Assembly: GCF_028864635.1 (NCBI RefSeq)
Contig: NZ_CP104850.1
Coordinates: forward strand, 626,001-690,000
Direction of reading: 5' to 3'
Length of the DNA stretch: 64,000 nucleotides
DNA from: Cloacibacterium sp. TD35
GTDB lineage: Bacteria > Bacteroidota > Bacteroidia > Flavobacteriales > Weeksellaceae
Shown: in pieces, positions 1 to 64,000 of the stretch
Position numbering within the stretch: position 1 is the stretch's first letter
Layout of the letters: every line of letters starts with the position of its first letter
Translations under genes and position numbers: made by a program
Notes under the pieces: model-generated
The model's input: only the letters and a program-made list of their open reading frames with translations
Database searches by the model: none
Told to the model about the DNA's origin: nothing

Positions 1-48
1 GGTGCTATTGCAGCAAATTTACAAGCAGCTTACGAAGAGTTTTGCTAA
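1..48 (+). CDS. 3' end of an unidentified gene
   Basis: The first 16 codons, read in frame from base 1, give a 15-residue C-terminus (GAIAANLQAAYEEFC) and a TAA stop. A rho-independent terminator follows at once, which supports this as a real gene end. Too little remains to name the protein. The Ala-rich amphipathic ending looks like a C-terminal helix of a soluble protein. Confidence 0.6.
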   Translation, partial: GAIAANLQAAYEEFC

Positions 49-71
49 ATTTTTCTCTAAAAATAATCCTC

Positions 72-105
72 AATCCGTTCTAAATTTTTAGAGCGGATTT
101 TTGTT
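72..105 (+). terminator. Terminator of the gene entering from the left edge
   Basis: AATCCGTTCTAAA and TTTAGAGCGGATT form a 13-bp stem with one G-U pair. A short T run follows. Confidence 0.75.
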
Positions 106-149
106 TTCATTAGGTATAAGATTCTCAAAAAAATTATTAAATTTGAGCA

Positions 150-1664
150 ATGGCAACAAAGGCTCTCTTCAATATGGCTGTAAACTGGTTTATTCGACAA
201 AGAATAGACCAAATTCAGAATTTCATGAAACATCCTATTGAAACTCAAAACGGAGTTTTATTTTCTCAGCTTTTTCATGCAGAAGAAACAGAATACGGCA
301 AAAAATTCGGTTTCAAAGACATTTCTTCTTACCGAGATTTTCAGCAACAAGTTCCTATCCTAAACTATGAAGAATTTGAACCCTACATAGAAAAAGCAAG
401 ACAAGGTCAAAAAGATGTTTCTTGGCCGGGAGTTATCCGTCAATTTGCGAAATCTTCCGGAACGACCAATGCCAAAAGCAAATTCATCCCTATTTCAGAC
501 GAAAGTTTAGAAGAGTGTCATTACAAAGCGGGAAAGGATTTAATTTCCATTTATGCAAACAATCACCCTGATAATCAATTATTTCTCAATAAAAATTTAA
601 GATTAGGGGGAAGCGCAGAATTGTACGAAAGTTTCAATACCAAGTTCGGTGATTTATCTGCAATTTTGATAGAAAATCTTCCTTTTTGGGTAGAAATTAC
701 CACGGTTCCTAGCAAAAAAACTTCCCTAATGTCAGAATGGGAAACCAAACTGAAAGCCATCGTTTCAGAAGTTAAAAACCAAGACGTAGGAAGTTTAACC
801 GGCGTACCAAGTTGGATGATGGTTTTACTTCAAAGAATTTTAACCGAAACAGGAAAAGGCAATATTTCTGAAATTTTCCCAAATTTAGAAGTGTTTTTCC
901 ACGGTGGAATAAGTTTTAAACCGTATAGAGAACAGTATAAAAAAATCATAGGCAAAGACATTAATTACTACGAAATTTATAATGCTTCTGAAGGTTTCTT
1001 CGGGATTCAAGACAGAAGTGGCAGTGACGAAATGCTTCTGATGCTAGATTACGGAATTTTCTATGAATTTATTCCGATGGATAAATTTGACAGAAACCAT
1101 CTAGAAGCGATTCCTTTGGAAGAAGTAGAACTCGGCAAAAATTATGCTGTAGTTATTTCTACCAATGGTGGACTTTGGCGCTATTTAATCGGTGATACCG
1201 TAAAATTTACTTCTCTTTCTCCGCATAGAATTCAGATTTCTGGCAGAACCAAACATTATATCAATGCCTTTGGCGAAGAATTAATGATAGACAATGTAGA
1301 AACAGCCCTTAAAAAAGCTTGTGAAGCTACTGAGGCGCACGTTTTAGATTACACAGGAGCACCAGTTTTTATGAGCGAAGGAAAATCTGGAGCACATGAA
1401 TGGCTGATTGAATTTGCCAAACATCCAACTAATTTCGAAGCGTTTTCTAAAATTTTTGATGATACTTTGAAATCAATCAATTCTGATTACGAAGCGAAGC
1501 GTTACCTCAATATGACACTGAATCCGCCAATTATTCACACCGCTAAAGAAAAACTTTTCTATCAATGGATGGAATCTAGAGGAAAACTGGGCGGACAAAA
1601 CAAAGTGCCGCGATTGAGCAACGACAGAGAATACATCGATCCTCTTTTGGAGTTGAATAAATAA
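150..1664 (+). CDS. GH3-family (auxin-responsive-promoter-like) acyl-adenylating protein
   Basis: This 504-residue cytosolic protein belongs to the GH3 branch of the ANL adenylating superfamily. Plant members link amino acids to acyl acids through an acyl-adenylate; the substrate of bacterial members is generally unknown. The P-loop-like motif FAKSSGTTNAKSKFIP lies near residue 108. An adenylation core segment (YNASEGFFGIQ) is near 278, and the hinge/A8-like ISGRTKHYINAFGEE is near 370. The length is normal for bacterial GH3 proteins. It is a single-gene unit between two terminators, so context does not suggest a substrate. Base composition matches the neighbours. The family call is firm; the reaction is inferred. 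Confidence 0.85.
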   Translation: MATKALFNMAVNWFIRQRIDQIQNFMKHPIETQNGVLFSQLFHAEETEYGKKFGFKDISSYRDFQQQVPILNYEEFEPYIEKARQGQKDVSWPGVIRQFAKSSGTTNAKSKFIPISDESLEECHYKAGKDLISIYANNHPDNQLFLNKNLRLGGSAELYESFNTKFGDLSAILIENLPFWVEITTVPSKKTSLMSEWETKLKAIVSEVKNQDVGSLTGVPSWMMVLLQRILTETGKGNISEIFPNLEVFFHGGISFKPYREQYKKIIGKDINYYEIYNASEGFFGIQDRSGSDEMLLMLDYGIFYEFIPMDKFDRNHLEAIPLEEVELGKNYAVVISTNGGLWRYLIGDTVKFTSLSPHRIQISGRTKHYINAFGEELMIDNVETALKKACEATEAHVLDYTGAPVFMSEGKSGAHEWLIEFAKHPTNFEAFSKIFDDTLKSINSDYEAKRYLNMTLNPPIIHTAKEKLFYQWMESRGKLGGQNKVPRLSNDREYIDPLLELNK

Positions 1665-1697
1665 AACCGTTCTATTTTTTGAATGGTTTATTTTTTC
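1664..1697 (+). terminator. Terminator after the GH3 gene
   Basis: AAACCGTTC and GAATGGTTT form a 9-bp stem with one wobble pair. A T-rich tail (1690-1697) follows. Confidence 0.75.
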
Positions 1698-1744
1698 TAT
1701 GCTTTTCTTAACATAAATCAATGATAAAACCGATCACCATAGCT

Positions 1745-1752
1745 TATCTTTG
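1745..1752 (+). promoter_or_regulatory. -7 box of the nitroreductase gene
   Basis: TATCTTTG fits the Bacteroidota -7 consensus TAnnTTTG. It overlaps an upstream in-frame TTG, so that TTG cannot be the translation start. No convincing -33 TTTG is seen. Confidence 0.65.
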
Positions 1753-1770
1753 CAAAAAAATTTTTATAAA

Positions 1771-2403
1771 ATGGATTTATTAGATAAATTAAAATGGAGA
1801 TACGCTGCAAAAGCGATGAACGGAGAAAAAGTAAGTGATGAAAAACTTGAAAGAATTTTAGAAGCAGCTCGTCTTGCTCCTACTTCTAGCGGTTTACAGC
1901 CTTTCGAAATTTATGTAGTGTCTAATCAAGAGGTTAAAAATCAATTAAAAGAAGCAGCAAATAATCAACCACAAGTTGCAGATGCTTCTCATGTTTTGGT
2001 TTTTGCAGCTTGGGATACTTACACTGCAGAAAGAATCAACTACATGTTTGATTTAACGAATGAAGTAAGAGGTTTTACAAATGATGGTTGGGAAAACTAC
2101 AGACAATTTTTATTGAACACTTATGTTCCTAAATCTGCTGAAGAAAACTTCGTACACATTGCAAAACAAGCTTACATTGCATTCGGTGCTGCGATTATTG
2201 CAGCTGCTTTCGAAGGTGTAGATGCTACACCAATGGAAGGTTTCAACCCAGAAAAAGTAGATGAAATTCTTGGTTTAAAAGAAAAAGGATTAAGAAGCGT
2301 TTTACTTTTACCAATCGGTTACAGAGACACTGAAAAAGACTGGTTAGAAAAACTTGAAAAAGTAAGAAAACCAAAAGATAAATTTATCACAGAAGTGAAA
2401 TAA
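1771..2403 (+). CDS. NAD(P)H-dependent nitroreductase-family oxidoreductase
   Basis: A 210-residue flavoprotein of the nitroreductase (NfsB/YdgI-like) family, which uses FMN and NAD(P)H to reduce nitroaromatics, quinones or flavin. The N-terminal KWRYAAKAMNGEKV and RLAPTSSGLQPFE are the typical FMN-phosphate-binding start. AYIAFGAAIIAAAFEGVDATPMEGF is the central dimer/FMN segment, and the C-terminal GLRSVLLLPIGYRD is also characteristic. Start ATG 1771 is preferred because the open frame upstream runs through the promoter. It is monocistronic and ends in a shared bidirectional terminator facing hemE. The physiological substrate cannot be told from sequence. Confidence 0.9.
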   Translation: MDLLDKLKWRYAAKAMNGEKVSDEKLERILEAARLAPTSSGLQPFEIYVVSNQEVKNQLKEAANNQPQVADASHVLVFAAWDTYTAERINYMFDLTNEVRGFTNDGWENYRQFLLNTYVPKSAEENFVHIAKQAYIAFGAAIIAAAFEGVDATPMEGFNPEKVDEILGLKEKGLRSVLLLPIGYRDTEKDWLEKLEKVRKPKDKFITEVK

Positions 2404-2404
2404 T

Positions 2405-2436
2405 AAAAAAATCCTCAGAACATTCTGAGGATTTTT
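2405..2436. terminator. Bidirectional terminator between nitroreductase and hemE
   Basis: A 12-bp perfect inverted repeat (AAATCCTCAGAA / TTCTGAGGATTT) has an A run on the left and a T run on the right. It can therefore end both converging transcripts. Confidence 0.85.
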
Positions 2437-2456
2437 AGTTTATATAAAGAAGGATT

Positions 2457-3482
2457 TTAACCTTTCCATTCTACTACTGCTCTAATAAAAGCTTCGGCAT
2501 TTTCTAAAGGAATGTTTGGCAAAATTCCGTGACCTAGATTTGCAATATATTTATCTTTGCCAAATCTGTTAATCATTTCATGAACCATTTTTCTAATCAC
2601 TTCTGGCGAAGAGTGTAATCTTGCAGGATCAAAATTTCCTTGAAGGGTAACAGAATTATTGGTGAATTTTCTTGCCAATTCTGGAGTAATCGTCCAGTCT
2701 ACACCAAGCGCAGAAACTTTCGATTTTGTCATTTCTTCTAGAGCATACCAACAACCTTTCGCAAAAACTACAACGTGAGCTTCTGGAGCCAAAGCTTCTA
2801 CAATTTGGTTAATGTATTTCCAAGAAAATTCTTGATAATCTTCAGGAGAAAGCATTCCGCCCCAAGAATCAAAAATCTGTACCGCAGAAACTCCACTTTG
2901 TACTTTTCTCTTTAAATAAGCGATGGTTACATCTGTAATTTTTTGTAAAAGCAAATGTGCTGCTTCTGGTTGAGTAAAGCAAAATGACTTCGCAATGTCA
3001 AAAGATTTAGAACCTTTTCCTTCAACACAGTAGCAAAGCAAAGTCCAAGGTGAACCAGCAAAACCAATCAAAGGAATTTCGTTTTCTAATTTCTGTAAAG
3101 TGATGTCTATCGCATCATAAACATATTTCAAATTTTCTTCTGCTCCTTCTACTTGCAGATTTTGTACTTGCTCTAGGCTTCTAATTGGTGTATCTAGCCA
3201 TGGCCCAACGGATTCTTTCATTTTGAAATCAATTCCCATCGCTTGTGGAACTACCAAAATATCAGAAAATAAGATTGCTGCATCTAGCGGAAATCTTCTA
3301 ATCGGTTGAACAGTAATTTCAGCTGCCAATTCTGGAGTTTGACAACGCGTGAAGAAATCATATTGGTCACGAAGTGCAATAAATTCTGGTAAATATCTAC
3401 CTGCTTGTCTCATCATCCAAACGGGTGGTCTTTCTACAGATTCGCCTCGTAATGCTCTTAAATATAGGTCGTTTTTTATCAT
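2457..3482 (-). CDS. hemE: Uroporphyrinogen decarboxylase
   Basis: HemE decarboxylates the four acetate side chains of uroporphyrinogen III to give coproporphyrinogen III, in the cytosol. The 341-residue length is normal. The family signature [17 protein letters not shown] is at residues 18-34, and the second signature [20 protein letters not shown] is near 140. The C-terminal [17 protein letters not shown] is also typical. It is the last gene of the minus-strand hemA-hemC-hemD-hemE set, 23 bases after hemD. The order follows the pathway from glutamyl-tRNA to coproporphyrinogen, except that hemB is absent here. Confidence 0.97.
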
Positions 3483-3505
3483 TTTTTTCTATTTGCAATA
3501 AGCTT

Positions 3506-4183
3506 TTATAAAATAGCGTTTTGCTTTATAATGGTTAACAAATCTTCTAAATTGCTTTCTTTACTAGTGTAAATTTTATTTTGTGTAAATTTTCTCAGTT
3601 CATTTTCTGTAGTTTGTCCGATAGAAAAGATTTTTAAATTTTCTAAAGAATTAAACTTCGCAAAACTACGAACTCCACTCGGACTAAAAAAAACTACAGC
3701 CTCATATTTTTCATGAATTTCTGGATGGAGAATTTTGGTATTGTAAAGCACTACTTTTTTATACGAAATATTCTGTAGTGGCAATGCTTTATCTAAAATA
3801 TCAAGTGCTAAATTTCCGCAGAAATGAATAAATTTTTCTTTTTGGCTATGTTTGAGAATAAATTCAGACAATTCATTGAGATGTCTTTTTACCTTAAAGG
3901 TTCCAAAGCCATTATTTCTCAATTCTTTTTTTGTTTTAAGACCTACTGCGTAGATTTTATTATAATGGGCTTCTTGAAAGTTTTCATTCGGCTGAAAGCC
4001 ATTTTCAAAGAAAGATTTTACAGCGTTTACGCTTGTGAAAATGAGTGAAGAATTCTTAAGCGGAAAAGGTTTAGTTTTAATTTTTTCAATGGCGATAAAA
4101 TCCTTAAAATCACAAGAAAAACCGGTTTCTAATTTCTCTGATACCTCATGTTCGATTCCTGTTTTCGTGAAAAGGATTTTCAT
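3506..4183 (-). CDS. hemD: Uroporphyrinogen-III synthase
   Basis: HemD cyclises hydroxymethylbilane to uroporphyrinogen III with inversion of ring D. HemD sequences diverge strongly, so the call rests on the family pattern: two Rossmann-like halves, the N-terminal LIFTSVNAVKSFFENGF segment, and the C-terminal VVFFSPSGVRSFAKF and IFSIGQTTENELRK motifs. Its position 7 bases after hemC and 23 before hemE agrees. At 225 residues it is slightly short but complete. Its AT content is a little higher than that of hemC and hemE, as is common for this less constrained enzyme. Confidence 0.92.
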   Translation of the reverse strand: MKILFTKTGIEHEVSEKLETGFSCDFKDFIAIEKIKTKPFPLKNSSLIFTSVNAVKSFFENGFQPNENFQEAHYNKIYAVGLKTKKELRNNGFGTFKVKRHLNELSEFILKHSQKEKFIHFCGNLALDILDKALPLQNISYKKVVLYNTKILHPEIHEKYEAVVFFSPSGVRSFAKFNSLENLKIFSIGQTTENELRKFTQNKIYTSKESNLEDLLTIIKQNAIL

Positions 4184-4190
4184 GATTACT

Positions 4191-5099
4191 CTATTCCTTT
4201 ATTTGTTTCTTAATCTCCTCCATCATTTCTTTTCCTCCGTTTTCTAGCACAAATTCTGCAAATTTTTTCCCGTAGTTTTTAGAATGGTCATATTCAAATT
4301 CTTCAACTACATTTATCGTTTTACTTCCGTCTAAAGAATTTAATCTTCCAGAAAATTTGATTTTATTTTCTTCAAAAACCGCGATGGCTCCAATTGGCGC
4401 AGTACACCCACCTTCTAAAGTTCTGAGGAAATTACGTTCTATTTCAACGCAAATTTGAGTGGTTTTATGATTTATTTTTTGCAAAATTTCTTTGGTTTCC
4501 TTATCATCTACCCTACTCGAAATCGCCACAACTCCCTGACTAGGAGCAGAAATCATAAAATCTAGTGGTTCATACTCCAACTCCATTTCCATTCTTTTAA
4601 TGCCTGCCAAAGAAAAAAGTGTAGCATCAAAATCTCCTTCTTCTAATTTCTTTAATCGCGTTTGTACGTTTCCACGGATGTCTGAAAACTGTGTGTTCGG
4701 AAATTTTTCTGACCAAAATGCTCTTCTTCTCAAACTGCTGGTTGCGATTTTAAGTTCTGATAAATCTTTATTTTTAGAAGAAGATTTTCTCACCAAAACA
4801 TCTTGCGGAAAATCTCTTTCCAAAACCGCAGAAACTTCTATATTTTGAGGTAAAATGGTAGGAACATCTTTTAGGGAATGCACCGCAATATCTATTTCAT
4901 TGTTAAGTAAAGCGATGTCTAAATCTTTGGTAAAAACGCCAGTAATTCCTAGGGAATAAAGTGGCTGATTAAGGTTTTTATCCCCAGAAGAAAGCACAGG
5001 AACCAGCAATGTTTCGTAGCCTAAATTTTGTAATTTTTGTTCTACTTCTTTTGCTTGCCACATTGCAAGAGGCGAATTTCTGGTACCTATTCTAATCAT
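4191..5099 (-). CDS. hemC: Hydroxymethylbilane synthase (porphobilinogen deaminase)
   Basis: HemC polymerises four porphobilinogens on a covalent dipyrromethane cofactor. The cofactor-attachment cysteine is Cys232 in LEGGCTAPIGA. Substrate-contact segments IAVHSLKDVPT (71-81) and ATSSLRRRAFW (119-129) are intact. The N-terminal RIGTRNSPLAMWQA is diagnostic. The length is 302 residues, as usual. It lies 55 bases after hemA and 7 before hemD, so it is probably co-transcribed with both. The hemA-hemC gap holds a small word-repeat tract. Confidence 0.97.
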   Translation of the reverse strand: MIRIGTRNSPLAMWQAKEVEQKLQNLGYETLLVPVLSSGDKNLNQPLYSLGITGVFTKDLDIALLNNEIDIAVHSLKDVPTILPQNIEVSAVLERDFPQDVLVRKSSSKNKDLSELKIATSSLRRRAFWSEKFPNTQFSDIRGNVQTRLKKLEEGDFDATLFSLAGIKRMEMELEYEPLDFMISAPSQGVVAISSRVDDKETKEILQKINHKTTQICVEIERNFLRTLEGGCTAPIGAIAVFEENKIKFSGRLNSLDGSKTINVVEEFEYDHSKNYGKKFAEFVLENGGKEMMEEIKKQIKE

Positions 5100-5126
5100 T
5101 ATAAAAATTTATTTTCTTGAAAACTT

Positions 5127-5158
5127 CGTAAATCCCCAATCGTAAATCCTAAATTTAC
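5127..5158. repeat. Short-word repeat tract (word CGTAAATCC) between hemA and hemC
   Basis: CGTAAATCC occurs at 5127-5135 and again at 5141-5149. A related palindromic TAAATTTA follows and runs into the hemA stop. It has no coding sense. It is one of six similar intergenic tracts in the window, each using a different word. Confidence 0.5.
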
Positions 5159-6432
5159 TGATGTTTTTTGTTGAACTCTTCTTTGGGTTGTTCTACCAAA
5201 ATTTCGTTCATCAGTTTAGTAACTTCTTCAGCACGAAGCGGATTTTCGATGATATATTTCGCAAATCTATTGGTGATTTTTTGAATCAATTTTTCGGTGA
5301 GCTCCATGTCTTCTATATCCACATATCTGTGTTTTCTGTGGAAATTATGCATTTCATGGTCTTCTATGTGTTTCAGCGCAGCTTTGAACTGATGAATATT
5401 CGGTGCGAATTTTCTTTTTCTTTCCCAAGCCAAAAATTCTTTGGTCATTTCCTTGATGATTTTCTCCGCTTTAGGAATTTCTTTCTTGCGTTGCTCAATG
5501 GTTTCTTGGATATGCTTAGACAATTCGTCTACATCTACCAATTGTACCGCTTTATTTTCCGCCACTTTTTTATCAACATTATTCGGAATAGAAAGGTCTA
5601 TCACCAATGTTTCTTTTCCGTTTGGAAAATGTTTCTGATGAATGATCGGATGCGAAGCGCCAGTTGCAACGATAAGAATGTCTGTAGATTTCAGTTCTTC
5701 TTCAAAATTTTCAAAAGCAATTTGCGGAATGTTATACTTTTCTGCAATTTTCTCTGCTTTTTCATAAGAACGGTTGGCGATTTTTACTTTTGGCTGATAA
5801 ACATGTTTCACCAAATTTTCTACAGTATTTTGACCGATTTCGCCAGTTCCCAAAAGAAGAATATTCTTTTCTGAAATCTGTTTTTGAGTTTTTAAGATAT
5901 AATGAACCGCTGCATAAGAAACAGAAGCTGCTCCGTTTGAAAGTGCGGTTTCGTTTTTAATTCTTTTAGAAATTTGAATCGCCGAGTTGATGGCTCTCTC
6001 TAAGTAAGGATTGCTAAAACTTTTATGTTTTTTGAATCGATGGTAAGCATTTTTTATCTGACCGATGATTTCGAAGTCTCCTAAAATCTGACTTTCTAAA
6101 CCTGCAGAAACTCTGAAAAGATGATAAAGTGCTTCTTCGTTTTTCTGAACATTTACAAACTGCATAAAATCCATCAAACTTACTTCTACACTCTTGCAAT
6201 ACATCTCTGCAATGGCCATGTAATTACTTGAAGTTGTGTAAATTTCGGTTCTGTTACAAGTAGAGACTACAAATGCATCACCCAGTTTCTTTTCATGAAT
6301 TTCTTTTACAAAGTGTTTTACGTGTTCATCAAAAAACGCGAATTTTCCTCTGATTTCGGCATTGGCTTTTTCAAAACTAATGCTTAAAACAGTGAAGTTC
6401 TGTGTATTATATGTTTTTGCAAGAGAATTCAT
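5155..6432 (-). CDS. hemA: Glutamyl-tRNA reductase
   Basis: HemA reduces glutamyl-tRNA to glutamate-1-semialdehyde with NADPH, the committed step of C5 haem synthesis. The catalytic cysteine is Cys59 in VVSTCNRTEIY. The region SQILGDFEIIGQIKNAY near residue 115 matches the conserved ILG-IxGQVK segment. The Rossmann motif LLLGTGEIGQNTVENL is near 193, and a C-terminal helical dimerisation domain follows. The length is 425 residues. A -7 box (TAAATTTG on minus, 6443-6450) ends 10 bases before the ATG, so the leader must be only a few bases. It is the first gene of the hem set. Confidence 0.96.
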   Translation of the reverse strand: MNSLAKTYNTQNFTVLSISFEKANAEIRGKFAFFDEHVKHFVKEIHEKKLGDAFVVSTCNRTEIYTTSSNYMAIAEMYCKSVEVSLMDFMQFVNVQKNEEALYHLFRVSAGLESQILGDFEIIGQIKNAYHRFKKHKSFSNPYLERAINSAIQISKRIKNETALSNGAASVSYAAVHYILKTQKQISEKNILLLGTGEIGQNTVENLVKHVYQPKVKIANRSYEKAEKIAEKYNIPQIAFENFEEELKSTDILIVATGASHPIIHQKHFPNGKETLVIDLSIPNNVDKKVAENKAVQLVDVDELSKHIQETIEQRKKEIPKAEKIIKEMTKEFLAWERKRKFAPNIHQFKAALKHIEDHEMHNFHRKHRYVDIEDMELTEKLIQKITNRFAKYIIENPLRAEEVTKLMNEILVEQPKEEFNKKHQ

Positions 6433-6442
6433 TTCAAGTCTG

Positions 6443-6450
6443 CAAATTTA
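6443..6450 (-). promoter_or_regulatory. -7 box of the hem operon
   Basis: The minus strand reads TAAATTTG, 10 bases ahead of the hemA ATG. No clear -33 partner is seen. Confidence 0.55.
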
Positions 6451-6500
6451 ATCATTATTATGATATAAAATTTCTAATTTTCATCATATTTTAATAGATG

Positions 6501-6917
6501 TTATGAATGGAAATATTTGGTCATTACATAATGAAAACCGATGGGTTTTATATTAAACAATTCACCTTCAATTTTATACCCTAATTTTCTGTAAAATTCT
6601 GATGCAGTTTCTCTGGCATTCATCCAAATTTTTTGAATTTGAGCTTCCCTAAGAATTTCCTCAGCTTTTTCTACCAATTTTTTTCCTATTCCTTTTCTTT
6701 GATAATCTTCTGAAACTGCCATTCCTCTAATTTGAGCGATTTGGCCATTTTGCAAGACCGTGATAATGCCCACAATTCTATCTTCTACGAAATAACCTAG
6801 ATGAAAAGTTTGGTCGTCAAAATCACCACTGAACTCATGAGATTCTTGCGGAAGGTTTTTTCTGAGGATTTCTCTCCTAAGAAAATAAGTCTCTTCTGGA
6901 GTAATTCTATTAATCAT
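6501..6917 (-). CDS. GNAT-family N-acetyltransferase
   Basis: A 138-residue single-domain acetyltransferase. The acetyl-CoA pyrophosphate-binding motif A reads QIRGMAVSEDYQRKGIGKKL (residues about 83-102, with the Q/RxxGxG/A core RKGIGK). Motif B includes ETASEFYRKLGYKIEGE. The substrate is unknown, and small stand-alone GNATs act on amines, peptides or proteins. It lies 69 bases upstream of hemA on the same strand. The gap carries a separate hemA -7 box, so it need not be co-transcribed with the haem genes. The facing gene, mreB, is divergent. Confidence 0.85.
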   Translation of the reverse strand: MINRITPEETYFLRREILRKNLPQESHEFSGDFDDQTFHLGYFVEDRIVGIITVLQNGQIAQIRGMAVSEDYQRKGIGKKLVEKAEEILREAQIQKIWMNARETASEFYRKLGYKIEGELFNIKPIGFHYVMTKYFHS

Positions 6918-7087
6918 TTGAAAATCTGAATATTAAATTATTTTAAGAATTGAAATTAATTAAATTCTCAACAGAGAAAAATAATTTTTAAAGTTTCGAG
7001 TTTAAAGTTACAACAAGCATTTAAAAATTTATAAAATTTTAACGATATTTTTTGTTTTTCATTATTTTTAAATGCTATGAAATTTAT

Positions 7088-7095
7088 ATCTTTGT
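7088..7095 (+). promoter_or_regulatory. -7 box of the mreB-rodA operon
   Basis: TATCTTTG lies 22 bases before the mreB ATG in a very AT-rich 200-base spacer. The best TTTG upstream (7051-7054) is too far away for a standard -33. Confidence 0.6.
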
Positions 7096-7117
7096 CACTT
7101 AAAATTTATAGAAGAAA

Positions 7118-8143
7118 ATGGGGTTATTTGATATGTTCACGCAAGAAATTGCGATAGACTTAGGAACAGCGAACACACTTATCATACATAATAATAAAAT
7201 CGTGATTGACCAGCCGTCAATCGTGGCGATTGAGCGTTCATCTGGAAAAGCAATTGCTGTGGGAGAACAAGCAAAACACATGCAAGGAAAAACGCACGAA
7301 GATATTAAAACGATTCGTCCGCTAAAAGATGGTGTAATTGCAGATTTTGCTGCATCAGAACACATGATTAAGGAATTTATTAAACAAATTCCTGGCATCA
7401 AAGGAAAATTAATTCAGCCTTCTCTCAGAATTGTTATCTGTATCCCTTCAGGCATTACAGAGGTAGAAAAAAGAGCAGTAAGAGATTCTGCTCAAAAAGT
7501 AAATGCTAAAGAAGTAAGATTAATTTTCGAACCTATGGCTGCAGCAATCGGTGTAGGCATTGATGTACAAAAACCTGAAGGTAATATGATTATCGACATA
7601 GGTGGTGGTACTACAGAAATTGCAGTGGTAGCTCTTGGAGGTATTGTTTGTGATAAATCTGTAAAAATTGCTGGTGATGTTTTCACGAATGATATTGCTT
7701 ATTACTTAAGAACTCATCACAACTTATACATCGGTGAAAGAACAGCAGAAAGAGTAAAAATAGAAGTAGGTTCTGCCGTGGAAGATCTAGACCTAGACAT
7801 AGAAGACATACCAGTACAAGGTAGAGATTTAATTACCGGAAAACCAAAAGAAATTATGGTAGGTTATAAAGAAATCGCTAGAGCTCTAGATAAATCTATC
7901 ATTAGAATAGAAGATGCAGTAATGGAAACGCTTTCTCTTACTCCGCCAGAATTAGCAGCAGATATATACAAAACTGGTATTTATTTAGCTGGTGGTGGTG
8001 CTTTATTAAGAGGGTTAGCAGATAGACTTCACAAGAAAACAGGATTACCAGTTTTCGTAGCAGAAGACCCATTAAGAGCTGTTGTTCGTGGAACAGGCAT
8101 TGCTCTTAAAAACATGGATAAATTTAACTTCCTTATAAAATAA
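7118..8143 (+). CDS. mreB: Rod shape-determining actin homologue MreB
   Basis: MreB is a membrane-bound bacterial actin that guides lateral cell-wall synthesis by the elongasome. The phosphate-1 motif IDLGTANTLI is at residues 11-20, and phosphate-2 IIDIGGGTTEIAV is near 155. The adenosine motif YLAGGGALLRGL is near 288. The N-terminal GLFDMF supplies the usual hydrophobic membrane anchor. The length is 341 residues. It opens a five-gene plus-strand operon with mreC, mreD, mrdA and rodA, the standard elongasome set. Confidence 0.98.
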   Translation: MGLFDMFTQEIAIDLGTANTLIIHNNKIVIDQPSIVAIERSSGKAIAVGEQAKHMQGKTHEDIKTIRPLKDGVIADFAASEHMIKEFIKQIPGIKGKLIQPSLRIVICIPSGITEVEKRAVRDSAQKVNAKEVRLIFEPMAAAIGVGIDVQKPEGNMIIDIGGGTTEIAVVALGGIVCDKSVKIAGDVFTNDIAYYLRTHHNLYIGERTAERVKIEVGSAVEDLDLDIEDIPVQGRDLITGKPKEIMVGYKEIARALDKSIIRIEDAVMETLSLTPPELAADIYKTGIYLAGGGALLRGLADRLHKKTGLPVFVAEDPLRAVVRGTGIALKNMDKFNFLIK

Positions 8144-8162
8144 GTAAAAACCTAGTTATAAA

Positions 8163-9014
8163 ATGGGGTTTTTGATAAGATTATTTAGCAAGAACGGATT
8201 ATTTCTGTTCTTTCTTTTTTTACAAATAATTGCCGTGACTTTGATTTTCAGTAGAAACTCAATGCAGCAGTCTTTTATTGCTGCACAGACTACTGCGTTT
8301 AACGCATGGGTTTCTGGTTACATAGACGAAGGAACCAGCTACTTAAAACTGAAGCAAATTAATGAAGAATTAGTTGCTCAGAACAAAACACTGATGCAGG
8401 AATTATACGGTAAAGAAAAAATTAAAAATCCTAGTTTTGTAAGAGTTACGGATACCATCGGTGGTGGACAGATCTACACTTTCGTAGATGGTGAAATTGT
8501 AAACAACTCTATCATTAGAAAAGATAATTATTTTACCATTAACAGAGGAAAAAGACATGGGGTTTTCCCTAAAATGGGGGTGATTGCACCACAAGGAATT
8601 GCAGGAATTGTCATCAATACCACTAATAACTATGCATTGGTACAATCTGTACTTAGCATGAACAAAATTAGAATTAATGCGGCGCTCAAAGATTCTGGAT
8701 TTTTCGGAACGCTTACTTGGAGAGGCGAAAATTCTAGAACCATGCATTTATCAGACATTCCTAAATATGTGCCGATTAAAGTAGGCGACACTGTAGTTAC
8801 AGATGGTAAATCTGCAATTTTCCCTCAAGGAATTATGATTGGTAGAGTTGCGGGCTATGAGGTAGATTCTAAAACAGGATATTGGGATATTTCTGTAGAG
8901 TTAAGCCAAAAAATGGGGCAACTTAACAAAGTTTATGTTGTAAGAAATTTAAAAAAATTAGAAGTAAAACAAATTCAAGATACCCTTGATGCCACAATAA
9001 ACAATGATCAGTAG
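8163..9014 (+). CDS. mreC: Rod shape-determining protein MreC
   Basis: A periplasmic scaffold that links MreB to PBP2/RodA. An N-terminal hydrophobic helix (residues about 8-28) anchors it. A coiled-coil region with LKLKQINEELVAQNKTLMQE follows (about 60-80), then the double beta-barrel domain with GVFPKMGVIAPQGIAGIV and GDTVVTDGKSAIFPQGIMIG. The length is 283 residues, as usual. It starts 19 bases after mreB and its last 11 bases overlap mreD, which points to translational coupling. Confidence 0.95.
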   Translation: MGFLIRLFSKNGLFLFFLFLQIIAVTLIFSRNSMQQSFIAAQTTAFNAWVSGYIDEGTSYLKLKQINEELVAQNKTLMQELYGKEKIKNPSFVRVTDTIGGGQIYTFVDGEIVNNSIIRKDNYFTINRGKRHGVFPKMGVIAPQGIAGIVINTTNNYALVQSVLSMNKIRINAALKDSGFFGTLTWRGENSRTMHLSDIPKYVPIKVGDTVVTDGKSAIFPQGIMIGRVAGYEVDSKTGYWDISVELSQKMGQLNKVYVVRNLKKLEVKQIQDTLDATINNDQ

Positions 9015-9510
9015 AAATTTATTTACAGATTTTTTATCAATCGCAGTGTTAGTCACATTGCAAATATTTTTATTTAACAGAATAGATATTGCTGGTAAAT
9101 ATACTCCTGTCATCTACATTATTTTTGTTTTGTTTTATCCTTTTTACAGAAATCTCTATATTTTCCTATCGGCGAGTTTTATTTTAGGATTATCTATAGA
9201 CGCATTTTTAGGAACTTGGGGTATCAATGCATTTGCTACTACACTTATCGCCTATTTTAGAACCATTATTTTCAAAACTTCCACAGAAGTCTCTTCGGAT
9301 GTATTTTCTTTCCATAATCTTCAGTGGTCACAGTTTCTATTTTATATTTTTTCAAGTATTTTTGTGCATCAACTATTAGTTCAGAGTATAGAATTTTTTA
9401 AATTCGACAGGTTTTTTGAAGTAATACTTAATATTTTAGTAACCAGTGTTATTTCTATAATATTTGTACTCCTCTATTCGTTAGCATTTAAAATCAAAGA
9501 AAAAGTTTGA
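9004..9510 (+). CDS. mreD: Rod shape-determining membrane protein MreD
   Basis: A small polytopic inner-membrane partner of MreC. It is 168 residues long with about five hydrophobic segments and little soluble sequence. Primary sequence is poorly conserved, so the call rests on size, hydrophobicity and position between mreC and mrdA. Its start lies inside the mreC end, and its TGA stop overlaps the TTG start of mrdA. Confidence 0.9.
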   Translation: MISRNLFTDFLSIAVLVTLQIFLFNRIDIAGKYTPVIYIIFVLFYPFYRNLYIFLSASFILGLSIDAFLGTWGINAFATTLIAYFRTIIFKTSTEVSSDVFSFHNLQWSQFLFYIFSSIFVHQLLVQSIEFFKFDRFFEVILNILVTSVISIIFVLLYSLAFKIKEKV

Positions 9511-11504
9511 AAACAGCCTATTATAAAATTACCTTATTTCTCTTTCTCATTGCCGCAATTTTTGTGGCAAGATTGGTCTATTTACAGTTGCTTACAGATA
9601 GATATGCGCTCAATGCCGCCAATACTTCTATCAAAATAGACTATGTCATTCCTCAACGCGGAATTATCTTTGACCGAAACGGAAAAATTTTAGTAGGTAA
9701 CCAACCTTCTTATGAAATTTCTTTTACCCAAAGTCAAATGACTCCAGATTTTGATACCCTAGATTTTTGTAACTTATTGAAAATAAGCAAAAAAGATTTC
9801 ATCAAAAAAATAGAGTCTATTAAAAAAGAAAAATATTACTCTAAACTCACTCCTATGACTTTCAAAAGTGATATGAGTAGAGAAGAAATCGCTAGAATTC
9901 AAGAAATTATATTCAAATATCCCGCTTTTAACATTGTAGAAAGACCTCAGCGTAAATATGAAGTTTCTACCTCTGGGAATTTACTTGGTTACACCAATCA
10001 GGTCAACGAAAATTACATCAAAAAAGATTCTCTTTATTATTTGCCTGGTGATATTGCTGGGATTACAGGAATAGAACGTGCTTACGAAAAACAGTTACGC
10101 GGTGAAAAAGGAATGCGCTACATTCAGAAAGACATTAAACTGAGAAATGTAGGCCCTTATAAAAACGGCGAACTAGACAAAGAGGTGGTTTCTGGTAAAG
10201 ATTTAACCCTTACCATAGACTATGATTTGCAAAAAATTGCCGAAGAAATGCTCGTAAATAAGCATGGCGCAATTGTAGCACTTGACCCCAATAATGGAGA
10301 AATTTTAGCTCTCGCAACTGGTCCAGACATAGACCCAAATCTTTTTACAGGTCCTAACAAAAAAAGAAATATTTATAGATTGGCAAATGACACCATCTAT
10401 GATAATAAACCTACTTATGACCGTTCAGTTCAGGCAGCTTATCCTCCAGGTTCGCCTTTTAAACTGTTGACCGCATTAGCTGGTTATCAAATGAAAGTCA
10501 TCAGTGATTCTACCAAATTTACTTGTAGACACGGTTATAGAATGGGAAGACATACAATCGGTTGTCACTGTGGAACTTTTTGGCCTATTGGAATGGAAAA
10601 AGCCATAGAAAAATCTTGTAACAACTATTTTTCTAGTGTTTATTATAAAATCACCGAAAAATACGGTCCAAAAGGAAGAAACAGAGCTATAGATGAATGG
10701 AAAGAAATCATGAACAGCTTCGGTTTAGGAGAGTTTATGAATAACGACTTAGCAGTTGGGGCAAGAGGGAAAATTCCTTCTGGAGAATTTTACACAAAAA
10801 GATTAGGGGAAAAATGGCATCCATATCAATCTGCTATTTTTAATGGAATGGGACAAGGAGACGTTTTACTTACTCCGCTTCAAATGGCCAATTTTACTGC
10901 AGCTATTGTAAATAGAGGTTGGTATTTCACCCCACACATTGTAAAATCTATTGACGGAAAACCCAATCCCGACGAAAGATTCAATAAAAAACATGTTACC
11001 AAGGTAGAGCCCAGATATTTTGATGTTGTTCTAAAAGGAATGAAAGACGTTTTCATCGGCGGAACTGCAAGAGGCCTTGCTTCTAAAGAATTCACACAAC
11101 TAGGAAAAACAGGAACAGCGCAGGTTCCAGGCGGAAAAGATAATTCTATTTTTGTAATGGCAGCACCTGCGGACAAACCTAAAATTGTAGTCGTTGCGGT
11201 AATAGAACACGCTGGCTTTGGGGCAACTTGGGCGGGACCCGCTTCTACTATTATTGCAGAAAAATATTTATTGGGAGATATTAAGAGGCCTCATCTTTAT
11301 GATAGAATGATAAAATCTAGTTTCATGGGAGAGTACAAGCGAATGTATATCAATCATCTTACGAAAAAAGGTTGGTATACTGCGCCAAAACCAGACCCCA
11401 TTCAATTGAAAAAACTAGAAGACAGCCTTCGATTACTCAATGAAAAAAAGGCAGCACAAAACCCTCAAAAATTAAAAGATACCACTAAAAATAATAAAAC
11501 GTAA
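9507..11504 (+). CDS. mrdA: Penicillin-binding protein 2 (elongation transpeptidase)
   Basis: This class B PBP cross-links peptidoglycan during elongation with the glycosyltransferase RodA. It has an N-terminal membrane anchor (about 7-28), the PBP dimerisation domain with VIPQRGIIFDRNGKIL (48-63), and a transpeptidase domain. That domain has SxxK as SPFK (nucleophile Ser316), SxN as SCN (370-372) and a KTGTAQ box further on. The chosen start is TTG 9507, overlapping the mreD TGA; the next methionine would remove the anchor. The length is 665 residues with a Lys-rich tail. RodA follows after 3 bases. Confidence 0.95.
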   Translation: MKTAYYKITLFLFLIAAIFVARLVYLQLLTDRYALNAANTSIKIDYVIPQRGIIFDRNGKILVGNQPSYEISFTQSQMTPDFDTLDFCNLLKISKKDFIKKIESIKKEKYYSKLTPMTFKSDMSREEIARIQEIIFKYPAFNIVERPQRKYEVSTSGNLLGYTNQVNENYIKKDSLYYLPGDIAGITGIERAYEKQLRGEKGMRYIQKDIKLRNVGPYKNGELDKEVVSGKDLTLTIDYDLQKIAEEMLVNKHGAIVALDPNNGEILALATGPDIDPNLFTGPNKKRNIYRLANDTIYDNKPTYDRSVQAAYPPGSPFKLLTALAGYQMKVISDSTKFTCRHGYRMGRHTIGCHCGTFWPIGMEKAIEKSCNNYFSSVYYKITEKYGPKGRNRAIDEWKEIMNSFGLGEFMNNDLAVGARGKIPSGEFYTKRLGEKWHPYQSAIFNGMGQGDVLLTPLQMANFTAAIVNRGWYFTPHIVKSIDGKPNPDERFNKKHVTKVEPRYFDVVLKGMKDVFIGGTARGLASKEFTQLGKTGTAQVPGGKDNSIFVMAAPADKPKIVVVAVIEHAGFGATWAGPASTIIAEKYLLGDIKRPHLYDRMIKSSFMGEYKRMYINHLTKKGWYTAPKPDPIQLKKLEDSLRLLNEKKAAQNPQKLKDTTKNNKT

Positions 11505-11507
11505 AAG

Positions 11508-12737
11508 ATGAAATGGGCAGAAGGAATTGATAAACTTGGCATTTTTCTATACTTAGCTATTTCACTTTTTGCAATAGCAAATATTTATAGTGTAGATGAA
11601 GGATTAGGAACCAAACAATTTATATTTTTTGGGATTTCGCTCATGGTAGGACTTCTAATTTTCACTATGAGAACAAAGTTTTTTGAAAACTTTGCAGGCA
11701 TCTTTTTCATATTGGGAGTGCTTTCATTAGCAGGATTACATGTTTTTGGAACTGAAATTTTGGGTCAAAAAAACTGGTACAAGTTTGGTGGTTTTACTAT
11801 GCAACCCGTAGAATTTGCAAAAATCGGAACAGCACTTATGCTCGCCAATTACGTTTCTGGACCAGATTTTAACCTGAAAATGAGAAAATCACAATTGACG
11901 GTTTTAGCGATTGTAGGTTTACCTGCATTAGTTGTTTTATCTATTCCAGATGTAGGTTCATTATTGGTTTTTACAGCATTTGCGATTGCTTTATACAGAG
12001 AAGGATTAAATGGTTGGTTATTTATAGTAGGATTTGTTTTAGCAGCTGTTTTTCTTTTGTCAATCGCTTTTAACCCTCTATACATTACTGGAGCTTTAGT
12101 AGTTTTAGTACTAATTTTCATCCTGTTTAATTATCAAAAAATTCATTGGAGTATTCCTACTATTATCACCATAGTAGGAAGTTTGGGGATTTTAGCAGGA
12201 ATAAGTTTTGGGACACCAAAAATTATGGAAAAGCTGCCAAAACACCAGCGCGAAAGAATAGAAGTTCTATACAAAGGCGAAAAAGCCTTCAGGGATACTT
12301 CTGGTTACAATTTACTGTATTCTAAAACAGCTATTGGCTCTGGCGGATTTTGGGGAAAAGGCTATAAACAAGGTTCTGTAACTCAGGGAAAATTCGTTCC
12401 TGAACAAGAGACAGATTACATATTCTGTACCGTAGGAGAAGAATGGGGCTTTTTCGGGAGTTTTCTTTTGGTGTTATTTTATGCTATTTATATTGGTAGA
12501 ATATTTTATTTAGCCGAAACCCAAAAAAATACATTTAATAGAGTTTTCGGTTATTGTTTTGCTGGGATATTGTTAATGCACTTTTCCATCAATTTAGGAA
12601 TGGTAATGGGATTATTTCCTACAGTGGGTATTCCACTGCCGTATTTCAGTTACGGAGGGAGTTCATTTTTAGCTTTCTCTATTATGACTGCTATTTTCTT
12701 TAAATTAAATTACGCAGATAAGAATTCACTCGTATAA
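11508..12737 (+). CDS. rodA: Peptidoglycan glycosyltransferase RodA (SEDS family)
   Basis: A SEDS polymerase that extends glycan strands from lipid II, paired with PBP2. It is 409 residues long with about ten transmembrane segments. Family motifs are GQKNWYKFGGFTMQPVEFAK near residue 87, the extracellular loop with FVPEQETDYIFCTVGEEWGF near 296, and GIPLPYFSYGGSSFLAF near the C-terminus. FtsW shares these motifs, but the position behind mrdA in the mre operon identifies RodA. A strong terminator closes the operon. Confidence 0.95.
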   Translation: MKWAEGIDKLGIFLYLAISLFAIANIYSVDEGLGTKQFIFFGISLMVGLLIFTMRTKFFENFAGIFFILGVLSLAGLHVFGTEILGQKNWYKFGGFTMQPVEFAKIGTALMLANYVSGPDFNLKMRKSQLTVLAIVGLPALVVLSIPDVGSLLVFTAFAIALYREGLNGWLFIVGFVLAAVFLLSIAFNPLYITGALVVLVLIFILFNYQKIHWSIPTIITIVGSLGILAGISFGTPKIMEKLPKHQRERIEVLYKGEKAFRDTSGYNLLYSKTAIGSGGFWGKGYKQGSVTQGKFVPEQETDYIFCTVGEEWGFFGSFLLVLFYAIYIGRIFYLAETQKNTFNRVFGYCFAGILLMHFSINLGMVMGLFPTVGIPLPYFSYGGSSFLAFSIMTAIFFKLNYADKNSLV

Positions 12738-12740
12738 ATA

Positions 12741-12776
12741 AAAAAACCTCCGCAACTAGTTGCGGAGGTTTTTTAT
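12741..12776. terminator. Bidirectional terminator, rodA / NlpC gene
   Basis: A perfect palindrome at 12745-12770 (AACCTCCGCAACT and its complement) is flanked by an A run and a T run. It serves rodA and the converging minus-strand gene. Confidence 0.9.
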
Positions 12777-12801
12777 CACTATTTAATTTAATTAATCTAT
12801 A

Positions 12802-13464
12802 TTAATTCGTTGCTTCTGCTGTAGCAATATTTTGATCTTCTTTTAGAATTCTTTTAGCAAATCTATATTTTGGTCCCCAATAAGAATCGTTAAGTGAAGA
12901 AACCATAACGCCTTTAGATGTAGCTGCGTGAATAAATTTAATTTCTCCTTCTGGTGTAACTTCTTGTACTATTCCAACGTGAGAGATTCTTCTGTTGTGT
13001 GCAAAGAAAACTAAATCTCCTTTTTGCAATTGCTGTCTCTCTACTCTTTCTCCTAACTCAGCTTGTTCTGCAGCAACTCTCGGTAATTCTAAACCTGTAG
13101 TTTCTTCGTAAACATTTAAAACAAAAGCAGAACAATCTATTCCACTTCTGGTAGACCCACCAAATCTATATGGTGTTCCTAAATAAGTGTTTGCTTCACT
13201 TAGAATATCATCTATTGCCTTAGCATGAGAAATCGCTCCTGTAATCAAAGCAGCCATTTCTGATTTTTTTGCCATTTCAAAAGTTGCATTATAGCTATCA
13301 TACGAACTTTTGCTTGCAGAATTTAGATTTCTAGTATTAATTTTATCTAGTTTGGTACTAGATTTGTATTTTGTAGGTGTAGAAACAACGTAGTTTGTTA
13401 CACAAGATTGCAACGAGAAGATGGAAATAATTGCAACCAAACTTAGCAAAACTCTTTTCTTCAT
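12802..13464 (-). CDS. NlpC/P60-family cell-wall hydrolase lipoprotein
   Basis: A probable peptidoglycan endopeptidase of the NlpC/P60 cysteine-peptidase family (Spr/MepS-like). With ATG 13464 it has 220 residues and a lipoprotein signal ending in LQSC (Cys21). The catalytic Cys lies in GIDCSAFVLNVYEE, the His in RISHVGIVQEV, and the third polar residue in FIHAATSKGVMVS. An upstream in-frame start at 13503 was rejected because a -7 box (minus TACTTTTG, 13506-13513) places transcription start near 13500. Context next to the elongasome operon fits a role in wall growth, which is an inference. Confidence 0.92.
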   Translation of the reverse strand: MKKRVLLSLVAIISIFSLQSCVTNYVVSTPTKYKSSTKLDKINTRNLNSASKSSYDSYNATFEMAKKSEMAALITGAISHAKAIDDILSEANTYLGTPYRFGGSTRSGIDCSAFVLNVYEETTGLELPRVAAEQAELGERVERQQLQKGDLVFFAHNRRISHVGIVQEVTPEGEIKFIHAATSKGVMVSSLNDSYWGPKYRFAKRILKEDQNIATAEATN

Positions 13465-13505
13465 ATTTATTTGATTATCTGTGTAGATTTCTTTTTTAGA
13501 CAAGA

Positions 13506-13513
13506 CAAAAGTA
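13506..13513 (-). promoter_or_regulatory. -7 box of the NlpC/P60 gene
   Basis: TACTTTTG on the minus strand matches TAnnTTTG. It leaves a leader of about 35 bases to ATG 13464 and decides the start. Confidence 0.55.
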
Positions 13514-13595
13514 TATCATACAAGTTTTTTAGGACTTGATAATTGTCAGCTAATCAAAAAATTTAACATTTTTTAACATTTGTCTCTCATATGTT

Positions 13596-13645
13596 AAAAA
13601 AAAATTTCCGCGAGGCTCCTATTTTGGAAATCCTGCGGAATTTTT
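13596..13645. terminator. Hairpin with flanking A and T runs
   Basis: TTCCGC-G-AGG pairs with CCT-GCGGAA around a 16-base loop, with A9 before and T9 after. It can end the minus-strand GNAT gene about 125 bases upstream. Because no plus-strand gene precedes it, the minus direction is favoured. Confidence 0.6.
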
Positions 13646-13768
13646 TTTTAAGACTTTTTAACAAAATATTGTCAGAATCTATAAATTATATAAGACTCGT
13701 CTATAATGATGTAAACTTTAACGGAGCAAATTCTTTATCATTAAATTTTCTTTGTAAATTTCTTAAAA

Positions 13769-14227
13769 TCAGTACACTAACTGTTTTAAGAAACAAATAC
13801 TGTCTTCTACATTTTCATAAGGTTCATAATTTGGAATACGAGAATAGCCGGACTTTTCATAAAGATGAACCGCCGAAACTTGCTGAACTCCAGTTTCTAA
13901 AACAGAAAAATTGTAACCTTCTTCTTTTGCCCATTTTTCTAGAAGCAATAGAACCATTTTAGCATAGCCTTTTCCTCTATATTTTTCTTTGGTAAACATT
14001 CTTTTAACTTCGATGGTTTGGTCATCATATTTTTTATAAGCACCACAAGCAATGGGTTCTTTGTCTATATAAATAATAATACAGTTTTTTATAGCGTCTA
14101 GCTTATTATATTGAGCATAAAAAGAATGGTCTTCTCCGTCTATTTCTGCAAGATAAAGATCTAATTCGTAGACTAATTTTTGGAAATCTTTGTGATGGGA
14201 TTCGGTTTTTAGGATGTCTATTTTCAT
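13769..14227 (-). CDS. GNAT-family N-acetyltransferase
   Basis: A 152-residue GNAT protein. Motif A is EVKRMFTKEKYRGKGYAKM (core YRGKGYAK), followed by LLLLEKWAKEEGY, and motif B is AVHLYEKSGYSRIPNYEPY. The ending resembles the MarR-associated or PhnO-like GNAT subgroup with a 'GYxxIPNYxPY' signature, often annotated simply as acetyltransferase. The substrate is unknown. It lies between the NlpC gene and glnN on the same strand. A terminator for glnN separates it from that gene, so it probably has its own promoter. Confidence 0.85.
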   Translation of the reverse strand: MKIDILKTESHHKDFQKLVYELDLYLAEIDGEDHSFYAQYNKLDAIKNCIIIYIDKEPIACGAYKKYDDQTIEVKRMFTKEKYRGKGYAKMVLLLLEKWAKEEGYNFSVLETGVQQVSAVHLYEKSGYSRIPNYEPYENVEDSICFLKQLVY

Positions 14228-14235
14228 ATTAATAT

Positions 14236-14266
14236 TAAAAAAAATCCCTCTCGAAATGGAGAGGGA
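14236..14266 (-). terminator. Terminator of glnN
   Basis: The minus strand has TCCCTCTC and GAGAGGGA around a 6-base loop, followed by T8. Confidence 0.85.
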
Positions 14267-14274
14267 AGTTGTGA

Positions 14275-16470
14275 TTATCTAGTGAATAATAATTCTCTGT
14301 ATTTTGTGAGTGGCCAAAGCTCATCATCTACCATCATTTCTAATGCGTCTGATGCTTCCCTAATTTTATCAAACAATGGCTTCACTTCGTTACAATAGGC
14401 TTCTGCCTGTTTCTGTGAGCTAGAAATTGATTTTGCTTTATCTTTTGCTTTTAACAATTCTTCTACTCCCAATTTAATTACTGAAACATTATCTGAAATC
14501 TGTGTAATTAAACTCATTTGTTCTTTTGCTAAAGCCTTGAATTCTTTTTCTCCGAAGATTTCTTTTAACCCTTTTACATTGTCTATCAATCTGTTCTGAT
14601 AGTTTAATGCAGCTGGGATGATGTGATTTCTAGCGATGTCTGCCAAAACTCTAGCTTCAATATCAATTACCGTAGAATATTTTTCTAACTTAATTTCGTT
14701 TCTTGCTTCTACTTCTACATGAGAGAAAACGCCCATTTCTTCGTAAAGTTTCACGAATTTTTTGTCCATTTCTCTTTCTAAAGCTTCTGGAGTTGTTTTA
14801 AGGTTGGATAAACCTCTTTTCTTAGCTTCTTTCGCCCAGTCATCAGAATATCCATCACCTTCGAACATGATGTTTTTCGATTGTTTGATGTATTCTCTTA
14901 ACACATTGAAAATAGCTTCATCTTTTTTAAGCCCTTTTTCAATTAAAGCATCTACTTCTTTTTTGAACTCTTTTAATTGTTTTGCAGCGATGGTGTTCAT
15001 AACTGTCATAGATTCTGCGCAGTTTGCAGAAGAACCTACTGCTCTAATTTCAAATTTATTTCCTGTAAATGCGAAAGGCGAAGTTCTGTTTCTATCTGTA
15101 TTGTCTAATAAAATTTCTGGAATTTTACCTACTACATTTAGTTTTAATTCGGTCTTTTCTTCTGGAGAAAGTTTACCATTAGTCACTTTTTCTAATTCAG
15201 AAAGCACACTGTATAATTGTGAACCAATGAATACAGAGATAATTGCTGGTGGTGCTTCGTTTGCTCCTAATCTGTGGTCATTACTTGCAGAAGCAATGCT
15301 TGCTCTTAATAAATCTGCATATTCATGAACCGCCTTAATAGTATTTACGAAGAAGGTCAAAAACTGTAAGTTTTTCTTAGGGTTTTTCCCTGGGCTCAAT
15401 AAATTTTCGCCAGTATCTGTAGAGAGTGACCAGTTATTGTGTTTCCCACTTCCGTTTACTCCAGCAAATGGCTTTTCGTGGAATAAAATATGAAAATGGT
15501 GTTTATGAGCTACTCTAGCCATTACATCCATTAATAATGAATTATGGTCTACTGCTACGTTTGCTTCTTCATACATTGGAGCCAACTCAAATTGATTTGG
15601 AGCCACCTCATTATGTCTTGTAGTAACAGGAATTCCTAATTTCATACATTCTATTTCTAGCTCCTTCATAAAATTCATTACTCTAGTAGGAATAGAACCG
15701 AAATAATGATCATCTAACTGTTGACCTTTTGCAGGAGAATGTCCCAATAATGTTTTACCTGTTAATACTAAGTCTGGTCTTGATTGGTATAATGCAGAGT
15801 CTACTAAAAAGTATTCCTGTTCCCAGCCTAAAGTAGGGATCACCTTCGTTACATTTTTGTCAAAATATTGCATTACTTCTGTTGCGGCTTCGTCTACTGC
15901 ATGTAAAGCTCTTAATAATGGTGCTTTGTAATCTAATGTTTCACCAGTATAAGAAATAAAAATGGAAGGAATACAAAGTGTAGTTCCCATAATAAAAGCT
16001 GGAGAAGTAGGATCCCAAGCGGTATAACCTCTCGCCTCGAAAGTATTTCTAATTCCTCCATTCGGGAAAGAAGAAGCGTCTGGCTCTTGCTGAATAAGCA
16101 TTCCTCCGCTAAATCTTTCGATTGCTCTTCCTCCTTCTATTGGAGTAAAAAATGAATCATGCTTTTCTGCGGTAGCACCTGTTAATGGCTGAAACCAGTG
16201 AGTGTAGTGAGTCACTCCTTTAGACAAAGCCCAATCTTTCATTGCTACAGCAACTTGATCTGCAATATGTCTTTGGATTTTTGTTCCTTTTCTTATAGCA
16301 TCTAATATAGACTGAAATGCTTCTTTGGTTAAATATTCTCTCATTGTTTCTTCTGAGAAAACATTTTCGCAATACAATTCTGATAATTTCGAAGGTATTT
16401 CTACGTGATTATCTTTTCTAAAGTTTTTAAAAGGAAGCGTTTCTAACGCTTTAAATCTTAATGTTGACAT
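14275..16470 (-). CDS. glnN: Glutamine synthetase type III
   Basis: GSIII makes glutamine from glutamate, ammonia and ATP as a double-ringed dodecamer. At 731 residues it has the large GSIII size, against about 470 for GSI. Signatures include FHEKPFAGVNGSGKHNNWSL (ATP/glutamate site, near 330), the metal-ligand stretch LGWEQEYFLVD near 218, and NRTSPFAFTGNKFEIRAVGS near 460. The C-terminal helical extension is typical of GSIII. It has a near-consensus promoter with a 20-bp perfect palindrome just upstream, suggesting control by a dimeric regulator. It is flanked by its own terminator, so it is monocistronic. Confidence 0.97.
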   Translation of the reverse strand: MSTLRFKALETLPFKNFRKDNHVEIPSKLSELYCENVFSEETMREYLTKEAFQSILDAIRKGTKIQRHIADQVAVAMKDWALSKGVTHYTHWFQPLTGATAEKHDSFFTPIEGGRAIERFSGGMLIQQEPDASSFPNGGIRNTFEARGYTAWDPTSPAFIMGTTLCIPSIFISYTGETLDYKAPLLRALHAVDEAATEVMQYFDKNVTKVIPTLGWEQEYFLVDSALYQSRPDLVLTGKTLLGHSPAKGQQLDDHYFGSIPTRVMNFMKELEIECMKLGIPVTTRHNEVAPNQFELAPMYEEANVAVDHNSLLMDVMARVAHKHHFHILFHEKPFAGVNGSGKHNNWSLSTDTGENLLSPGKNPKKNLQFLTFFVNTIKAVHEYADLLRASIASASNDHRLGANEAPPAIISVFIGSQLYSVLSELEKVTNGKLSPEEKTELKLNVVGKIPEILLDNTDRNRTSPFAFTGNKFEIRAVGSSANCAESMTVMNTIAAKQLKEFKKEVDALIEKGLKKDEAIFNVLREYIKQSKNIMFEGDGYSDDWAKEAKKRGLSNLKTTPEALEREMDKKFVKLYEEMGVFSHVEVEARNEIKLEKYSTVIDIEARVLADIARNHIIPAALNYQNRLIDNVKGLKEIFGEKEFKALAKEQMSLITQISDNVSVIKLGVEELLKAKDKAKSISSSQKQAEAYCNEVKPLFDKIREASDALEMMVDDELWPLTKYRELLFTR

Positions 16471-16490
16471 ATAGGTGTTGAAATTTTGAG

Positions 16491-16523
16491 CAAATTTAAG
16501 AAAAAAAAATGAATTTTAAACAA
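16491..16523 (-). promoter_or_regulatory. glnN promoter
   Basis: The minus strand carries TTG (16523-16521), a 22-base spacer, then TAAATTTG (16498-16491). Transcription would start near 16485, giving a leader of about 15 bases to ATG 16470. Confidence 0.55.
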
Positions 16524-16526
16524 AAC

Positions 16527-16546
16527 ACCCCTAAAATTTTAGGGGT
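16527..16546. promoter_or_regulatory. 20-bp perfect palindrome, putative glnN operator
   Basis: ACCCCTAAAATTTTAGGGGT is a perfect palindrome 3 bases upstream of the glnN -33 element. No gene transcript ends here and it lacks a following T run, so a protein-binding site is more likely than a terminator. Confidence 0.55.
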
Positions 16547-16748
16547 TAATTAAATTTTATATAGATTTTTGAATAGTAAATCGATAAAACCGATAACTTA
16601 AATCTATTTTAATGTAAAATTAACTCTACAAGAATGCTTTTATCTTATCTTAGAAAAAAATTGTCATCGGGTATAAAATAAAAACACACTAAACAACTCA
16701 AAATCAATACAATTACACCACCACATCTCTAAATCAAAATAAAAATTG

Positions 16749-16756
16749 TATCTTTG
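16749..16756 (+). promoter_or_regulatory. -7 box of the 562-residue protein gene
   Basis: TATCTTTG lies 26 bases before the ATG. The 312-base spacer to glnN is thus a divergent promoter region. Confidence 0.6.
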
Positions 16757-16782
16757 TAGACTTTTTTAAAAACAAAATATAT

Positions 16783-18471
16783 ATGGCAAATTCTAGAGCA
16801 AGAGAAACAACAGAAGCGATCGAAAGAATTTATGTCTCTATGAGACATTTGTTTTACAGAGGATTTTTTAAACCTTCAGGAGTTTCGGGTGATAGCATTA
16901 GAAGCCTTCTAAAAATCATCAATCCAGAAATTTACGGAACCATGAACGTTCCTAATAAGGTAGAACTAGATGGTTTATTATATGTATTAGATAGATTACC
17001 AGAAGGCATAGAAGAATGTGCATTTATTCACCTTACTTCAGACGAAGGTTTTGACAAGGGAAGTTTTGAACCTATAGTACCAAAAAAACGTAGAAGAAAT
17101 TGCTATAGAATAGATGAACACCAGATGAACATAGAAGTTCTACTTGGCCGTTCAGAAATTTATGATATTCTTACTCACCTTACTTTCTTATATATAGAAG
17201 CAGATAAAATAAGAAACATTGCCTTCTTAATAGATGAAGACGGAGAACCAAAACGCTCTTGGAAAATTATAGAACAAGTAGCAAAAGGCGAGAAAAAATT
17301 CAGCAGAAAAGAAAAAGAAGTTGCGCTTATTCATCTTTCTTCACTCTTAGGAAGAACTTTCGAAGAAACGCTTAATGCTTATAATAATTTCGGCGAAGAC
17401 AATAATCCTGATAGACTTTTCAAAATCATTTATCACTTAGGAAAAGTAAGTTTTGACGACTTGAAACAAGTGAGAGAAAGAGAAATTCATTTCAGTGCAA
17501 TTCTAAAAGAAAGAGTTGGTCACCATTATTTCGGCGAAAAATGGGCAAATCACGTAAAACAAGTTTTAGGAGATAACAATTTATTAAACAGACCTTTACA
17601 TATTATTTCTGCCAATATGCACTCGGTGAAAAATATGCTCTTCGCCAATGATGCACTGAAGAAAAAGAATACTAAAGAAGTAGATTATTCACTTTACGAA
17701 GAAATTTCTAACAAGAAAGAACTTAGAGATAAAGTTCTAGACTATGCTATTTCTAAAGAAATGATCTACATAGATGATAATTCTGGTAGTAATATAGATG
17801 TACAGCTGATTGATTTATCAAAAGTAGACCTTAAAAACTCTCCATTTACCAATTCTGGATACAAAGGAGATGATGTTCTAATGGTTTTCGATTACGCTTT
17901 TGGTGAACAAGCTTATGAAGTGATGGATGAGTTGTTAAGACCATTCGAATACGAAGGAAATGTGTACACCATGAATGTAAAATCTGTTTCTATCATGGGC
18001 AAAGCAGGTATTCTTACCGGTGAAAAAGGAGACATCATGATTCCTACTTCTCACATTTTCGAAGGAACTGCAGATAATTATCCATTTGAAAACGCATTGA
18101 AATTAGAAGATTTCCAAGACGACGAATTAAGAGCTTTCGAAGGAAGCATGATTACCGTTCTAGGAACTTCTCTTCAGAATAAAGATATTTTAACCTATTT
18201 CATGACCACTTCTTGGAAATCAATCGGTCTAGAAATGGAAGGGGCACATTATCAAAAAGCCATTCAAGTAGCTTCTAAAATCAGAAAACACATTTCAGAA
18301 GATTTATTTGTAATGTATGCGTATTATGCTTCTGATAATCCATTAGAAACAGGTTCTACACTTTCTTCTGGTGGATTAGGTTTAACCGGTGTAAAACCTA
18401 CTTACTTAATCACACTAAGAATTTTAGAAAAGATTTTACAATCTTCTTCTAAAAACAAGACAAAGAAGTAA
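16783..18471 (+). CDS. Uncharacterised conserved protein with nucleoside-phosphorylase-like C-terminal half
   Basis: A 562-residue, soluble, charged protein without signal peptide or membrane segments. I recognise no named family for the N-terminal 300 residues, which are helical and rich in Lys/Glu and contain a basic patch VPKKRRRNCYRID. The C-terminal part resembles the PNP/AMP-nucleosidase fold: DVLMVFDYAFGEQAYEVMDE, then SIMGKAGILTGEKGDIMIPT. It ends with GLEMEGAHYQKAI and MYAYYASDNPLE, which recall the 'MExxA' ribose-binding and 'SDNP' segments of phosphorylases. A nucleotide- or nucleoside-binding role is inferred, not shown. It has its own promoter and a strong terminator. Confidence 0.75.
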   Translation: MANSRARETTEAIERIYVSMRHLFYRGFFKPSGVSGDSIRSLLKIINPEIYGTMNVPNKVELDGLLYVLDRLPEGIEECAFIHLTSDEGFDKGSFEPIVPKKRRRNCYRIDEHQMNIEVLLGRSEIYDILTHLTFLYIEADKIRNIAFLIDEDGEPKRSWKIIEQVAKGEKKFSRKEKEVALIHLSSLLGRTFEETLNAYNNFGEDNNPDRLFKIIYHLGKVSFDDLKQVREREIHFSAILKERVGHHYFGEKWANHVKQVLGDNNLLNRPLHIISANMHSVKNMLFANDALKKKNTKEVDYSLYEEISNKKELRDKVLDYAISKEMIYIDDNSGSNIDVQLIDLSKVDLKNSPFTNSGYKGDDVLMVFDYAFGEQAYEVMDELLRPFEYEGNVYTMNVKSVSIMGKAGILTGEKGDIMIPTSHIFEGTADNYPFENALKLEDFQDDELRAFEGSMITVLGTSLQNKDILTYFMTTSWKSIGLEMEGAHYQKAIQVASKIRKHISEDLFVMYAYYASDNPLETGSTLSSGGLGLTGVKPTYLITLRILEKILQSSSKNKTKK

Positions 18472-18490
18472 AAATCATAAACTTTTAATA

Positions 18491-18526
18491 AAATCCTTCC
18501 AAACTTTGCTTTTGGAAGGATTTTTA
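18491..18526 (+). terminator. Terminator of the 562-residue protein gene
   Basis: AAATCCTTCCAAA and TTTGGAAGGATTT form a perfect 13-bp stem, followed by T5. Confidence 0.9.
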
Positions 18527-18554
18527 TTTAATATAGCAGTCTAAAAATTTGATT

Positions 18555-18562
18555 TATATTTG
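18555..18562 (+). promoter_or_regulatory. -7 box of the M1 peptidase gene
   Basis: TATATTTG lies 14 bases before the ATG at 18577, so the leader is short. Confidence 0.55.
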
Positions 18563-18576
18563 AAAAAATTTATGAT

Positions 18577-20418
18577 ATGAAGAATAGACTCGTTGCTATA
18601 TTTTCTTTAATCGTAGGATTAATTACAGCACAACAGCAAGCTTACTACCAACAAGAAGCTTCTTACAAAATGGAAATCGATGTAGATGCTGCTAATTACT
18701 CTTATCACGGTAACCAAGAAATAAAATATACCAATAATTCTCCTGATGAACTTTCAGTAGTGTACTTTCACTTGTATTGGAATGCTTTTAAACCCAATTC
18801 TTTGATGGATCAAAGAGTGCAAAACCAAGGAAAAAATGCAGACGGAAGATTAACTGAATTCGGAAATTCTAAATTAGCTTCTATTCCTAAAAACGAAGAA
18901 GGTTCACAAACCATAAATTGGATTAAACAAAACGGAAAACTTCTAAAATTTGAAGTTCAAGAAACCATTATGAAGGTTTACCTCAATGAAAAAATAAAAC
19001 CAAACTCTACCACCTCCTTCACGATGGATTGGGATTCTGTAGTTCCTAAACAAATCCGAAGAAGCGGCAGAAATAACAGAGAAGGTGTAGAAATGACCAT
19101 GACGCAATGGTTCCCAAAACTAGCCGAATATGATTATGATGGCTGGGCAACTTTTGATTATGTAGGTAGAGAATTTCATGCTCCTTTTTCCAATTTTGAT
19201 GTAAGCATCAAGATTGATAAAGAATATGTAGTTGGTGCAGGTGGCGTTTTAGAAAACCCTACAGAAGTAAAAGGCTACACCGAAAATCCTACGATAAAAA
19301 CAGATAAAAACGACAAAGCAACTTGGCGTTTTACAGCAAAAAACATTTTAGATTTTGCTTGGGCCGCAGATAAAGACTATTCCGTAGAAACCTTCATCGT
19401 TCCAGATGGCCCAAAAGTGAATTTTGTATACCAAAAATCGGAAAAAACACAATTCTGGAGTGAGGCACAACCTTACATTACCAAATATTTCCAACTGATG
19501 AATGCCACTTTTGGCAGATACGTTTACCCTACTTATAGCTTTATACAAGGTGGAGATGGCGGAATGGAATACGGAATGTGTACTATGATTCTGGGCGAAG
19601 CTAGAAGTTTAGAAAATTTATTAGGATTAATGATTCATGAAGGAGCGCACTCTTGGTATCAGCAAATGCTTGCCACTAACGAAAGTACAAAACCTTGGTT
19701 AGATGAAGGCTTTACCAGTTATGCAGAAGATTTCGTGATGAATGCACTTTTCCCAAAAGAAGATATGCCAAATCCTTTTTACAATGCAATTCAGTCTTAT
19801 GTAAGATTCGTAAAATCTGGCAAAGAAGAACCTGCAGTTTGGTTAGCAGACCATCATGATAACGGCACCGCTTACACCGTAGCTTCTTACACCAAAGGCG
19901 AATTGTTCTTAGTAGAATTAGGATACATTGTTGGCGAAGAAAACCTATCTAAAATTTTGAAAAAATATTACCAAGACTGGAACCTTAAACATCCTACAGA
20001 CCGAGATTTTCTCCATATTGCACAGCAAATTTCTGGCATGGACTTGAAATGGTTTCACCATTATTGGATTAACACGACCAAAACCATAGATTACGCTATA
20101 AAAGATGTAAAATATAACGAAAACTCTACCACAATTACCCTAGTAAACAACGGTGAAGTTCCTATGCCAATTGATTTTAGCATTTTTACAAAAGAAAAAA
20201 AAACGGTGAATTATCACATTCCGCTCAATATGATGAGAGCTCCTAAAACCAAAGATTATTTTGGAGACTTCCAAACCTTAAACTATTGGAACTGGACTAC
20301 CAAAGAATACACTTTGACCATTCCTTACAAAAAATCTGATTTACAAATTTTAGGAATAGACTTCTCTCAAAGATTAGCAGATGTAAACCCCGAAAATAAT
20401 TTTTTAGAAGTAAAATAA
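18577..20418 (+). CDS. M1-family zinc metallopeptidase, exported
   Basis: A 613-residue gluzincin aminopeptidase-like protein. The signal peptide (about 1-19) ends before QQQAYYQQ, so it is periplasmic or surface-exposed. Zinc-binding HEGAH is at about residues 353-357, with the third ligand Glu in WLDEGFTSYAEDF about 19 residues on. The substrate-binding motif is present as GGDGGMEYGM. The N-terminal beta domain with YHLYWNAF-like sequence is typical of Bacteroidota M1 proteins. The natural substrate is unknown; peptide scavenging is likely. It is monocistronic between two strong terminators. Confidence 0.9.
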   Translation: MKNRLVAIFSLIVGLITAQQQAYYQQEASYKMEIDVDAANYSYHGNQEIKYTNNSPDELSVVYFHLYWNAFKPNSLMDQRVQNQGKNADGRLTEFGNSKLASIPKNEEGSQTINWIKQNGKLLKFEVQETIMKVYLNEKIKPNSTTSFTMDWDSVVPKQIRRSGRNNREGVEMTMTQWFPKLAEYDYDGWATFDYVGREFHAPFSNFDVSIKIDKEYVVGAGGVLENPTEVKGYTENPTIKTDKNDKATWRFTAKNILDFAWAADKDYSVETFIVPDGPKVNFVYQKSEKTQFWSEAQPYITKYFQLMNATFGRYVYPTYSFIQGGDGGMEYGMCTMILGEARSLENLLGLMIHEGAHSWYQQMLATNESTKPWLDEGFTSYAEDFVMNALFPKEDMPNPFYNAIQSYVRFVKSGKEEPAVWLADHHDNGTAYTVASYTKGELFLVELGYIVGEENLSKILKKYYQDWNLKHPTDRDFLHIAQQISGMDLKWFHHYWINTTKTIDYAIKDVKYNENSTTITLVNNGEVPMPIDFSIFTKEKKTVNYHIPLNMMRAPKTKDYFGDFQTLNYWNWTTKEYTLTIPYKKSDLQILGIDFSQRLADVNPENNFLEVK

Positions 20419-20447
20419 AAGTTGAGAAATTTCTCAACTTTTTTTAT
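20418..20447 (+). terminator. Terminator of the M1 peptidase gene
   Basis: AAAGTTGAGAAA and TTTCTCAACTTT form a perfect 12-bp stem, followed by a T run. Confidence 0.9.
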
Positions 20448-20493
20448 GCAGAAAATGCTTAACTTTCGGCTCTAATTTTTCTTTTAAAAATCA

Positions 20494-21252
20494 ATGACGA
20501 GCATTGTAATAAACATTGGCAATACCAATATTAGATTTGGCCATTTTATTGATGGCAAATGTGATGTATCTTGGATTATTAACACCAAACCTTACGGAAC
20601 TAGAGACGAACTTTTCGCTCAATTTTCTATGCTGTATCAAACCTACAATATAGATATAGAAAAGGTAGATAAAATCATTATTGGCTCTGTGGTTCCCCAG
20701 CTTACACACATTATCAGCAGTGCTTTGTATAAAATTCATGGAATAGACGCTATAGTAGTAGATAGAAAAACACACTCTCCTATTCATCACAAGTCTAATC
20801 AAATGGGAACTGATATTTTTGCCAATTTAGTAGCGGCTCATTTTCTCTACCCCAACAAAAAGAAAATTATTTTGGATTTCGGAACTGCACTTACCGCAAG
20901 TTGTGTAGCCGAAGATGGTGAAGTTATGGGGGTTATTATCGCTCCAGGAATTATTACTTCTCTCAACTCTTTAGTGAAACAAACCGCACAACTTCCTGAA
21001 ATAGAACTCACTAAACCAAAATCTGTTTTGGGACATGATACGGTTTCTTGTATGACTTCGGGGATGGTTTATGGATTTTTAGGAATGGTAGAAGGTTTTA
21101 TTGACCGTATAAACGAAGAAGTAAACGATGAATGTTTCGTTATTGCAACAGGTGGCGTTTCTCATGTTTATCAACCTTTGACCAATAAAATAGACATCGC
21201 CGATAAATTACACACTTTAAAAGGTCTTTATTTCCTAGGAAAAGACAAATAA
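20494..21252 (+). CDS. coaX: Type III pantothenate kinase-like protein (CoaX)
   Basis: CoaX phosphorylates pantothenate in the first step of coenzyme A synthesis. The 252-residue size and motif order fit: an N-terminal ASKHA phosphate loop (INIGNTNIRFG, 6-16), IIGSVVPQLTHII, MGTDIFANLVAAHF near 104, LDFGTALTASC near 128, and a GVIIAPGI loop. Two positions differ from the classical pattern: the DxGNT aspartate is Asn7, and the Arg of GxDR is Ile, while the GxD aspartate remains. This may be lineage-specific variation. The gene converges on tadA with only 3 bases between stops. No second pantothenate kinase is in the window. Confidence 0.85.
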   Translation: MTSIVINIGNTNIRFGHFIDGKCDVSWIINTKPYGTRDELFAQFSMLYQTYNIDIEKVDKIIIGSVVPQLTHIISSALYKIHGIDAIVVDRKTHSPIHHKSNQMGTDIFANLVAAHFLYPNKKKIILDFGTALTASCVAEDGEVMGVIIAPGIITSLNSLVKQTAQLPEIELTKPKSVLGHDTVSCMTSGMVYGFLGMVEGFIDRINEEVNDECFVIATGGVSHVYQPLTNKIDIADKLHTLKGLYFLGKDK

Positions 21253-21255
21253 AGG

Positions 21256-21687
21256 TTATCTTTTTTCTTTAAAGAAATTTTTAATGATTTCTGAGCATTC
21301 GTTTTCTAAAATTCCTGAAACAATTTCTGTTTTAGGGTGAAGTTTTACGTTTTGATTGATAAAACCTCGGTTTTCATCTCTCGCTCCGATAACTAATTTA
21401 GAAACTTGTGACCAAGTTAAAGCGCCAGCACACATTACACAAGGCTCGAGTGTAACATACATCGTACAATCTTTTAAATATTTCCCTCCCAAAAAATTAG
21501 CAGCAGAAGTAATCGCCTGCATCTCTGCATGTGCTGTCACATCATTTAATTGTTCTGTGAGATTATGCCCCCTCGCAATAATTCTATCTTTGAAAACAAT
21601 GACACAACCAATAGGAACCTCGTCTTTTTCCTTGGCAATTTCGGCTTCTTGCAAAGCCTGCTTCATAAAATATTCGTGAGAAAACAT
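21256..21687 (-). CDS. tadA: tRNA-specific adenosine deaminase-type nucleoside deaminase
   Basis: A 143-residue zinc deaminase of the TadA/CDA fold, which converts A34 to inosine in tRNA-Arg(ACG). The zinc-ligand His and catalytic Glu are in TAHAEMQAI, and the two zinc cysteines are in LEPCVMCAGAL. The N-terminal HEYFMKQALQEAEIA matches TadA. Start ATG 21687 is chosen over an in-frame start at 21720 because a -7-like box (minus TATTTTTG, 21720-21727) would place the longer start at or before the transcription start. Related guanine deaminases share these motifs, but TadA is the best fit. Confidence 0.9.
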   Translation of the reverse strand: MFSHEYFMKQALQEAEIAKEKDEVPIGCVIVFKDRIIARGHNLTEQLNDVTAHAEMQAITSAANFLGGKYLKDCTMYVTLEPCVMCAGALTWSQVSKLVIGARDENRGFINQNVKLHPKTEIVSGILENECSEIIKNFFKEKR

Positions 21688-21769
21688 ATTTAATCTACAC
21701 TTTTTTAATTGGTAGAACACAAAAATAAGAAGAAAAACTACAACTCTTTAATGGTAAGAATCTTTTAAA

Positions 21770-21799
21770 CAAAAAAAATCTCACATTTCTGTGAGATTT
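21770..21799 (-). terminator. Terminator of tRNA-Val
   Basis: The minus strand has AAATCTCACA and TGTGAGATTT around a short loop, followed by T8. It begins about 10 bases after the tRNA 3' end. Confidence 0.85.
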
Positions 21800-21808
21800 C
21801 TATTTCTG

Positions 21809-21883
21809 TGGGTCCTGAGGGATTCGAACCCCCGACCCTCTGGGTGTAAACCAGATGCTCTGAACCAACTGAGCTAAGAACCC
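21809..21883 (-). tRNA. tRNA-Val (anticodon TAC)
   Basis: The 75-base minus-strand gene folds as a cloverleaf. The acceptor stem is GGGTTCT/AGGACCC with discriminator A. The anticodon stem is TCTGG/CCAGA around loop TTTACAC, giving anticodon TAC. The T loop is the usual GGTTCGAATCC. CCA is not encoded. It is a single tRNA with its own promoter and terminator. Confidence 0.97.
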
Positions 21884-21911
21884 TCTTTACGATTTCTCGT
21901 TTTGAGTGGTG

Positions 21912-21942
21912 CAAATATACAACTTATTGCGATTACTACAAA
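21912..21942 (-). promoter_or_regulatory. Consensus promoter of tRNA-Val, inside the folC end
   Basis: On the minus strand TTTG (21942-21939) is followed by 19 bases and then TATATTTG (21919-21912), a textbook Bacteroidota promoter. Its -33 element lies in the last codons of folC. Confidence 0.8.
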
Positions 21943-23192
21943 TTTTTTTCTAAAAATTCTCCCACCACAAAGTTACTTCCGCCCACAAAAATCATTTCTT
22001 CGGGTTTACATTTTATTTTAGCTGCCTGAAAACCAGCATCTACTGTTTCAAAAATTTGAAAACCTATTTTTGCTGAAACCAGTAAACCTTCATACTCTTT
22101 TGGGCTTCTTCCTCTGCTAATAGAGGGCTTTACAAAGTAATATTGAGCATTTTTAGGTAAAATTTTCAATACCTCATCTATTTTTTTATCATTCACAAAA
22201 CCAAGGACTATATGTTTATACTTTTCAATGGCATTCAATTGGGCAAAAACCATTTCTAAACCAGCTTGATTATGAGCGGTATCACAAATAATCAATGGAT
22301 TTTCTGAAAACTGAAACCATCTTCCAATAAATTTAGTGTTTTGGTGAACTTTCATCAAGCCATTTTCAAGAGAACTTTCAGAAATTTCTATGTTTTGTTT
22401 CCTCAACTCATCTACCAAAGCCTGAACCACTCTTATATTTTTCTTTTGATAATTTCCCTTCAAATCAGTTTCTAAATCAGTAGAAATTACGGTTGCATCT
22501 ATAAATTCTGACTTATTTTCGATGGCTTTTTGTTGAATAATATTTTTAACCAAATCTCTTTCATCACCAGAAATAATGGGAATATTGGGCTTTACAATAC
22601 CTGCTTTTTCTGTGGCAATTTCTTCCAAAGTTTCTCCCAAAATATTCTGATGATCCAAATCTACATTCGTAATGGCTGCAACCAAAGGTTTTATAATATT
22701 GGTAGAATCTAATCTACCGCCCAAACCTACTTCAATAATGGCATAATCTATCTTTTTTTGATAAAAATATTCAAATGCCATAATCGTGGTAAATTCAAAA
22801 AAAGAAGGAAGAATTTCTTCTGGGATATCCCTCAATTTTTGAATAAAATCAAAGACAAATTCTTTCTCACAATTGTCTCCATTAATTTTAATTCTCTCTG
22901 TAAAATCAATTAAATGAGGAGAATTATACAAACCTATTTTGTATCCTTGTTCTTGTAAAACTGAAGCAAGCATATTACTGGTAGAACCTTTTCCATTAGT
23001 TCCGCCAATATGAATCATCTTCAGTTTTTCCTGAGGATTCCTGAAAAAATCACAAAGCTTTGTAATATTTTCTAAGCCTGGTTTATAAGCTTTTTGACCA
23101 TCAATTTGGTAATTAGGCATTTGTACAAAAAGCCAATCTAACGCTTCTTGGTAAGCGTCTGGAGTAAAAGGAATTGGAGTATTTTTTGACAC
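21936..23192 (-). CDS. folC: Folylpolyglutamate synthase / dihydrofolate synthase
   Basis: A Mur-ligase-fold enzyme that adds glutamate to dihydropteroate and/or folates with ATP. The P-loop HIGGTNGKGSTSNMLAS is near residue 62, the Mg/phosphate region EVGLGGRLDSTNI near 150, DLDHQNILGETLEEIATEKAGI near 177 and DTAHNQAGLEMV near 300. The length is 418 residues. The start is GTG 23192; the next ATG (residue 25) would cut into the YQEALDWLF region conserved in FolC. A -7 box (minus TATCTTTG, 23207-23214) lies 14 bases upstream, so the leader is very short. Confidence 0.94.
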   Translation of the reverse strand: MSKNTPIPFTPDAYQEALDWLFVQMPNYQIDGQKAYKPGLENITKLCDFFRNPQEKLKMIHIGGTNGKGSTSNMLASVLQEQGYKIGLYNSPHLIDFTERIKINGDNCEKEFVFDFIQKLRDIPEEILPSFFEFTTIMAFEYFYQKKIDYAIIEVGLGGRLDSTNIIKPLVAAITNVDLDHQNILGETLEEIATEKAGIVKPNIPIISGDERDLVKNIIQQKAIENKSEFIDATVISTDLETDLKGNYQKKNIRVVQALVDELRKQNIEISESSLENGLMKVHQNTKFIGRWFQFSENPLIICDTAHNQAGLEMVFAQLNAIEKYKHIVLGFVNDKKIDEVLKILPKNAQYYFVKPSISRGRSPKEYEGLLVSAKIGFQIFETVDAGFQAAKIKCKPEEMIFVGGSNFVVGEFLEKNL

Positions 23193-23206
23193 AAAAAATT
23201 TTTGTT

Positions 23207-23214
23207 CAAAGATA
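23207..23214 (-). promoter_or_regulatory. -7 box of folC
   Basis: The minus strand reads TATCTTTG, with the GTG start 14 bases on. Confidence 0.55.
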
Positions 23215-23268
23215 GGGAAACCCCATTTTATTTTGAAGTTTTAAAAATAAAAACTCAATATTTTTTGT

Positions 23269-23276
23269 TACATTTG
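23269..23276 (+). promoter_or_regulatory. -7 box of the small GNAT gene
   Basis: TACATTTG lies 23 bases before ATG 23300. Confidence 0.5.
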
Positions 23277-23299
23277 AATAAACCACAAAATATTAAAAA

Positions 23300-23581
23300 A
23301 TGGAAATTCAACATCAAGATAATGGTAAAAAGGGTGTTTTTTTCATAGAAGAAAACGGAGAAATCATTGCAGAAATGACCTATGTTTGGTCTGGTGAAGA
23401 CAAAATCATCATAGACCACACTGAAGTTTCAGAAAAATTAGGAGGAAAAGGAATCGGGAAACAATTAGTTCATAAGGCAGTAGAAATGGCTCGTGAAAAA
23501 CACATTAAAATCCTTCCACTTTGTCCATTTGCGAAAAGAGTTTTTGATAAAATCGAAGAATATCAAGACGTACTTTTTTAA
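23300..23581 (+). CDS. Small GNAT-like acetyltransferase (YjdJ/NATD1 type)
   Basis: A 93-residue minimal GNAT of the kind found in bacterial YjdJ and eukaryotic NATD1. It keeps the CoA-binding segment EVSEKLGGKGIGKQLVHKAV and ends with the characteristic KILPLCPFAKRVFDK, where the Cys-Pro-Phe motif is conserved. The N-terminal beta strands (GVFFIEENGEIIAEMTYVWSG) fit. The biochemical role of this subgroup is not established. It stands alone between divergent folC and the converging tonB gene. Confidence 0.88.
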   Translation: MEIQHQDNGKKGVFFIEENGEIIAEMTYVWSGEDKIIIDHTEVSEKLGGKGIGKQLVHKAVEMAREKHIKILPLCPFAKRVFDKIEEYQDVLF

Positions 23582-23610
23582 ATTTTTAAAAACTATACGC
23601 AAATAATTTG

Positions 23611-24480
23611 TTAGAACGTAATTTTATACGTTCCTGTAGAATTGGTGCTTGCTTTTTCGGCTTTTACGTATTTTTTCACCCAAATTACCGCAGCAGTAAC
23701 TACACATGGATCAGAAATCCCACTGCTTCTGCGCGCTGAAATCACGTTTCCAGCTTTGTCAACCGTATAAGAAATGGTAATGGTCCCGTTTGCTGTACAG
23801 TTATGAGAGGGCTGTTCGCCACCTTTTCCCATGGTTCCAGGAATATAAGAAATAAGTTTTCTGTCAACACCTATTTTGCTGTCGCCATCTCCTTTTCCAC
23901 CAAGAGGATCGCCAGCATTTCCGTCGGTTCCATTGGTTCCTTGCGTTCCGGTTTTAGTCCCTCTTCCTTTGATAAGATTGCCAATTGCAGCCGTTCCTTT
24001 TCCATCACCTTGAGCATTTTTGGTAGTGGTATTGCTGGTAGATAATGTTTTAGAAGTAGTGGTTTTAGACGCTGTAGTTTCGGTAGTTTTTGTAGATTTT
24101 TTTTCGGTTTTCTCCGTTTTTACTGCAGTAGTTTTTTCAGATTTTCCTGTGATGATTTTTTCTGTAGGTTTTTCTACAGCTTTTGGAGTTTCTACTATTT
24201 CTTGAGGTTGTGGTTCAGGAGCTTTTAATTCTTCAGGGATATAAATATCTGCAGAAGCTAAACTTCCTTCTTGATTAACAGGTTCTTCTGCTCCGTTTCC
24301 GTTTCTATTATCTCCGAAATTAATGAGCATAGTGGTCACTTTCTCTTCTTTCGGGATTTCTCTCACGAATTGGTAATAAAAAATCAACAAAAACAGCAAT
24401 GCCGAAATCAGCGCAGTGAGTGTTGCACTTTTTAGCTTGTCTATTCTTTCGTCTCGTTTATGTTGAGTTATAGTTTCCAA
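23611..24480 (-). CDS. tonB: TonB-like energy transducer
   Basis: A TonB-family protein that passes proton-motive energy from ExbB/ExbD to outer-membrane receptors. It has one N-terminal transmembrane helix (about 17-37), then a long Thr/Lys/Glu/Pro-rich spanning linker (about 75-150) and a Gly-rich segment. The C-terminal domain includes GTITISYTVDKAGNVISARR and KTGTYKITF-like strands. The 289-residue length is ordinary. It is the last gene of exbB-exbD-tonB on the minus strand, 36 bases after exbD. A TolA-like role is possible, but the neighbours and C-terminal strands favour TonB. Confidence 0.85.
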   Translation of the reverse strand: METITQHKRDERIDKLKSATLTALISALLFLLIFYYQFVREIPKEEKVTTMLINFGDNRNGNGAEEPVNQEGSLASADIYIPEELKAPEPQPQEIVETPKAVEKPTEKIITGKSEKTTAVKTEKTEKKSTKTTETTASKTTTSKTLSTSNTTTKNAQGDGKGTAAIGNLIKGRGTKTGTQGTNGTDGNAGDPLGGKGDGDSKIGVDRKLISYIPGTMGKGGEQPSHNCTANGTITISYTVDKAGNVISARRSSGISDPCVVTAAVIWVKKYVKAEKASTNSTGTYKITF

Positions 24481-24516
24481 ATTTTTTAACGCTAGATGCG
24501 TACTCTTTTATTCGTT

Positions 24517-24912
24517 TTATTCTTGAACCGTAGCAATTGCTAAACCATATTTGTGCTTTTCTGCGATTTCCATTGCATAAACTACGTCTTTATGCTTGCA
24601 ATTTTCGTCTGCTCTAATCGTGAAAGTAGGATTAGGTGAACCCTCTACCAATTTTACAATATCTTGTTCTAATTGTTCTTTTGGCGTTTCTAAATCATTT
24701 ACAAAATACTTGCCATCTGCGTTTATTGTAACAGTTGTAGGATCTGTAACGCTAGGATCTTGAGCTGCAGCTTTTGGTAAATTCACATCTATTGCGCTTT
24801 GGCTGATGGCAGAACTAGTAATCATAAAGAATATCAATAACAAAAAGATAATATCTGTCATCGAAGCCATACTGAACTCGGCGCTTACTCTATTTCTTCT
24901 TTTCAATTCCAT
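24517..24912 (-). CDS. exbD: ExbD/TolR-family biopolymer transport protein
   Basis: A 131-residue inner-membrane protein with one N-terminal helix and a periplasmic domain. The conserved proton-relay Asp lies at the start of the helix in MASMTDIIFLLLIFF. The periplasmic part, with VNLPKAA and VTINADGKYFVND, is typical of ExbD. It sits 33 bases after exbB and 36 before tonB. TolR is an alternative name for the same fold; the TonB-type gene downstream favours ExbD. Confidence 0.92.
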   Translation of the reverse strand: MELKRRNRVSAEFSMASMTDIIFLLLIFFMITSSAISQSAIDVNLPKAAAQDPSVTDPTTVTINADGKYFVNDLETPKEQLEQDIVKLVEGSPNPTFTIRADENCKHKDVVYAMEIAEKHKYGLAIATVQE

Positions 24913-24945
24913 ACTTAAAAAGTTTGAGGTTAGGTTTTAGAAGAA

Positions 24946-25629
24946 TTAAAGTGGTTTGTTTAGCGTATCTAAAAACTCATTCACATGGGTTTGAATTTTC
25001 AGAACCAGTCTGTCTACATTAGTCACCAAAATATTATAGAAAAAATAGGCTGGAATTCCAACAAATAAACCAACTGCTGTAGTAGCCATCGCAGTATAAA
25101 TTCCCGATGCTAATAGTTTAGGAGAAACCGCTCCCGTAACATTAGAAATCTCGAAAAACGCCATTATCATTCCCACTACCGTTCCCAAGAAGCCTAACAT
25201 AGGCGCTGCTCCAGAAGCTGAAGCAAGAATATTCAGGTTTTTCTCCAGTTTAGAAACTTCTAACTGACCTTGGTTCTGCATTGCATTTGAAATATCAGAA
25301 ATGGGTCTTCCTATTCTGGTTAAGCCTTTTTCTATCATTCTGGCTTCTGGCGAATCTGTTCTTCTGCATAAATCGATAGCAGATTGTATTCTTCCGTCAT
25401 GAATGCAGTCTTTAATATTTTCTAAAAAATTAGGAGTTTCTTTAGAAGCTCTTTTGATGAAAAAATATCTTTCGAAAAAAACATACAATGCTAAAATTCC
25501 CAAAAGGAAAATGGCAATCATAATTGTATTTCCTATAATTCCTCCGCTGAAAAGTACATCCCAAAGTGAAAATACTTGTTTCTCTGTCACTTTATTGTTA
25601 ATGATAGTAGTCGTGGCTTGTAAAAACAT
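24946..25629 (-). CDS. exbB: ExbB/TolQ/MotA-family proton channel protein
   Basis: A 227-residue inner-membrane protein with three transmembrane helices (about 32-52, 139-160, 175-200) and a cytoplasmic loop between the first two. The family segment LNILASASGAAPMLGFLGTVVGMIMAF and the later TAMATTAVGLFVGIPAYFFYN are characteristic. It opens the exbB-exbD-tonB set that would energise receptors such as the one encoded at 26.4-29.1 kb. Confidence 0.93.
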   Translation of the reverse strand: MFLQATTTIINNKVTEKQVFSLWDVLFSGGIIGNTIMIAIFLLGILALYVFFERYFFIKRASKETPNFLENIKDCIHDGRIQSAIDLCRRTDSPEARMIEKGLTRIGRPISDISNAMQNQGQLEVSKLEKNLNILASASGAAPMLGFLGTVVGMIMAFFEISNVTGAVSPKLLASGIYTAMATTAVGLFVGIPAYFFYNILVTNVDRLVLKIQTHVNEFLDTLNKPL

Positions 25630-25789
25630 AATGAAAAATGTTAAGTTCGAATTTCTAAACGATAAATTTAGTGAAAAATTGTAGAATTCTTCGCTGCAAT
25701 GAATGTTTTTTGAAAAATACTTTTCAAAAAAAATCTAAAAATAAAATAAGATTCTGATGGTTTTAAATGGAAAAGAAAACAGAAGAAAG

Positions 25790-26248
25790 TTACTCTTCTA
25801 TTTCTATATCATCTGCTTTGAAATGACATTTCAATTTAAAAGGGATTGGCTCATCAGAACCTGTATAGAAATCATCTATTTTCCCTTGCCAGAATAATTG
25901 TAGCTCTCCTTCGTCATCTTTAGAAAAAGAAAGTTCATTCTCGTAGAGATAGGCTTCTTCGTCGTCATAAAGATCTACTTCTGTATAGGTTTCTTCGTCT
26001 GTATCTTCTATACGGAATGTTTTTCCTTCTAATTCATTAGAATCTATAGGAAATTCAAATACGTCTAAGGATAGCTGAGGAAAGTTATATTGTAGAGAAT
26101 CGTCTTCTACATGGTCTAAAGAATCATCTGTAATGATTTCTACTTCCAGAAAATTTTTTGAATTGAGATAAACCGCCTTGCAATATGTGCTAGAAATATG
26201 GTATTTAAGGGTTTCTTCTGGGTGATAGATTTTTAAAATCCCTTTCAT
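25790..26248 (-). CDS. Acidic conserved hypothetical protein
   Basis: A 152-residue, very acidic soluble protein with no signal peptide or membrane segment. Asp/Glu-rich stretches are spread throughout (for example DTDEETYTEVDLYDDEEAY). Alternating hydrophobic and acidic residues suggest an all-beta fold. I recognise no family. A -7 box (minus TATCTTTG, 26309-26316) supports expression, with a leader of about 55 bases. It lies between the TonB receptor and the exbB operon, but no functional link is evident. Confidence 0.75.
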   Translation of the reverse strand: MKGILKIYHPEETLKYHISSTYCKAVYLNSKNFLEVEIITDDSLDHVEDDSLQYNFPQLSLDVFEFPIDSNELEGKTFRIEDTDEETYTEVDLYDDEEAYLYENELSFSKDDEGELQLFWQGKIDDFYTGSDEPIPFKLKCHFKADDIEIEE

Positions 26249-26308
26249 GATGGTGTGTTAAAAAGAATGTTTGTTTTTAAGTTTTTTAAAATTGTAATTG
26301 TCTTCGAA

Positions 26309-26316
26309 CAAAGATA
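26309..26316 (-). promoter_or_regulatory. -7 box of the acidic protein gene
   Basis: TATCTTTG on the minus strand fits TAnnTTTG. Confidence 0.5.
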
Positions 26317-26360
26317 AAAAATTTATAAAACCACGAAAGATTTTTCGTTAAAAATCATAA

Positions 26361-26386
26361 AAAACGCAGTAAAAAAATTACTGCGC
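26361..26386 (-). terminator. Terminator of the TonB receptor gene
   Basis: CGCAGTAA and TTACTGCG form an 8-bp stem. On the minus strand a T6 run follows. Confidence 0.75.
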
Positions 26387-26403
26387 TTATTATTTTGAAA
26401 AAT

Positions 26404-29097
26404 TTATTTGAAGTTAAACTTCAGCGTGAGTACCACTTGTCTTGGTCTAATGTTTACTGTGGTGTAAGAAGTTTGATTAAAGGTAGAGTTAAAAGTTACA
26501 TTTTCGAATACGTTATTATTGGTAATATTCAGCACTTTTAGTTCTAAATCTATTTTTTCTTCCGACATAGAATATTGGTAAGAAAGGTCAAAGAAAGCAT
26601 TTTTAGCAGTTCTTTCTCTGTTGCTAGAGTGCAATTCGTCCCAAGTGAATCCTAGTGTGTGATTTTTGAAAGGATAAACATATGCAGAAAGTGCGTGGTT
26701 AAATGAATTGGTCTTGTTATTAAATCTTGCATCGTCTGGAGATTTTGTATTATTAAAACTCCAATTGGCATTATAATCTAAACTTAACCAAGAGAAATAA
26801 TTATTATTAAACTTAACACTTACTCCTTGATTTACGCCTTCTACATCTATAAAACTAGATTCTGTAGGGGTAGAATTGGCTGGTAATTGCTGATAATTAC
26901 TTAATGAATAATTATATCCTACAGACGCATTGGTTTTTAACTTAGGGAAATATTTTCCGAGTTCTGTTTTTGCAGAATTGGTTTTGCTGTTGTTTTCTAA
27001 ATTGTATCCTTTTATAATAAATTGTTGACTGTTCTCATCTAACTGATTAAGGAAAGTTACGTTATTTGTTCTGTCATTAAAGTTATAACTTACATTAAAG
27101 AAAATGTTATTCAATGGATTTCTGTACTCTAATCTTGAACCCACATAATTAGACCTTGTTTGCTGAATATCAGTATCTCTGGAAGACAAATTCTTAGCAG
27201 ACAAAAGAATAAAACCATTATAAACATCATTGATGCTTCCGAATGAATTAGTAATTCCCGCGAAAGTTGAAAATTTCCAGAATGAGGTTAAATCATATCT
27301 CATGAATAATCTTGGTTCATAAGTCACTTTATTCAGAGTTTTGTCTAAATTATTGGTTCCATTTGCAGAAATATTATTAAAATTCACAGGGAAACTTAAA
27401 TTTACATCTAAACCTTCTCTCTTATAGTTCACCATCATTTGTGCATAAGGCTTTAGATTTTTAAAATTAATGTCATTTTCTAGTGCAGTTCCATTAAACT
27501 GATAATCCTGAATAGAGTTTCCTGTAACACCATTTACATCTGTAAGTAGCTTATTATTGGTGTAATTAAGACCAACTTCTGGTGTAAAAGTCCAATTCTT
27601 TTTTGATAAACCAATTGATGCAGAATGTACCGCTTCGAAAGTTTTAAGATTAAGGAATTGATGTACCAATTCGCTATTATTTCCTCCATCTACATTTTGT
27701 AAATTCACCACATAACTCGCTGGATTGATGAATAAATCTTGCTTGTCATCTCTATAGCTGATGAAAGACATTGCGTTTACTAATCTTTCTTTCCAAGGAA
27801 TAATAGCACTTAATGAGTTTTGGAAACTATTAGATGGCGTTTTAGTTCTTTGGTTAGAAGCATTATTATTATTTTTAGTATTCGCTAAATCTCCATTCCA
27901 AAGTCCGTTATAAGTAGTGGTATTTTTAAAGAAACTTTTATTGGCGTTTTTAGAGAAAATAATTTCACCTTTTGCTTGGTTAGTATAGAAATTATTAGAC
28001 ACTAAAGAAGTGTTGCTCAAATCATTATTCGCATTGAAGGTTTTCACCGTACTTTCTCTTTCTATGGCGTTATTACTATAACTTGCGTTGGCTTTAAATT
28101 CCCATTGCTTCGAGAGATTGGTCAAAACATTTGCAGATAAATAATGTACATTATTAAATAAATATCTTTTTACAGGAACGTTTTGAGGAGTAGAAGCATT
28201 TTCTACAGAAAGCCAAGAATTTTCAGAAAAATTTCTTCTCATTCCTTCAAATCTATTCCCAAAAGCCAAAATATTATTCTCTTTTTCTACTTCTTCTCCC
28301 ATATTATTGGTTTTGTAATTTAAAACCCATTGGTATTTTTGAGTAAAGAGCATCGGAGAAAGTTTTACATTCCAAAGAGAAGGCGCTACGCCAAGTGAAG
28401 TTTCTCCTCTTCCTGTCATGGTAATAGATTTTTTGAGCTGTACATTAATCGCCGCATTTTCCGAAGAAAGTTTATCCTGTAGAATTTTTACAGGTTGATG
28501 GTTTTCAAGCACTTCTACTTTTTGCACAGCATCTTTTGGGAGAGAATTATTGATTACACCGTAACTTCCTTCCATTAAATCTTTTCCGTTTACATAGAAT
28601 TTATTAATCGGTTCACCTTGATAGAGAATAGAACCATCTTTATTTACTTCAATCCCAGGAATTTTTTTCAAAACATCGGCTAAACTTCTATCTGCTTTGC
28701 TTTCGAAAGATTTTAAATCATATGAAATGGTGTCACCACGTTTGGTAATAAGTTTAGTTTTCAGTTTTACTTCTTTAATTTCTGTGGCTTTTTCTTGAAG
28801 CACAAAATTCAAAGTCTGAGTTGTGTTATTATAATTTTCGGTGATGGTTTGATGGTTAAAAGCTTTTACCTTCACTAGAATTTTTTCGTCACTACTTGTA
28901 AAAGTCACTTTATAATTTCCTTTGGCATCGGTAATTGCATATTCTAAAATGACATTTTTCCCTATTTCTTCTATGGTTACACTTGCACTTGCAAGCGGTT
29001 TTCCATCATCATTTTTTACAGTACCAGAAATGGTTTTTTGAGCAAAAATTACAATTGAAAATAATAAAATAAAGATAAATGAAAGTGTTTTTTTCAT
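26404..29097 (-). CDS. Outer-membrane TonB-dependent receptor-like protein with carboxypeptidase-regulatory domain
   Basis: An 897-residue outer-membrane beta-barrel. The signal peptide (about 1-19) ends at FAQ. A carboxypeptidase-regulatory-like beta-sandwich follows (about 20-105, TISGTVKNDDGKPLASASVTI). A plug-like domain comes next (about 115-220) with SLADVLKKIPGIEVNKDGSI and FYVNGKDLMEG. The remainder is barrel, rich in Asn, Ser and aromatics, ending in VVLTLKFNFK with a terminal-aromatic pattern. No partner SusD lipoprotein is next to it, so polysaccharide uptake is unlikely. The ligand is unknown. It is monocistronic. Confidence 0.88.
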   Translation of the reverse strand: MKKTLSFIFILLFSIVIFAQKTISGTVKNDDGKPLASASVTIEEIGKNVILEYAITDAKGNYKVTFTSSDEKILVKVKAFNHQTITENYNNTTQTLNFVLQEKATEIKEVKLKTKLITKRGDTISYDLKSFESKADRSLADVLKKIPGIEVNKDGSILYQGEPINKFYVNGKDLMEGSYGVINNSLPKDAVQKVEVLENHQPVKILQDKLSSENAAINVQLKKSITMTGRGETSLGVAPSLWNVKLSPMLFTQKYQWVLNYKTNNMGEEVEKENNILAFGNRFEGMRRNFSENSWLSVENASTPQNVPVKRYLFNNVHYLSANVLTNLSKQWEFKANASYSNNAIERESTVKTFNANNDLSNTSLVSNNFYTNQAKGEIIFSKNANKSFFKNTTTYNGLWNGDLANTKNNNNASNQRTKTPSNSFQNSLSAIIPWKERLVNAMSFISYRDDKQDLFINPASYVVNLQNVDGGNNSELVHQFLNLKTFEAVHSASIGLSKKNWTFTPEVGLNYTNNKLLTDVNGVTGNSIQDYQFNGTALENDINFKNLKPYAQMMVNYKREGLDVNLSFPVNFNNISANGTNNLDKTLNKVTYEPRLFMRYDLTSFWKFSTFAGITNSFGSINDVYNGFILLSAKNLSSRDTDIQQTRSNYVGSRLEYRNPLNNIFFNVSYNFNDRTNNVTFLNQLDENSQQFIIKGYNLENNSKTNSAKTELGKYFPKLKTNASVGYNYSLSNYQQLPANSTPTESSFIDVEGVNQGVSVKFNNNYFSWLSLDYNANWSFNNTKSPDDARFNNKTNSFNHALSAYVYPFKNHTLGFTWDELHSSNRERTAKNAFFDLSYQYSMSEEKIDLELKVLNITNNNVFENVTFNSTFNQTSYTTVNIRPRQVVLTLKFNFK

Positions 29098-29254
29098 GTT
29101 TAAAAGTTTATCACTAAAGTATTAGTAAAAGAAAAGGATATTGTGTTACAAAATTTTTAGATAATCATTTCGGAAAAATGTTAAAGCGAACTTTTTTGCC
29201 TATTTAAATTGGTTTATTTTTCCACAAGAAACGTATTCCTGTTGCTAAATTCAG

Positions 29255-29262
29255 TAATTTTG
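29255..29262 (+). promoter_or_regulatory. -7 box of glmM
   Basis: TAATTTTG lies 41 bases before ATG 29304. No good -33 element is seen. Confidence 0.45.
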
Positions 29263-29303
29263 CAGAAATTTAATTTTCAAATAAAAATTTATCTCAACAT
29301 CAT

Positions 29304-30686
29304 ATGTCTTTAATCAAAAGTATCTCAGGAATCCGTGGAACAATCGGTGGTAAAGTAGATGATAATCTTACACCTGTAGATGTGGTAAAATTTACTGCAG
29401 CTTTCGGAACTTGGCTTCAAAAAAATAAAAATAAAAAAGATTTAACCTTAGTTATTGGTCGTGATGCCAGAATTTCTGGTGCTATGGTTAATTCATTGGT
29501 CACCGCTACTTTACAAGGATTGGGAATTCATGTAGTAGATTTAGGACTTTCTACTACGCCAACCGTGGAAGTGATGGTTCCAGAACTCAATGCTGATGGC
29601 GGAATTATCTTAACCGCTTCTCACAACCCAAAACAATGGAACGCTCTGAAATTGCTCAACGAAAAAGGAGAATTTATCAGCGGAAAAGATGGTGTAGAAA
29701 TGCTAGAAATAGCCGAAAAAGAAGATTTCAACTTTGCCGAAGTTGACGATTTAGGAAAATACGAAACCCGAACAGACGCTTTTGACATTCATATTCAGAA
29801 AATTCTAGATTTACCAATGGTAGATGTAGAAGCTGTAAAAGCTAAAAAATTCAAAGTAGTCTTAGACGCTGTAAATTCAACAGGAGGGATTTCTCTTCCG
29901 CCACTTCTAGAAAAATTAGGCTGCGAAGTGGTAAAACTATACTGCGAACCAAACGGACAATTTCCACACAATCCAGAACCTTTGAAAGAGCATTTGACAG
30001 ACATTTGTGATTTGATCAAAAAAGAAGGTGCAGATGCAGGAATTGTAGTAGACCCAGATGTAGACAGATTGGCACTTATTGACGAAAATGGCGAAATGTT
30101 CGGTGAAGAATACACTTTGGTAGCTGTGGCAGACTATTTGCTGAGGCATAAGAAGGGAGTTGCTGTTTCTAACCTTTCTTCGAGCCGAGCTTTGAGAGAT
30201 GTTGCTAGAAATCTAGGTTCAGAATATTTTGCAAGTGCTGTAGGAGAAGTAAATGTGGTGACTTTAATGAAGGAGAAAAATGCAGTCATTGGTGGAGAAG
30301 GAAACGGCGGAATTATTTATCCAGATTTGCATTACGGAAGAGATTCTTTAGTTGGCGTTGCATTATTTTTAACACATTTGGCTAAAGAAAACAAAACCGT
30401 TTCTGAGTTAAGAGCTACATATCCAGCTTATTACATGGGTAAAAAGAAGATAGAACTTACTCCAGAAATAGATGTAGATGCATTATTAATAAAAATGCAG
30501 GAAGAATATAAAAATGAAGAAATTTCTACTATAGATGGTGTGAAAATTGATTTTCCCGAAAATTGGGTTCACCTCAGAAAATCAAACACAGAACCTATTA
30601 TTAGAATTTATACAGAAGCCTTTTCTCAGCAAGAAGCAGATGAACTGGCAGACAAAATGATAGCAAAAATTAAAAGTTTAATTTAG
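29304..30686 (+). CDS. glmM: Phosphoglucosamine mutase
   Basis: A phosphohexomutase that most likely converts glucosamine-6-P to glucosamine-1-P for UDP-GlcNAc synthesis. The active-site phosphoserine loop is LTASHNPKQWNALK (near 103), metal-binding DPDVDRLALIDENGE is near 248, and the sugar-binding GEGNGGIIYPDLHYGRD near 330. The C-terminal phosphate-binding LRKSNTEPIIRIYTEA is near 425. The length is 460 residues. The Bacteroidota enzyme is often listed as GlmM; phosphomannomutase activity cannot be excluded from sequence. Confidence 0.9.
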   Translation: MSLIKSISGIRGTIGGKVDDNLTPVDVVKFTAAFGTWLQKNKNKKDLTLVIGRDARISGAMVNSLVTATLQGLGIHVVDLGLSTTPTVEVMVPELNADGGIILTASHNPKQWNALKLLNEKGEFISGKDGVEMLEIAEKEDFNFAEVDDLGKYETRTDAFDIHIQKILDLPMVDVEAVKAKKFKVVLDAVNSTGGISLPPLLEKLGCEVVKLYCEPNGQFPHNPEPLKEHLTDICDLIKKEGADAGIVVDPDVDRLALIDENGEMFGEEYTLVAVADYLLRHKKGVAVSNLSSSRALRDVARNLGSEYFASAVGEVNVVTLMKEKNAVIGGEGNGGIIYPDLHYGRDSLVGVALFLTHLAKENKTVSELRATYPAYYMGKKKIELTPEIDVDALLIKMQEEYKNEEISTIDGVKIDFPENWVHLRKSNTEPIIRIYTEAFSQQEADELADKMIAKIKSLI

Positions 30687-30752
30687 AATCAAGAATTAAG
30701 AACCGAGAATCAAGAATTTTTTAAAAATCTTGTTTTTTGAATCTTGTTTCTA
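30686..30752. repeat. Short-word repeat tract (word AATCAAGAAT)
   Basis: GAATCAAGAATT occurs at 30686-30697 and GAATCAAGAATT again near 30706, followed by complementary AATCTTG copies at about 30726 and 30740. The tract can fold on itself. It separates glmM from the TPR gene. Confidence 0.55.
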
Positions 30753-30769
30753 AAAATCTATAAAATAAT

Positions 30770-32140
30770 TTGGAAGAATTTTTTGAAAATGAGCTTGCTA
30801 AAAAGTTCGAAGACATGATAGAAAATAACGAACAGTTCTACTTTGACACAGAAGAAGTAGAAGACATTGTTATTTTTTATTTAGAAATGGGAGACATTAA
30901 TTTTGCAGAAATGGCTGTGAATTATGGCTTAAATCTTCACCCTAATTCTATCGAACTGAAAGTTAAGCAATTAGAAGTCTTTTTAGAACTCGAAAAATAT
31001 GTTCAAGCTCGCCAATTAATTGAAGAGTTGAAACCTTCATGTTCAGAAAGCACCGACTTTTTGGTTTGTTGTGCCAAATATTATTCCAACAACGGAAATC
31101 CTAGAAAATCAATAGAATTTTGCGAAAAAGCATTAGAACTTGAAGAGGAAGAAAGTTTCCTGCATAATTTCATTGCAGATGAATATTACAACCTCCAAGA
31201 CCCTTTTAATGCATTGAAAAACTACAAATTAGCATTAAAACACGATCCTCAAGATGAATATGCGCTAGAAAGTGCGATGATGTGTTATGGCGAAATGAAT
31301 CGTCATGCTGAAGCAGAAGAATTTTTGCAAAATTATATCAATCAGTTTCCTTTTTCAGAAACCGCTTGGTTTGAAATGGGACAATTCTATTTCAACCGAA
31401 AAAACTACGAAAAAGCGATTCAGTCTTTTGATTATTTACTAGCTATTAATTCTGATTCGGCTGGAGTTTATGCAAATAAAGCAGCGTGTTATGAAGCTAT
31501 GGAACAATGGCAAAAAGCGATTGAGGTTTATCAGGAACAGCTAGAATTAGAATATACCAAAGCTTTTACGTATTACAAAATTGGATTGTGCTATAAAGCG
31601 GCCAAAAAAAATATGGAAGCGCTTCGTGCTTTTCAGAAATCTTTAAGAGAAGACCCTCAGTTTTATCTTTCGATGATGGAGCAAAGCGACATTTATTTGG
31701 AAATGGGAAGCATGAAAGAAGCTTTACACTTTGCTAAAGAAGCAGTTGCGCTGAATGAAAATAACCTAGAATTCCAGAAGAAATTAGCCTTTCTTTACAT
31801 AGATTCTGGCAGATTCGAAGAATCGCTTTCTTGTCTGAAAAAATTAGTAGATGTAGAGCCAAAAAGATTCTACAATTGGTATGCATACAGCGAAGTGATT
31901 ATGCTTATCGGAGAATATGAAGATGCGATTACCGTTTTAGAACAAGCCACTAAAATTCACCAAAGGGCAGAATTGTATTATCAGCTCAGCAATTCTTATC
32001 TTCACTTAAATGATGTGGAAAACGGACAAAAAGCATTGCAAAAAGCCCTAGAATTAGATGAAAGTCTTTCTAGCGATATGCAAGAAAAATATCCTTTTAT
32101 TAAGGAGCAAATTTCTAAAGAAAAGAGTAAAAATAAATAG
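30770..32140 (+). CDS. Tetratricopeptide-repeat protein
   Basis: A 456-residue soluble protein made almost wholly of TPR helices (about ten repeats from residue 40 to the end). A clear example is ETAWFEMGQFYFNRKNYEKA followed by IQSFDYLLAINSD. There is no signal peptide, so it is probably a cytoplasmic protein-interaction scaffold. The start is TTG 30770; the first internal methionine (about residue 16) would shorten an otherwise coherent acidic N-terminus. It follows glmM by 83 bases holding a word-repeat tract. The partner is unknown. Confidence 0.85.
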   Translation: MEEFFENELAKKFEDMIENNEQFYFDTEEVEDIVIFYLEMGDINFAEMAVNYGLNLHPNSIELKVKQLEVFLELEKYVQARQLIEELKPSCSESTDFLVCCAKYYSNNGNPRKSIEFCEKALELEEEESFLHNFIADEYYNLQDPFNALKNYKLALKHDPQDEYALESAMMCYGEMNRHAEAEEFLQNYINQFPFSETAWFEMGQFYFNRKNYEKAIQSFDYLLAINSDSAGVYANKAACYEAMEQWQKAIEVYQEQLELEYTKAFTYYKIGLCYKAAKKNMEALRAFQKSLREDPQFYLSMMEQSDIYLEMGSMKEALHFAKEAVALNENNLEFQKKLAFLYIDSGRFEESLSCLKKLVDVEPKRFYNWYAYSEVIMLIGEYEDAITVLEQATKIHQRAELYYQLSNSYLHLNDVENGQKALQKALELDESLSSDMQEKYPFIKEQISKEKSKNK

Positions 32141-32141
32141 C

Positions 32142-32172
32142 AAATCCCGAGAAATTCTCGGGATTTTTTTTA
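32142..32172. terminator. Terminator after the TPR gene
   Basis: AATCCCGAGAA and TTCTCGGGATT flank a single A, with T8 after. It also abuts the stop of the converging membrane-protein gene. Confidence 0.85.
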
Positions 32173-33435
32173 TTTATAATTCTGCTCTAAAAACCAAATA
32201 AATTCCTCCATTCTGTAAACATTATTCGCAACCAAGAAAACGAATAAAATTCCCACAAAAACCGTCAGAAAAGAAAGCGTTTTTGGAGAATTTTTATACC
32301 CGAAAAACAACCATCCCAACATCATCGGAACTACAAAAATGAAATGCCCACCATAAATATAAGAAGTATGCAAACCAAACTTCAAAACGCAATGAATGAT
32401 GATATCTACGAAAAATGAAAGCATTAAAATCTGTACAAATTTGTTTTTGAAGTTTTTAAAATAACTCCAAAAAACAAGAACCAGAACTGCGCCAACGAAA
32501 ATATACGGAGCTACTGATGTGAAAACATCCATAAATAGGGCGTTGTAATGGAAGCCTTTTTTATTGTGATAGTCTCTCACCACAAAATTAGAAAAAATCA
32601 TATTTCCCCCTAAAAACCAAGACGAAATCATGTCCCAAAGTGGTGTAACCTTCGGTTTTGAGAATTTCTCGTATTGTTCACCTGTTTTAGTGAAAATCCT
32701 CATGTAGTCCCAATCTAATCGGTATAAAAATAACAACACGAAAACCGCTGCTGAAATCACAACTCTAATCGCGGCATTGAAAAAGTTTTTAAAATTCTTG
32801 AATAAACCTTTCTCAAAAAGGATAGGAATGTAGACTTTTACAATATTCGTAATGGTTAAACCACCTACTAAAACCGAAGCAAAAGTGAGCGGAAATAGAG
32901 AAATTTTCTTTTCTTTTTTGAGTTTTGCCGCTGCGTAATAATTAAAAGCTACCAAAAACAGCAAAGTATAAGTATAAGTTTCTGGCGTGAACGAAAGCAG
33001 AATTGGAGTTGTAAAAAAAGCAAAGAAAAAGGTAATTAATACATTGATTTTCAAAGGAATCCTTACAATATTTCTTAAATATTTAAACAACTGAACCAAA
33101 GCCAAACTCACAGCAAAATTACTGCACCAAGCCAAAACCAAACGGAAAATTTCATTCTTTTTACCATCCGAAATCCAAAGAGCAAATTCTCTGATAAAAT
33201 CGAAGAAATAATTAGAAAGCGGATGTCTCTCGAAACCACCACCTGTCATTACAATCGAGCGATTATCAAAACTGAAATAAGCGTCCCAAGGAATTCTATC
33301 ATCATATATAATTCTATAATTCAGGGCGATATAGCTTCCTAAAATTCCGTAAGAAGTGAGGAAAATAACAAACAAAACCCATTCTACCCCATTGCTTGGG
33401 AATATCAGTTTTAAAGTGTCTTTGAATTTTTTCAA
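32170..33435 (-). CDS. Polytopic membrane protein of unknown function
   Basis: About 421 residues with roughly nine to ten hydrophobic helices and short charged loops. The arrangement, with an early periplasmic loop (DDRIPWDAYFSFDNRSIVMT) and a later GFERHPLSNYFF, recalls glycosyltransferase-C-like Bacteroidota membrane proteins, but I see no proven catalytic motif. The open frame extends to TTG 33555 into the selO end. A -7 box (minus TATTTTTG, 33450-33457) and the MKKFKDTLKLIF start make TTG 33435 more likely. A second TATATTTG at 33517-33524 leaves the longer forms possible. Function unknown. Confidence 0.7.
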   Translation of the reverse strand: MKKFKDTLKLIFPSNGVEWVLFVIFLTSYGILGSYIALNYRIIYDDRIPWDAYFSFDNRSIVMTGGGFERHPLSNYFFDFIREFALWISDGKKNEIFRLVLAWCSNFAVSLALVQLFKYLRNIVRIPLKINVLITFFFAFFTTPILLSFTPETYTYTLLFLVAFNYYAAAKLKKEKKISLFPLTFASVLVGGLTITNIVKVYIPILFEKGLFKNFKNFFNAAIRVVISAAVFVLLFLYRLDWDYMRIFTKTGEQYEKFSKPKVTPLWDMISSWFLGGNMIFSNFVVRDYHNKKGFHYNALFMDVFTSVAPYIFVGAVLVLVFWSYFKNFKNKFVQILMLSFFVDIIIHCVLKFGLHTSYIYGGHFIFVVPMMLGWLFFGYKNSPKTLSFLTVFVGILFVFLVANNVYRMEEFIWFLEQNYK

Positions 33436-33527
33436 GGATAAAATTTTTGCAAAAATATGGTTTTTAAATGCAAAGAGCGCAAAGAATATTTTACAAATCA
33501 ACTGTTTTGATGTTCGCAAATATACTT

Positions 33528-35072
33528 CTACGAAGAACAAGAAAGTGAACTGCAACCCACTACTCCTTCATATTTTTCTGGTCTTTTCACTGAAAATTCT
33601 GGGTAGATTTCTTTATAAGGTTTTTGTAAAGCTTTCCAAAGTTTGTCAAAAAGTTCTGTTTTGCCTTCTTCCATTTCTGCAATGCAATCGTAAAGCAGAT
33701 AGTTTCTCAAGACAAATTTCGGATTGGCTTTTTGCATGATTTTTCGGCTTTCTTCTTTGGAAATTTGATTATAAGAAAGTCTTTGTCTGTAATTTTCAAC
33801 AAATTCTATAACCAAAGTTTCTTGTTCTTTATTCAAGTTTTGATAGAAAGATTTTTTGAAATGCTCATCGATATTTGTACCTTCTTCAAGGCTTTCTAAC
33901 TGACTGAAAAACAACGTATAGTCTATAGAAATTTCTTCCATTAATTTTTGCCAAGAAGTAAAGAAATCTGCATCGTATCTTTCTAATTTTTCAAACCCGA
34001 ATTTCTTCGCCATCATTTCATCATGCTTTTTCCAAAACATTTCGCTATAATCAATTAAGATTTTTTCCAGCGCTGCTTCATCTTTAATTAATGGGAAAAG
34101 TGCATTCGCCAATTGAATTAAATTCCAATGGGCTATGTGTGCTTGCTTACCGAAAGCGTATCTTCTTCCTGGTAAATCGGTTGTATTTGAAGTGAAATTC
34201 AAATTATATTCATCTAAAAATGAGAATGGGCCGTAATCTATCGTATTACCAATAATGCTCATATTATCAGTATTCATTACGCCATGTGTAAATCCTACTC
34301 TAATCCATTCTACAATCATATCGGCGGTTTTTTCGCCCACTATTTTGAAAAATTCCAGATATTTTTCGGTTGAGTTTTTATCAATTTCTGAGAAATAATT
34401 TTCGATGGTAAAATCTGCTAATTTTTGTAAAGTATCCAATTCATTTCTTGCTGCTAACAACTCAAAATGCCCAAAACGAAGAAACGTTTCCGAAGTTCTG
34501 ATGACAACTGCTCCTTGCTCGAAATCTACATTTCCGTTGTACATGATATCTCGAGCCACTTTTTCTCCAGAAAGCGAAAGAGAAAGCGCTCTTGTAGTAG
34601 GAATTCCCAAGTGAAACATGGCTTCACTCATGAGATATTCTCTGATAGATGAACGCAACACGGCTCTACCATCAGCATGACGAGAGTAAGGAGTTGCGCC
34701 CGCACCTTTCCATTGAATTTCTGTTGATTTTCCTTCAGAATTTTGGATTTCTCCGGCATAAATGGCTCTTCCGTCACCTAATTGACCAGCCCATTGTCCG
34801 AACTGATGACCTGCATAAGCGGTAGAAAAAGTTTTCACGTTTTCTGAAAGTTTGGTAGCATTCAAAAAGTCTGTATCTTCTTGGTTTTCAATTTTTCCTA
34901 AGCCTATTTCTTCGGCTAGATTTTCGTTAAAGTGCAATAACTGCGCTTTTTTGAATCCATAAATATCGGTAAGTGCAAAAAAGAAATTGGGAGTTTGTCT
35001 TTGCGCAGGATTTCCTGAAAAGTCTCCTGGAAAAAGATCTAAATATTTCTGTGTAATTTTATCTAAATTCAT
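33528..35072 (-). CDS. selO: Protein adenylyltransferase SelO (YdiU family)
   Basis: A pseudokinase-fold enzyme that transfers AMP to Ser/Thr/Tyr of proteins. It is 514 residues long with the family core: QFGQWAGQLGDGRAIYAGE near 94, WKGAGATPYSRHADGRAVLR near 120 and HGVMNTDNMSIIG near 258 (Asn and Asp metal ligands). The chain ends SLSCSS: Cys512 is third from the end, where the eukaryotic protein carries selenocysteine. A -7 box (minus TAGTTTTG, 35077-35084) ends four bases before ATG 35072, so the mRNA may be leaderless. It stands alone behind a pbp1A terminator. Confidence 0.95.
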   Translation of the reverse strand: MNLDKITQKYLDLFPGDFSGNPAQRQTPNFFFALTDIYGFKKAQLLHFNENLAEEIGLGKIENQEDTDFLNATKLSENVKTFSTAYAGHQFGQWAGQLGDGRAIYAGEIQNSEGKSTEIQWKGAGATPYSRHADGRAVLRSSIREYLMSEAMFHLGIPTTRALSLSLSGEKVARDIMYNGNVDFEQGAVVIRTSETFLRFGHFELLAARNELDTLQKLADFTIENYFSEIDKNSTEKYLEFFKIVGEKTADMIVEWIRVGFTHGVMNTDNMSIIGNTIDYGPFSFLDEYNLNFTSNTTDLPGRRYAFGKQAHIAHWNLIQLANALFPLIKDEAALEKILIDYSEMFWKKHDEMMAKKFGFEKLERYDADFFTSWQKLMEEISIDYTLFFSQLESLEEGTNIDEHFKKSFYQNLNKEQETLVIEFVENYRQRLSYNQISKEESRKIMQKANPKFVLRNYLLYDCIAEMEEGKTELFDKLWKALQKPYKEIYPEFSVKRPEKYEGVVGCSSLSCSS

Positions 35073-35076
35073 TTTG

Positions 35077-35084
35077 CAAAACTA
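35077..35084 (-). promoter_or_regulatory. -7 box of selO, adjoining the ATG
   Basis: TAGTTTTG on the minus strand has only four bases between it and the ATG. Confidence 0.5.
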
Positions 35085-35096
35085 AATGATTTTCAA

Positions 35097-35130
35097 GAAA
35101 AAACCGCTTCAAATAAGATTGAAACGGTTT
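35097..35130 (-). terminator. Terminator of the ricT-gldH-pbp1A unit
   Basis: AAACCGCTTCAA and TTGAAACGGTTT form a 12-bp stem with one wobble pair, followed on the minus strand by a T run. Confidence 0.75.
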
Positions 35131-35137
35131 ATAAGTT

Positions 35138-37501
35138 TTATTGATTGAAATCTACTTCGTCTTTGTTCAGATTTTCGTTGAGATTTTCTTCTTTTGGTTT
35201 ATTGCTTTTAGGCTGATTGTCTTTTGGTTTAGGATTTTTTATTTGGTCTATGGTTTGTAATCCGCCATCATCTCCATAACCTCCAAGTCCCTGTAAATCT
35301 GCACAATCACCCGTCCAATTAGAAGGTTTGGCAAATTTATCATCTGGTGTAATTCCCAGTTTTTTATCTGCCCAAATTTTCTTCATGAAAATTCCCCAAA
35401 TCGGCAATGCCATTCTAGCACCTTGACCTTCACCTGTACTCCAGAAGTGGGTTGCTCTGTCTTCCCAGCCTACCCAAACTCCTGTTGCTAGATTAGGTGT
35501 AATTCCCATGAACCAACCATCTGAGTTGTTCTGAGTAGTTCCTGTTTTACCAGCTATTTCTACAGTATCAGGAATTCCCATTCTTCTTAACTGCCCAGAA
35601 GCTGTACCGAATCTTGTAACGCCTTTCATCAAGTCTATCATGGTATAGGCGTACATTTCGTTCATGACTTCTTTGGTTTCGTTTTTCACCTCTTTAATCA
35701 CTCTACCATTTGCATCTTCTATACGCCAAACCATTTCTGGTTTTATGTAATTTCCATAATTTGCAAAAGTACTGTATGCTCCCAACATTTCATAAATGGT
35801 AATATCTGTAGAACCTAGAGCGATTGCATATTCATTAGGCATTTCTTCTGTTACTCCTAAATCTCTAGCCAATTGGATTACTTTTTTAGGACTTACAGAT
35901 TCTATTAGTCTTACTGCAACTGGGTTTTTAGAATGTGCCAATGCGTCTCTCAAAGTAAGATTACTGCCGTTACCTTCTACTACCCAATCTCCTTTAGTGT
36001 ATCTAGCATTAGACACGGTAGAACAAGGGGTCATTCCTAAATTCATAATGGCAGTAGCGTATACAAACGGTTTAAATGTAGAACCTACTTGTCTTTTTCC
36101 TTGCTTTACGTGGTCATATTGAAAATGTTTCCAGTCGATTCCTCCTACCCAAGCTTTAATATCACCTGTTGCCGGTTCCATAGACATTAAACCTGCTTGT
36201 GCAATTTGCTTATGATATCTGATTGAATCATATGGAGACATTTCGGTTTCTTTTTCTCCTTCCCAAGTAAAGATGGTGGTTTTGGTTGGCGTTTTGAAAT
36301 CCATCATAATAGAATCTTCTGAAACACCTTCTGCAGCCAATTGTTTATATCGACCTGTTCTTTTCATTGCAGCCAACATAATGCCGTCAATTTGATCTTT
36401 TTTCAAGAAATAGAAAGGTCTATTAGGATTTCTGCGTTGTTCTTCGTCAAAGCTTTTCTGAAGACTAGTCATATGTTCCTTAATGGCTTCTTCTGCATAT
36501 TTCTGCATTTTAGAATCTAAGGTTACAAAGATTTTAAGACCGTCTCTGTAAATATTTACATCTTTACCTGTCTCTTTTTCGTATTCTTCTAGGTAATTAT
36601 TGATTTCTTTTCTTAAATAATGCTTATAGTAAGCAGAATATCCTTCGTCTACAGATTCTACAGGATGGAAATCTACTACAATGGGTTCCGCCACCACTTT
36701 GTCATAAGTAGCTTGGTCTATATAGTTGGTTTTAAGCATTTGCTCTAGAACCACATTTCTTCTGTCTTTGGCCTTTTCAGGATATTTTATCGGGTTATTT
36801 CTTACTGGATTTTCGAGCATTGCTACAAAAGTAGCTGCTTCTGAAAGCGTAAGTTCTTTGGTTGATTTATTGAAATAAATTTTAGAAGCGAGTTCTATTC
36901 CATTTGCATTGTGCAAGAAATCAAACTTATTAAAATAAAGCGTGATGATTTCTTCTTTGGTATATCTTTTCTCCAAACTTACTGCAACAGACCATTCTTT
37001 TAATTTTTGGAAAGCTCTTTGAAATTTATTTTGAGAAGCTCCTTTAGTAAACAACAATTTTGCCAACTGCTGAGAAATGGTAGAACCTCCTCCTCTTTTC
37101 CCACCATAAGCTACCGCTCTTGCAAAAGCCTGTAAATCAATTCCTGAGTGCTCACGGAAACGTTCATCTTCTTTTGCCATTAATGCATACACTAAATGCG
37201 GTGGTAAATCTTTATAAGTAACCGGAATGGTTTTTTCTTTCTCGAATTTTCCTAAGGTAACGCCATCAGATGAAATGATTTCTGAAGCTACGTAAATATC
37301 TGGATTTTCTAGTTCATTTACATCTGGCATATCTCCCACAATTCCTTGAGATACAGCAAAAAACAAAAATGCTGTTCCTAGAATTATTCCTCCTAAGCCA
37401 AGCCAAATGAATTTCACCCATTTTTTATAACCAAAGTTTTTTTGCTTTTTGGGTGGCAACGGAAAATTAAGTGTGCTGCCTTGTTTTACAGTGTTTTCCA
37501 T
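35138..37501 (-). CDS. Penicillin-binding protein 1A (bifunctional class A PBP)
   Basis: A 787-residue glycosyltransferase/transpeptidase. It has a cytoplasmic N-terminus and one membrane helix (about 29-50). The GT51 domain has the catalytic KEDERFREHSGID (near 110) and RGGGSTISQQLAKLLF (near 136). The transpeptidase has STFK (about 475), SKNP near 525 and KTGTTQ near 650. A Pro/Lys/Asn-rich tail ends the chain. It is 7 bases after gldH and closes the ricT-gldH-pbp1A unit, an arrangement I associate with flavobacteria. Its role is cell-wall polymerisation and cross-linking. Confidence 0.95.
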   Translation of the reverse strand: MENTVKQGSTLNFPLPPKKQKNFGYKKWVKFIWLGLGGIILGTAFLFFAVSQGIVGDMPDVNELENPDIYVASEIISSDGVTLGKFEKEKTIPVTYKDLPPHLVYALMAKEDERFREHSGIDLQAFARAVAYGGKRGGGSTISQQLAKLLFTKGASQNKFQRAFQKLKEWSVAVSLEKRYTKEEIITLYFNKFDFLHNANGIELASKIYFNKSTKELTLSEAATFVAMLENPVRNNPIKYPEKAKDRRNVVLEQMLKTNYIDQATYDKVVAEPIVVDFHPVESVDEGYSAYYKHYLRKEINNYLEEYEKETGKDVNIYRDGLKIFVTLDSKMQKYAEEAIKEHMTSLQKSFDEEQRRNPNRPFYFLKKDQIDGIMLAAMKRTGRYKQLAAEGVSEDSIMMDFKTPTKTTIFTWEGEKETEMSPYDSIRYHKQIAQAGLMSMEPATGDIKAWVGGIDWKHFQYDHVKQGKRQVGSTFKPFVYATAIMNLGMTPCSTVSNARYTKGDWVVEGNGSNLTLRDALAHSKNPVAVRLIESVSPKKVIQLARDLGVTEEMPNEYAIALGSTDITIYEMLGAYSTFANYGNYIKPEMVWRIEDANGRVIKEVKNETKEVMNEMYAYTMIDLMKGVTRFGTASGQLRRMGIPDTVEIAGKTGTTQNNSDGWFMGITPNLATGVWVGWEDRATHFWSTGEGQGARMALPIWGIFMKKIWADKKLGITPDDKFAKPSNWTGDCADLQGLGGYGDDGGLQTIDQIKNPKPKDNQPKSNKPKEENLNENLNKDEVDFNQ

Positions 37502-37508
37502 ATAATGA

Positions 37509-37976
37509 TTATGGTTGTGTTGAATTTTCTAATTTTACGCCCAAATCTTCAATCCCTACCAGACTATTGGTTCTCATTCCTTGTTTTACACCAATAATAT
37601 ATTTCCCTTTTTTCGGAAATTTATATTGGTTTTTATATTGAAACAATATTTCTTTAGTCTCGCCAAAACCTTTTCCTAACCATTCTCCATTAGGTTTTGC
37701 TATGATGTAGTTAAGCGTATCTATTTTAAAATTTTTCTCATTTTCAGCTTTGAGGTAAGTAATTAAAAACAGATTACTGTATGGATAATCGTTATTATTT
37801 CTTACAACAAATATAATGTTTTTAGGAGTGCTGATGTCTTCTATATTCATAGTGAACAGCAGTTCCTTTTTCTTATCCCAAGTTCCGTTTACTTCATTCA
37901 TAGAAACCACTTCATTATTATAGGAACATGAAATAAGCATTATAGAAACGAAAAATATTTGAAAATATTTAATCAT
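37509..37976 (-). CDS. gldH: GldH-type gliding-motility lipoprotein
   Basis: A 155-residue lipoprotein with a signal ending in LISC (Cys17), followed by a beta-rich domain. Size, lipobox and the segments NIIFVVRNNNDYPYSNLFLI and LNYIIAKPNGEWLGKGFGE fit GldH, a lipoprotein linked to flavobacterial gliding and type IX secretion. Many non-gliding relatives keep it, so it does not prove motility. ATG 37976 overlaps the ricT stop by 8 bases and is preferred over an upstream in-frame start within ricT. pbp1A follows after 7 bases. Confidence 0.88.
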   Translation of the reverse strand: MIKYFQIFFVSIMLISCSYNNEVVSMNEVNGTWDKKKELLFTMNIEDISTPKNIIFVVRNNNDYPYSNLFLITYLKAENEKNFKIDTLNYIIAKPNGEWLGKGFGETKEILFQYKNQYKFPKKGKYIIGVKQGMRTNSLVGIEDLGVKLENSTQP

Positions 37977-39228
37977 TATTATTTCTTTTTGGAGGAAATC
38001 TTTTTTTGTTTTTATTAAACTTTTTAGGAGCATTGGTTTTTTCAGGTCTATTATTATCCTTTTGAGCTTCTGGCTCTTTGGTTACCTGCTCTGCTCTATT
38101 ATTTCCTGTATTTTTATTTCTATGCTTGTTTGGTTTCTTTTTCTCAAATCTATCCAGATTATTCTCTTGAATCAAATCTACAGTTTCTACCTTGTCTGCT
38201 CCTGTGAAGGATTTCAACTCTTCTAATGGAATTGATTTCTGACCTTTGCTATTGATTTTCATCATTTTTTTAACCTCAGCTACGTCTAAATCATACCAAG
38301 CCATAGAATTATCTACATAGGCAAACCACATTTTCTTTTTGAAAACGTCTATTTTAATGCAAAAAGCTCTTCCTTTTTCGGTTTCTAGAATAGTATTAGA
38401 AGAAGGAAAATCTGATAATGCATCTACATAACTGTCTAATTCAAAATTAAGACAGCATTTTAATTTACCACATTGTCCTGCTAGCTTCAGCGGATTGATA
38501 CTTAACTGCTGGTATCTTGCCGCATTGGTATTTACTGAACGGAAGTCTGTGAGCCAAGTAGAACAGCATAATTCTCTACCACAAGAACCTATTCCGCCTA
38601 CTTTGGCAGATTCTTGTCTGTAGCCTATTTGCTTCATATCAATCTTTGTTTTGAAAGATGAAGCGTATTCTTTAATCAATTGGCGGAAATCTACTCTACC
38701 TTCTGCGGTATAATAAAAAGTAGCTTTCGAACCATCTCCTTGATATTCTACATCAGTGATTTTCATTTCCAAACCTAGATTTTTAGCAATTTTTCTTGCC
38801 TGAATCTTTGTTTGATCTTCTTTTTTTCTAGCATCTTGCCAAATCTCTACATCTTTTTGTGTAGCGACTCTATAAATTTTAAGGGCAGCGTCTTCAGAAA
38901 AATGTTTCTTTTTCATCTGAATTTTAACAAGTTCTCCTGTTAAACTTACTACTCCTATATCGTGACCCGGATTAGATTCTACTGTAACTACGCTACCAAT
39001 GTGAAGTGGTAACTGGTTTACATTATTGTAATAGCATTTTCTATCATTCTTAAATCTTACTTCTACAAAATTGCACTTATTCTGTTTAGGTGCTTGTATT
39101 GTAGATAGCCAATCAAAGACGCTTAATTTATAACTATTCCCACAGGTATTGACATTTTCGCAACCTGTAGTGCTCTTAGTAGCACAAGAATGTTTAGAAT
39201 CTCCGGATGAATTACATCCACAACTCAT
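37969..39228 (-). CDS. RicT/PSP1-family protein
   Basis: A 419-residue protein with the PSP1 C-terminal domain found in Bacillus RicT (YaaT), an Fe-S protein of the RicAFT complex that affects RNA processing. The hallmark GSCGRELCCSTWL (near 216) and GQCGKLKCCLNFELDSY (near 253) give clustered Cys ligands. A further Cys-rich N-terminus (MSCGCNSSGDSKHSC) is unusual and may bind metal or iron-sulfur. The C-terminal tail after about 360 is basic and Asn/Lys-rich, suggesting RNA contact. A -7 box (minus TAAATTTG, 39248-39255) precedes it. It leads the gldH-pbp1A unit. Confidence 0.9.
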   Translation of the reverse strand: MSCGCNSSGDSKHSCATKSTTGCENVNTCGNSYKLSVFDWLSTIQAPKQNKCNFVEVRFKNDRKCYYNNVNQLPLHIGSVVTVESNPGHDIGVVSLTGELVKIQMKKKHFSEDAALKIYRVATQKDVEIWQDARKKEDQTKIQARKIAKNLGLEMKITDVEYQGDGSKATFYYTAEGRVDFRQLIKEYASSFKTKIDMKQIGYRQESAKVGGIGSCGRELCCSTWLTDFRSVNTNAARYQQLSINPLKLAGQCGKLKCCLNFELDSYVDALSDFPSSNTILETEKGRAFCIKIDVFKKKMWFAYVDNSMAWYDLDVAEVKKMMKINSKGQKSIPLEELKSFTGADKVETVDLIQENNLDRFEKKKPNKHRNKNTGNNRAEQVTKEPEAQKDNNRPEKTNAPKKFNKNKKRFPPKRNNND

Positions 39229-39634
39229 AATAATATTTTAATTCTTGCAAATTTAGTATAATTTTTAAACTATGTAACATAAAACAATAAGTCTATCATC
39301 ACGAAGTCTAAATTATCATATTTATAAACGATATTTATTTTTAACATAAAAATAATAAATTTTAAATAATATTATTATATTATTCATATTTTATTTTTTG
39401 AGCTTTACATGCAATACATAATTATTGTTTAATATTATTTTAATTAAACAATTGTTTAAATGCTATTATTCATCTTTTCTTTAACTAACTGTTTATCAAT
39501 GTTTTATTTTTTTTTAAAAAAAATAAAAATTATAAACATTATTTAATTTCACATTTTCGTTTAATTTTTTTAATAAAATTTTAACATTTATATTTAAATA
39601 AATTCTATATTTGACCCAATAATTATTAATTAAC
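39229..39634. other. Gene-free 406-base AT-rich divergent promoter region
   Basis: No open frame is credible. It holds the ricT -7 box (39248-39255) at one end and the fadL -7 box (TATATTTG, 39606-39613) at the other. The middle is extremely AT-rich with several ATTATT runs. Confidence 0.6.
39606..39613 (+). promoter_or_regulatory. -7 box of the FadL/SGNH operon
   Basis: TATATTTG lies 21 bases before ATG 39635. Confidence 0.6.
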
Positions 39635-40876
39635 ATGAAAAGAATTTTAATAACTACAGCTCTTTTAGCTGGCGTATTTTCTTACGCAGGAGGTTTTAGA
39701 GTTTCATTACAAGGGGTAAAACAACTTGCAATGGCTCATACAAGCGCGCATACAGACGATGCGAGTGTTGCTTTTTTTAACCCTGCAGGTATCTCTTTTA
39801 TTCCTAGCAAATTGAGTGTTGCAGTGGGCGGTTTTGGTGCTATTTCAGAAGTAGAGTACCAAAGTCTAGAAACTTTACAATCTTACAAGACAGAAAACCC
39901 AGTGGGAACTCCACTTTATGCAGCGATTGCATATAAAGTTACAAATAATGTTTCTGTAGGTTTAAGCGTAACTACTCCATTCGGTAGTACCGTAAAATGG
40001 GCAGATGATTGGACAGGTAGAGAAATTGTTCAAAAAATGGAACTGAAGAGTTTCTTATTCCAGCCTATGATTTCATATAAATTTAACGATTGGGCTGCTT
40101 TTGGTGTGAGCTACATTTATGCAAAAGGTATGGTAGATTGGGACAAAGCGGTTACCAACCTAGGCGGAACTCTTAATATTAATGACGAAAAAGCTACAGG
40201 ATCTGGATTTGGAGTTGGTTTTTATTTAAAGCCATCTAGTAATTTAGATTTCAGCGTTGCATACCGTTCGCCTGTTATCATGAAAGCAGATAATGGTATA
40301 GCTACATTTACTGGAGTTCCTGCAGCAGTACTTTCATCTCCTCAATTAAATGTAGGAGCAGATGGTCAAGATGCTTTCAAAGCAAAATTACCTCTAGTTG
40401 ATGAATATACCGTTGGTATAACTTATAAAATTACACCAAAATGGTTAGTCTCAGCTGATTTCAACTATCATGGCTGGGAAAGATACAGCAAGTTAACATT
40501 AGACTTCGAAAACGCTCTTGTAGGAAACCAAGCAGACAAAACGATTCTAGTATCTCCTAAAAACTTCAAAAATACTAAGACATTTAGAGTGGGTACTCAG
40601 TACATGTTAACAGATAAATTCGCTGGTAGATTAGGTTATTATTATGACGAATCTCCTTATACTGATAAGTATTTTATTCCTGAAACGCCTTCATTTGATG
40701 CAAGTGTAGTAACTGCAGGTTTTGGATATAAATTTGGTAAGTTAGGAGTAGATTTAGCAGCTGCGCTATCATTCCCTGAAGCAAGAAAAGTTGATAACTC
40801 TTATCTGAACTTCTACGGACAAGCTAAAGCTAAAGCAATGTATCTAGGTTTAGGTTTCACTTACAATGCATTTTAA
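39635..40876 (+). CDS. OmpP1/FadL-family outer-membrane transporter
   Basis: A 413-residue beta-barrel of the FadL family, which imports long-chain fatty acids and other hydrophobic compounds. The signal peptide (about 1-18) precedes GGFRVSLQGVKQLAMAHTSAH, the usual N-terminal hatch segment, and the NPAGISFIPSK stretch that is strongly conserved in the family. The C-terminus ends in LGLGFTYNAF with a terminal Phe for barrel assembly. It is followed 11 bases later by an SGNH lipoprotein gene. Together they could release and import fatty acids. Confidence 0.92.
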   Translation: MKRILITTALLAGVFSYAGGFRVSLQGVKQLAMAHTSAHTDDASVAFFNPAGISFIPSKLSVAVGGFGAISEVEYQSLETLQSYKTENPVGTPLYAAIAYKVTNNVSVGLSVTTPFGSTVKWADDWTGREIVQKMELKSFLFQPMISYKFNDWAAFGVSYIYAKGMVDWDKAVTNLGGTLNINDEKATGSGFGVGFYLKPSSNLDFSVAYRSPVIMKADNGIATFTGVPAAVLSSPQLNVGADGQDAFKAKLPLVDEYTVGITYKITPKWLVSADFNYHGWERYSKLTLDFENALVGNQADKTILVSPKNFKNTKTFRVGTQYMLTDKFAGRLGYYYDESPYTDKYFIPETPSFDASVVTAGFGYKFGKLGVDLAAALSFPEARKVDNSYLNFYGQAKAKAMYLGLGFTYNAF

Positions 40877-40887
40877 TTAAAAGAATT

Positions 40888-42426
40888 ATGAAAAAAATAA
40901 TATTATCAGCTTTCGCAATTTCAGCTTTAACTCTTGTAAGCTGTAACACAGATTTCGAAAGAGACGTAAATAACGTTACGGTTTCTGCAGGAAATGCAGA
41001 TTTTTCAAAATTTGTTTCAATAGGAAACTCACTCACTTCAGGATATAGAGACGGTGCATTATACCTAGATGGGCAAAAAGAATCTTTTCCTTCTATGATT
41101 GCTAAACAAATGGCTCTTGCAGGAGGTACACAAACTTTTACACAACCATTAATGCCAAATAACGTAGGTGGATTCACTGATTTATTTGCCGCTTCTGGTA
41201 ACAAAGAGTTTTATGGAAAATTAACGCTAAGCGCAACCCTTTCTCCTACACCTTCAGCTCCAGGTGCTAACCTAGACATTATTGGGGGTACAGGAAAATA
41301 TTTTAATAACATGGGGGTTCCTGGTGCTAAATCTTTCCATTTAGTAACTCCTGGTTATGGTAGTGCTGCTAATTTAGCTACAGGAAAGGCTAATCCTTAC
41401 TTCGTGAGATTTGCAACATCTGCAACCACTACAGTTCTAACAGATGCAGCGGCACAGCAACCTAGTTTCTATACATTATGGATTGGGAATAATGACGTTC
41501 TTTCTTACGCAACTTCTGGTGGTTCTGGAGTAGACCAAAAAGGAAACTTAGATCCATCTACTTATGGTTCTAACGATATTTCTGACCCTAACGTTGTAGC
41601 AAATGTAATTAAAAACGTTATCTTAGGTTTAAAAGGTGCAAATGCAAAATCTAAAGGAGCAATTGCAAATATTCCGTATGTTACCACAATACCTTATTTT
41701 ACAACCGTTCCTTACAATCCATTAACCCCTACATTATTAGGATCAAATCTTGCTACTCTAAACGCAAGTTTATATGGCCCGCTTAAGCAAGCGCTTACAG
41801 CATTTGGAGCTGGAAGCAGAATTAATTTACTTTCTGCCACATCTACAAACCCTGTTTTGATTAAAGATACATCTTTAACAGATTTATCTGCTCAGCTAAC
41901 TGCAGCCTTAACTCCATCATTAGGATTAGCAACAGCTACTGCATTTGGGCAAATTTTTGGTCAGGCTAGACAAGCTACAGCAGAAGACTATATTCTTCTT
42001 ACTACAAGTACAGTTATTGGGTCTACCAATTCTAGTGCTCCTGCACCAGTAAATGTATATGGTATTTCTTACCCACTAGAAAACAAACATGTTTTAACTA
42101 AAACCGAGGCTGCTACTGTAAAAACAGCTGTAGATGCTTATAACGCTTCTATTTCAAGCTTAGCAACAACTTACGGCCTTGCATTAGTTGACGCCAATGC
42201 AAAAATGAGAGAGTTAGCAACTGCATCAGGAATTCAATACAATGGAGTGAAGTATAGCGCATCATTTGTAACAGGAGGTACTTTCTCTTTAGATGGAGTA
42301 CACCCTAATGGTAGAGGTTATGCATTAATTGCAAATACTTTCATCGCTGCAATTAATAATACATTCTACTCTACACTTCCATTCGTAGATGTTAATGCTT
42401 ATTCTGGGGTAACTTTCCCAAAATAG
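40888..42426 (+). CDS. SGNH/GDSL-family hydrolase lipoprotein
   Basis: A 512-residue lipoprotein with lipobox LVSC (Cys19) and an SGNH esterase/lipase fold. Block I reads SIGNSLTSGY with nucleophile Ser48, so the usual GDSL is GNSL. Block III is LWIGNNDVL (Asn). Block V is LDGVHPNGRGYALIAN, giving the catalytic Asp-His pair. The chain is longer than the typical 200-residue SGNH enzyme because of Ala/Thr-rich insertions. It is the second gene of a two-gene operon with a FadL porin, which suggests surface hydrolysis of acyl esters followed by uptake. Confidence 0.88.
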   Translation: MKKIILSAFAISALTLVSCNTDFERDVNNVTVSAGNADFSKFVSIGNSLTSGYRDGALYLDGQKESFPSMIAKQMALAGGTQTFTQPLMPNNVGGFTDLFAASGNKEFYGKLTLSATLSPTPSAPGANLDIIGGTGKYFNNMGVPGAKSFHLVTPGYGSAANLATGKANPYFVRFATSATTTVLTDAAAQQPSFYTLWIGNNDVLSYATSGGSGVDQKGNLDPSTYGSNDISDPNVVANVIKNVILGLKGANAKSKGAIANIPYVTTIPYFTTVPYNPLTPTLLGSNLATLNASLYGPLKQALTAFGAGSRINLLSATSTNPVLIKDTSLTDLSAQLTAALTPSLGLATATAFGQIFGQARQATAEDYILLTTSTVIGSTNSSAPAPVNVYGISYPLENKHVLTKTEAATVKTAVDAYNASISSLATTYGLALVDANAKMRELATASGIQYNGVKYSASFVTGGTFSLDGVHPNGRGYALIANTFIAAINNTFYSTLPFVDVNAYSGVTFPK

Positions 42427-42451
42427 TAATAATAAAAAAATAATTTTTATA

Positions 42452-42488
42452 AAAACCACCTGATATTTTTCAGGTGGTTTTATTTTTT
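42452..42488 (+). terminator. Terminator of the FadL/SGNH operon
   Basis: AAACCACCTGA and TCAGGTGGTTT form an 11-bp stem around a short T/A loop, with a T-rich tail. Confidence 0.9.
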
Positions 42489-42489
42489 T

Positions 42490-42497
42490 TAAATTTG
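42490..42497 (+). promoter_or_regulatory. -7 box of prs
   Basis: TAAATTTG lies 20 bases before ATG 42518 and directly after the preceding terminator. Confidence 0.55.
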
Positions 42498-42517
42498 CAA
42501 AACCAAAAAAAGTAAAA

Positions 42518-43456
42518 ATGGCTGATCAAGCAACCTATTTGTTTTGCACCAGAACAAGTCGAGATTTAGCAGAAAAAATCGCTAATCACTATGGGCAAGA
42601 ATTAGGGAAAATTAATTTCCAACAGTTTAGTGACGGGGAATTCGAACCCGTATTAGATCAATCTGTAAGAGGAGGAAGAGTTTTTCTTATCGGCTCTACC
42701 TTTCCGCCAGCAGACAATCTTTTAGAACTTCTTTTAATGATTGATGCTGCAAAAAGAGCATCAGCAAAAAGCATTACCGTAGTGATTCCATATTTTGGAT
42801 TGGCTAGACAAGACAGAAAAGATAAGCCTAGAGCACCAATCGGAGCAAAATTAGTAGCTAATCTATTAACTGCAGCTGGCGCTACAAGAATCATGACTAT
42901 TGATTTACACGCAGACCAAATTCAAGGTTTCTTCGAAATTCCTGTAGACCATCTTTATGCTTCTACAATCTTTGTAGACCACATTAAGTCTTTAAACTTA
43001 GATAATCTTACCATTGCTTCACCAGATATGGGAGGTGCAAAAAGAGCGAAAAATTACGCGGGTTACCTAGGTGCAGAAGTAGTAATTGCCTACAAAGAAA
43101 GAAAAAAAGCAAATGTAGTAGAGGAAATGTTCTTGATTGGCGATGTAAAAGACAGAAATGTTATCCTAATTGATGACATGATAGACACTGCAGGAACACT
43201 TTGCAAAGCAGCAGAAATTTTGATGAAAAACGGAGCAAAATCAGTAAGAGCCATGGCAACTCACCCAGTTCTTTCTGGTAAAGCCTATGAAAATATAGAA
43301 AACTCACAGATTAGCGAAGTAATTGTAACTGATACTATTCCAGTAAAATCAGAGCTTTCTTCTAAAATTAAGGTCTTATCATGTGCCAAACTATTTGCAG
43401 ATGTAATGAAGATGGTACACGAGCATAAATCAATTAGTGATAAGTTTATTATATAA
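42518..43456 (+). CDS. prs: Ribose-phosphate pyrophosphokinase
   Basis: Prs makes PRPP from ribose-5-phosphate and ATP for purine, pyrimidine, histidine and NAD synthesis. The length is 312 residues. The N-terminal FSDGEFEPVLDQSVRGG stretch, the ATP-loop region PYFGLARQDRKDKPRAPIGA, the catalytic flexible loop near AYKERKKANVV, and the PRPP-binding VILIDDMIDTAGTL are all present. rplY follows after 54 bases with its own -7 box. Confidence 0.97.
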   Translation: MADQATYLFCTRTSRDLAEKIANHYGQELGKINFQQFSDGEFEPVLDQSVRGGRVFLIGSTFPPADNLLELLLMIDAAKRASAKSITVVIPYFGLARQDRKDKPRAPIGAKLVANLLTAAGATRIMTIDLHADQIQGFFEIPVDHLYASTIFVDHIKSLNLDNLTIASPDMGGAKRAKNYAGYLGAEVVIAYKERKKANVVEEMFLIGDVKDRNVILIDDMIDTAGTLCKAAEILMKNGAKSVRAMATHPVLSGKAYENIENSQISEVIVTDTIPVKSELSSKIKVLSCAKLFADVMKMVHEHKSISDKFII

Positions 43457-43466
43457 ATTTTTTCAC

Positions 43467-43474
43467 TATATTTG
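43467..43474 (+). promoter_or_regulatory. -7 box of rplY
   Basis: TATATTTG lies 36 bases before ATG 43511. Confidence 0.55.
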
Positions 43475-43510
43475 CAGCCTGAAAAATTTAACACACTTAA
43501 ATATTTTTAA

Positions 43511-44152
43511 ATGAAATCTATTACAATTCAAGGTACAAAAAGAGAAAGCGTGGGCAAAAAGTCTACCAAAGCTCTACGTGATGCTGAATTAGTTCCTTGT
43601 GTTGTTTATGGAGGTGAGCAACCAATCAATTTCTCTACTACAGAGAAATCTTTCAAAGACTTGGTTTACACTCCAGATGCACACACGGTAGTAATTGAGC
43701 TAGATGGTCAAAAAATTGATGCTGTTTTACAAGACATCCAATTTCACCCAATTACAGACAAAATTCTTCACGCAGACTTCTATCAATTAAGCGCTGATAA
43801 ACCAGTAGTTATGGAAGTTCCTGTAAGAATTACCGGTCGTGCAAAAGGTGTTTTAGCGGGAGGTGTTCTAAGACAATCTTTCAGAAAATTAAGATTAAAA
43901 GCTATTCCTTCTAATCTACCAGACGAAATCGTAGTAGATGTTACTCCACTTAGAATTGGTAACAAATTATATGTAGGAGACATCAAAAACGATCAATACA
44001 CTTTCTTACATCCAGATAACGCAGTAGTAGCTGCTGTGAAGATGTCTAGAAATGCTATGAAAAATGCTGGTGCAATGGTAGAAGATGATGAAGATGAAGA
44101 AGAAGTTGCAACTGATGCAGCTCCAGAAGCAGAAGCTCCTGCAGCAGAATAA
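43511..44152 (+). CDS. rplY: 50S ribosomal protein L25 (CTC form)
   Basis: A 213-residue long-form L25 (general stress protein CTC type) that binds 5S rRNA. The N-terminal L25 domain (about 1-90) starts [20 protein letters not shown] and includes [11 protein letters not shown] and [19 protein letters not shown]. The C-terminal beta domain (about 95-180) includes [17 protein letters not shown]. An acidic tail ([10 protein letters not shown]) ends it, as is common in Bacteroidota. The prs-rplY pairing recurs in bacteria. Confidence 0.96.
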
Positions 44153-44176
44153 TTAGAGAATCTTTATTCTACATAT

Positions 44177-44210
44177 AAAACCATTCCGATGTTCGGGATG
44201 GTTTTTTTTT
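44177..44210 (+). terminator. Terminator of rplY
   Basis: AAACCATTCCG and CGGGATGGTTT pair with one wobble, followed by T9. Confidence 0.9.
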
Positions 44211-44291
44211 ATTTTTAAAACTTTTGTAATTTTTTTATTTTTAAATTTAACTTTCCTTAAAAAGAACAATCAAACCACTGAAAACTAAATT

Positions 44292-44843
44292 ATGAACTGT
44301 AAAGACGACGAAATCATCAGCTTGATGTTACAGCCCAATTCTTTGGAAAAAGGACTTCGTGCGATGATGGATACGTATCAAAGTCGGCTTTATTGGCATA
44401 TCAGAAGGTTAATTGTGCAACATGACCTTGCGCAAGATGTGTTGCAAGACACTTTTATTAAGGCTTATAATAATTTTGGTCAGTTTAAGAGAGACAGTAA
44501 ACTGTACACTTGGCTTTATAGAATTGCTACTAATGAAGCGCTTCAACAATTGGCAAAACTGAAAAAAATGCAAAAAACAGACGAAGATGCAGAATATTAC
44601 ATGCAAAACTTAGTCGCCCAAAATGCAGAGCGTGATGCAGAAGAAATTCAGATTTTATTGCAGAAAGCCATTCAAACATTACCAGAGAAACAAAAATTAG
44701 TTTTCAATATAAGATATTATGATGAATTGCCTTTCGAAGAAATAAGTAACATTCTAGAAATGAGCGTAAGTACTTGCAAAACCAATTACCACTACGCCAA
44801 AGAAAAAATAGAAAACTACATCAGAGAAAACTACGAATCATAA
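44292..44843 (+). CDS. ECF-type RNA polymerase sigma factor
   Basis: A 183-residue sigma-70 family regulator. Region 2 (about 20-90) includes HDLAQDVLQDTFIKAYNNFG and TWLYRIATNEALQQL. Region 4 (about 120-175) includes LPEKQKLVFNIRYYDELPFE and the helix-turn-helix ISNILEMSVSTCKTNYHYAK. It heads a three-gene unit with a single-pass membrane protein and a Spy-like exported protein, the usual sigma/anti-sigma/target layout. No standard -7 box is seen upstream, which would fit autoregulation by the ECF itself. Confidence 0.92.
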   Translation: MNCKDDEIISLMLQPNSLEKGLRAMMDTYQSRLYWHIRRLIVQHDLAQDVLQDTFIKAYNNFGQFKRDSKLYTWLYRIATNEALQQLAKLKKMQKTDEDAEYYMQNLVAQNAERDAEEIQILLQKAIQTLPEKQKLVFNIRYYDELPFEEISNILEMSVSTCKTNYHYAKEKIENYIRENYES

Positions 44844-44865
44844 GAAAATTTAAAAAAATTAGAAA

Positions 44866-45369
44866 ATGAAAGATTTTAATATAGAACAATTAGCTAAAAA
44901 AACACCCTACAAAATTCCCGAAAACACTTTCGAGGAAATACAGGAAAACGTGCTTAATAAAACTGTAAGAAAAAAAGAACATCAACCGAAGATTTTTAAA
45001 ATTAATTTTTCAATGGTAACTTCTATTGCCGCAGCTTTAGCATTAATTTTTGGCTTTACTTTCTTATGGAAAACGAACCAAACTGAAATTTCAAAGCCTA
45101 ATCAAGATTCTGCACAAATCATTACCAAAGTAGAAACTACACAACCAAAACTAGAACAAAATAACACCCAAAATTCATCACAAAATATTGCCAAAGAAAA
45201 CAATACAGAAGTTGCTCATACCCAAACTCCAGAAATTACAGAACAGATTGTGAATTCTAAAAACACTGATGAAAATTATGAGCAACTTCTTAATTCTTTG
45301 ACTCAAGAAGAATTGGCAGAATTATCAAAAAACACCAGTCACGACATCTATTTAGACCTTTATAACTAA
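44866..45369 (+). CDS. Single-pass membrane protein, candidate anti-sigma factor
   Basis: A 167-residue protein with a short cytoplasmic N-terminus (about 1-47), one transmembrane helix (about 48-68, SMVTSIAAALALIFGFTFLW) and an Asn/Gln/Thr-rich periplasmic tail. Position 22 bases after the ECF sigma gene and the topology suggest an anti-sigma factor. The N-terminal segment with KTPYKIPENTFEEIQENVL resembles the short linkers of Bacteroidota anti-sigma-like proteins, but no zinc-binding HxxxCxxC motif is present. The role is inferred from context. Confidence 0.75.
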   Translation: MKDFNIEQLAKKTPYKIPENTFEEIQENVLNKTVRKKEHQPKIFKINFSMVTSIAAALALIFGFTFLWKTNQTEISKPNQDSAQIITKVETTQPKLEQNNTQNSSQNIAKENNTEVAHTQTPEITEQIVNSKNTDENYEQLLNSLTQEELAELSKNTSHDIYLDLYN

Positions 45370-45376
45370 ATCAATT

Positions 45377-45898
45377 ATGAAAAATTTTATCTATATCTTT
45401 CTGTTTTTAGGCACTTTTATGAGTTTTAAAGCCCAAGAAAAGCCTAATTTTAGAAACATGACACCAGAACAGCGCAGAGAATACATGAGACAAATGTCTC
45501 CTGAGCAAAGAAAACAATTGATGGAAGACGCAGCTACCATGATGGCCATCAAAAATTTACAAGTTCCCGCAGAAAAGCAAGAAGTTTTTAAAAACCTTCT
45601 TAAAGAATATATTGAAAGTCAAAAAACCATCAAGAATAAGTTCAGAGCAGATTTCTCTCAAGAAAACCTTTCTGATGCAGAAGCTAAGAAAATGCTGAAC
45701 CAAAGCTTTGATTTAGGCCAACAATTGTTAAACAACAGAAAAGTTTATGCTGATAAATTTCTCAAAATTTTAACACCTCAACAAGTACTTAAACTTTTTA
45801 GTCAAGAAGGCAGAATGCGCGAAAAATTTATGGAACGCAGACAACAAATGGGGCCACCAAAAGGTAGAGGGCCAATACCAAACCACGAAAATCCTTAA
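45377..45898 (+). CDS. Exported Spy/CpxP-like helical protein
   Basis: A 173-residue exported protein with a signal peptide (about 1-19, ending FKAQ). The body is helical and rich in Met, Gln, Arg and Lys. Motifs MTPEQRREYMRQMSPEQRKQ and KILTPQQVLKLF resemble the LTxxQ pattern of Spy/CpxP periplasmic chaperones. The C-terminal tail is Pro/Gly/Arg-rich. It ends the ECF sigma unit, so it may be both a target and a feedback component of envelope stress control, as CpxP is in enterobacteria. This link is inferred. Confidence 0.78.
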   Translation: MKNFIYIFLFLGTFMSFKAQEKPNFRNMTPEQRREYMRQMSPEQRKQLMEDAATMMAIKNLQVPAEKQEVFKNLLKEYIESQKTIKNKFRADFSQENLSDAEAKKMLNQSFDLGQQLLNNRKVYADKFLKILTPQQVLKLFSQEGRMREKFMERRQQMGPPKGRGPIPNHENP

Positions 45899-45903
45899 AA
45901 ATA

Positions 45904-45935
45904 TACTCCGAAATTCAATTCGGAGTTTTTTATTT
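45904..45935 (+). terminator. Terminator of the ECF unit
   Basis: ACTCCGAA and TTCGGAGT form an 8-bp stem, followed by T6. Confidence 0.8.
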
Positions 45936-45958
45936 TTAGGATTTTACCTTAAAATCAA

Positions 45959-45966
45959 TATCTTTG
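45959..45966 (+). promoter_or_regulatory. -7 box of lepA
   Basis: TATCTTTG lies 20 bases before ATG 45987. Confidence 0.6.
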
Positions 45967-45986
45967 CAAATCATTGAAAAAGAAGA

Positions 45987-47783
45987 ATGAAGAACATTAG
46001 AAATTTTTGCATAATCGCACATATCGACCACGGGAAATCTACCCTTGCAGACAGGCTTTTAGAATATACCAATACGGTTTCTCAAAGAGAGTTGCAAGCG
46101 CAAACCCTTGATGATATGGATTTGGAAAAAGAGCGTGGAATTACCATAAAATCTCACGCCATCCAAATGGATTATGAATATAAAGGCGAAAAATATATTC
46201 TCAACCTTATCGATACACCGGGACACGTAGATTTTTCTTACGAAGTATCTCGTTCTATCGCTGCTTGTGAAGGAGCACTACTTATTGTAGATGCTGCACA
46301 AAGTATTCAAGCACAGACTATTAGCAACTTGTATTTAGCGCTAGAAAACGATTTGGAAATTATTCCAATTCTTAATAAAATAGACTTGCCTTCTGCTAAT
46401 CCAGAAGAAGTTACAGATGAAATTGTAAATCTTCTCGGTTGTAAGCCAGAAGATGTTTTGCGTGTTTCTGGAAAAACTGGAGAAGGTGTTCATGAATTGC
46501 TTGAACAAATCGTAGAAAGAATTCCTGCTCCAAAAGGTGATGAAAACGCGCCACTTCAAGCATTGATTTTTGACTCTGTTTATAATCCTTTCCGTGGAAT
46601 TGAGGCTTACTTTAAAGTAGTAAACGGTAAAATTTCTAAAGGAGAGAAAGTAAAATTCATGGCGACTGATAAAGTCTATGAAGCAGATGAAGTAGGAACG
46701 CTGAAACTAAAACAAGCTCCAAAATCTGAAATCAAATGCGGAGATGTAGGCTATATTATTTCGGGGATTAAAGATGCTAGAGAAGTAAAAGTAGGTGATA
46801 CCATTACTTCGATGGTAAATCCTGCAAACGAAGCTATTGATGGTTTTGAAGATGTAAAACCAATGGTTTTCGCGGGAATTTATCCTATTGAATCAGAAGA
46901 TTTTGAAGAATTAAGATTTTCTCTAGAAAAATTAAGACTGAATGATGCTTCTTTGGTTTTCGAGCCAGAAAGTTCTGCAGCACTTGGTTTCGGTTTCCGT
47001 TGTGGTTTCTTAGGAATGCTTCACATGGAAATTGTACAGGAACGTCTAGACAGAGAGTTCAACATGAACGTAATTACTACGGTTCCTAACGTTTCTTACT
47101 ATGGTTATTCTAAAAAAGAACCGAATGTTCCGATTTTGATTAATAACCCGTCAGAAATGATGGATCCTATTGCTCTAGATCGTGTAGAAGAACCTTACAT
47201 CAAAGCTACAATTATTACAAAATCTGATTTCGTGGGTGCGGTAATGACGCTTTGTATCGAAAAACGCGGCGAAATTGTAAACCAATCTTATTTGACTTCA
47301 GACCGTGTAGAGCTGGTATTTAACATGCCGCTTTCAGAAGTTGTTTTTGATTTTTATGACAGATTAAAATCTATTTCTAAAGGTTATGCTTCATTTGATT
47401 ACCATCCAATTGGCTTTAGAGCTTCTAAATTGGTGAAAATGGACATTTTAATCAATGGAGATATGGTAGATGCACTTTCTTCATTAATTCACGATAGCAA
47501 CGCGTATTACATTGGTAAAAAAATGTGCGAGAAACTGAGAGAATTAATTCCTCGTCAACAGTTTGATATCGCGATTCAGGCAGCTCTTGGTGCAAAAGTT
47601 ATTGCCCGTGAAAACGTAAAAGCGTTGAGAAAAGACGTTACCGCAAAATGTTACGGAGGTGATATTTCCAGAAAGCGTAAGCTCCTAGAAAAACAGAAAG
47701 AAGGAAAGAAAAAAATGAAGCAAATTGGTAGAGTCGAAGTTCCACAATCTGCATTTATGGCAGTTTTGAAATTGAATGATTAA
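45987..47783 (+). CDS. lepA: Elongation factor 4 (LepA)
   Basis: A ribosome-associated translational GTPase. It is 598 residues long. The G1 motif is [14 protein letters not shown] (12-25), G2 includes [13 protein letters not shown]3 is DTPGHVDF and G4 is NKIDLPSA. The LepA-specific C-terminal domain ends with [20 protein letters not shown] and [12 protein letters not shown], which separates it from EF-G. It is monocistronic with its own promoter and terminator. Confidence 0.98.
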
Positions 47784-47808
47784 GCATCAAAGATGCATTT
47801 ATTAATAC

Positions 47809-47838
47809 AAATCCACAGAGTTTTCTGTGGATTTTTTT
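47809..47838 (+). terminator. Terminator of lepA
   Basis: AAATCCACAGA and TCTGTGGATTT form a perfect 11-bp stem, followed by a T run. A smaller GCATC-AAA-GATGC hairpin sits just before it (47784-47797). Confidence 0.9.
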
Positions 47839-47862
47839 ATATTCGTTTAAATTTTCCTCTCA

Positions 47863-49560
47863 ATGAAAAAAATCACGCTACTTTTCCTCGTTCAAACCGT
47901 ATTTTCTTTTGCTCAAGATTTTAAAACACCTTACGAAAAAGGCAACGGAAATCAAACCACCACTTACGAAGAAATGGTGAAATTCTATGACGATTTAGAT
48001 AAAAATTTCGAAAGTATTTCCGTAGCAGAAAAAGGAAAAGATGACAACGGAGAACCAATTAGAGTAGTGATTTTTGATAACTCTAAAAATCAAAATGCGT
48101 CTGTAATTTTCATCAATAACGGAATTCATCCTGGTGAACCAGACGGAATAGATGCTACTATGATGCTGATACGTGATTTAGCTTTAGGAAAAATAAAAGT
48201 GCCACAAAATACCAAAGTTGCCGCGATTGAAGCCTATAACATTTCGGGGATGTTGAGAAGAGGCAAATTTTCAAGAGCCAATCAAAACGGACCAGAAGAA
48301 TACGGTTTTCGGGGTAATGCCAGAAATTTTGATTTGAATAGAGATTTCATCAAAAATGATACAGAAAATGCCAAAGCTTTTCAAGAGATTCTCCATTGGT
48401 TAAAACCTATTTATTTCATTGATAATCACGTAAGTAATGGTGCAGATTATCAGTACACTTTTACCTATATTTCTACCAATAAAGAAAGATTAGGAAATTC
48501 TCTCGGAACATACTTGCATCAAGAAATGCAGCCGAAATTGATTCAAAATATGGAGAAATCTAAAATTTTGAGTGTTCCTTATGTGAATATTCACGGAGAT
48601 TCTCCAGATGAAGGTTTCCCAGCGTTTATGGATTCTCCACGTTATGCAACGGGTTACACTACCCTTTTCAACATTCCGGGAACGGTGGCAGAAACGCACA
48701 TGCTAAAACCTTACAAAGACCGCGTAAAAGCAACGTATGAATACATGAGACATTCCATCAATTTTGTAGATGAAAATTACACAGAAATTTCTAAAAAAAT
48801 GATGGAAGAATTCACGAATTATTTGCCAAATAAAAAATACGCAATTCGTTGGAAATTAGATAGTACCAAATACAGTTATATTGATTTCAAAGGTTATGAA
48901 GCAGGGAAAAAACCAAGCGAAATTTCAGGAAAACCAAGACTTTTTTACGACAGAAATAAACCTTTCACCAGAAAAGTGAAATTCTTTGATACTTATAAAT
49001 CTGATAAGGAAATTACAATTCCAACTTATTACGTGATTCCAAAATCTGAAGGGAAAATCATAGAAAATTTAAAACGCAATCAAATCAAAATCAAAGAATT
49101 ACAATCTGATTCTTTAATCACAGTTGAGTCTTATAAAATCGTAGATTTTAAAACCGTAAAAAATCCTTATGAAGGTCATTACTTGCATTTCGATACTCAA
49201 GTTTCATCAGAATTAAAGACTAAAAAATTCAGAAAAGGAGATTATTTGGTTTCTACAAAACAATCTGGCGTTAAATTTCTTTTAGAAACGCTAGAACCAG
49301 AAGCAGTAGACTCTTACTTCAACTGGAACTTTTTTGATGGAATTTTGGGACAAAAAGAGTATTTTTCTGACTACGTTTTCGAAGATACTGCCGCAGAATT
49401 ATTGAAAACCAACAAAGCGTTAAAAACCGCTTTTGAACTGAAAAAAGCTTCGGATGCTAAATTTGCAAAAGATGGAGCAGCACAATTAGATTGGGTATAT
49501 AAAAATTCAGAATATTACGAAGGTACTGTAAATCAATATCCTATTTATAGAATTCGGTAA
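47863..49560 (+). CDS. M14-family zinc carboxypeptidase, exported
   Basis: A 565-residue M14-like metallopeptidase with a signal peptide (about 1-18, ending SFAQ). The zinc HxxE pair is in INNGIHPGEPDGIDA (near 90). The substrate-arginine region is NARNFDLNRDF (near 157) and the third zinc ligand is His in YFIDNHVSNGADYQY (near 190). A large C-terminal region (after about 330) has no recognised motif and is probably a beta domain. Substrate specificity is unknown; peptide or wall-peptide trimming is likely. Confidence 0.9.
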   Translation: MKKITLLFLVQTVFSFAQDFKTPYEKGNGNQTTTYEEMVKFYDDLDKNFESISVAEKGKDDNGEPIRVVIFDNSKNQNASVIFINNGIHPGEPDGIDATMMLIRDLALGKIKVPQNTKVAAIEAYNISGMLRRGKFSRANQNGPEEYGFRGNARNFDLNRDFIKNDTENAKAFQEILHWLKPIYFIDNHVSNGADYQYTFTYISTNKERLGNSLGTYLHQEMQPKLIQNMEKSKILSVPYVNIHGDSPDEGFPAFMDSPRYATGYTTLFNIPGTVAETHMLKPYKDRVKATYEYMRHSINFVDENYTEISKKMMEEFTNYLPNKKYAIRWKLDSTKYSYIDFKGYEAGKKPSEISGKPRLFYDRNKPFTRKVKFFDTYKSDKEITIPTYYVIPKSEGKIIENLKRNQIKIKELQSDSLITVESYKIVDFKTVKNPYEGHYLHFDTQVSSELKTKKFRKGDYLVSTKQSGVKFLLETLEPEAVDSYFNWNFFDGILGQKEYFSDYVFEDTAAELLKTNKALKTAFELKKASDAKFAKDGAAQLDWVYKNSEYYEGTVNQYPIYRIR

Positions 49561-49581
49561 TTTAAAAATAGATTTTAAAAC

Positions 49582-49673
49582 CATTAAGCAAAAATTAAGA
49601 GATTAAGTTTATTAAGAAAAAAACTCGAAGAATTAAAACTTATTTTTCTTAATTCCTTAATAAACTCTTAATG
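49582..49673. repeat. Short-word repeat tract (word ATTAAG), convergent gene ends
   Basis: ATTAAG recurs in the left half (49583, 49596, 49603, 49612 or near). Its complement CTTAAT recurs in the right half, so the two halves can form an imperfect stem-loop. It lies between the M14 gene end and the end of the minus-strand FeoB-associated gene and could act as a bidirectional terminator. Confidence 0.6.
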
Positions 49674-49702
49674 TTAGAAAAAGGTTTTCAATGTTTTAAA
49701 AA

Positions 49703-49852
49703 TCATGAACAGCCACAATCTTTATCGCAATGCGTTCTTTTACTAGCAAATTTTTTTGGAGAAAAAGTTTTTTTAATGATTTTATAAATAGAATAAGATG
49801 CTGCTAATAAAGCTGCAAAAATGATAACGTATTGAAGGACTAAACTTTCCAT
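49703..49852 (-). CDS. FeoB-associated Cys-rich membrane protein
   Basis: A 49-residue protein. It has one transmembrane helix (about 5-25, LQYVIIFAALLAASYSIY), a basic stretch, and a Cys-rich tail CDKDCGCS (Cys42, Cys46, Cys48). This matches the small FeoB-associated Cys-rich membrane proteins that accompany ferrous-iron transporters in Bacteroidota and Firmicutes. The feoB and feoA genes lie less than 1 kb away on the same strand, with ferritin between. Its exact role is unknown; cytoplasmic Fe(II) handover at the FeoB exit is a common proposal. Confidence 0.88.
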   Translation of the reverse strand: MESLVLQYVIIFAALLAASYSIYKIIKKTFSPKKFASKRTHCDKDCGCS

Positions 49853-49885
49853 GACAAAAATCTTATTACAAAATTACATAATTAT

Positions 49886-49916
49886 TTTGAACTATTCTAA
49901 ATAAAGATTAATTTTG
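49886..49916 (+). promoter_or_regulatory. Consensus promoter of the small Cys-rich gene
   Basis: TTTG (49886-49889), 19 bases, then TAATTTTG (49909-49916). The ATG at 49921 follows after four bases, so the mRNA is probably leaderless. Confidence 0.7.
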
Positions 49917-49920
49917 TATC

Positions 49921-50073
49921 ATGGATTTCAGAACTAACCCTTATTTCAATCTTGTTGTTCCAACTTTGGAGAGCAAAAACTACGAACAATATTGTGGTAA
50001 AAAGAAATGTTGCAAGAAATTTAAGAAAGGGAAAAGATGTAAAAAATGCCCAGGAAGAGATAAAATTTCATAA
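49921..50073 (+). CDS. Small basic Cys-rich protein (50 residues), unknown
   Basis: A 50-residue open frame. The first half (MDFRTNPYFNLVVPTLESKN) is ordinary, and the second half is basic with five cysteines: CGKKKCCKKFKKGKRCKKCP (Cys25, 30, 31, 40, 43). There is no signal peptide or membrane helix. It has an almost ideal promoter, codon use like its neighbours, and lies between two iron genes. Metal or nucleic-acid binding is plausible. It could also be the tail of a larger protein in relatives; I recognise no family. Confidence 0.7.
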   Translation: MDFRTNPYFNLVVPTLESKNYEQYCGKKKCCKKFKKGKRCKKCPGRDKIS

Positions 50074-50094
50074 ACCTAAATCACATTTCTTTCT

Positions 50095-50102
50095 TATCTT
50101 TG
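50095..50102 (+). promoter_or_regulatory. -7 box of ferritin
   Basis: TATCTTTG lies 16 bases before ATG 50119, just after the Cys-rich gene stop. Confidence 0.6.
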
Positions 50103-50118
50103 AATAAATTCATTTATT

Positions 50119-50619
50119 ATGAACAGAGATTATATATTTGATTTGCTGAATCAGCAAATTGCAAAAGAACAATATGCGGCGCAATTGTATCTATCTATGA
50201 GCGCTTGGTTTTTAGAACAAGATTTAGACGGAATTGCCAATTATTTCAGAGTTCAATCTAAAGAAGAACTGATGCATTCAGAAAAATTCTTTGATTATTT
50301 GAATGATATCGGTGGAAGAATTGTACTACAAGAAGTAAAACAACCTCCTCATGATTTCAAAGATGCTTTAGAAATTTTTGAAAAAGCTTTAGAGCACGAA
50401 AAATTAGTAACCAAAAGTATTTTTGACATTGTAAAAGCTGCTAATGATGCAGGAGATTACTCTACTGCTGCTTTCTTACAATGGTTTGTAAATGAACAGG
50501 TAGAAGAAGAAGCCAATGCTTCTCAATTGATTTCGAAAATTAAAATGGTGAAAGACAATCCTTCTGCTTTGTATCTTTTTGATCAAGAACTGGCGAAACG
50601 CGTTTTCGTAGCTGAATAA
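50119..50619 (+). CDS. ftnA: Non-haem ferritin
   Basis: A four-helix iron-storage protein of 166 residues, assembling into 24-mers. Ferroxidase ligands are visible in LNQQIAKEQYAAQLYLSMS (Glu near 17), RVQSKEELMHSEKFFDY (Glu and His near 50-53), and FEKALEHEKLVTKSI and FLQWFVNEQVEEEANA in helices C and D. There is no haem-binding Met typical of bacterioferritin. It converges on feoB with a shared terminator, which places storage and import side by side. Confidence 0.95.
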   Translation: MNRDYIFDLLNQQIAKEQYAAQLYLSMSAWFLEQDLDGIANYFRVQSKEELMHSEKFFDYLNDIGGRIVLQEVKQPPHDFKDALEIFEKALEHEKLVTKSIFDIVKAANDAGDYSTAAFLQWFVNEQVEEEANASQLISKIKMVKDNPSALYLFDQELAKRVFVAE

Positions 50620-50624
50620 AATGA

Positions 50625-50652
50625 AAAACTGCTTTTAAAAGCAGTTTTTTTT
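50625..50652. terminator. Bidirectional terminator, ferritin / feoB
   Basis: AAAACTGCTTTT and its exact complement form a 12-bp palindrome. T8 follows on plus, and the feoB TAA stop abuts the other side. Confidence 0.85.
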
Positions 50653-52705
50653 ATTTGAAAAATTGGTAAACCAACATGGAAGCTAGATAAGCTAAACCAG
50701 ACATGCAAACCAACTGAATAGCCGTCCATTTCCAAGATTTTGTTTCTCTGTAGACTACAGCAATCGTAGAAATACATTGCATCGCAAAAGCGTAGAATAT
50801 AAGTATGGAAAGTCCGGTTGCAAAACTGAAGACTTTTTCGCCATTCGGTTTTACATCACTTCTCATTTTTTCGATGACCGATTTTTCTGGAGCATCATCA
50901 TCAAGACTGTAAAGCGTTGACATTGTGCCAACAAACACTTCTCTCGCTGCAAAACTGGTAAGAATTCCCACTCCCATTTTCCAATCGTAACCCAATGGTG
51001 AAATCACAGGTTCCATTTGTTTCCCGATTTTAGCCAAATAAGAATTTTCTAACTTCACATCTGAATGATGTTCTAAAATATGGAAATCATCTTTCGGTCC
51101 GAAATAACTTAAAAACCAAAGAATTACACTTACTGCCAAAATAATTTTTCCAGCGCCTGTAATAAATTCCCAAACTTTACCTAAAACCAATTTGAAATCA
51201 TATTTCCAAAGCGGCATTTTATAAGTCGGTAAATCCATTACCAAGAAGGTTTTTCCTTTATTTTTAATGAAATATTTTAAAATAAATGCAGCTAAAAGCG
51301 AAGTCGCAAATCCTAAGAAATACATTCCCAGAAGCGCAATCGCTTTATATTTTACACCAAAGAAAGTTCCATCAGTAAAAATAAGCGCAATAATGATACT
51401 GTAAACCGGAAGTCTTGCAGAACACGTCATAAAAGGTGTAATGAGAATCGTGATGAGTCGCTCTTTTACGTTTTCGATGTTTCTGGTACTCATAATTGCA
51501 GGAATGGCGCAAGCTGTTCCCGAAACGAGCGGAACAATACTTTTTCCGTTTAAACCAAACGGTCGTAAGAATCTGTCCATCAAGAAAATAACTCTTGCCA
51601 TGTAACCAGAATCTTCTAATAAATACAAGAAATATAAAAGAATCCCGATTTGTGGGGCAAAAATCACAATTCCGCCAATTCCTGGAATAATTCCGTCAGA
51701 AATTAATGAATTCAATGGACCTTCTGGAAGCCAAGTTCTAGAAGTTTCAGACAACCAAGCAAAAGCGGCTTCAATCCAATTCATAGGATATTCTGCGATG
51801 AAAAATACACTTTGGAAAATGGTAAGTAAAATAATCCCAAAAACCAAATATCCTAAAACAGGATGTACTAAAACTTTGTCTAATTTTTCGGTGAGAAGTT
51901 CCTTGAACTGAGGTTTTTTAGAAATCGTTTGAGAGATAATTCCGTCAATTTGCTGGTATCTTCTGATGGTTTCCTGCACTTGTAAACGCTTCGGAACCAT
52001 ACATTTTCTGTCTTCTTGATTCAATTGTGTTTTTACACTTTCTAATTTGCCGAGATAAGTATCTGCAGCAATAAGCGTCCAAACTTTATAGAAATTTTTC
52101 TCTTCGATTTGTCTTGAAATCTTGAAAACCAATCCTAAATTTTCCGAAGGAATATCAAAATAAGGCTTATCCGAAACCGAAAATTCATCTTTAAAAATTG
52201 ATTCTCTTATTTCATCAATCCCAATATTCTTTTTGGCATTGGTTTCCAGAATATTTTGACCTAGGAGTTCGCTCAGTTTTTTAGAATCGATGTGTAAACC
52301 TCTTTTTTCCGCCAAATCTACTTGGTTAATCACCATCAAAACAGGAATTCCCAAATCTTTAATTTGCTGATAAAGCAGTAAGCTTCTTTTGAGATTCAGC
52401 GCATCTGCAATATAAATAACACCGCTATATTTTTCTTGTTCTTCAATCAAATATTTGGTGAAAATAGCTTCGTCTTCTGAAGTGGGATAAATGCTGTAAG
52501 AACCTGGCAAATCTACAATTTCTACTTCTTCGTCTTTGTAAAGGTAAGTTCCTTCGTGTGAAGCAACAGTAACGCCAGCGTAATTGCCGGTTTTTTGGTT
52601 TTTGTTACAAAGCAAATTGAAGATGGTAGATTTTCCTACATTGGGATTTCCTACCAAAAGAATATGTTTTTGTTTTTTTGCTGAGTTCGGCATATAATTT
52701 TCCAA
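50651..52705 (-). CDS. feoB: Ferrous iron transporter FeoB
   Basis: A 684-residue inner-membrane Fe(II) transporter with an N-terminal G domain. G1 is GNPNVGKS (19-26), G3 DLPGSYS and G4 NQVD. A helical spacer follows, then about nine membrane helices carrying the two Gate motifs, including PLVSGTACAIPAIMSTR and GVGILTSFAAREVFVGTMSTLYSL. The conserved Cys of the first Gate motif is present. The C-terminus ends in a membrane helix rather than a Cys-rich tail, matching a separate small Cys-rich partner at 49.7 kb. It is 20 bases after feoA. Confidence 0.97.
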   Translation of the reverse strand: MENYMPNSAKKQKHILLVGNPNVGKSTIFNLLCNKNQKTGNYAGVTVASHEGTYLYKDEEVEIVDLPGSYSIYPTSEDEAIFTKYLIEEQEKYSGVIYIADALNLKRSLLLYQQIKDLGIPVLMVINQVDLAEKRGLHIDSKKLSELLGQNILETNAKKNIGIDEIRESIFKDEFSVSDKPYFDIPSENLGLVFKISRQIEEKNFYKVWTLIAADTYLGKLESVKTQLNQEDRKCMVPKRLQVQETIRRYQQIDGIISQTISKKPQFKELLTEKLDKVLVHPVLGYLVFGIILLTIFQSVFFIAEYPMNWIEAAFAWLSETSRTWLPEGPLNSLISDGIIPGIGGIVIFAPQIGILLYFLYLLEDSGYMARVIFLMDRFLRPFGLNGKSIVPLVSGTACAIPAIMSTRNIENVKERLITILITPFMTCSARLPVYSIIIALIFTDGTFFGVKYKAIALLGMYFLGFATSLLAAFILKYFIKNKGKTFLVMDLPTYKMPLWKYDFKLVLGKVWEFITGAGKIILAVSVILWFLSYFGPKDDFHILEHHSDVKLENSYLAKIGKQMEPVISPLGYDWKMGVGILTSFAAREVFVGTMSTLYSLDDDAPEKSVIEKMRSDVKPNGEKVFSFATGLSILIFYAFAMQCISTIAVVYRETKSWKWTAIQLVCMSGLAYLASMLVYQFFK

Positions 52706-52725
52706 ATTTCAGTAGAAATTTTGGT

Positions 52726-52980
52726 TTAATTTTCTGGTTCTACGAAAATAAATCTCGCTTCTTCTTCACGAAGGGCAACTCTCGTTTTTTCTTCTCCGTA
52801 TTCTATGTACAGAGGACCGCTAAAAGGCGCTTGATGTAAGATCACGAATGATGTTTCTGGCAATAATCCCATTTCGATAATCTTATTGGGCATCTGCAAG
52901 TTTTCGTTATCATAACCTTTGATTTTCCCCTTTTTATTTCGAGGAAAACAGCACAATTTATTTGAAATATTTGTCTGCAA
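52726..52980 (-). CDS. feoA: Ferrous iron transport protein FeoA
   Basis: An 84-residue SH3-like cytosolic accessory protein of FeoB. Motifs KLCCFPRNKKGKIKGYDNE, IIEMGLLPETSFVILHQAPF and the C-terminal LYIEYGEEKTRVALREEEA are typical. The start is TTG 52980; a -7 box (minus TATATTTG, 53004-53011) places the transcript start about 15-20 bases before it. It precedes feoB by 20 bases and both are probably one transcript. Fur-like control is likely in general, but no clear Fur box is seen. Confidence 0.93.
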   Translation of the reverse strand: MQTNISNKLCCFPRNKKGKIKGYDNENLQMPNKIIEMGLLPETSFVILHQAPFSGPLYIEYGEEKTRVALREEEARFIFVEPEN

Positions 52981-53003
52981 GATTTCTATAATTAATTGAG
53001 GAG

Positions 53004-53011
53004 CAAATATA
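53004..53011 (-). promoter_or_regulatory. -7 box of feoAB
   Basis: The minus strand reads TATATTTG, 23 bases before the TTG start. Confidence 0.6.
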
Positions 53012-53161
53012 CTTTATTTATTTTAATTCTAAATAAGACTTCCATAGTTTTTTTCAAAAGAATTGCTGATTAAAAACATATTCTCACGAAAAACGATTCT
53101 CAAATTGATGAAATGAAAAAGTATTTTAAAAATTAAACCTTCTTTTCGCAAAAATTCTTCC

Positions 53162-53169
53162 TAAATTTG
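53162..53169 (+). promoter_or_regulatory. -7 box of ogt
   Basis: TAAATTTG lies 17 bases before ATG 53187. Confidence 0.5.
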
Positions 53170-53186
53170 TTGAAAACTACTTCGTT

Positions 53187-53699
53187 ATGAATATGCTGTA
53201 CACCAAATCATTCGAAACTCCTCTGGGTAAAATGGTGGCTTTTGCCAATCAAAATGCCTTGCTTCTTCTCGATTTTGAAGATTCTAAATATTTTGAAAAG
53301 CACATGGAAGAAATTTCGCAAGGTTATGGCGTCATCAAAACATCTAATAACAGAGTTTTGAAACTTCTGGAAAAGGAATTGAGCCAATATTTCAAAGGAA
53401 AATTGACAAAATTTACCGTTCCTGTAGAATTTACCGGTACAAATTTTCAGAAAAAAGTTTGGGAAGAATTGCAGAACATCAATTTTGGAGAGTACAGAAG
53501 TTATCAATCTCAAGCCGATGCTATGAAACGCCCAAAATCGGTAAGAGCAGTTGCCAATGCCAATTCTAGAAATAAATTATGCTTAGTGGTTCCTTGTCAC
53601 AGAGTAATTGGCAAAAACCTTTCGCTTACTGGTTATGCTGGTGGTGTAGATAGAAAAGCCGCCCTTTTAAAACTTGAAGGAATAGAATTGACGTTTTAA
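53187..53699 (+). CDS. ogt: Methylated-DNA--protein-cysteine methyltransferase
   Basis: A suicide DNA-repair protein that removes O6-methylguanine. The acceptor cysteine is in LVVPCHRVIG (about residue 138). The C-terminal DNA-binding domain has FQKKVWEELQNINFGEYRSYQ and RAVANANSRNKL. The N-terminal part is a short RNase-H-like domain. The 170-residue size fits Ogt rather than the larger Ada. ATG 53193 is an alternative start two codons on. It stands alone. Confidence 0.95.
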   Translation: MNMLYTKSFETPLGKMVAFANQNALLLLDFEDSKYFEKHMEEISQGYGVIKTSNNRVLKLLEKELSQYFKGKLTKFTVPVEFTGTNFQKKVWEELQNINFGEYRSYQSQADAMKRPKSVRAVANANSRNKLCLVVPCHRVIGKNLSLTGYAGGVDRKAALLKLEGIELTF

Positions 53700-53703
53700 A
53701 TAA

Positions 53704-53731
53704 AAAAACTCCTCCAAAAATTTGGAGGAGT
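53704..53731. terminator. Terminator between ogt and prc
   Basis: ACTCCTCCAAA and TTTGGAGGAGT form a perfect stem. The A run on the left gives the minus-strand prc transcript its T tail; the plus-strand tail is poor in T. Confidence 0.8.
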
Positions 53732-53759
53732 TGTAAAGTTATAAATACATCAAAGATGT

Positions 53760-55880
53760 TTATTTTAGTTCAGAGATAATATTTACGGTTTCTTGCAGGT
53801 AAATATCTCTTTTCAGATTTTTCATCCAGTTTTCAGATTTTTTAGCAAAAACCTCATCGGTTTTTCCTCTGGCAACTTCGTCTGCGTGAAGCGCGAAGTT
53901 CAATCCGTTATTGTATTTAATCAATGGTTTGAATTTATCAATCTGTGCTTTTCTGGTTTTCATTACTGCTTCAAAATCTTTTAGATTAAGAGAAATCTTT
54001 TCTTCTTTGTCTAATTTTTCTCTCCACTGTGCAGATTCTAGCAACAATTGATAAAATTTATTTTGAGCCATTCTTGACTGACTATTTTTCGCCAAACCTG
54101 CTACATTTATCGGGTTGTTAACTGTAAAACTGCTAGAGTTTACTTGATCCCAAGGTAAAGCATAATTATCAAATCTTTCGCCAATTTCTTCATAAGAGAA
54201 TACATCTTTCATCGGGATATCAGAATCTACACCTTTTAACTGCGTAGATTTTCCGTTGATTCTATAGAATTTCTGAATGGTTAATTTCAGTGAGCCGAAA
54301 TCATCCGTACTGTTTAAAAATCTATTCAGTTCTACGAAAGTTTGCACCGTTCCTTTCCCGAAAGAATTAGGCGAACCAACAATTACTGCTCTTCCGTAAT
54401 CTTTCATCGCACCTGCTAAAATTTCAGAAGCAGAAGCTGAAAGTTCGTTTTGCATGATTACCAAAGGCCCAGTCCAAATTGGGTCATTTTGTTTGTTTCT
54501 CATCACCTGAACTCTACCGTTTCCGTCTTTTACCTGAACAACAGGTCCGTTATTCATGAAAAGTCCCATAATATCTACCACTTCGGTAAGAGAACCGCCT
54601 CCGTTATTTCTTAAATCAAGGATAATTCCTTCTACATTTTGTGCTTTTAGTTTAATGAGTTCTGCTTTTATATCGTCTGAAGCATTTCTTCCTTTAGCAT
54701 CTTCAAAATCTGCATTGAAACTTGGCAAATTGATGAATCCATATTTTTTACCATTCGCTCCATTGATGATGATACTTCTCGCAAAAGTATCTTCTATCGC
54801 TACTTCTTCACGAATCATTTTCACTTCTTTGATGGTTCCGTCTTTTTTCTTGAGCGTAAGAACTACTTCTGTTCCTTTTTCGCCACGGATAAAACGCACC
54901 GCTTCATCTACCAACATTCCCGTTACATTAATGGGTTCTTCTCCTTTTTTAGACTGAACTTTTAGAATTTCGTCTCCTTCTGAAATCTGTTTCGATTTCC
55001 AAGCTGGAGCGCCAACTACCAATGTTCCGATTTTTATTTTTCCTTTGCTTTCTTGAATCGTTGCCCCAATTCCAATTACTTTTCCAACGAAATTCACATC
55101 AAAATCTTCTTTGTCTTGAGGTGAAAAATAATTGGTATGCGGATCAAAAACTTCGGTGTAAGCGTTCATGTAAACAGAGAACCAATCCATTTTTTTACGT
55201 TTTTGGAATCTCTTAAACATAGAAGTCATTAAATCTTTTACTTCTTCCGTCGCTTTTACTTGTTTTTGCGCTGGTGTAAGAATTTCTAACTTAATGGTAT
55301 CTTTCAGTTTCAGACGGTTTACACTGTCTTTTTTCTCACGTTGCGTTTCTTCTTTCGCATTCAGTGTTTCTATTTCTTGAAGAATATTGTACTTGATGAA
55401 TTTTTTCCATTCGTTTTTTAATTCTTCTTGATTCTGAGGATATTTCTTCAGTTTTGGTTCCAGAATTAATTCATCATTTTCTTCAAAATTAATCGGTTTG
55501 CTCAAGATTTCCTGAGAATATTTTTCAATTTCTGCGGTTCTGTCGTATAATTTATCAACCGTCAACTTATAAAAAGTTAGGTCGCCTCTGTTCAGATAAT
55601 CATCTAATTTGGTTCTGTGTTTGCTGAATTCATCTACTTCTGACTGCAAGAAAAATCTTTTTCCTGGGTCTATCATTTCCATGTATTTATCATAAACATC
55701 AGCAGAATAAGCATCATTAATCGGCTTAGGTGAATAATGCAGATAAGAAAGCGTATTTTTTACACTTATCATAATCGTTTGCATCTTCTCGTCATCATTC
55801 TGTGGTGCATTAAAACAGAACATGAGCGTGATTAATGGTGCGAAAAATAATAATTTATTGAGTTTGAAATTTTTGAACAT
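53760..55880 (-). CDS. prc: Carboxy-terminal processing peptidase (tail-specific protease, S41)
   Basis: A 706-residue periplasmic Prc/Tsp-like serine protease. The signal peptide (about 1-24) precedes a helical N-domain. A PDZ domain (about 235-330) has GIGATIQESKGKIKIGTLVVG. The S41 domain has the nucleophile Ser in ELSASASEILAGAMK (near 480) and the general-base Lys in NSFGKGTVQ (near 505). The C-terminal DUF3340-type region ends the chain. Prc trims C-termini of envelope proteins and controls wall hydrolases in other bacteria, a link that fits the many wall genes here. Confidence 0.95.
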   Translation of the reverse strand: MFKNFKLNKLLFFAPLITLMFCFNAPQNDDEKMQTIMISVKNTLSYLHYSPKPINDAYSADVYDKYMEMIDPGKRFFLQSEVDEFSKHRTKLDDYLNRGDLTFYKLTVDKLYDRTAEIEKYSQEILSKPINFEENDELILEPKLKKYPQNQEELKNEWKKFIKYNILQEIETLNAKEETQREKKDSVNRLKLKDTIKLEILTPAQKQVKATEEVKDLMTSMFKRFQKRKKMDWFSVYMNAYTEVFDPHTNYFSPQDKEDFDVNFVGKVIGIGATIQESKGKIKIGTLVVGAPAWKSKQISEGDEILKVQSKKGEEPINVTGMLVDEAVRFIRGEKGTEVVLTLKKKDGTIKEVKMIREEVAIEDTFARSIIINGANGKKYGFINLPSFNADFEDAKGRNASDDIKAELIKLKAQNVEGIILDLRNNGGGSLTEVVDIMGLFMNNGPVVQVKDGNGRVQVMRNKQNDPIWTGPLVIMQNELSASASEILAGAMKDYGRAVIVGSPNSFGKGTVQTFVELNRFLNSTDDFGSLKLTIQKFYRINGKSTQLKGVDSDIPMKDVFSYEEIGERFDNYALPWDQVNSSSFTVNNPINVAGLAKNSQSRMAQNKFYQLLLESAQWREKLDKEEKISLNLKDFEAVMKTRKAQIDKFKPLIKYNNGLNFALHADEVARGKTDEVFAKKSENWMKNLKRDIYLQETVNIISELK

Positions 55881-55960
55881 ATTGTTAAAAGTATTATTGG
55901 GTATAAGTTATATATTGATAAAGTTTGTTACAATGATTTAATGAGCATTCTATTTTTTTA

Positions 55961-56062
55961 CACATAAGTCACATAAAGATTTAACATTGAAAATATACAA
56001 TAGAACAAATAAGAAGAAAATCAAAGATTTTCAAAAACTAATGTGTTCTTATGTTTCTTTAT
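55961..56062. repeat. Short-word repeat tract (word CACATAAG) upstream of prc and surE
   Basis: Left arm CACATAAGTCACATAAAG (55961-55978) and right arm GTGTTCTTATGTTTCTTTAT (56043-56062) are imperfect complements separated by 64 bases. They lie in a 321-base gene-free spacer between divergent prc and surE. Confidence 0.5.
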
Positions 56063-56175
56063 CCAGTTTTTTTAATCTACTTACGTGTTAAGAAATAAAT
56101 TTTTGACTGGTAAATTTATAACAAAATAAGCACCAAATTTAATGCCTTATTCAAAAATAGCGCTAATTTTTTAAT

Positions 56176-56183
56176 TAAATTTG
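56176..56183 (+). promoter_or_regulatory. -7 box of surE
   Basis: TAAATTTG overlaps a TTG in-frame upstream of surE, ruling it out as the start. Confidence 0.55.
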
Positions 56184-56201
56184 TCTAAAATTAAAATTTA
56201 T

Positions 56202-56969
56202 ATGAAAAAACCTTTGATATTGGTAACCAATGATGACGGAATTACCGCTCCCGGAATTAGAAATTTGGTGAATTTTATGAACGAAATAGGCGAAGTAATT
56301 GTAGTAGCGCCTAATTCACCTCAATCTGGAAAAGGACATGCCATTACCATCAATTCTACCCTTACTTTCGAAGAAATCAATTTAGAAGGACCTCAGCGTG
56401 ATTATTCACTGAGCGGAACTCCTGTAGATTGCGTAAAATTTGCCTTAGATAAAGTCTTGACCAGAAAACCAGATTTAGTGGTTTCGGGAATTAATCATGG
56501 TGCTAATTCTTCGATTAATGTCATTTATTCTGGTACCATGTCTGCCGCAGTAGAAGCAGGTGTAGAAGGTTTACAGTCTATAGGATTTTCTCTGCTGGAT
56601 TTTGCGTGGGACGCAGATTTCTCACAATGCAAAGACTATATCCAGAATATTGTAAAAAAAGTTTTAGAAAATCCATTGCCAAAAGGAATTGTGCTGAATG
56701 TGAACATCCCGAAACTGAAAAAAGAAGAAATAAAAGGCATCAAAGTTTGCAGACAAGCCCAAGCAAAATGGGAAGAGAGTTTTGACGAACGTATAAATCC
56801 TCATGGCAAAAAATACTATTGGCTTACTGGTTATTTTAACAACCAAGACGAAGGAAAAGATGCTGATGAAAACGCACTTGCCGATGGTTACATCTCTGTA
56901 GTTCCCGTGAAATTTGATTTAACTGCTCATGAATATTTACAGGAATTGGGAGAGGTTTTGAATGGGTAA
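56202..56969 (+). CDS. surE: 5'/3'-nucleotidase SurE
   Basis: A 255-residue metal-dependent acid phosphatase acting on nucleoside monophosphates. Conserved motifs are LILVTNDDGITAPGI (Asp-Asp metal ligands near 10), SGTPVDCVKFAL, VVSGINHGANSSINVIYSGT and FVVSVGxx-type C-terminal strands. ATG 56202 is chosen over an in-frame TTG at 56181, which lies in the -7 box. It is the last typical host gene before the AT-rich esterase block. Confidence 0.96.
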   Translation: MKKPLILVTNDDGITAPGIRNLVNFMNEIGEVIVVAPNSPQSGKGHAITINSTLTFEEINLEGPQRDYSLSGTPVDCVKFALDKVLTRKPDLVVSGINHGANSSINVIYSGTMSAAVEAGVEGLQSIGFSLLDFAWDADFSQCKDYIQNIVKKVLENPLPKGIVLNVNIPKLKKEEIKGIKVCRQAQAKWEESFDERINPHGKKYYWLTGYFNNQDEGKDADENALADGYISVVPVKFDLTAHEYLQELGEVLNG

Positions 56970-56997
56970 ATAAAGGTTTTTCTAAGCGAAAATTTTG

Positions 56998-57005
56998 TAT
57001 ATTTG
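56998..57005 (+). promoter_or_regulatory. -7 box upstream of the esterase block
   Basis: TATATTTG lies 119 bases before ATG 57125. It precedes the inverted-repeat flank, so it may belong to the host rather than the inserted segment. Confidence 0.4.
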
Positions 57006-57073
57006 GATGATATGAGAAAATCCCAAGAACGGAAGTAAACTTCATTCTCGGGACTTCGCAAATCCGCCGAACC

Positions 57074-57957
57074 GTTGGCTGCAAGTTTAACGCAGAATCG
57101 TAAATTCAATAACTTAATCAATAAATGAGAATACTAATTTTACTTTTATTTTTTATTAATTTTTTATTTTCACAAGAAATTGATGAAAATAAATATTATG
57201 CTGAAACCAAAACTGTTTATCTAAATTCTTTAGTTTTTAATAAATCAAGAGAGTTACAAATATTTTTACCTGACGAATACTTTAAGCAACCAGAGAAAAA
57301 ATTTAAAACTATATATTTATTTGACTCACAGAACCAAAGAATTTTTAATTATGTAAAAGGCAATATTGAATTATTATCAATGAATCATATTGAACCTTTG
57401 ATAATTGTTGGTATAGTAACAGAAGATAGATGGTTTGAATTTTTACCAGTGAATAATAATCCTGAAACGTTAAAAGAATACGAACCACCAATAGGTGGAG
57501 CTGATACTTTAATTAATCATATTAAAAATGAAGTTGAACCATATTTAAAAGAAAATTATAGAATTGAAAATTCAAAACTTGGAATTGGTCATTCATTAGG
57601 CGGAACTTTTTTAATGTATTTTAACATAAAAGAACCAACTTTTTTTGAATCAAATATATTATTAAGTCCTAACTTCACTTATGACAACGAACAACTAATT
57701 AAACTTACAAAAAAGTTCTATATTGAAAATAGTAAAGTGAGTAAAGAGTTTTTTATTTATAGTGGATATAAAGATAGTTATGAAGAAAAGTTTAATAAAT
57801 CTCTATTCAAAATAAACAATTGGATTAGAAAAAATGAAAATGAAAACATAAAATGGGAATATGAAAAACTAAAGATAGATAATCATGGTAAAATATGGTT
57901 TGAAGGAATTTATAAAGGATTATTAAAAATAAAAAGTATAAAAACCTGACAGCCAAC
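57074..57957. mobile_element. Candidate inserted gene cassette bounded by 8-bp inverted repeats
   Basis: GTTGGCTG (57074-57081) and CAGCCAAC (57950-57957) are exact inverse copies bounding one AT-rich esterase gene. GTTTAAC (57085-57091) fits the RYYYAAC half-site form of integron attC sites. GTTGCACAAC, a small palindrome, follows the right flank (57968-57977). The flanks are visibly more GC-rich than the gene. No integrase or full attC pair is present, so the cassette reading is tentative. Confidence 0.4.
57125..57949 (+). CDS. Exported alpha/beta-hydrolase, putative esterase (EsteraseD/Fes-like)
   Basis: A 274-residue protein with a signal peptide (about 1-16, LILLLFFINFLFSQ). The fold is an alpha/beta hydrolase of the esterase-D or ferri-siderophore-esterase-like group. 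The nucleophile elbow is GIGHSLGGT (Ser near 156). ELQIFLPDEYF and KTIYLFDSQN open the core. A later Asp may lie in SGYKDSYEE and the His in DNHGKIWF. The gene is distinctly richer in A/T and AT-ending codons than surE and guaC on either side, which suggests transfer. The substrate is unknown. Confidence 0.85.
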   Translation: MRILILLLFFINFLFSQEIDENKYYAETKTVYLNSLVFNKSRELQIFLPDEYFKQPEKKFKTIYLFDSQNQRIFNYVKGNIELLSMNHIEPLIIVGIVTEDRWFEFLPVNNNPETLKEYEPPIGGADTLINHIKNEVEPYLKENYRIENSKLGIGHSLGGTFLMYFNIKEPTFFESNILLSPNFTYDNEQLIKLTKKFYIENSKVSKEFFIYSGYKDSYEEKFNKSLFKINNWIRKNENENIKWEYEKLKIDNHGKIWFEGIYKGLLKIKSIKT

Positions 57958-58017
57958 AGGCGTTGCTGTTGCACAACTCCACTTTTTAGAAAATAATCAT
58001 TAAAAAAGATAAAATAC

Positions 58018-58053
58018 AACCTCGTTTAAGTACTTTTAAGCGAGGTTTGTTTT
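58018..58053 (+). terminator. Terminator of the esterase transcript
   Basis: AACCTCGTTTAA and TTAAGCGAGGTT pair with one wobble, followed by a T-rich tail. Confidence 0.75.
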
Positions 58054-58216
58054 TTAGTTAAAATTAAAAATGCTAAAAGTTTAGGTGCTTAAAATGGAGT
58101 TATTGAAGCTTTGAAAGACTTTTTTTACAAAAGCAAAGTTCTTCCCTGTCTTAGGAAAATAACTTGGTGCTGATATTTCAGATTTGTAATCCGTTACTTA
58201 GAAAAATATAAACTCT

Positions 58217-58243
58217 AAAATCCGCAAAAAGCGGATTTTTTTA
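58217..58243 (+). terminator. Orphan T-tailed hairpin
   Basis: AAAATCCGC and GCGGATTTT form a 9-bp stem with T7. No gene is seen between it and the previous terminator, so it may end a lost gene or an unrecognised RNA. Confidence 0.7.
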
Positions 58244-58292
58244 TGGGCAATCCTTTGAGTTTTCAAGCAGTCAAATTAGAGTTTTGCTTGGG

Positions 58293-58372
58293 GTTTGCTC
58301 GTGGTTTGTTCGTGTTTCCTTCGAATCAGCCTCGGAAAAGTACCATAAATTACGAATAAACCACGAACAAAC
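58293..58372. repeat. Inverted repeat made of 11-base words (GTTTGYTCGTG)
   Basis: The left arm (58293-58313) holds GTTTGCTCGTG and GTTTGTTCGT in tandem. The right arm (58352-58372) is its complement with two mismatches. Arms are 21 bp with a 38-base loop. Confidence 0.75.
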
Positions 58373-58445
58373 GTAAAACTTGAGTCAACTTTAACCCAAA
58401 TGAAACTCCAGAGAATTGCTCTGCTTTCTAAATCATTTTGAATTA

Positions 58446-58453
58446 TACATTTG
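58446..58453 (+). promoter_or_regulatory. -7 box of guaC
   Basis: TACATTTG lies 61 bases before ATG 58515. Confidence 0.55.
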
Positions 58454-58514
58454 TCTAATTTTTCTGCTCATGAAATCCAAAAATTCCTTATTTTTAACAA
58501 AATAATTTTACCAA

Positions 58515-59558
58515 ATGCGCATAGAATATGATATAAAATTGGGCTTCAAAGACGTGATGTTTCGCCCAAAACGTTCTACTCTTAAATCTCGTTCACAAGT
58601 AAGTCTAGAAAGGGAATTTATCTTTAGAAATTCTAAAAAAACTTGGCGTGGTGTTCCCATTATCGCTGCCAATATGGATACGGTAGGGACTTTTGAAATG
58701 GCAACGGCTCTTGCAGAAGAAAAAATCATTACCGCCATTCATAAGCATTATACGCTAGAAGAATGGTCGGCATTTCTAGAAAATTCGCCAGAAAGCATTT
58801 ATCAATACATCGCCATCAGCTCTGGAACAGGAAGCAGTGACGAAGAAAAAATTAAAGAAATCATCAGTAAATTCCCAAAAATAAACTTCATCTGCATCGA
58901 TGTAGCCAATGGTTATTCGGAACATTTTGTGAATTTTGTAAAAAAAGTTCGCGCAGATTTTCCAGATAAAACCATCATCGCAGGAAATGTGGTGACTGGC
59001 GAAATGGTAGAAGAACTCATTTTAGCCGGTGCTGATATTATAAAAGTAGGAATTGGGCCAGGTTCTGTGTGTACTACTCGAGTGAAAACTGGAGTGGGTT
59101 ATCCTCAGCTTTCGGCGATTATAGAATGTGCAGATGCAGCGCATGGTTTGGGTGGACATATCATTGGTGATGGTGGTTGCAAAGTTCCGGGAGATGTAGC
59201 CAAAGCTTTTGGTGGAGGCGCAGATTTCGTAATGCTGGGCGGAATGTTTGCTGGTCACGACGAAAGTGGCGGTGAAATGGTGGAAGAAAACGGCAAAAAA
59301 TTCAGATTGTTCTACGGAATGAGTTCTAAAACGGCCATGGAAAAACACAGTGGTGGCGTTGCAGAATATCGTGCTTCTGAAGGGAAAACTGTAAAAGTAA
59401 AATACAAAGGACCAGTTGTGGAAACGGTGAAAGATATTTTAGGCGGGGTACGCTCTACTTGTACGTATGTTGGCGCTTCTCAACTGAAGGAATTATCGAA
59501 AAGAACCACCTTTATCAGAGTGCAAGAACAGCATAACGAAGTCTTTGGCAACGAATAG
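58515..59558 (+). CDS. guaC: GMP reductase
   Basis: GuaC deaminates GMP to IMP with NADPH. The 347-residue length and the lack of the CBS pair seen in IMP dehydrogenase identify it. The catalytic loop [19 protein letters not shown] carries Cys186, the position of the active Cys in E. coli GuaC. The phosphate-binding [20 protein letters not shown] is near 215. It has its own promoter. There is no T-tailed terminator directly after it, but a folded spacer follows. Confidence 0.95.
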
Positions 59559-59559
59559 C

Positions 59560-59638
59560 TTAGATAAAAAAACTTTTTATTCGCGCTAATGCAATTATTT
59601 TATTTGCAGCGAATTACGAAATGGTAATTATTATCTAA
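59560..59638. other. Nested inverted repeat after guaC
   Basis: The outer arms TTAGATAA / TTATCTAA enclose TTCGC...GCGAA and TGCAA...TTGCA in nested order. A transcript could fold into one long bulged stem. It lies just after the guaC stop and may protect or end that mRNA. Confidence 0.5.
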
Positions 59639-59672
59639 ACAGCTGTTAATCAAAGGATTTCTAATCATTTTT

Positions 59673-59704
59673 TTTGGAGATAAAAAATATTCTTTTTATA
59701 TTTG
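59673..59704 (+). promoter_or_regulatory. Consensus promoter of the candidate small RNA
   Basis: TTTG (59673-59676), 20 bases, then TATATTTG (59697-59704). This is one of the best promoter matches in the window, with no gene start behind it. Confidence 0.75.
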
Positions 59705-59708
59705 CACC

Positions 59709-59788
59709 CGAAAACACAAGTGCTCCAATAAAATATAATTCTTTGAATTATAACACCTTAATCCTCGATTAATTCGAGGATTTTTTTT
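59709..59788 (+). ncRNA. Candidate small RNA (about 80 nt)
   Basis: Between a consensus promoter and a T8 terminator there is no ATG and no usable open frame. The transcript would fold as an outer stem AAGTG/CACCTT (59718-59722 with 59754-59759, one bulge) enclosing TATAATTC-TTT-GAATTATA (59734-59752). The terminator stem AATCCTCGA/TCGAGGATT (59760-59782) follows. Its 3' end only touches the stop codon of the opposite nucleosidase gene. I recognise no known RNA family. The unit is inferred from signals alone. Confidence 0.6.
59760..59788 (+). terminator. Terminator of the candidate small RNA
   Basis: AATCCTCGA and TCGAGGATT form a 9-bp perfect stem, followed by T8. The T run is only on the plus-strand side. 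Confidence 0.85.
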
Positions 59789-60365
59789 ATTTTAAAAGCG
59801 TTTCTCTCAATTTTTTCGCTGCTTTTTTTACTTCTGTGCTCCAATCGTCTACTGCGTTTCCATCTGCACCATCAGAAATATATTTAAGACACAAAAATGG
59901 TAATTTTTCTTCTTTGCACACTTTTGCCAGAGCATAAGCTTCCATTTCTATCACGTTGTATTCAGAATTACAGTGCTCCATTTCGAACTGGTCTCCACTT
60001 CCGCAAATTCCATTCGGAACTTCTTCTAAAGCAACGCCGTGTTCTAGAATAATTTCACCATTAGCAAATGGTGTTTCAAACTTTTGAAAACCAAGCGCCA
60101 TCACCTCCATATCTCTTTGGATAAATTGCGTACAACACACCACATTTCCCTTATTAAAAGCCGTGCTTCCTGCGGTTCCCAAATTAATGATAATATCTGG
60201 ATTGTATTTTTCTATACCTTTAAAAAGATGATACGATGCATTAATCTTCCCTACTCCAGTAAAAACTTTCTGAAAATCATTAAATTCTTCTTGTGCTTCT
60301 ACTTCTAAGGCAAAAACTAAAAGCGGATTTTGGTAAATGGTTCCGTTGATATTTATTTCTTTCAT
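59787..60365 (-). CDS. Nucleosidase of the PNP/MTA-SAH family
   Basis: A 192-residue phosphorylase-fold hydrolase related to 5'-methylthioadenosine/S-adenosylhomocysteine nucleosidase. IIINLGTAGS (near 56), CGSGDQFEME and the purine/ribose-site VIEMEAYALAKVC (near 138) are visible. The catalytic-Asp region is CLKYISDGADGNA. It is shorter than the usual 230-residue MtnN, mainly at the N-terminus, but its core looks complete. The base specificity cannot be assigned. It converges on the candidate small RNA and is separated from fabG by that gene's terminator. Confidence 0.85.
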   Translation of the reverse strand: MKEININGTIYQNPLLVFALEVEAQEEFNDFQKVFTGVGKINASYHLFKGIEKYNPDIIINLGTAGSTAFNKGNVVCCTQFIQRDMEVMALGFQKFETPFANGEIILEHGVALEEVPNGICGSGDQFEMEHCNSEYNVIEMEAYALAKVCKEEKLPFLCLKYISDGADGNAVDDWSTEVKKAAKKLRETLLK

Positions 60366-60376
60366 AGCTAAAAATG

Positions 60377-60400
60377 AAAAGACTTCCGAAGAAGTCTTTT
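60377..60400 (-). terminator. Terminator of fabG
   Basis: AAAAGACTTC and GAAGTCTTTT form a 10-bp stem around CGAA. The T run is on the minus-strand side. Confidence 0.8.
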
Positions 60401-60426
60401 GTATTTATTAATTGATTTTCAATGTT

Positions 60427-61170
60427 TTAAGTAAGCATTCCGCCATCTACGTTCATAACTTGACCTGTAATATAAGCAGACATTTCACTTCCGAAGAACA
60501 CACAAGCGTTTGCTACATCTTCTGGAGTTCCACCACGTTTTAAAGGAATGGCATCTCTCCAACCTTGTACGGTTTTCTCGTCTAAAACGGCAGTCATTTC
60601 AGTTTCTATAAATCCAGGAGCAATCGCGTTACATCTGATATTTCTAGAACCTAACTCCAAAGCTACAGATTTCGTGAAACCGATTACCCCAGCTTTAGAA
60701 GCTGCATAATTCGCTTGTCCTGCGTTTCCTTTTACCCCAACCACTGAAGTCATGTTGATAATAGAACCGCTTCTTGCTTTCATCATTGGTTTAATCACCG
60801 CTTTTGTCAAGTTGAAAACAGAATCTAGATTTACTTTGATAATGGTGTCCCAATCTTCTTTTGACATTCTGAGCATCAAATTATCTCTGGTAATTCCTGC
60901 GTTATTGATTAAAATATCGATTTTTCCAAATTCTGCCATTACATCATCTACCAATTTCTGAGCTGCTTCGTGGTCTGAAGCATCTGATTGATAACCTTTG
61001 ATTTGGGTAACAGAACTTAATGATTTTTCTAATTCTTGTGCTTTTTCTACAGAACCAGCATATGTAAAAGCCACTTTCGCACCTTGAGCTGCAAAAACTT
61101 CTACAATTCCTTTTCCGATTCCGCGAGTTCCTCCTGTGATAAGAGCCACCTTTCCTTCAAGTAGTTTCAT
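60427..61170 (-). CDS. fabG: 3-oxoacyl-[acyl-carrier-protein] reductase
   Basis: An SDR enzyme of type II fatty-acid synthesis that reduces 3-oxoacyl-ACP with NADPH. It is 247 residues long. The Rossmann motif is ITGGTRGIGKGIVE (12-25), followed by LINNAGITRDNLMLRM. The catalytic Ser lies in MTSVVGVKGNAGQANYAASK, with Tyr and Lys as YAASK. The C-terminal YITGQVMNVDGGM is the FabG hallmark. A -7 box (minus TACATTTG, 61207-61214) precedes it, so it is an independent gene. Confidence 0.96.
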   Translation of the reverse strand: MKLLEGKVALITGGTRGIGKGIVEVFAAQGAKVAFTYAGSVEKAQELEKSLSSVTQIKGYQSDASDHEAAQKLVDDVMAEFGKIDILINNAGITRDNLMLRMSKEDWDTIIKVNLDSVFNLTKAVIKPMMKARSGSIINMTSVVGVKGNAGQANYAASKAGVIGFTKSVALELGSRNIRCNAIAPGFIETEMTAVLDEKTVQGWRDAIPLKRGGTPEDVANACVFFGSEMSAYITGQVMNVDGGMLT

Positions 61171-61206
61171 TTTATATCAAGTTTAATATTTCAATATGAA
61201 TTTCTG

Positions 61207-61214
61207 CAAATGTA
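61207..61214 (-). promoter_or_regulatory. -7 box of fabG
   Basis: TACATTTG on the minus strand lies 36 bases before ATG 61170. Confidence 0.5.
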
Positions 61215-61274
61215 AGAGAATTTATTTATTCTGTATTTACTGCATAATGATAAGACTTTAAATTGCGTTATTGA

Positions 61275-61853
61275 CTAATCATTTAAACCTTTTCCCTCAA
61301 AGATTTTTGGTTTTAGTTTTTCCATTCTTGAAATTCTAGTCGCTGCCTGTTTTGCAGACGAAAAATGCAGTAAATATGCGCGTTGTCTACCAGGAGTTAG
61401 AGATTTAAACGCCTTTTCAAAATCTTTATCTTGGCTAAAAATTTCTTCTAATTCTTCGGGTAATTTTTGTTCTTCTATTGTTTTGAAAGTAACTTTTGCT
61501 CCAGATTTTTCGAGGGCAATCATTTCTTTAATGTACTCTTTCAAAATAGACTCTAAATCATTGATTTGATGTAAATTAGTAAACTTTATGATTTTCGCAG
61601 ATTGTGTGTTTTGACCTGCAAATTCTAAGATTTTATGTTCGTCTTTCAGCAAAACTCCTTTGAAAAAACTAAATGTACAAAACTCTTTGAAACTCCCCAA
61701 AATAATGAGATTGCTTCCATTAAAAGAATAACATGGTTGATACCATTTTACCTCCTCCGTTAAACCACACTCCAAAACAATAGAACGAAGTTTTGTAAGT
61801 TCTTCTTTCCAATTTTTATTTTTGACAATAAGTTCTTCTACGGTGGGTTTCAT
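61275..61853 (-). CDS. YdeI/OmpD-associated-family protein (DUF1801-like)
   Basis: A 192-residue soluble protein. The N-terminal DUF1801/YdhG-like domain (about 1-110) has VEELIVKNKNWKEELTKLR and KWYQPCYSFNGSNLIILGSF. The C-terminal OmdA-like part (about 140-190) has EIFSQDKDFEKAFKSLTPGR then QRAYLLHFSSAKQAATRISR. Members are widespread in Bacteroidota and Firmicutes, and their biochemical role is not established. It is 11 bases after rsmI and probably the last gene of the murC-like/rsmI transcript. Confidence 0.85.
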   Translation of the reverse strand: MKPTVEELIVKNKNWKEELTKLRSIVLECGLTEEVKWYQPCYSFNGSNLIILGSFKEFCTFSFFKGVLLKDEHKILEFAGQNTQSAKIIKFTNLHQINDLESILKEYIKEMIALEKSGAKVTFKTIEEQKLPEELEEIFSQDKDFEKAFKSLTPGRQRAYLLHFSSAKQAATRISRMEKLKPKIFEGKGLND

Positions 61854-61864
61854 GTCAGAAAAAT

Positions 61865-62539
61865 TTACAAAGCGTTATTCACAACCAAAACAATTTCGCC
61901 TTTCAGCGTTTTACTTTTAGAAAAAGCAATGAGTTCATCAATTGTTCCGCGCTTGGTTTCCTCGAATTTTTTAGAGATTTCTCGGCTTAAACTTACTTTG
62001 GTATTTTCTCCGAAAAATTCTTTAATTTGTTCTAAAGTCGTATTAATTTTATGCGGACTTTCGTATAAAACGATGGTTTTTTTCTCTTCAGCAAGTTGTT
62101 TTAGTTTGGTTTGTCTGCCTTTTTTTTGAGGCAAAAATCCTGCGAAATAAAAATCGTTATTTGGCAAACCCGAAACTACCAAAGCCGGAACAAAAGCAGT
62201 TGCTCCCGGCAAACAAATCATTTCCAAATCTTCATCTGCACAAGCTTTCCCAAGCAAATATCCAGGATCTGAAATTCCGGGAGTTCCTGCGTCAGTAATA
62301 ATCGCGATGTTTTGTCCAGATTTTAAATCTGCAATTACTTTTTCCGTTGCAGTATGTTCATTATGAAGATGATACGATTTTAGAGGTTTTGAAATTTCGT
62401 AATGCTTTAACAAAATTCCCGAAGTTCTGGTGTCTTCACAAAGGATATAATCTACTTCTTTCAGCACTTTTATTGCTCTGAAAGTCATATCTTCTAGGTT
62501 TCCAATCGGTGTTGGAACAAAATATAGGATTCCGCTCAT
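61865..62539 (-). CDS. rsmI: 16S rRNA (cytidine1402-2'-O)-methyltransferase
   Basis: A tetrapyrrole-methylase-fold rRNA methyltransferase that modifies C1402 in the decoding centre. It is 224 residues long, without the C-terminal extension seen in some homologues. Signatures are YFVPTPIGNLEDMTFRA (6-22), LCEDTRTSGILLKHY, ITDAGTPGISDPGYLLG and PGATAFVPALVVSGL. Its ATG overlaps the end of the MurC-like gene by 4 bases, so the two are probably translationally coupled. Confidence 0.95.
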   Translation of the reverse strand: MSGILYFVPTPIGNLEDMTFRAIKVLKEVDYILCEDTRTSGILLKHYEISKPLKSYHLHNEHTATEKVIADLKSGQNIAIITDAGTPGISDPGYLLGKACADEDLEMICLPGATAFVPALVVSGLPNNDFYFAGFLPQKKGRQTKLKQLAEEKKTIVLYESPHKINTTLEQIKEFFGENTKVSLSREISKKFEETKRGTIDELIAFSKSKTLKGEIVLVVNNAL

Positions 62540-63903
62540 AACTTCTCATACAAATCTTTACAAAATTCCTCCAAGCTGGGATCTCTCGCTCCCATTAGAA
62601 GTAAAACTGAATTTTCTGATAATGAAGGTCTTACCGTTTCTAAAAACTGGTTTCTATCTTCCACGAAATACGCCTTTTTGCCTTTCGCTTTTATATCTTC
62701 AATTAAATCATTTGCAGAAATATCTTTCACAGCAGTTCCGCCAGCGTAGAAAATTTCGCTCATCCAGATTTCATCATTTTCACGCAACATATTCGAAATT
62801 TCTTCTACAAAATCTTGTCTCAAAAACCTTGTTGGCCCATAACCATGCGGTTGAAACCAAGCCACCACTTTCTCTGCCAAAGGTTGACAAGCCTTAATAC
62901 TTGCAGCACATTTTGCAGGATTGTGAGCATAATCATCAATCACCCAAACTCCATTTTTTTGACCAAGAATTTGATGACGACGATAAATTCCTTCATATTT
63001 TAATAAACTTTCGGCGCAAGTTTTTAAATCTACACCAATTTGATTGGCCACGGCAACTGCAGCTGTAGCATTTTCTACGGTGTGCTGCCCAATTGCGTTC
63101 ATTGTAAATTCTTGATTATCAATCTTAAAGCTTAATTTAAAACCTTCTTGTTTGAAATTTTTTGCAGTAAATCCTGCCTCGGTTTCAAAACCGAAATCGT
63201 TATTTACATTCGCCGACAAAGTTTTCGCCAATGCATTCGATTGATTTACAACGAACAGTCTTTGACTGTTCTTTTTAAAAGTTGTAAATAAATCCATTAA
63301 CTCTTCTATTTCTTGATGGTCTTTATCTACGTTAAGTAAAAGTCCAATTTCTGGTTCATATTGAACAACCGAACCATCACTTTCATCAGCTTCTATAATG
63401 AGCCAATCTCCTTTCCCAACATAAGCGTTGCCGATTTTTCCTTGTTTGATAATACTCGTTAAACCCGCTCCAGAAATAATGGACGGCTCTAAACCTGCAT
63501 CCAACAAAATTTGAAATAGCATTGCCGAAGTAGTTGATTTTCCAGAAGTTCCCGCAACTGCAACCGTTTTTTTGCTTTTCGCAATTATAGCGAGAAGTTG
63601 GCTTCTTTTAATAATAGGAATTCCGAGTTCCTTGGCTTTTTTTACTTCGTAAACGGTGTCTTCAATCGCAGTAGAAACCACTACCAAATCGGTTTCAGTA
63701 GTAATTCCGCTTCCATCTTGTAGAAAACACTTTATTCCTTCATTTTCAAGTTGTTCCTTGGTTTTATTGTATTCATCAGGATGAAAATATCTGTCGCTTC
63801 CCGATACATTTTTACCAATTCCCTGCAAGTATTGAGCAATAGCACTCATACCAACTCCTGCAACACCTATGAAAAAAGGATTTTTAAAATCTGAAATATT
63901 CAT
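62536..63903 (-). CDS. Mur ligase, UDP-N-acetylmuramate--alanine ligase-like
   Basis: A 455-residue Mur ligase with the MurC/Mpl N-terminal domain (FIGVAGVGMSAIAQYL, GSDRYF). The central P-loop is AVAGTSGKSTTSAM, IIEADESDGSVVQYEP follows, and the C-terminal part has EGIYRRHQILG and IDDYAHNPAK. The order matches MurC or Mpl, but the P-loop is GTSGKST rather than GTHGKTT and the late motifs differ (FQPHGYGPTRF). It is paired with rsmI, not with the division cluster. It may be a MurC paralogue or recycling ligase; the alanine specificity is not assured. Confidence 0.85.
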   Translation of the reverse strand: MNISDFKNPFFIGVAGVGMSAIAQYLQGIGKNVSGSDRYFHPDEYNKTKEQLENEGIKCFLQDGSGITTETDLVVVSTAIEDTVYEVKKAKELGIPIIKRSQLLAIIAKSKKTVAVAGTSGKSTTSAMLFQILLDAGLEPSIISGAGLTSIIKQGKIGNAYVGKGDWLIIEADESDGSVVQYEPEIGLLLNVDKDHQEIEELMDLFTTFKKNSQRLFVVNQSNALAKTLSANVNNDFGFETEAGFTAKNFKQEGFKLSFKIDNQEFTMNAIGQHTVENATAAVAVANQIGVDLKTCAESLLKYEGIYRRHQILGQKNGVWVIDDYAHNPAKCAASIKACQPLAEKVVAWFQPHGYGPTRFLRQDFVEEISNMLRENDEIWMSEIFYAGGTAVKDISANDLIEDIKAKGKKAYFVEDRNQFLETVRPSLSENSVLLLMGARDPSLEEFCKDLYEKL

Positions 63904-63906
63904 TAT

Positions 63907-63963
63907 TTGTTAGATGTTAAATGTTAGATGTTGGGTGTATTTCAATTCAATCACCAACATCCA
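63907..63963. repeat. Short-word repeat tract (word TTAGATGTT)
   Basis: TTAGATGTT occurs twice 15 bases apart (63909, 63924 or near) and continues into GATGTTGGGTG, whose complement CACCAACATC follows at 63952-63961. It lies directly upstream of the MurC-like gene. Nothing readable as a gene follows to the window end. Confidence 0.55.
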
Positions 63964-64000
63964 GCAATTTCTATAAAAATTTATTTTCTACTAAGCTCCA

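Follow-up and report, generated by a model that had tools for sequence, protein, structure and literature searches.

A candidate small-RNA gene conserved between guaC and a convergent gene in the genus Cloacibacterium

Small-RNA regulation in the Bacteroidota is little charted. The best comparison for the locus reported here is GibS (BTnc035) of Bacteroides thetaiotaomicron, which its authors call the first trans-encoded noncoding RNA of the Bacteroidetes with identified targets; its unpaired 5' part is reported to pair with start regions and repress the mRNAs (PMC7366714). GibS also exemplifies the usual plan of an intergenic small RNA (sRNA), namely a promoter, an unpaired 5' end, a hairpin and an intrinsic terminator (PMC7366714). 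Rfp18 of Flavobacterium psychrophilum is described as an independent transcribed region that is conserved in the genus and has a strong predicted structure; it is predicted to pair via its third stem-loop and affects metalloprotease mRNAs (PMC9723704). A further small, stable RNA of the Flavobacteriia is 6S-Flavo RNA (RF01685).

The locus lies in a window of 64,000 nucleotides (the whole stretch of DNA that was analyzed) from Cloacibacterium sp. TD35. The elements of this unit, numbered by position in the window, are as follows.

59673..59704, + strand: promoter of the Bacteroidota primary-sigma type, TTTG (-33), N20, TATATTTG (-7), found in the sequence and by a regular-expression scan compared with shuffles
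59710..59788, + strand: putative transcript of about 79 nt, its start placed by the position of the -7 box and the preference for a purine
59711..59722, + strand: conserved, probably unpaired 5' segment AAAACACAAGTG, with 0 variable columns in five species; AAAACACAA is present in 7/7 genomes
59718..59722, + strand: 5' arm (AAGTG) of a possible outer helix, paired in 30/30 cells and equaled by 2/1500 column permutations
59734..59752, + strand: inner hairpin TATAATTC-TTT-GAATTATA, with a stem identical in 7/7 genomes and a varying loop, folded in 7/7
59754..59759, + strand: 3' arm of the possible outer helix, CAC-C-TT with one bulged base, from the same pairing and permutation tests
59760..59788, + strand: intrinsic terminator, a 9-bp stem and a T run (59781-59788), found in the sequence and by a terminator scan

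The unit shares with GibS an intergenic position, its own promoter and intrinsic terminator, conservation within one genus and a conserved unpaired 5' part. It differs in that its promoter is of the canonical type whereas GibS has a non-canonical PM2 promoter, and in that GibS is expressed and its tested targets paired near start codons, whereas the unit is known from sequence alone (PMC7366714). Its likeness to Rfp18 is one of description, and the predicted pairing through a third stem-loop is a difference (PMC9723704). In Rfam 15, the unit matches no family at the gathering score, and only the tRNA-Val passes in the window. The best weak match in the interval was to Ref84 (RF02846), an Enterococcus sRNA, with 28.5 bits against a gathering score of 52; the two share a loose overall layout (unpaired 5' end, hairpin, terminator), and this resemblance is probably a chance one, being far below the cut-off and from another phylum. 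No covariance match to 6S-Flavo RNA was found at the unit. The only 6S-Flavo match in the genome is a divergent candidate elsewhere (C1:2180553-2180657, - strand, locus L266; 56.1 bits, E 2.4e-8, cut-off 85). Among the open PubMed Central papers listed for the subject, none names this RNA in its title or in the start of its abstract. A reading made from the sequence alone (the sequence-only reading) had held that no described RNA has this layout, a statement that was too strong, since the plan is usual for intergenic sRNAs such as GibS (PMC7366714).

The near-ideal promoter described in that reading is present, with TTTG at 59673-59676, a 20-base gap and TATATTTG at 59697-59704, and the same is true of its 9-bp terminator stem with T8: AATCCTCGA (59760-59768) pairs with TCGAGGATT (59774-59782), and two of the eight T residues also belong to the stem. 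Of the eight promoters of the form TTTG-N18-21-TAnnTTTG in the 64-kb window, two are followed by a terminator within 150 bases, those of the unit and of the tRNA-Val, both of which start with TATATTTGCACC. The mean number of such pairs in 40 dinucleotide shuffles was 0.000, and a looser promoter (TTG-N17-23) again gave two pairs in the window, with a mean of 0.050 in 40 shuffles. The terminator scan found 18 sites in 10 kb where 5.7 were expected, and a generic sigma-70 scan gave no support, with 27 sites found and 33.3 expected in 10 kb. Seven Cloacibacterium genomes were examined, and all have the promoter form TTG-N20-TAnnTTTG, with a spacing of 20, placed 6 or 7 bases before AAAACACAA. The terminator stem is likewise retained in all seven, with a T run that is interrupted in G002, G003, G005 and G006. 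In the paper on GibS, the -7 box is given as confirmed in Flavobacterium johnsoniae and the -33 box as not confirmed (PMC7366714). Judged by these sequence elements, the unit has the promoter and intrinsic terminator of a stand-alone sRNA, set apart from the flanking genes.

Folding of the RNA (59706-59790) gave a z score of -4.56, and 0/200 shuffles were as stable. In the minimum free energy (MFE) folds predicted for all seven genomes (z -2.88 to -4.90), the 5' end stays unpaired and both hairpin and terminator form. A further 4-bp helix encloses the terminator in four genomes of the larger species group (group A, below), and in those of group B the inner hairpin is 3 bp longer. The inner 8-bp stem that the interior had been said to form is formed by TATAATTC (59734-59741) and GAATTATA (59745-59752). 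The compensatory changes sought in this stem did not materialize, as it is invariant in all seven genomes and shows no covariation. Covariation was not shown in the terminator either, where the MAFFT alignment shifts the stem of G001 and G004 by one column and so undercounts changes. An outer stem had also been proposed, without positions, and was taken here as AAGTG (59718-59722) with CAC(C)TT (59754-59759). This 5-bp helix stays paired through the changes in the seven genomes, which bring in five further pair types and, in one case, alter both sides of a pair. Of all 5-bp helices allowed a single bulge at most, it is the most variable that remains fully paired. Column permutations matched its value in 1/500 cases (2/1500 in a rerun), and letter shuffles attained its score in 150/500, the alignment having only six distinct rows. 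It is energetically disfavored by 2.9-6.9 kcal/mol, and is absent from the MFE structures of all seven sequences and from the RNAalifold prediction. The outer helix directly abuts the terminator stem and could be helped by coaxial stacking on it; as a conserved RNA helix it is suggestive.

Conservation of the interval in close relatives had been set beforehand as a test, and the unit was found at the same place, between guaC and the convergent gene, in all seven genomes. Five of these (Cloacibacterium sp. TD35, G002, G003, G005 and G006) form group A, in which guaC diverges by 13-18% at fourfold sites; group B (G001 and G004, 30% apart) is 40-47% from group A. Among the five species of group A, the core of the unit (59711-59752) has 0/42 variable columns, as against 29/115 in the upstream spacer (Fisher 4.8e-5) and 48/148 at guaC fourfold sites (Fisher 1.1e-6), the TD35 intergenic interval having been trimmed to 228 bases for the column comparison. 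Between the two groups the flanks barely align; the -7 box is nevertheless kept, as are AAAACACAA, the 16 bases of the stem and a terminator stem. The proposal of a new small RNA thus holds as far as the Rfam cut-offs, presence throughout the genus and constraint on the core beyond that of the spacer are concerned, with transcription itself standing as a prediction.

Upstream of the unit is guaC, identified as GMP reductase by NCBIfam (643 bits, cut-off 492). The gene downstream, followed by fabG, is convergent in all seven genomes and carries the Pfam domain PNP_UDP_1 (phosphorylase superfamily); of the two neighbors named in the sequence-only reading, guaC is thus confirmed, and the second belongs to this superfamily, with its assignment as a nucleosidase found only below the NCBIfam cut-offs. 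A purine-related function for the RNA is not supported, as the sole evidence for it was the neighboring genes. The next gene is convergent in 7/7 genomes, so that a leader-peptide attenuator or riboswitch would have no gene on the same strand to regulate. The nucleosidase-like gene has its stop codon in contact with the T run in TD35; in G001, that stop codon lies about 150 bases beyond the unit, and the unit is still kept. G004 has a strong, separate guaC terminator ahead of the unit, and a similar one was seen by eye in G001. The unit is therefore not merely the guaC terminator, the idea that it is only a guaC 3' end was rejected, and in group B it stands apart from both neighbors, given this terminator and the distant nucleosidase-like stop codon of G001. 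No separate guaC terminator was found ahead of the unit in group A, and read-through from guaC into the unit could still occur in this group; the terminator check covered intervals cut at the nucleosidase-like stop codon and for that reason lists no terminator for G002, G003, G005 and G006. The guaC 3' flank itself (window 59559-59640) holds an inverted repeat, TTAGATAA...TTATCTAA, that is kept in the five group-A genomes, and its folding was not significant (z -1.47 and -0.74).

A covariance model (R1) drew on five rows from the genus, with G005 and G001 left out. It scored 73.7-111.8 bits in the seven genus genomes, including 111.2 for G005 and 73.7 for G001. In 316 family genomes it gave matches at E<=1 in 121, with only the seven Cloacibacterium genomes above 70 bits; the best match outside the genus was in G012 (48 bits), and the remainder reached at most 41.7. 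Over 395 order genomes, a set overlapping that of the family, five had matches at E<=0.001, three of them Cloacibacterium. Both searches used the stricter filters of Infernal, which lose weak matches. Two order-level matches (L046, L047) were rejected, as they lack a TAnnTTTG box between -80 and +60 and are located at the end of an ORF or close to it, and the -7 box was missing in four of five weak R1 matches inspected. The exact core pattern occurred in 6/320 family genomes, all Cloacibacterium (G001 differs by one base), and a pattern scan of the genome collection returned 51 stretches, three with the unit. A looser pattern, TTTGC-AAAACACAART, was found in 112/316 genomes, above its reversed control, and the 31 loci inspected by eye were coding sequence, dispersed repeats or other leaders. 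One match, in Chryseobacterium sp. ZHDP1 (L124, 28.0 bits), was rejected because by eye it looks like a dispersed AAACACAAAT...ATTTGTGTTTAA repeat. Neither R1, in the 316 family and 395 order genomes, nor the pattern scans yielded a clear member from another genus. In G017, from another genus, guaC adjoins a nucleosidase-like gene (by eye) with a plain terminator between them and no R1 match, and the RNA was therefore either gained in the Cloacibacterium lineage or lost outside it. The best reading is of a candidate RNA that, within the range of these searches, is confined to one genus.

Two other elements came up in these searches. The G012 locus (L045, 1501-1581) is a stand-alone unit in which TAGCTTTG and AAAACACAAATGATGAAGAAG occur together with a small hairpin and a terminator. 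It has a -7 box and a 16-codon ATG frame (MMKKKLIFKSARLNLL), lies beside a gene that we take to be hemB, and may be either a mini-gene or a distant relative. In a genus of the family designated g20 (probably Chryseobacterium) there is a recurrent leader composed of TGTACAGTACA, GCTGATCAGC and CCCATGTCAGGGAT (L137, about 1696-1815; L145, 1207-1328, - strand; L151, 1399-1524, - strand; L158, 1501-1622 and 2679-2800). It had no Rfam match in the three loci scanned, and RNAalifold gives two pairs with changes on both sides. Four of its five copies are found 40-44 bases before a small ORF, and three of these ORFs have leader-like starts such as MKKLNVSQMENLQGG.

The 5' sequence of the unit recurs elsewhere in the genus. 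AYTTGTGTTTT (motif AAAACACAAATG) has 26 sites in the TD35 genome, as against eight for reversed controls, and 224 against 103 when summed over the seven genus genomes. It precedes ORFs of at least 60 codons at 4/26 TD35 sites and at 9 of the 30 G001 sites compared (36 in all), and it also occurs in orphan units. One of these (TD35 C1:1916456, at about 1501 of L229) is made up of TAACTTTG and AAAACACAAATG plus a terminator, and G006 has a counterpart (L295). Another (C1:1612157, at about 1501 of L227) combines TAAATTTGCACC with AAAACACAAATGATG and what by eye is a hairpin followed by a T run, and has counterparts in G002, G006 and G001 (L276, L291, L263). Its hairpin is kept in the four genomes though the stem bases differ in G001 (by eye). 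In G001 itself (C1:349389, L241), AAAACACAAATG follows a -7-like box and is in turn followed by a hairpin with a T run. By script, a promoter and a terminator flank the motif at 2/26 TD35 sites (the unit and C1:1916456), at 1/30 G001 sites (the unit) and at 0/930 random positions. Because the motif recurs before ORFs and in orphan units, the 5' end of the RNA copies a translation-start leader of the genus; this sharing may reflect common ancestry with decayed small genes, mimicry or a common seed. Two tandem GACGAGTTTTGGCGC-like motifs were seen by eye ahead of short frames in TD35 (C1:8192, L167) and in G001 (C3:9699, L256), and a TAnnTTTG box comes after each copy. Four identical copies of a 329-codon ORF surround the motif at L174, L230, L233 and L236 of the TD35 genome, and probably represent an insertion sequence.

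On the opposite strand, CAYTTGTGTTTT, which is complementary to the 5' end of the RNA (AAAACACAAG being the 5' sequence of the unit), is found shortly before a terminator at L222/L247, L226/L258, L231/L191 and L261, and two of these cases are at matching places in TD35 and G001. A speculative and rather doubtful extension would place the unit in a small, undescribed set of orphan mini-transcripts that have their own promoters, share the 5' module AAAACACAARTG, in many cases with an ATG after it, and end in terminators that are unrelated to one another. They would mimic translation starts, either titrating a leader-binding factor or pairing with complementary CAYUUGUGUUUU stretches just ahead of the terminators of other transcripts (L222/L247, L226/L258). 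Besides the unit, the proposed set comprises C1:1916456 of TD35 (also in G006), C1:1612157 of TD35 (also in G002, G006 and G001) and C1:349389 of G001.

We put a probability of about 50% on the unit being a dedicated Cloacibacterium small-RNA gene acting in trans. The promoter and terminator, their conservation and the lack of a conserved frame are read directly from the sequence, and from them we infer transcription, its start point and trans action. RNA polymerase with the primary sigma factor would start near 59710, and the intrinsic terminator would end a non-coding RNA of about 79 nt with an unpaired 5' segment (AAAACACAARUG), the invariant 8-bp hairpin, the terminator stem and perhaps a transient outer helix. 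The 5' segment, unpaired in all seven predicted MFE folds, would most likely pair with mRNAs in trans, and the hairpin may confer stability or bind a protein. Exact 11-base searches of the genus genomes gave no convincing conserved sense-strand target of AAAACACAARU. Among the 20 ACTTGTGTTTT sites compared from the matches listed, there were three pairs each shared within a lineage (L192/L198, L201/L209, L208/L210) and none common to both lineages. A comparison that took in 20 G006 and 23 G002 sites gave a common site just behind an aldehyde dehydrogenase-like gene (by eye; L231/L191), in TD35 and G002 only. Eight loci (nine sites) of the 26 in TD35, besides the unit, have a counterpart among 30 of the 36 G001 sites, and are not clear targets because their opposite strand reads as start leaders or intergenic motifs. 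The coding part of the neighboring nucleosidase-like mRNA holds a 10-base complement, which was rejected as a target, being present only in the TD35 genome.

Other explanations have to be weighed against a trans-acting sRNA. If AAAACACAARTG is a translation-initiation leader, the RNA would be a tiny translated unit or the decayed remnant of a small gene that has kept its promoter, leader and terminator. In line with this are the 4/26 TD35 sites, where the same 11 bases lie at most 12 bases before an ORF, the 9/30 G001 sites in the same leader position, and sibling units with short frames (MIKKKRLSKYFERRFL... in TD35 and similar in G006, partly by eye). We nevertheless consider it unlikely, as the invariant part of the unit is its hairpin, and its start codon is GTG, ATG or GTA, opening 3, 8 or 0 codons. 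As the sequence-only reading stated, TD35 has no ATG or useful frame between promoter and terminator, GTG at 59720 opening only GTG CTC CAA TAA; this frame is found in group A, an 8-codon ATG frame in G001 and GTA in G004, and no conserved reading frame or common peptide runs through the seven genomes. The RNA would also be fully complementary to any 3' extension of the nucleosidase-like mRNA, and might regulate or end that mRNA in cis, as the convergent arrangement in 7/7 genomes and the contact of the TD35 T run with its stop codon would allow. The more distant gene end in G001, the restriction of the 10-base coding match to TD35 and the lack of a T run after the terminator stem on the minus strand argue against this, and such a role is quite unlikely.

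An RNA that acts by its shape, through protein binding or ligand sensing, would have the outer helix, an 11-base internal loop and the invariant hairpin as its active part. The consistent pairing of the outer helix (30/30 cells, five further pair types), the few column permutations that equal it and the invariant stem sequence speak for this possibility, which is improbable given the unfavorable energy of the helix, its absence from every MFE structure and the frequency with which letter shuffles reach its score on six distinct rows. The hairpin is a DNA palindrome too, and could be an operator, or the promoter and terminator could be a chance pair, with no functional RNA in either case. This we regard as very improbable: shuffles gave 0.000 such units, and the promoter spacing is kept in 7/7 genomes. 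The palindrome occurs in its exact form only at the unit, once in each of the seven genomes, and with at most two mismatches 69 times as against 45 for reversed controls (one strand, unit included), counts on which a repeated DNA-binding operator was rejected.

As a candidate the unit is well supported, and it is probably a gene for a small regulatory RNA of a familiar type. Being single-copy and genus-wide, and having a hairpin that does not vary and a defined 5' end, this candidate RNA gene would be easily testable in a culturable environmental bacterium. The Bacteroidota are said to make little use of Shine-Dalgarno signals, and the start-leader module, if functional, would point to control that imitates translation starts.
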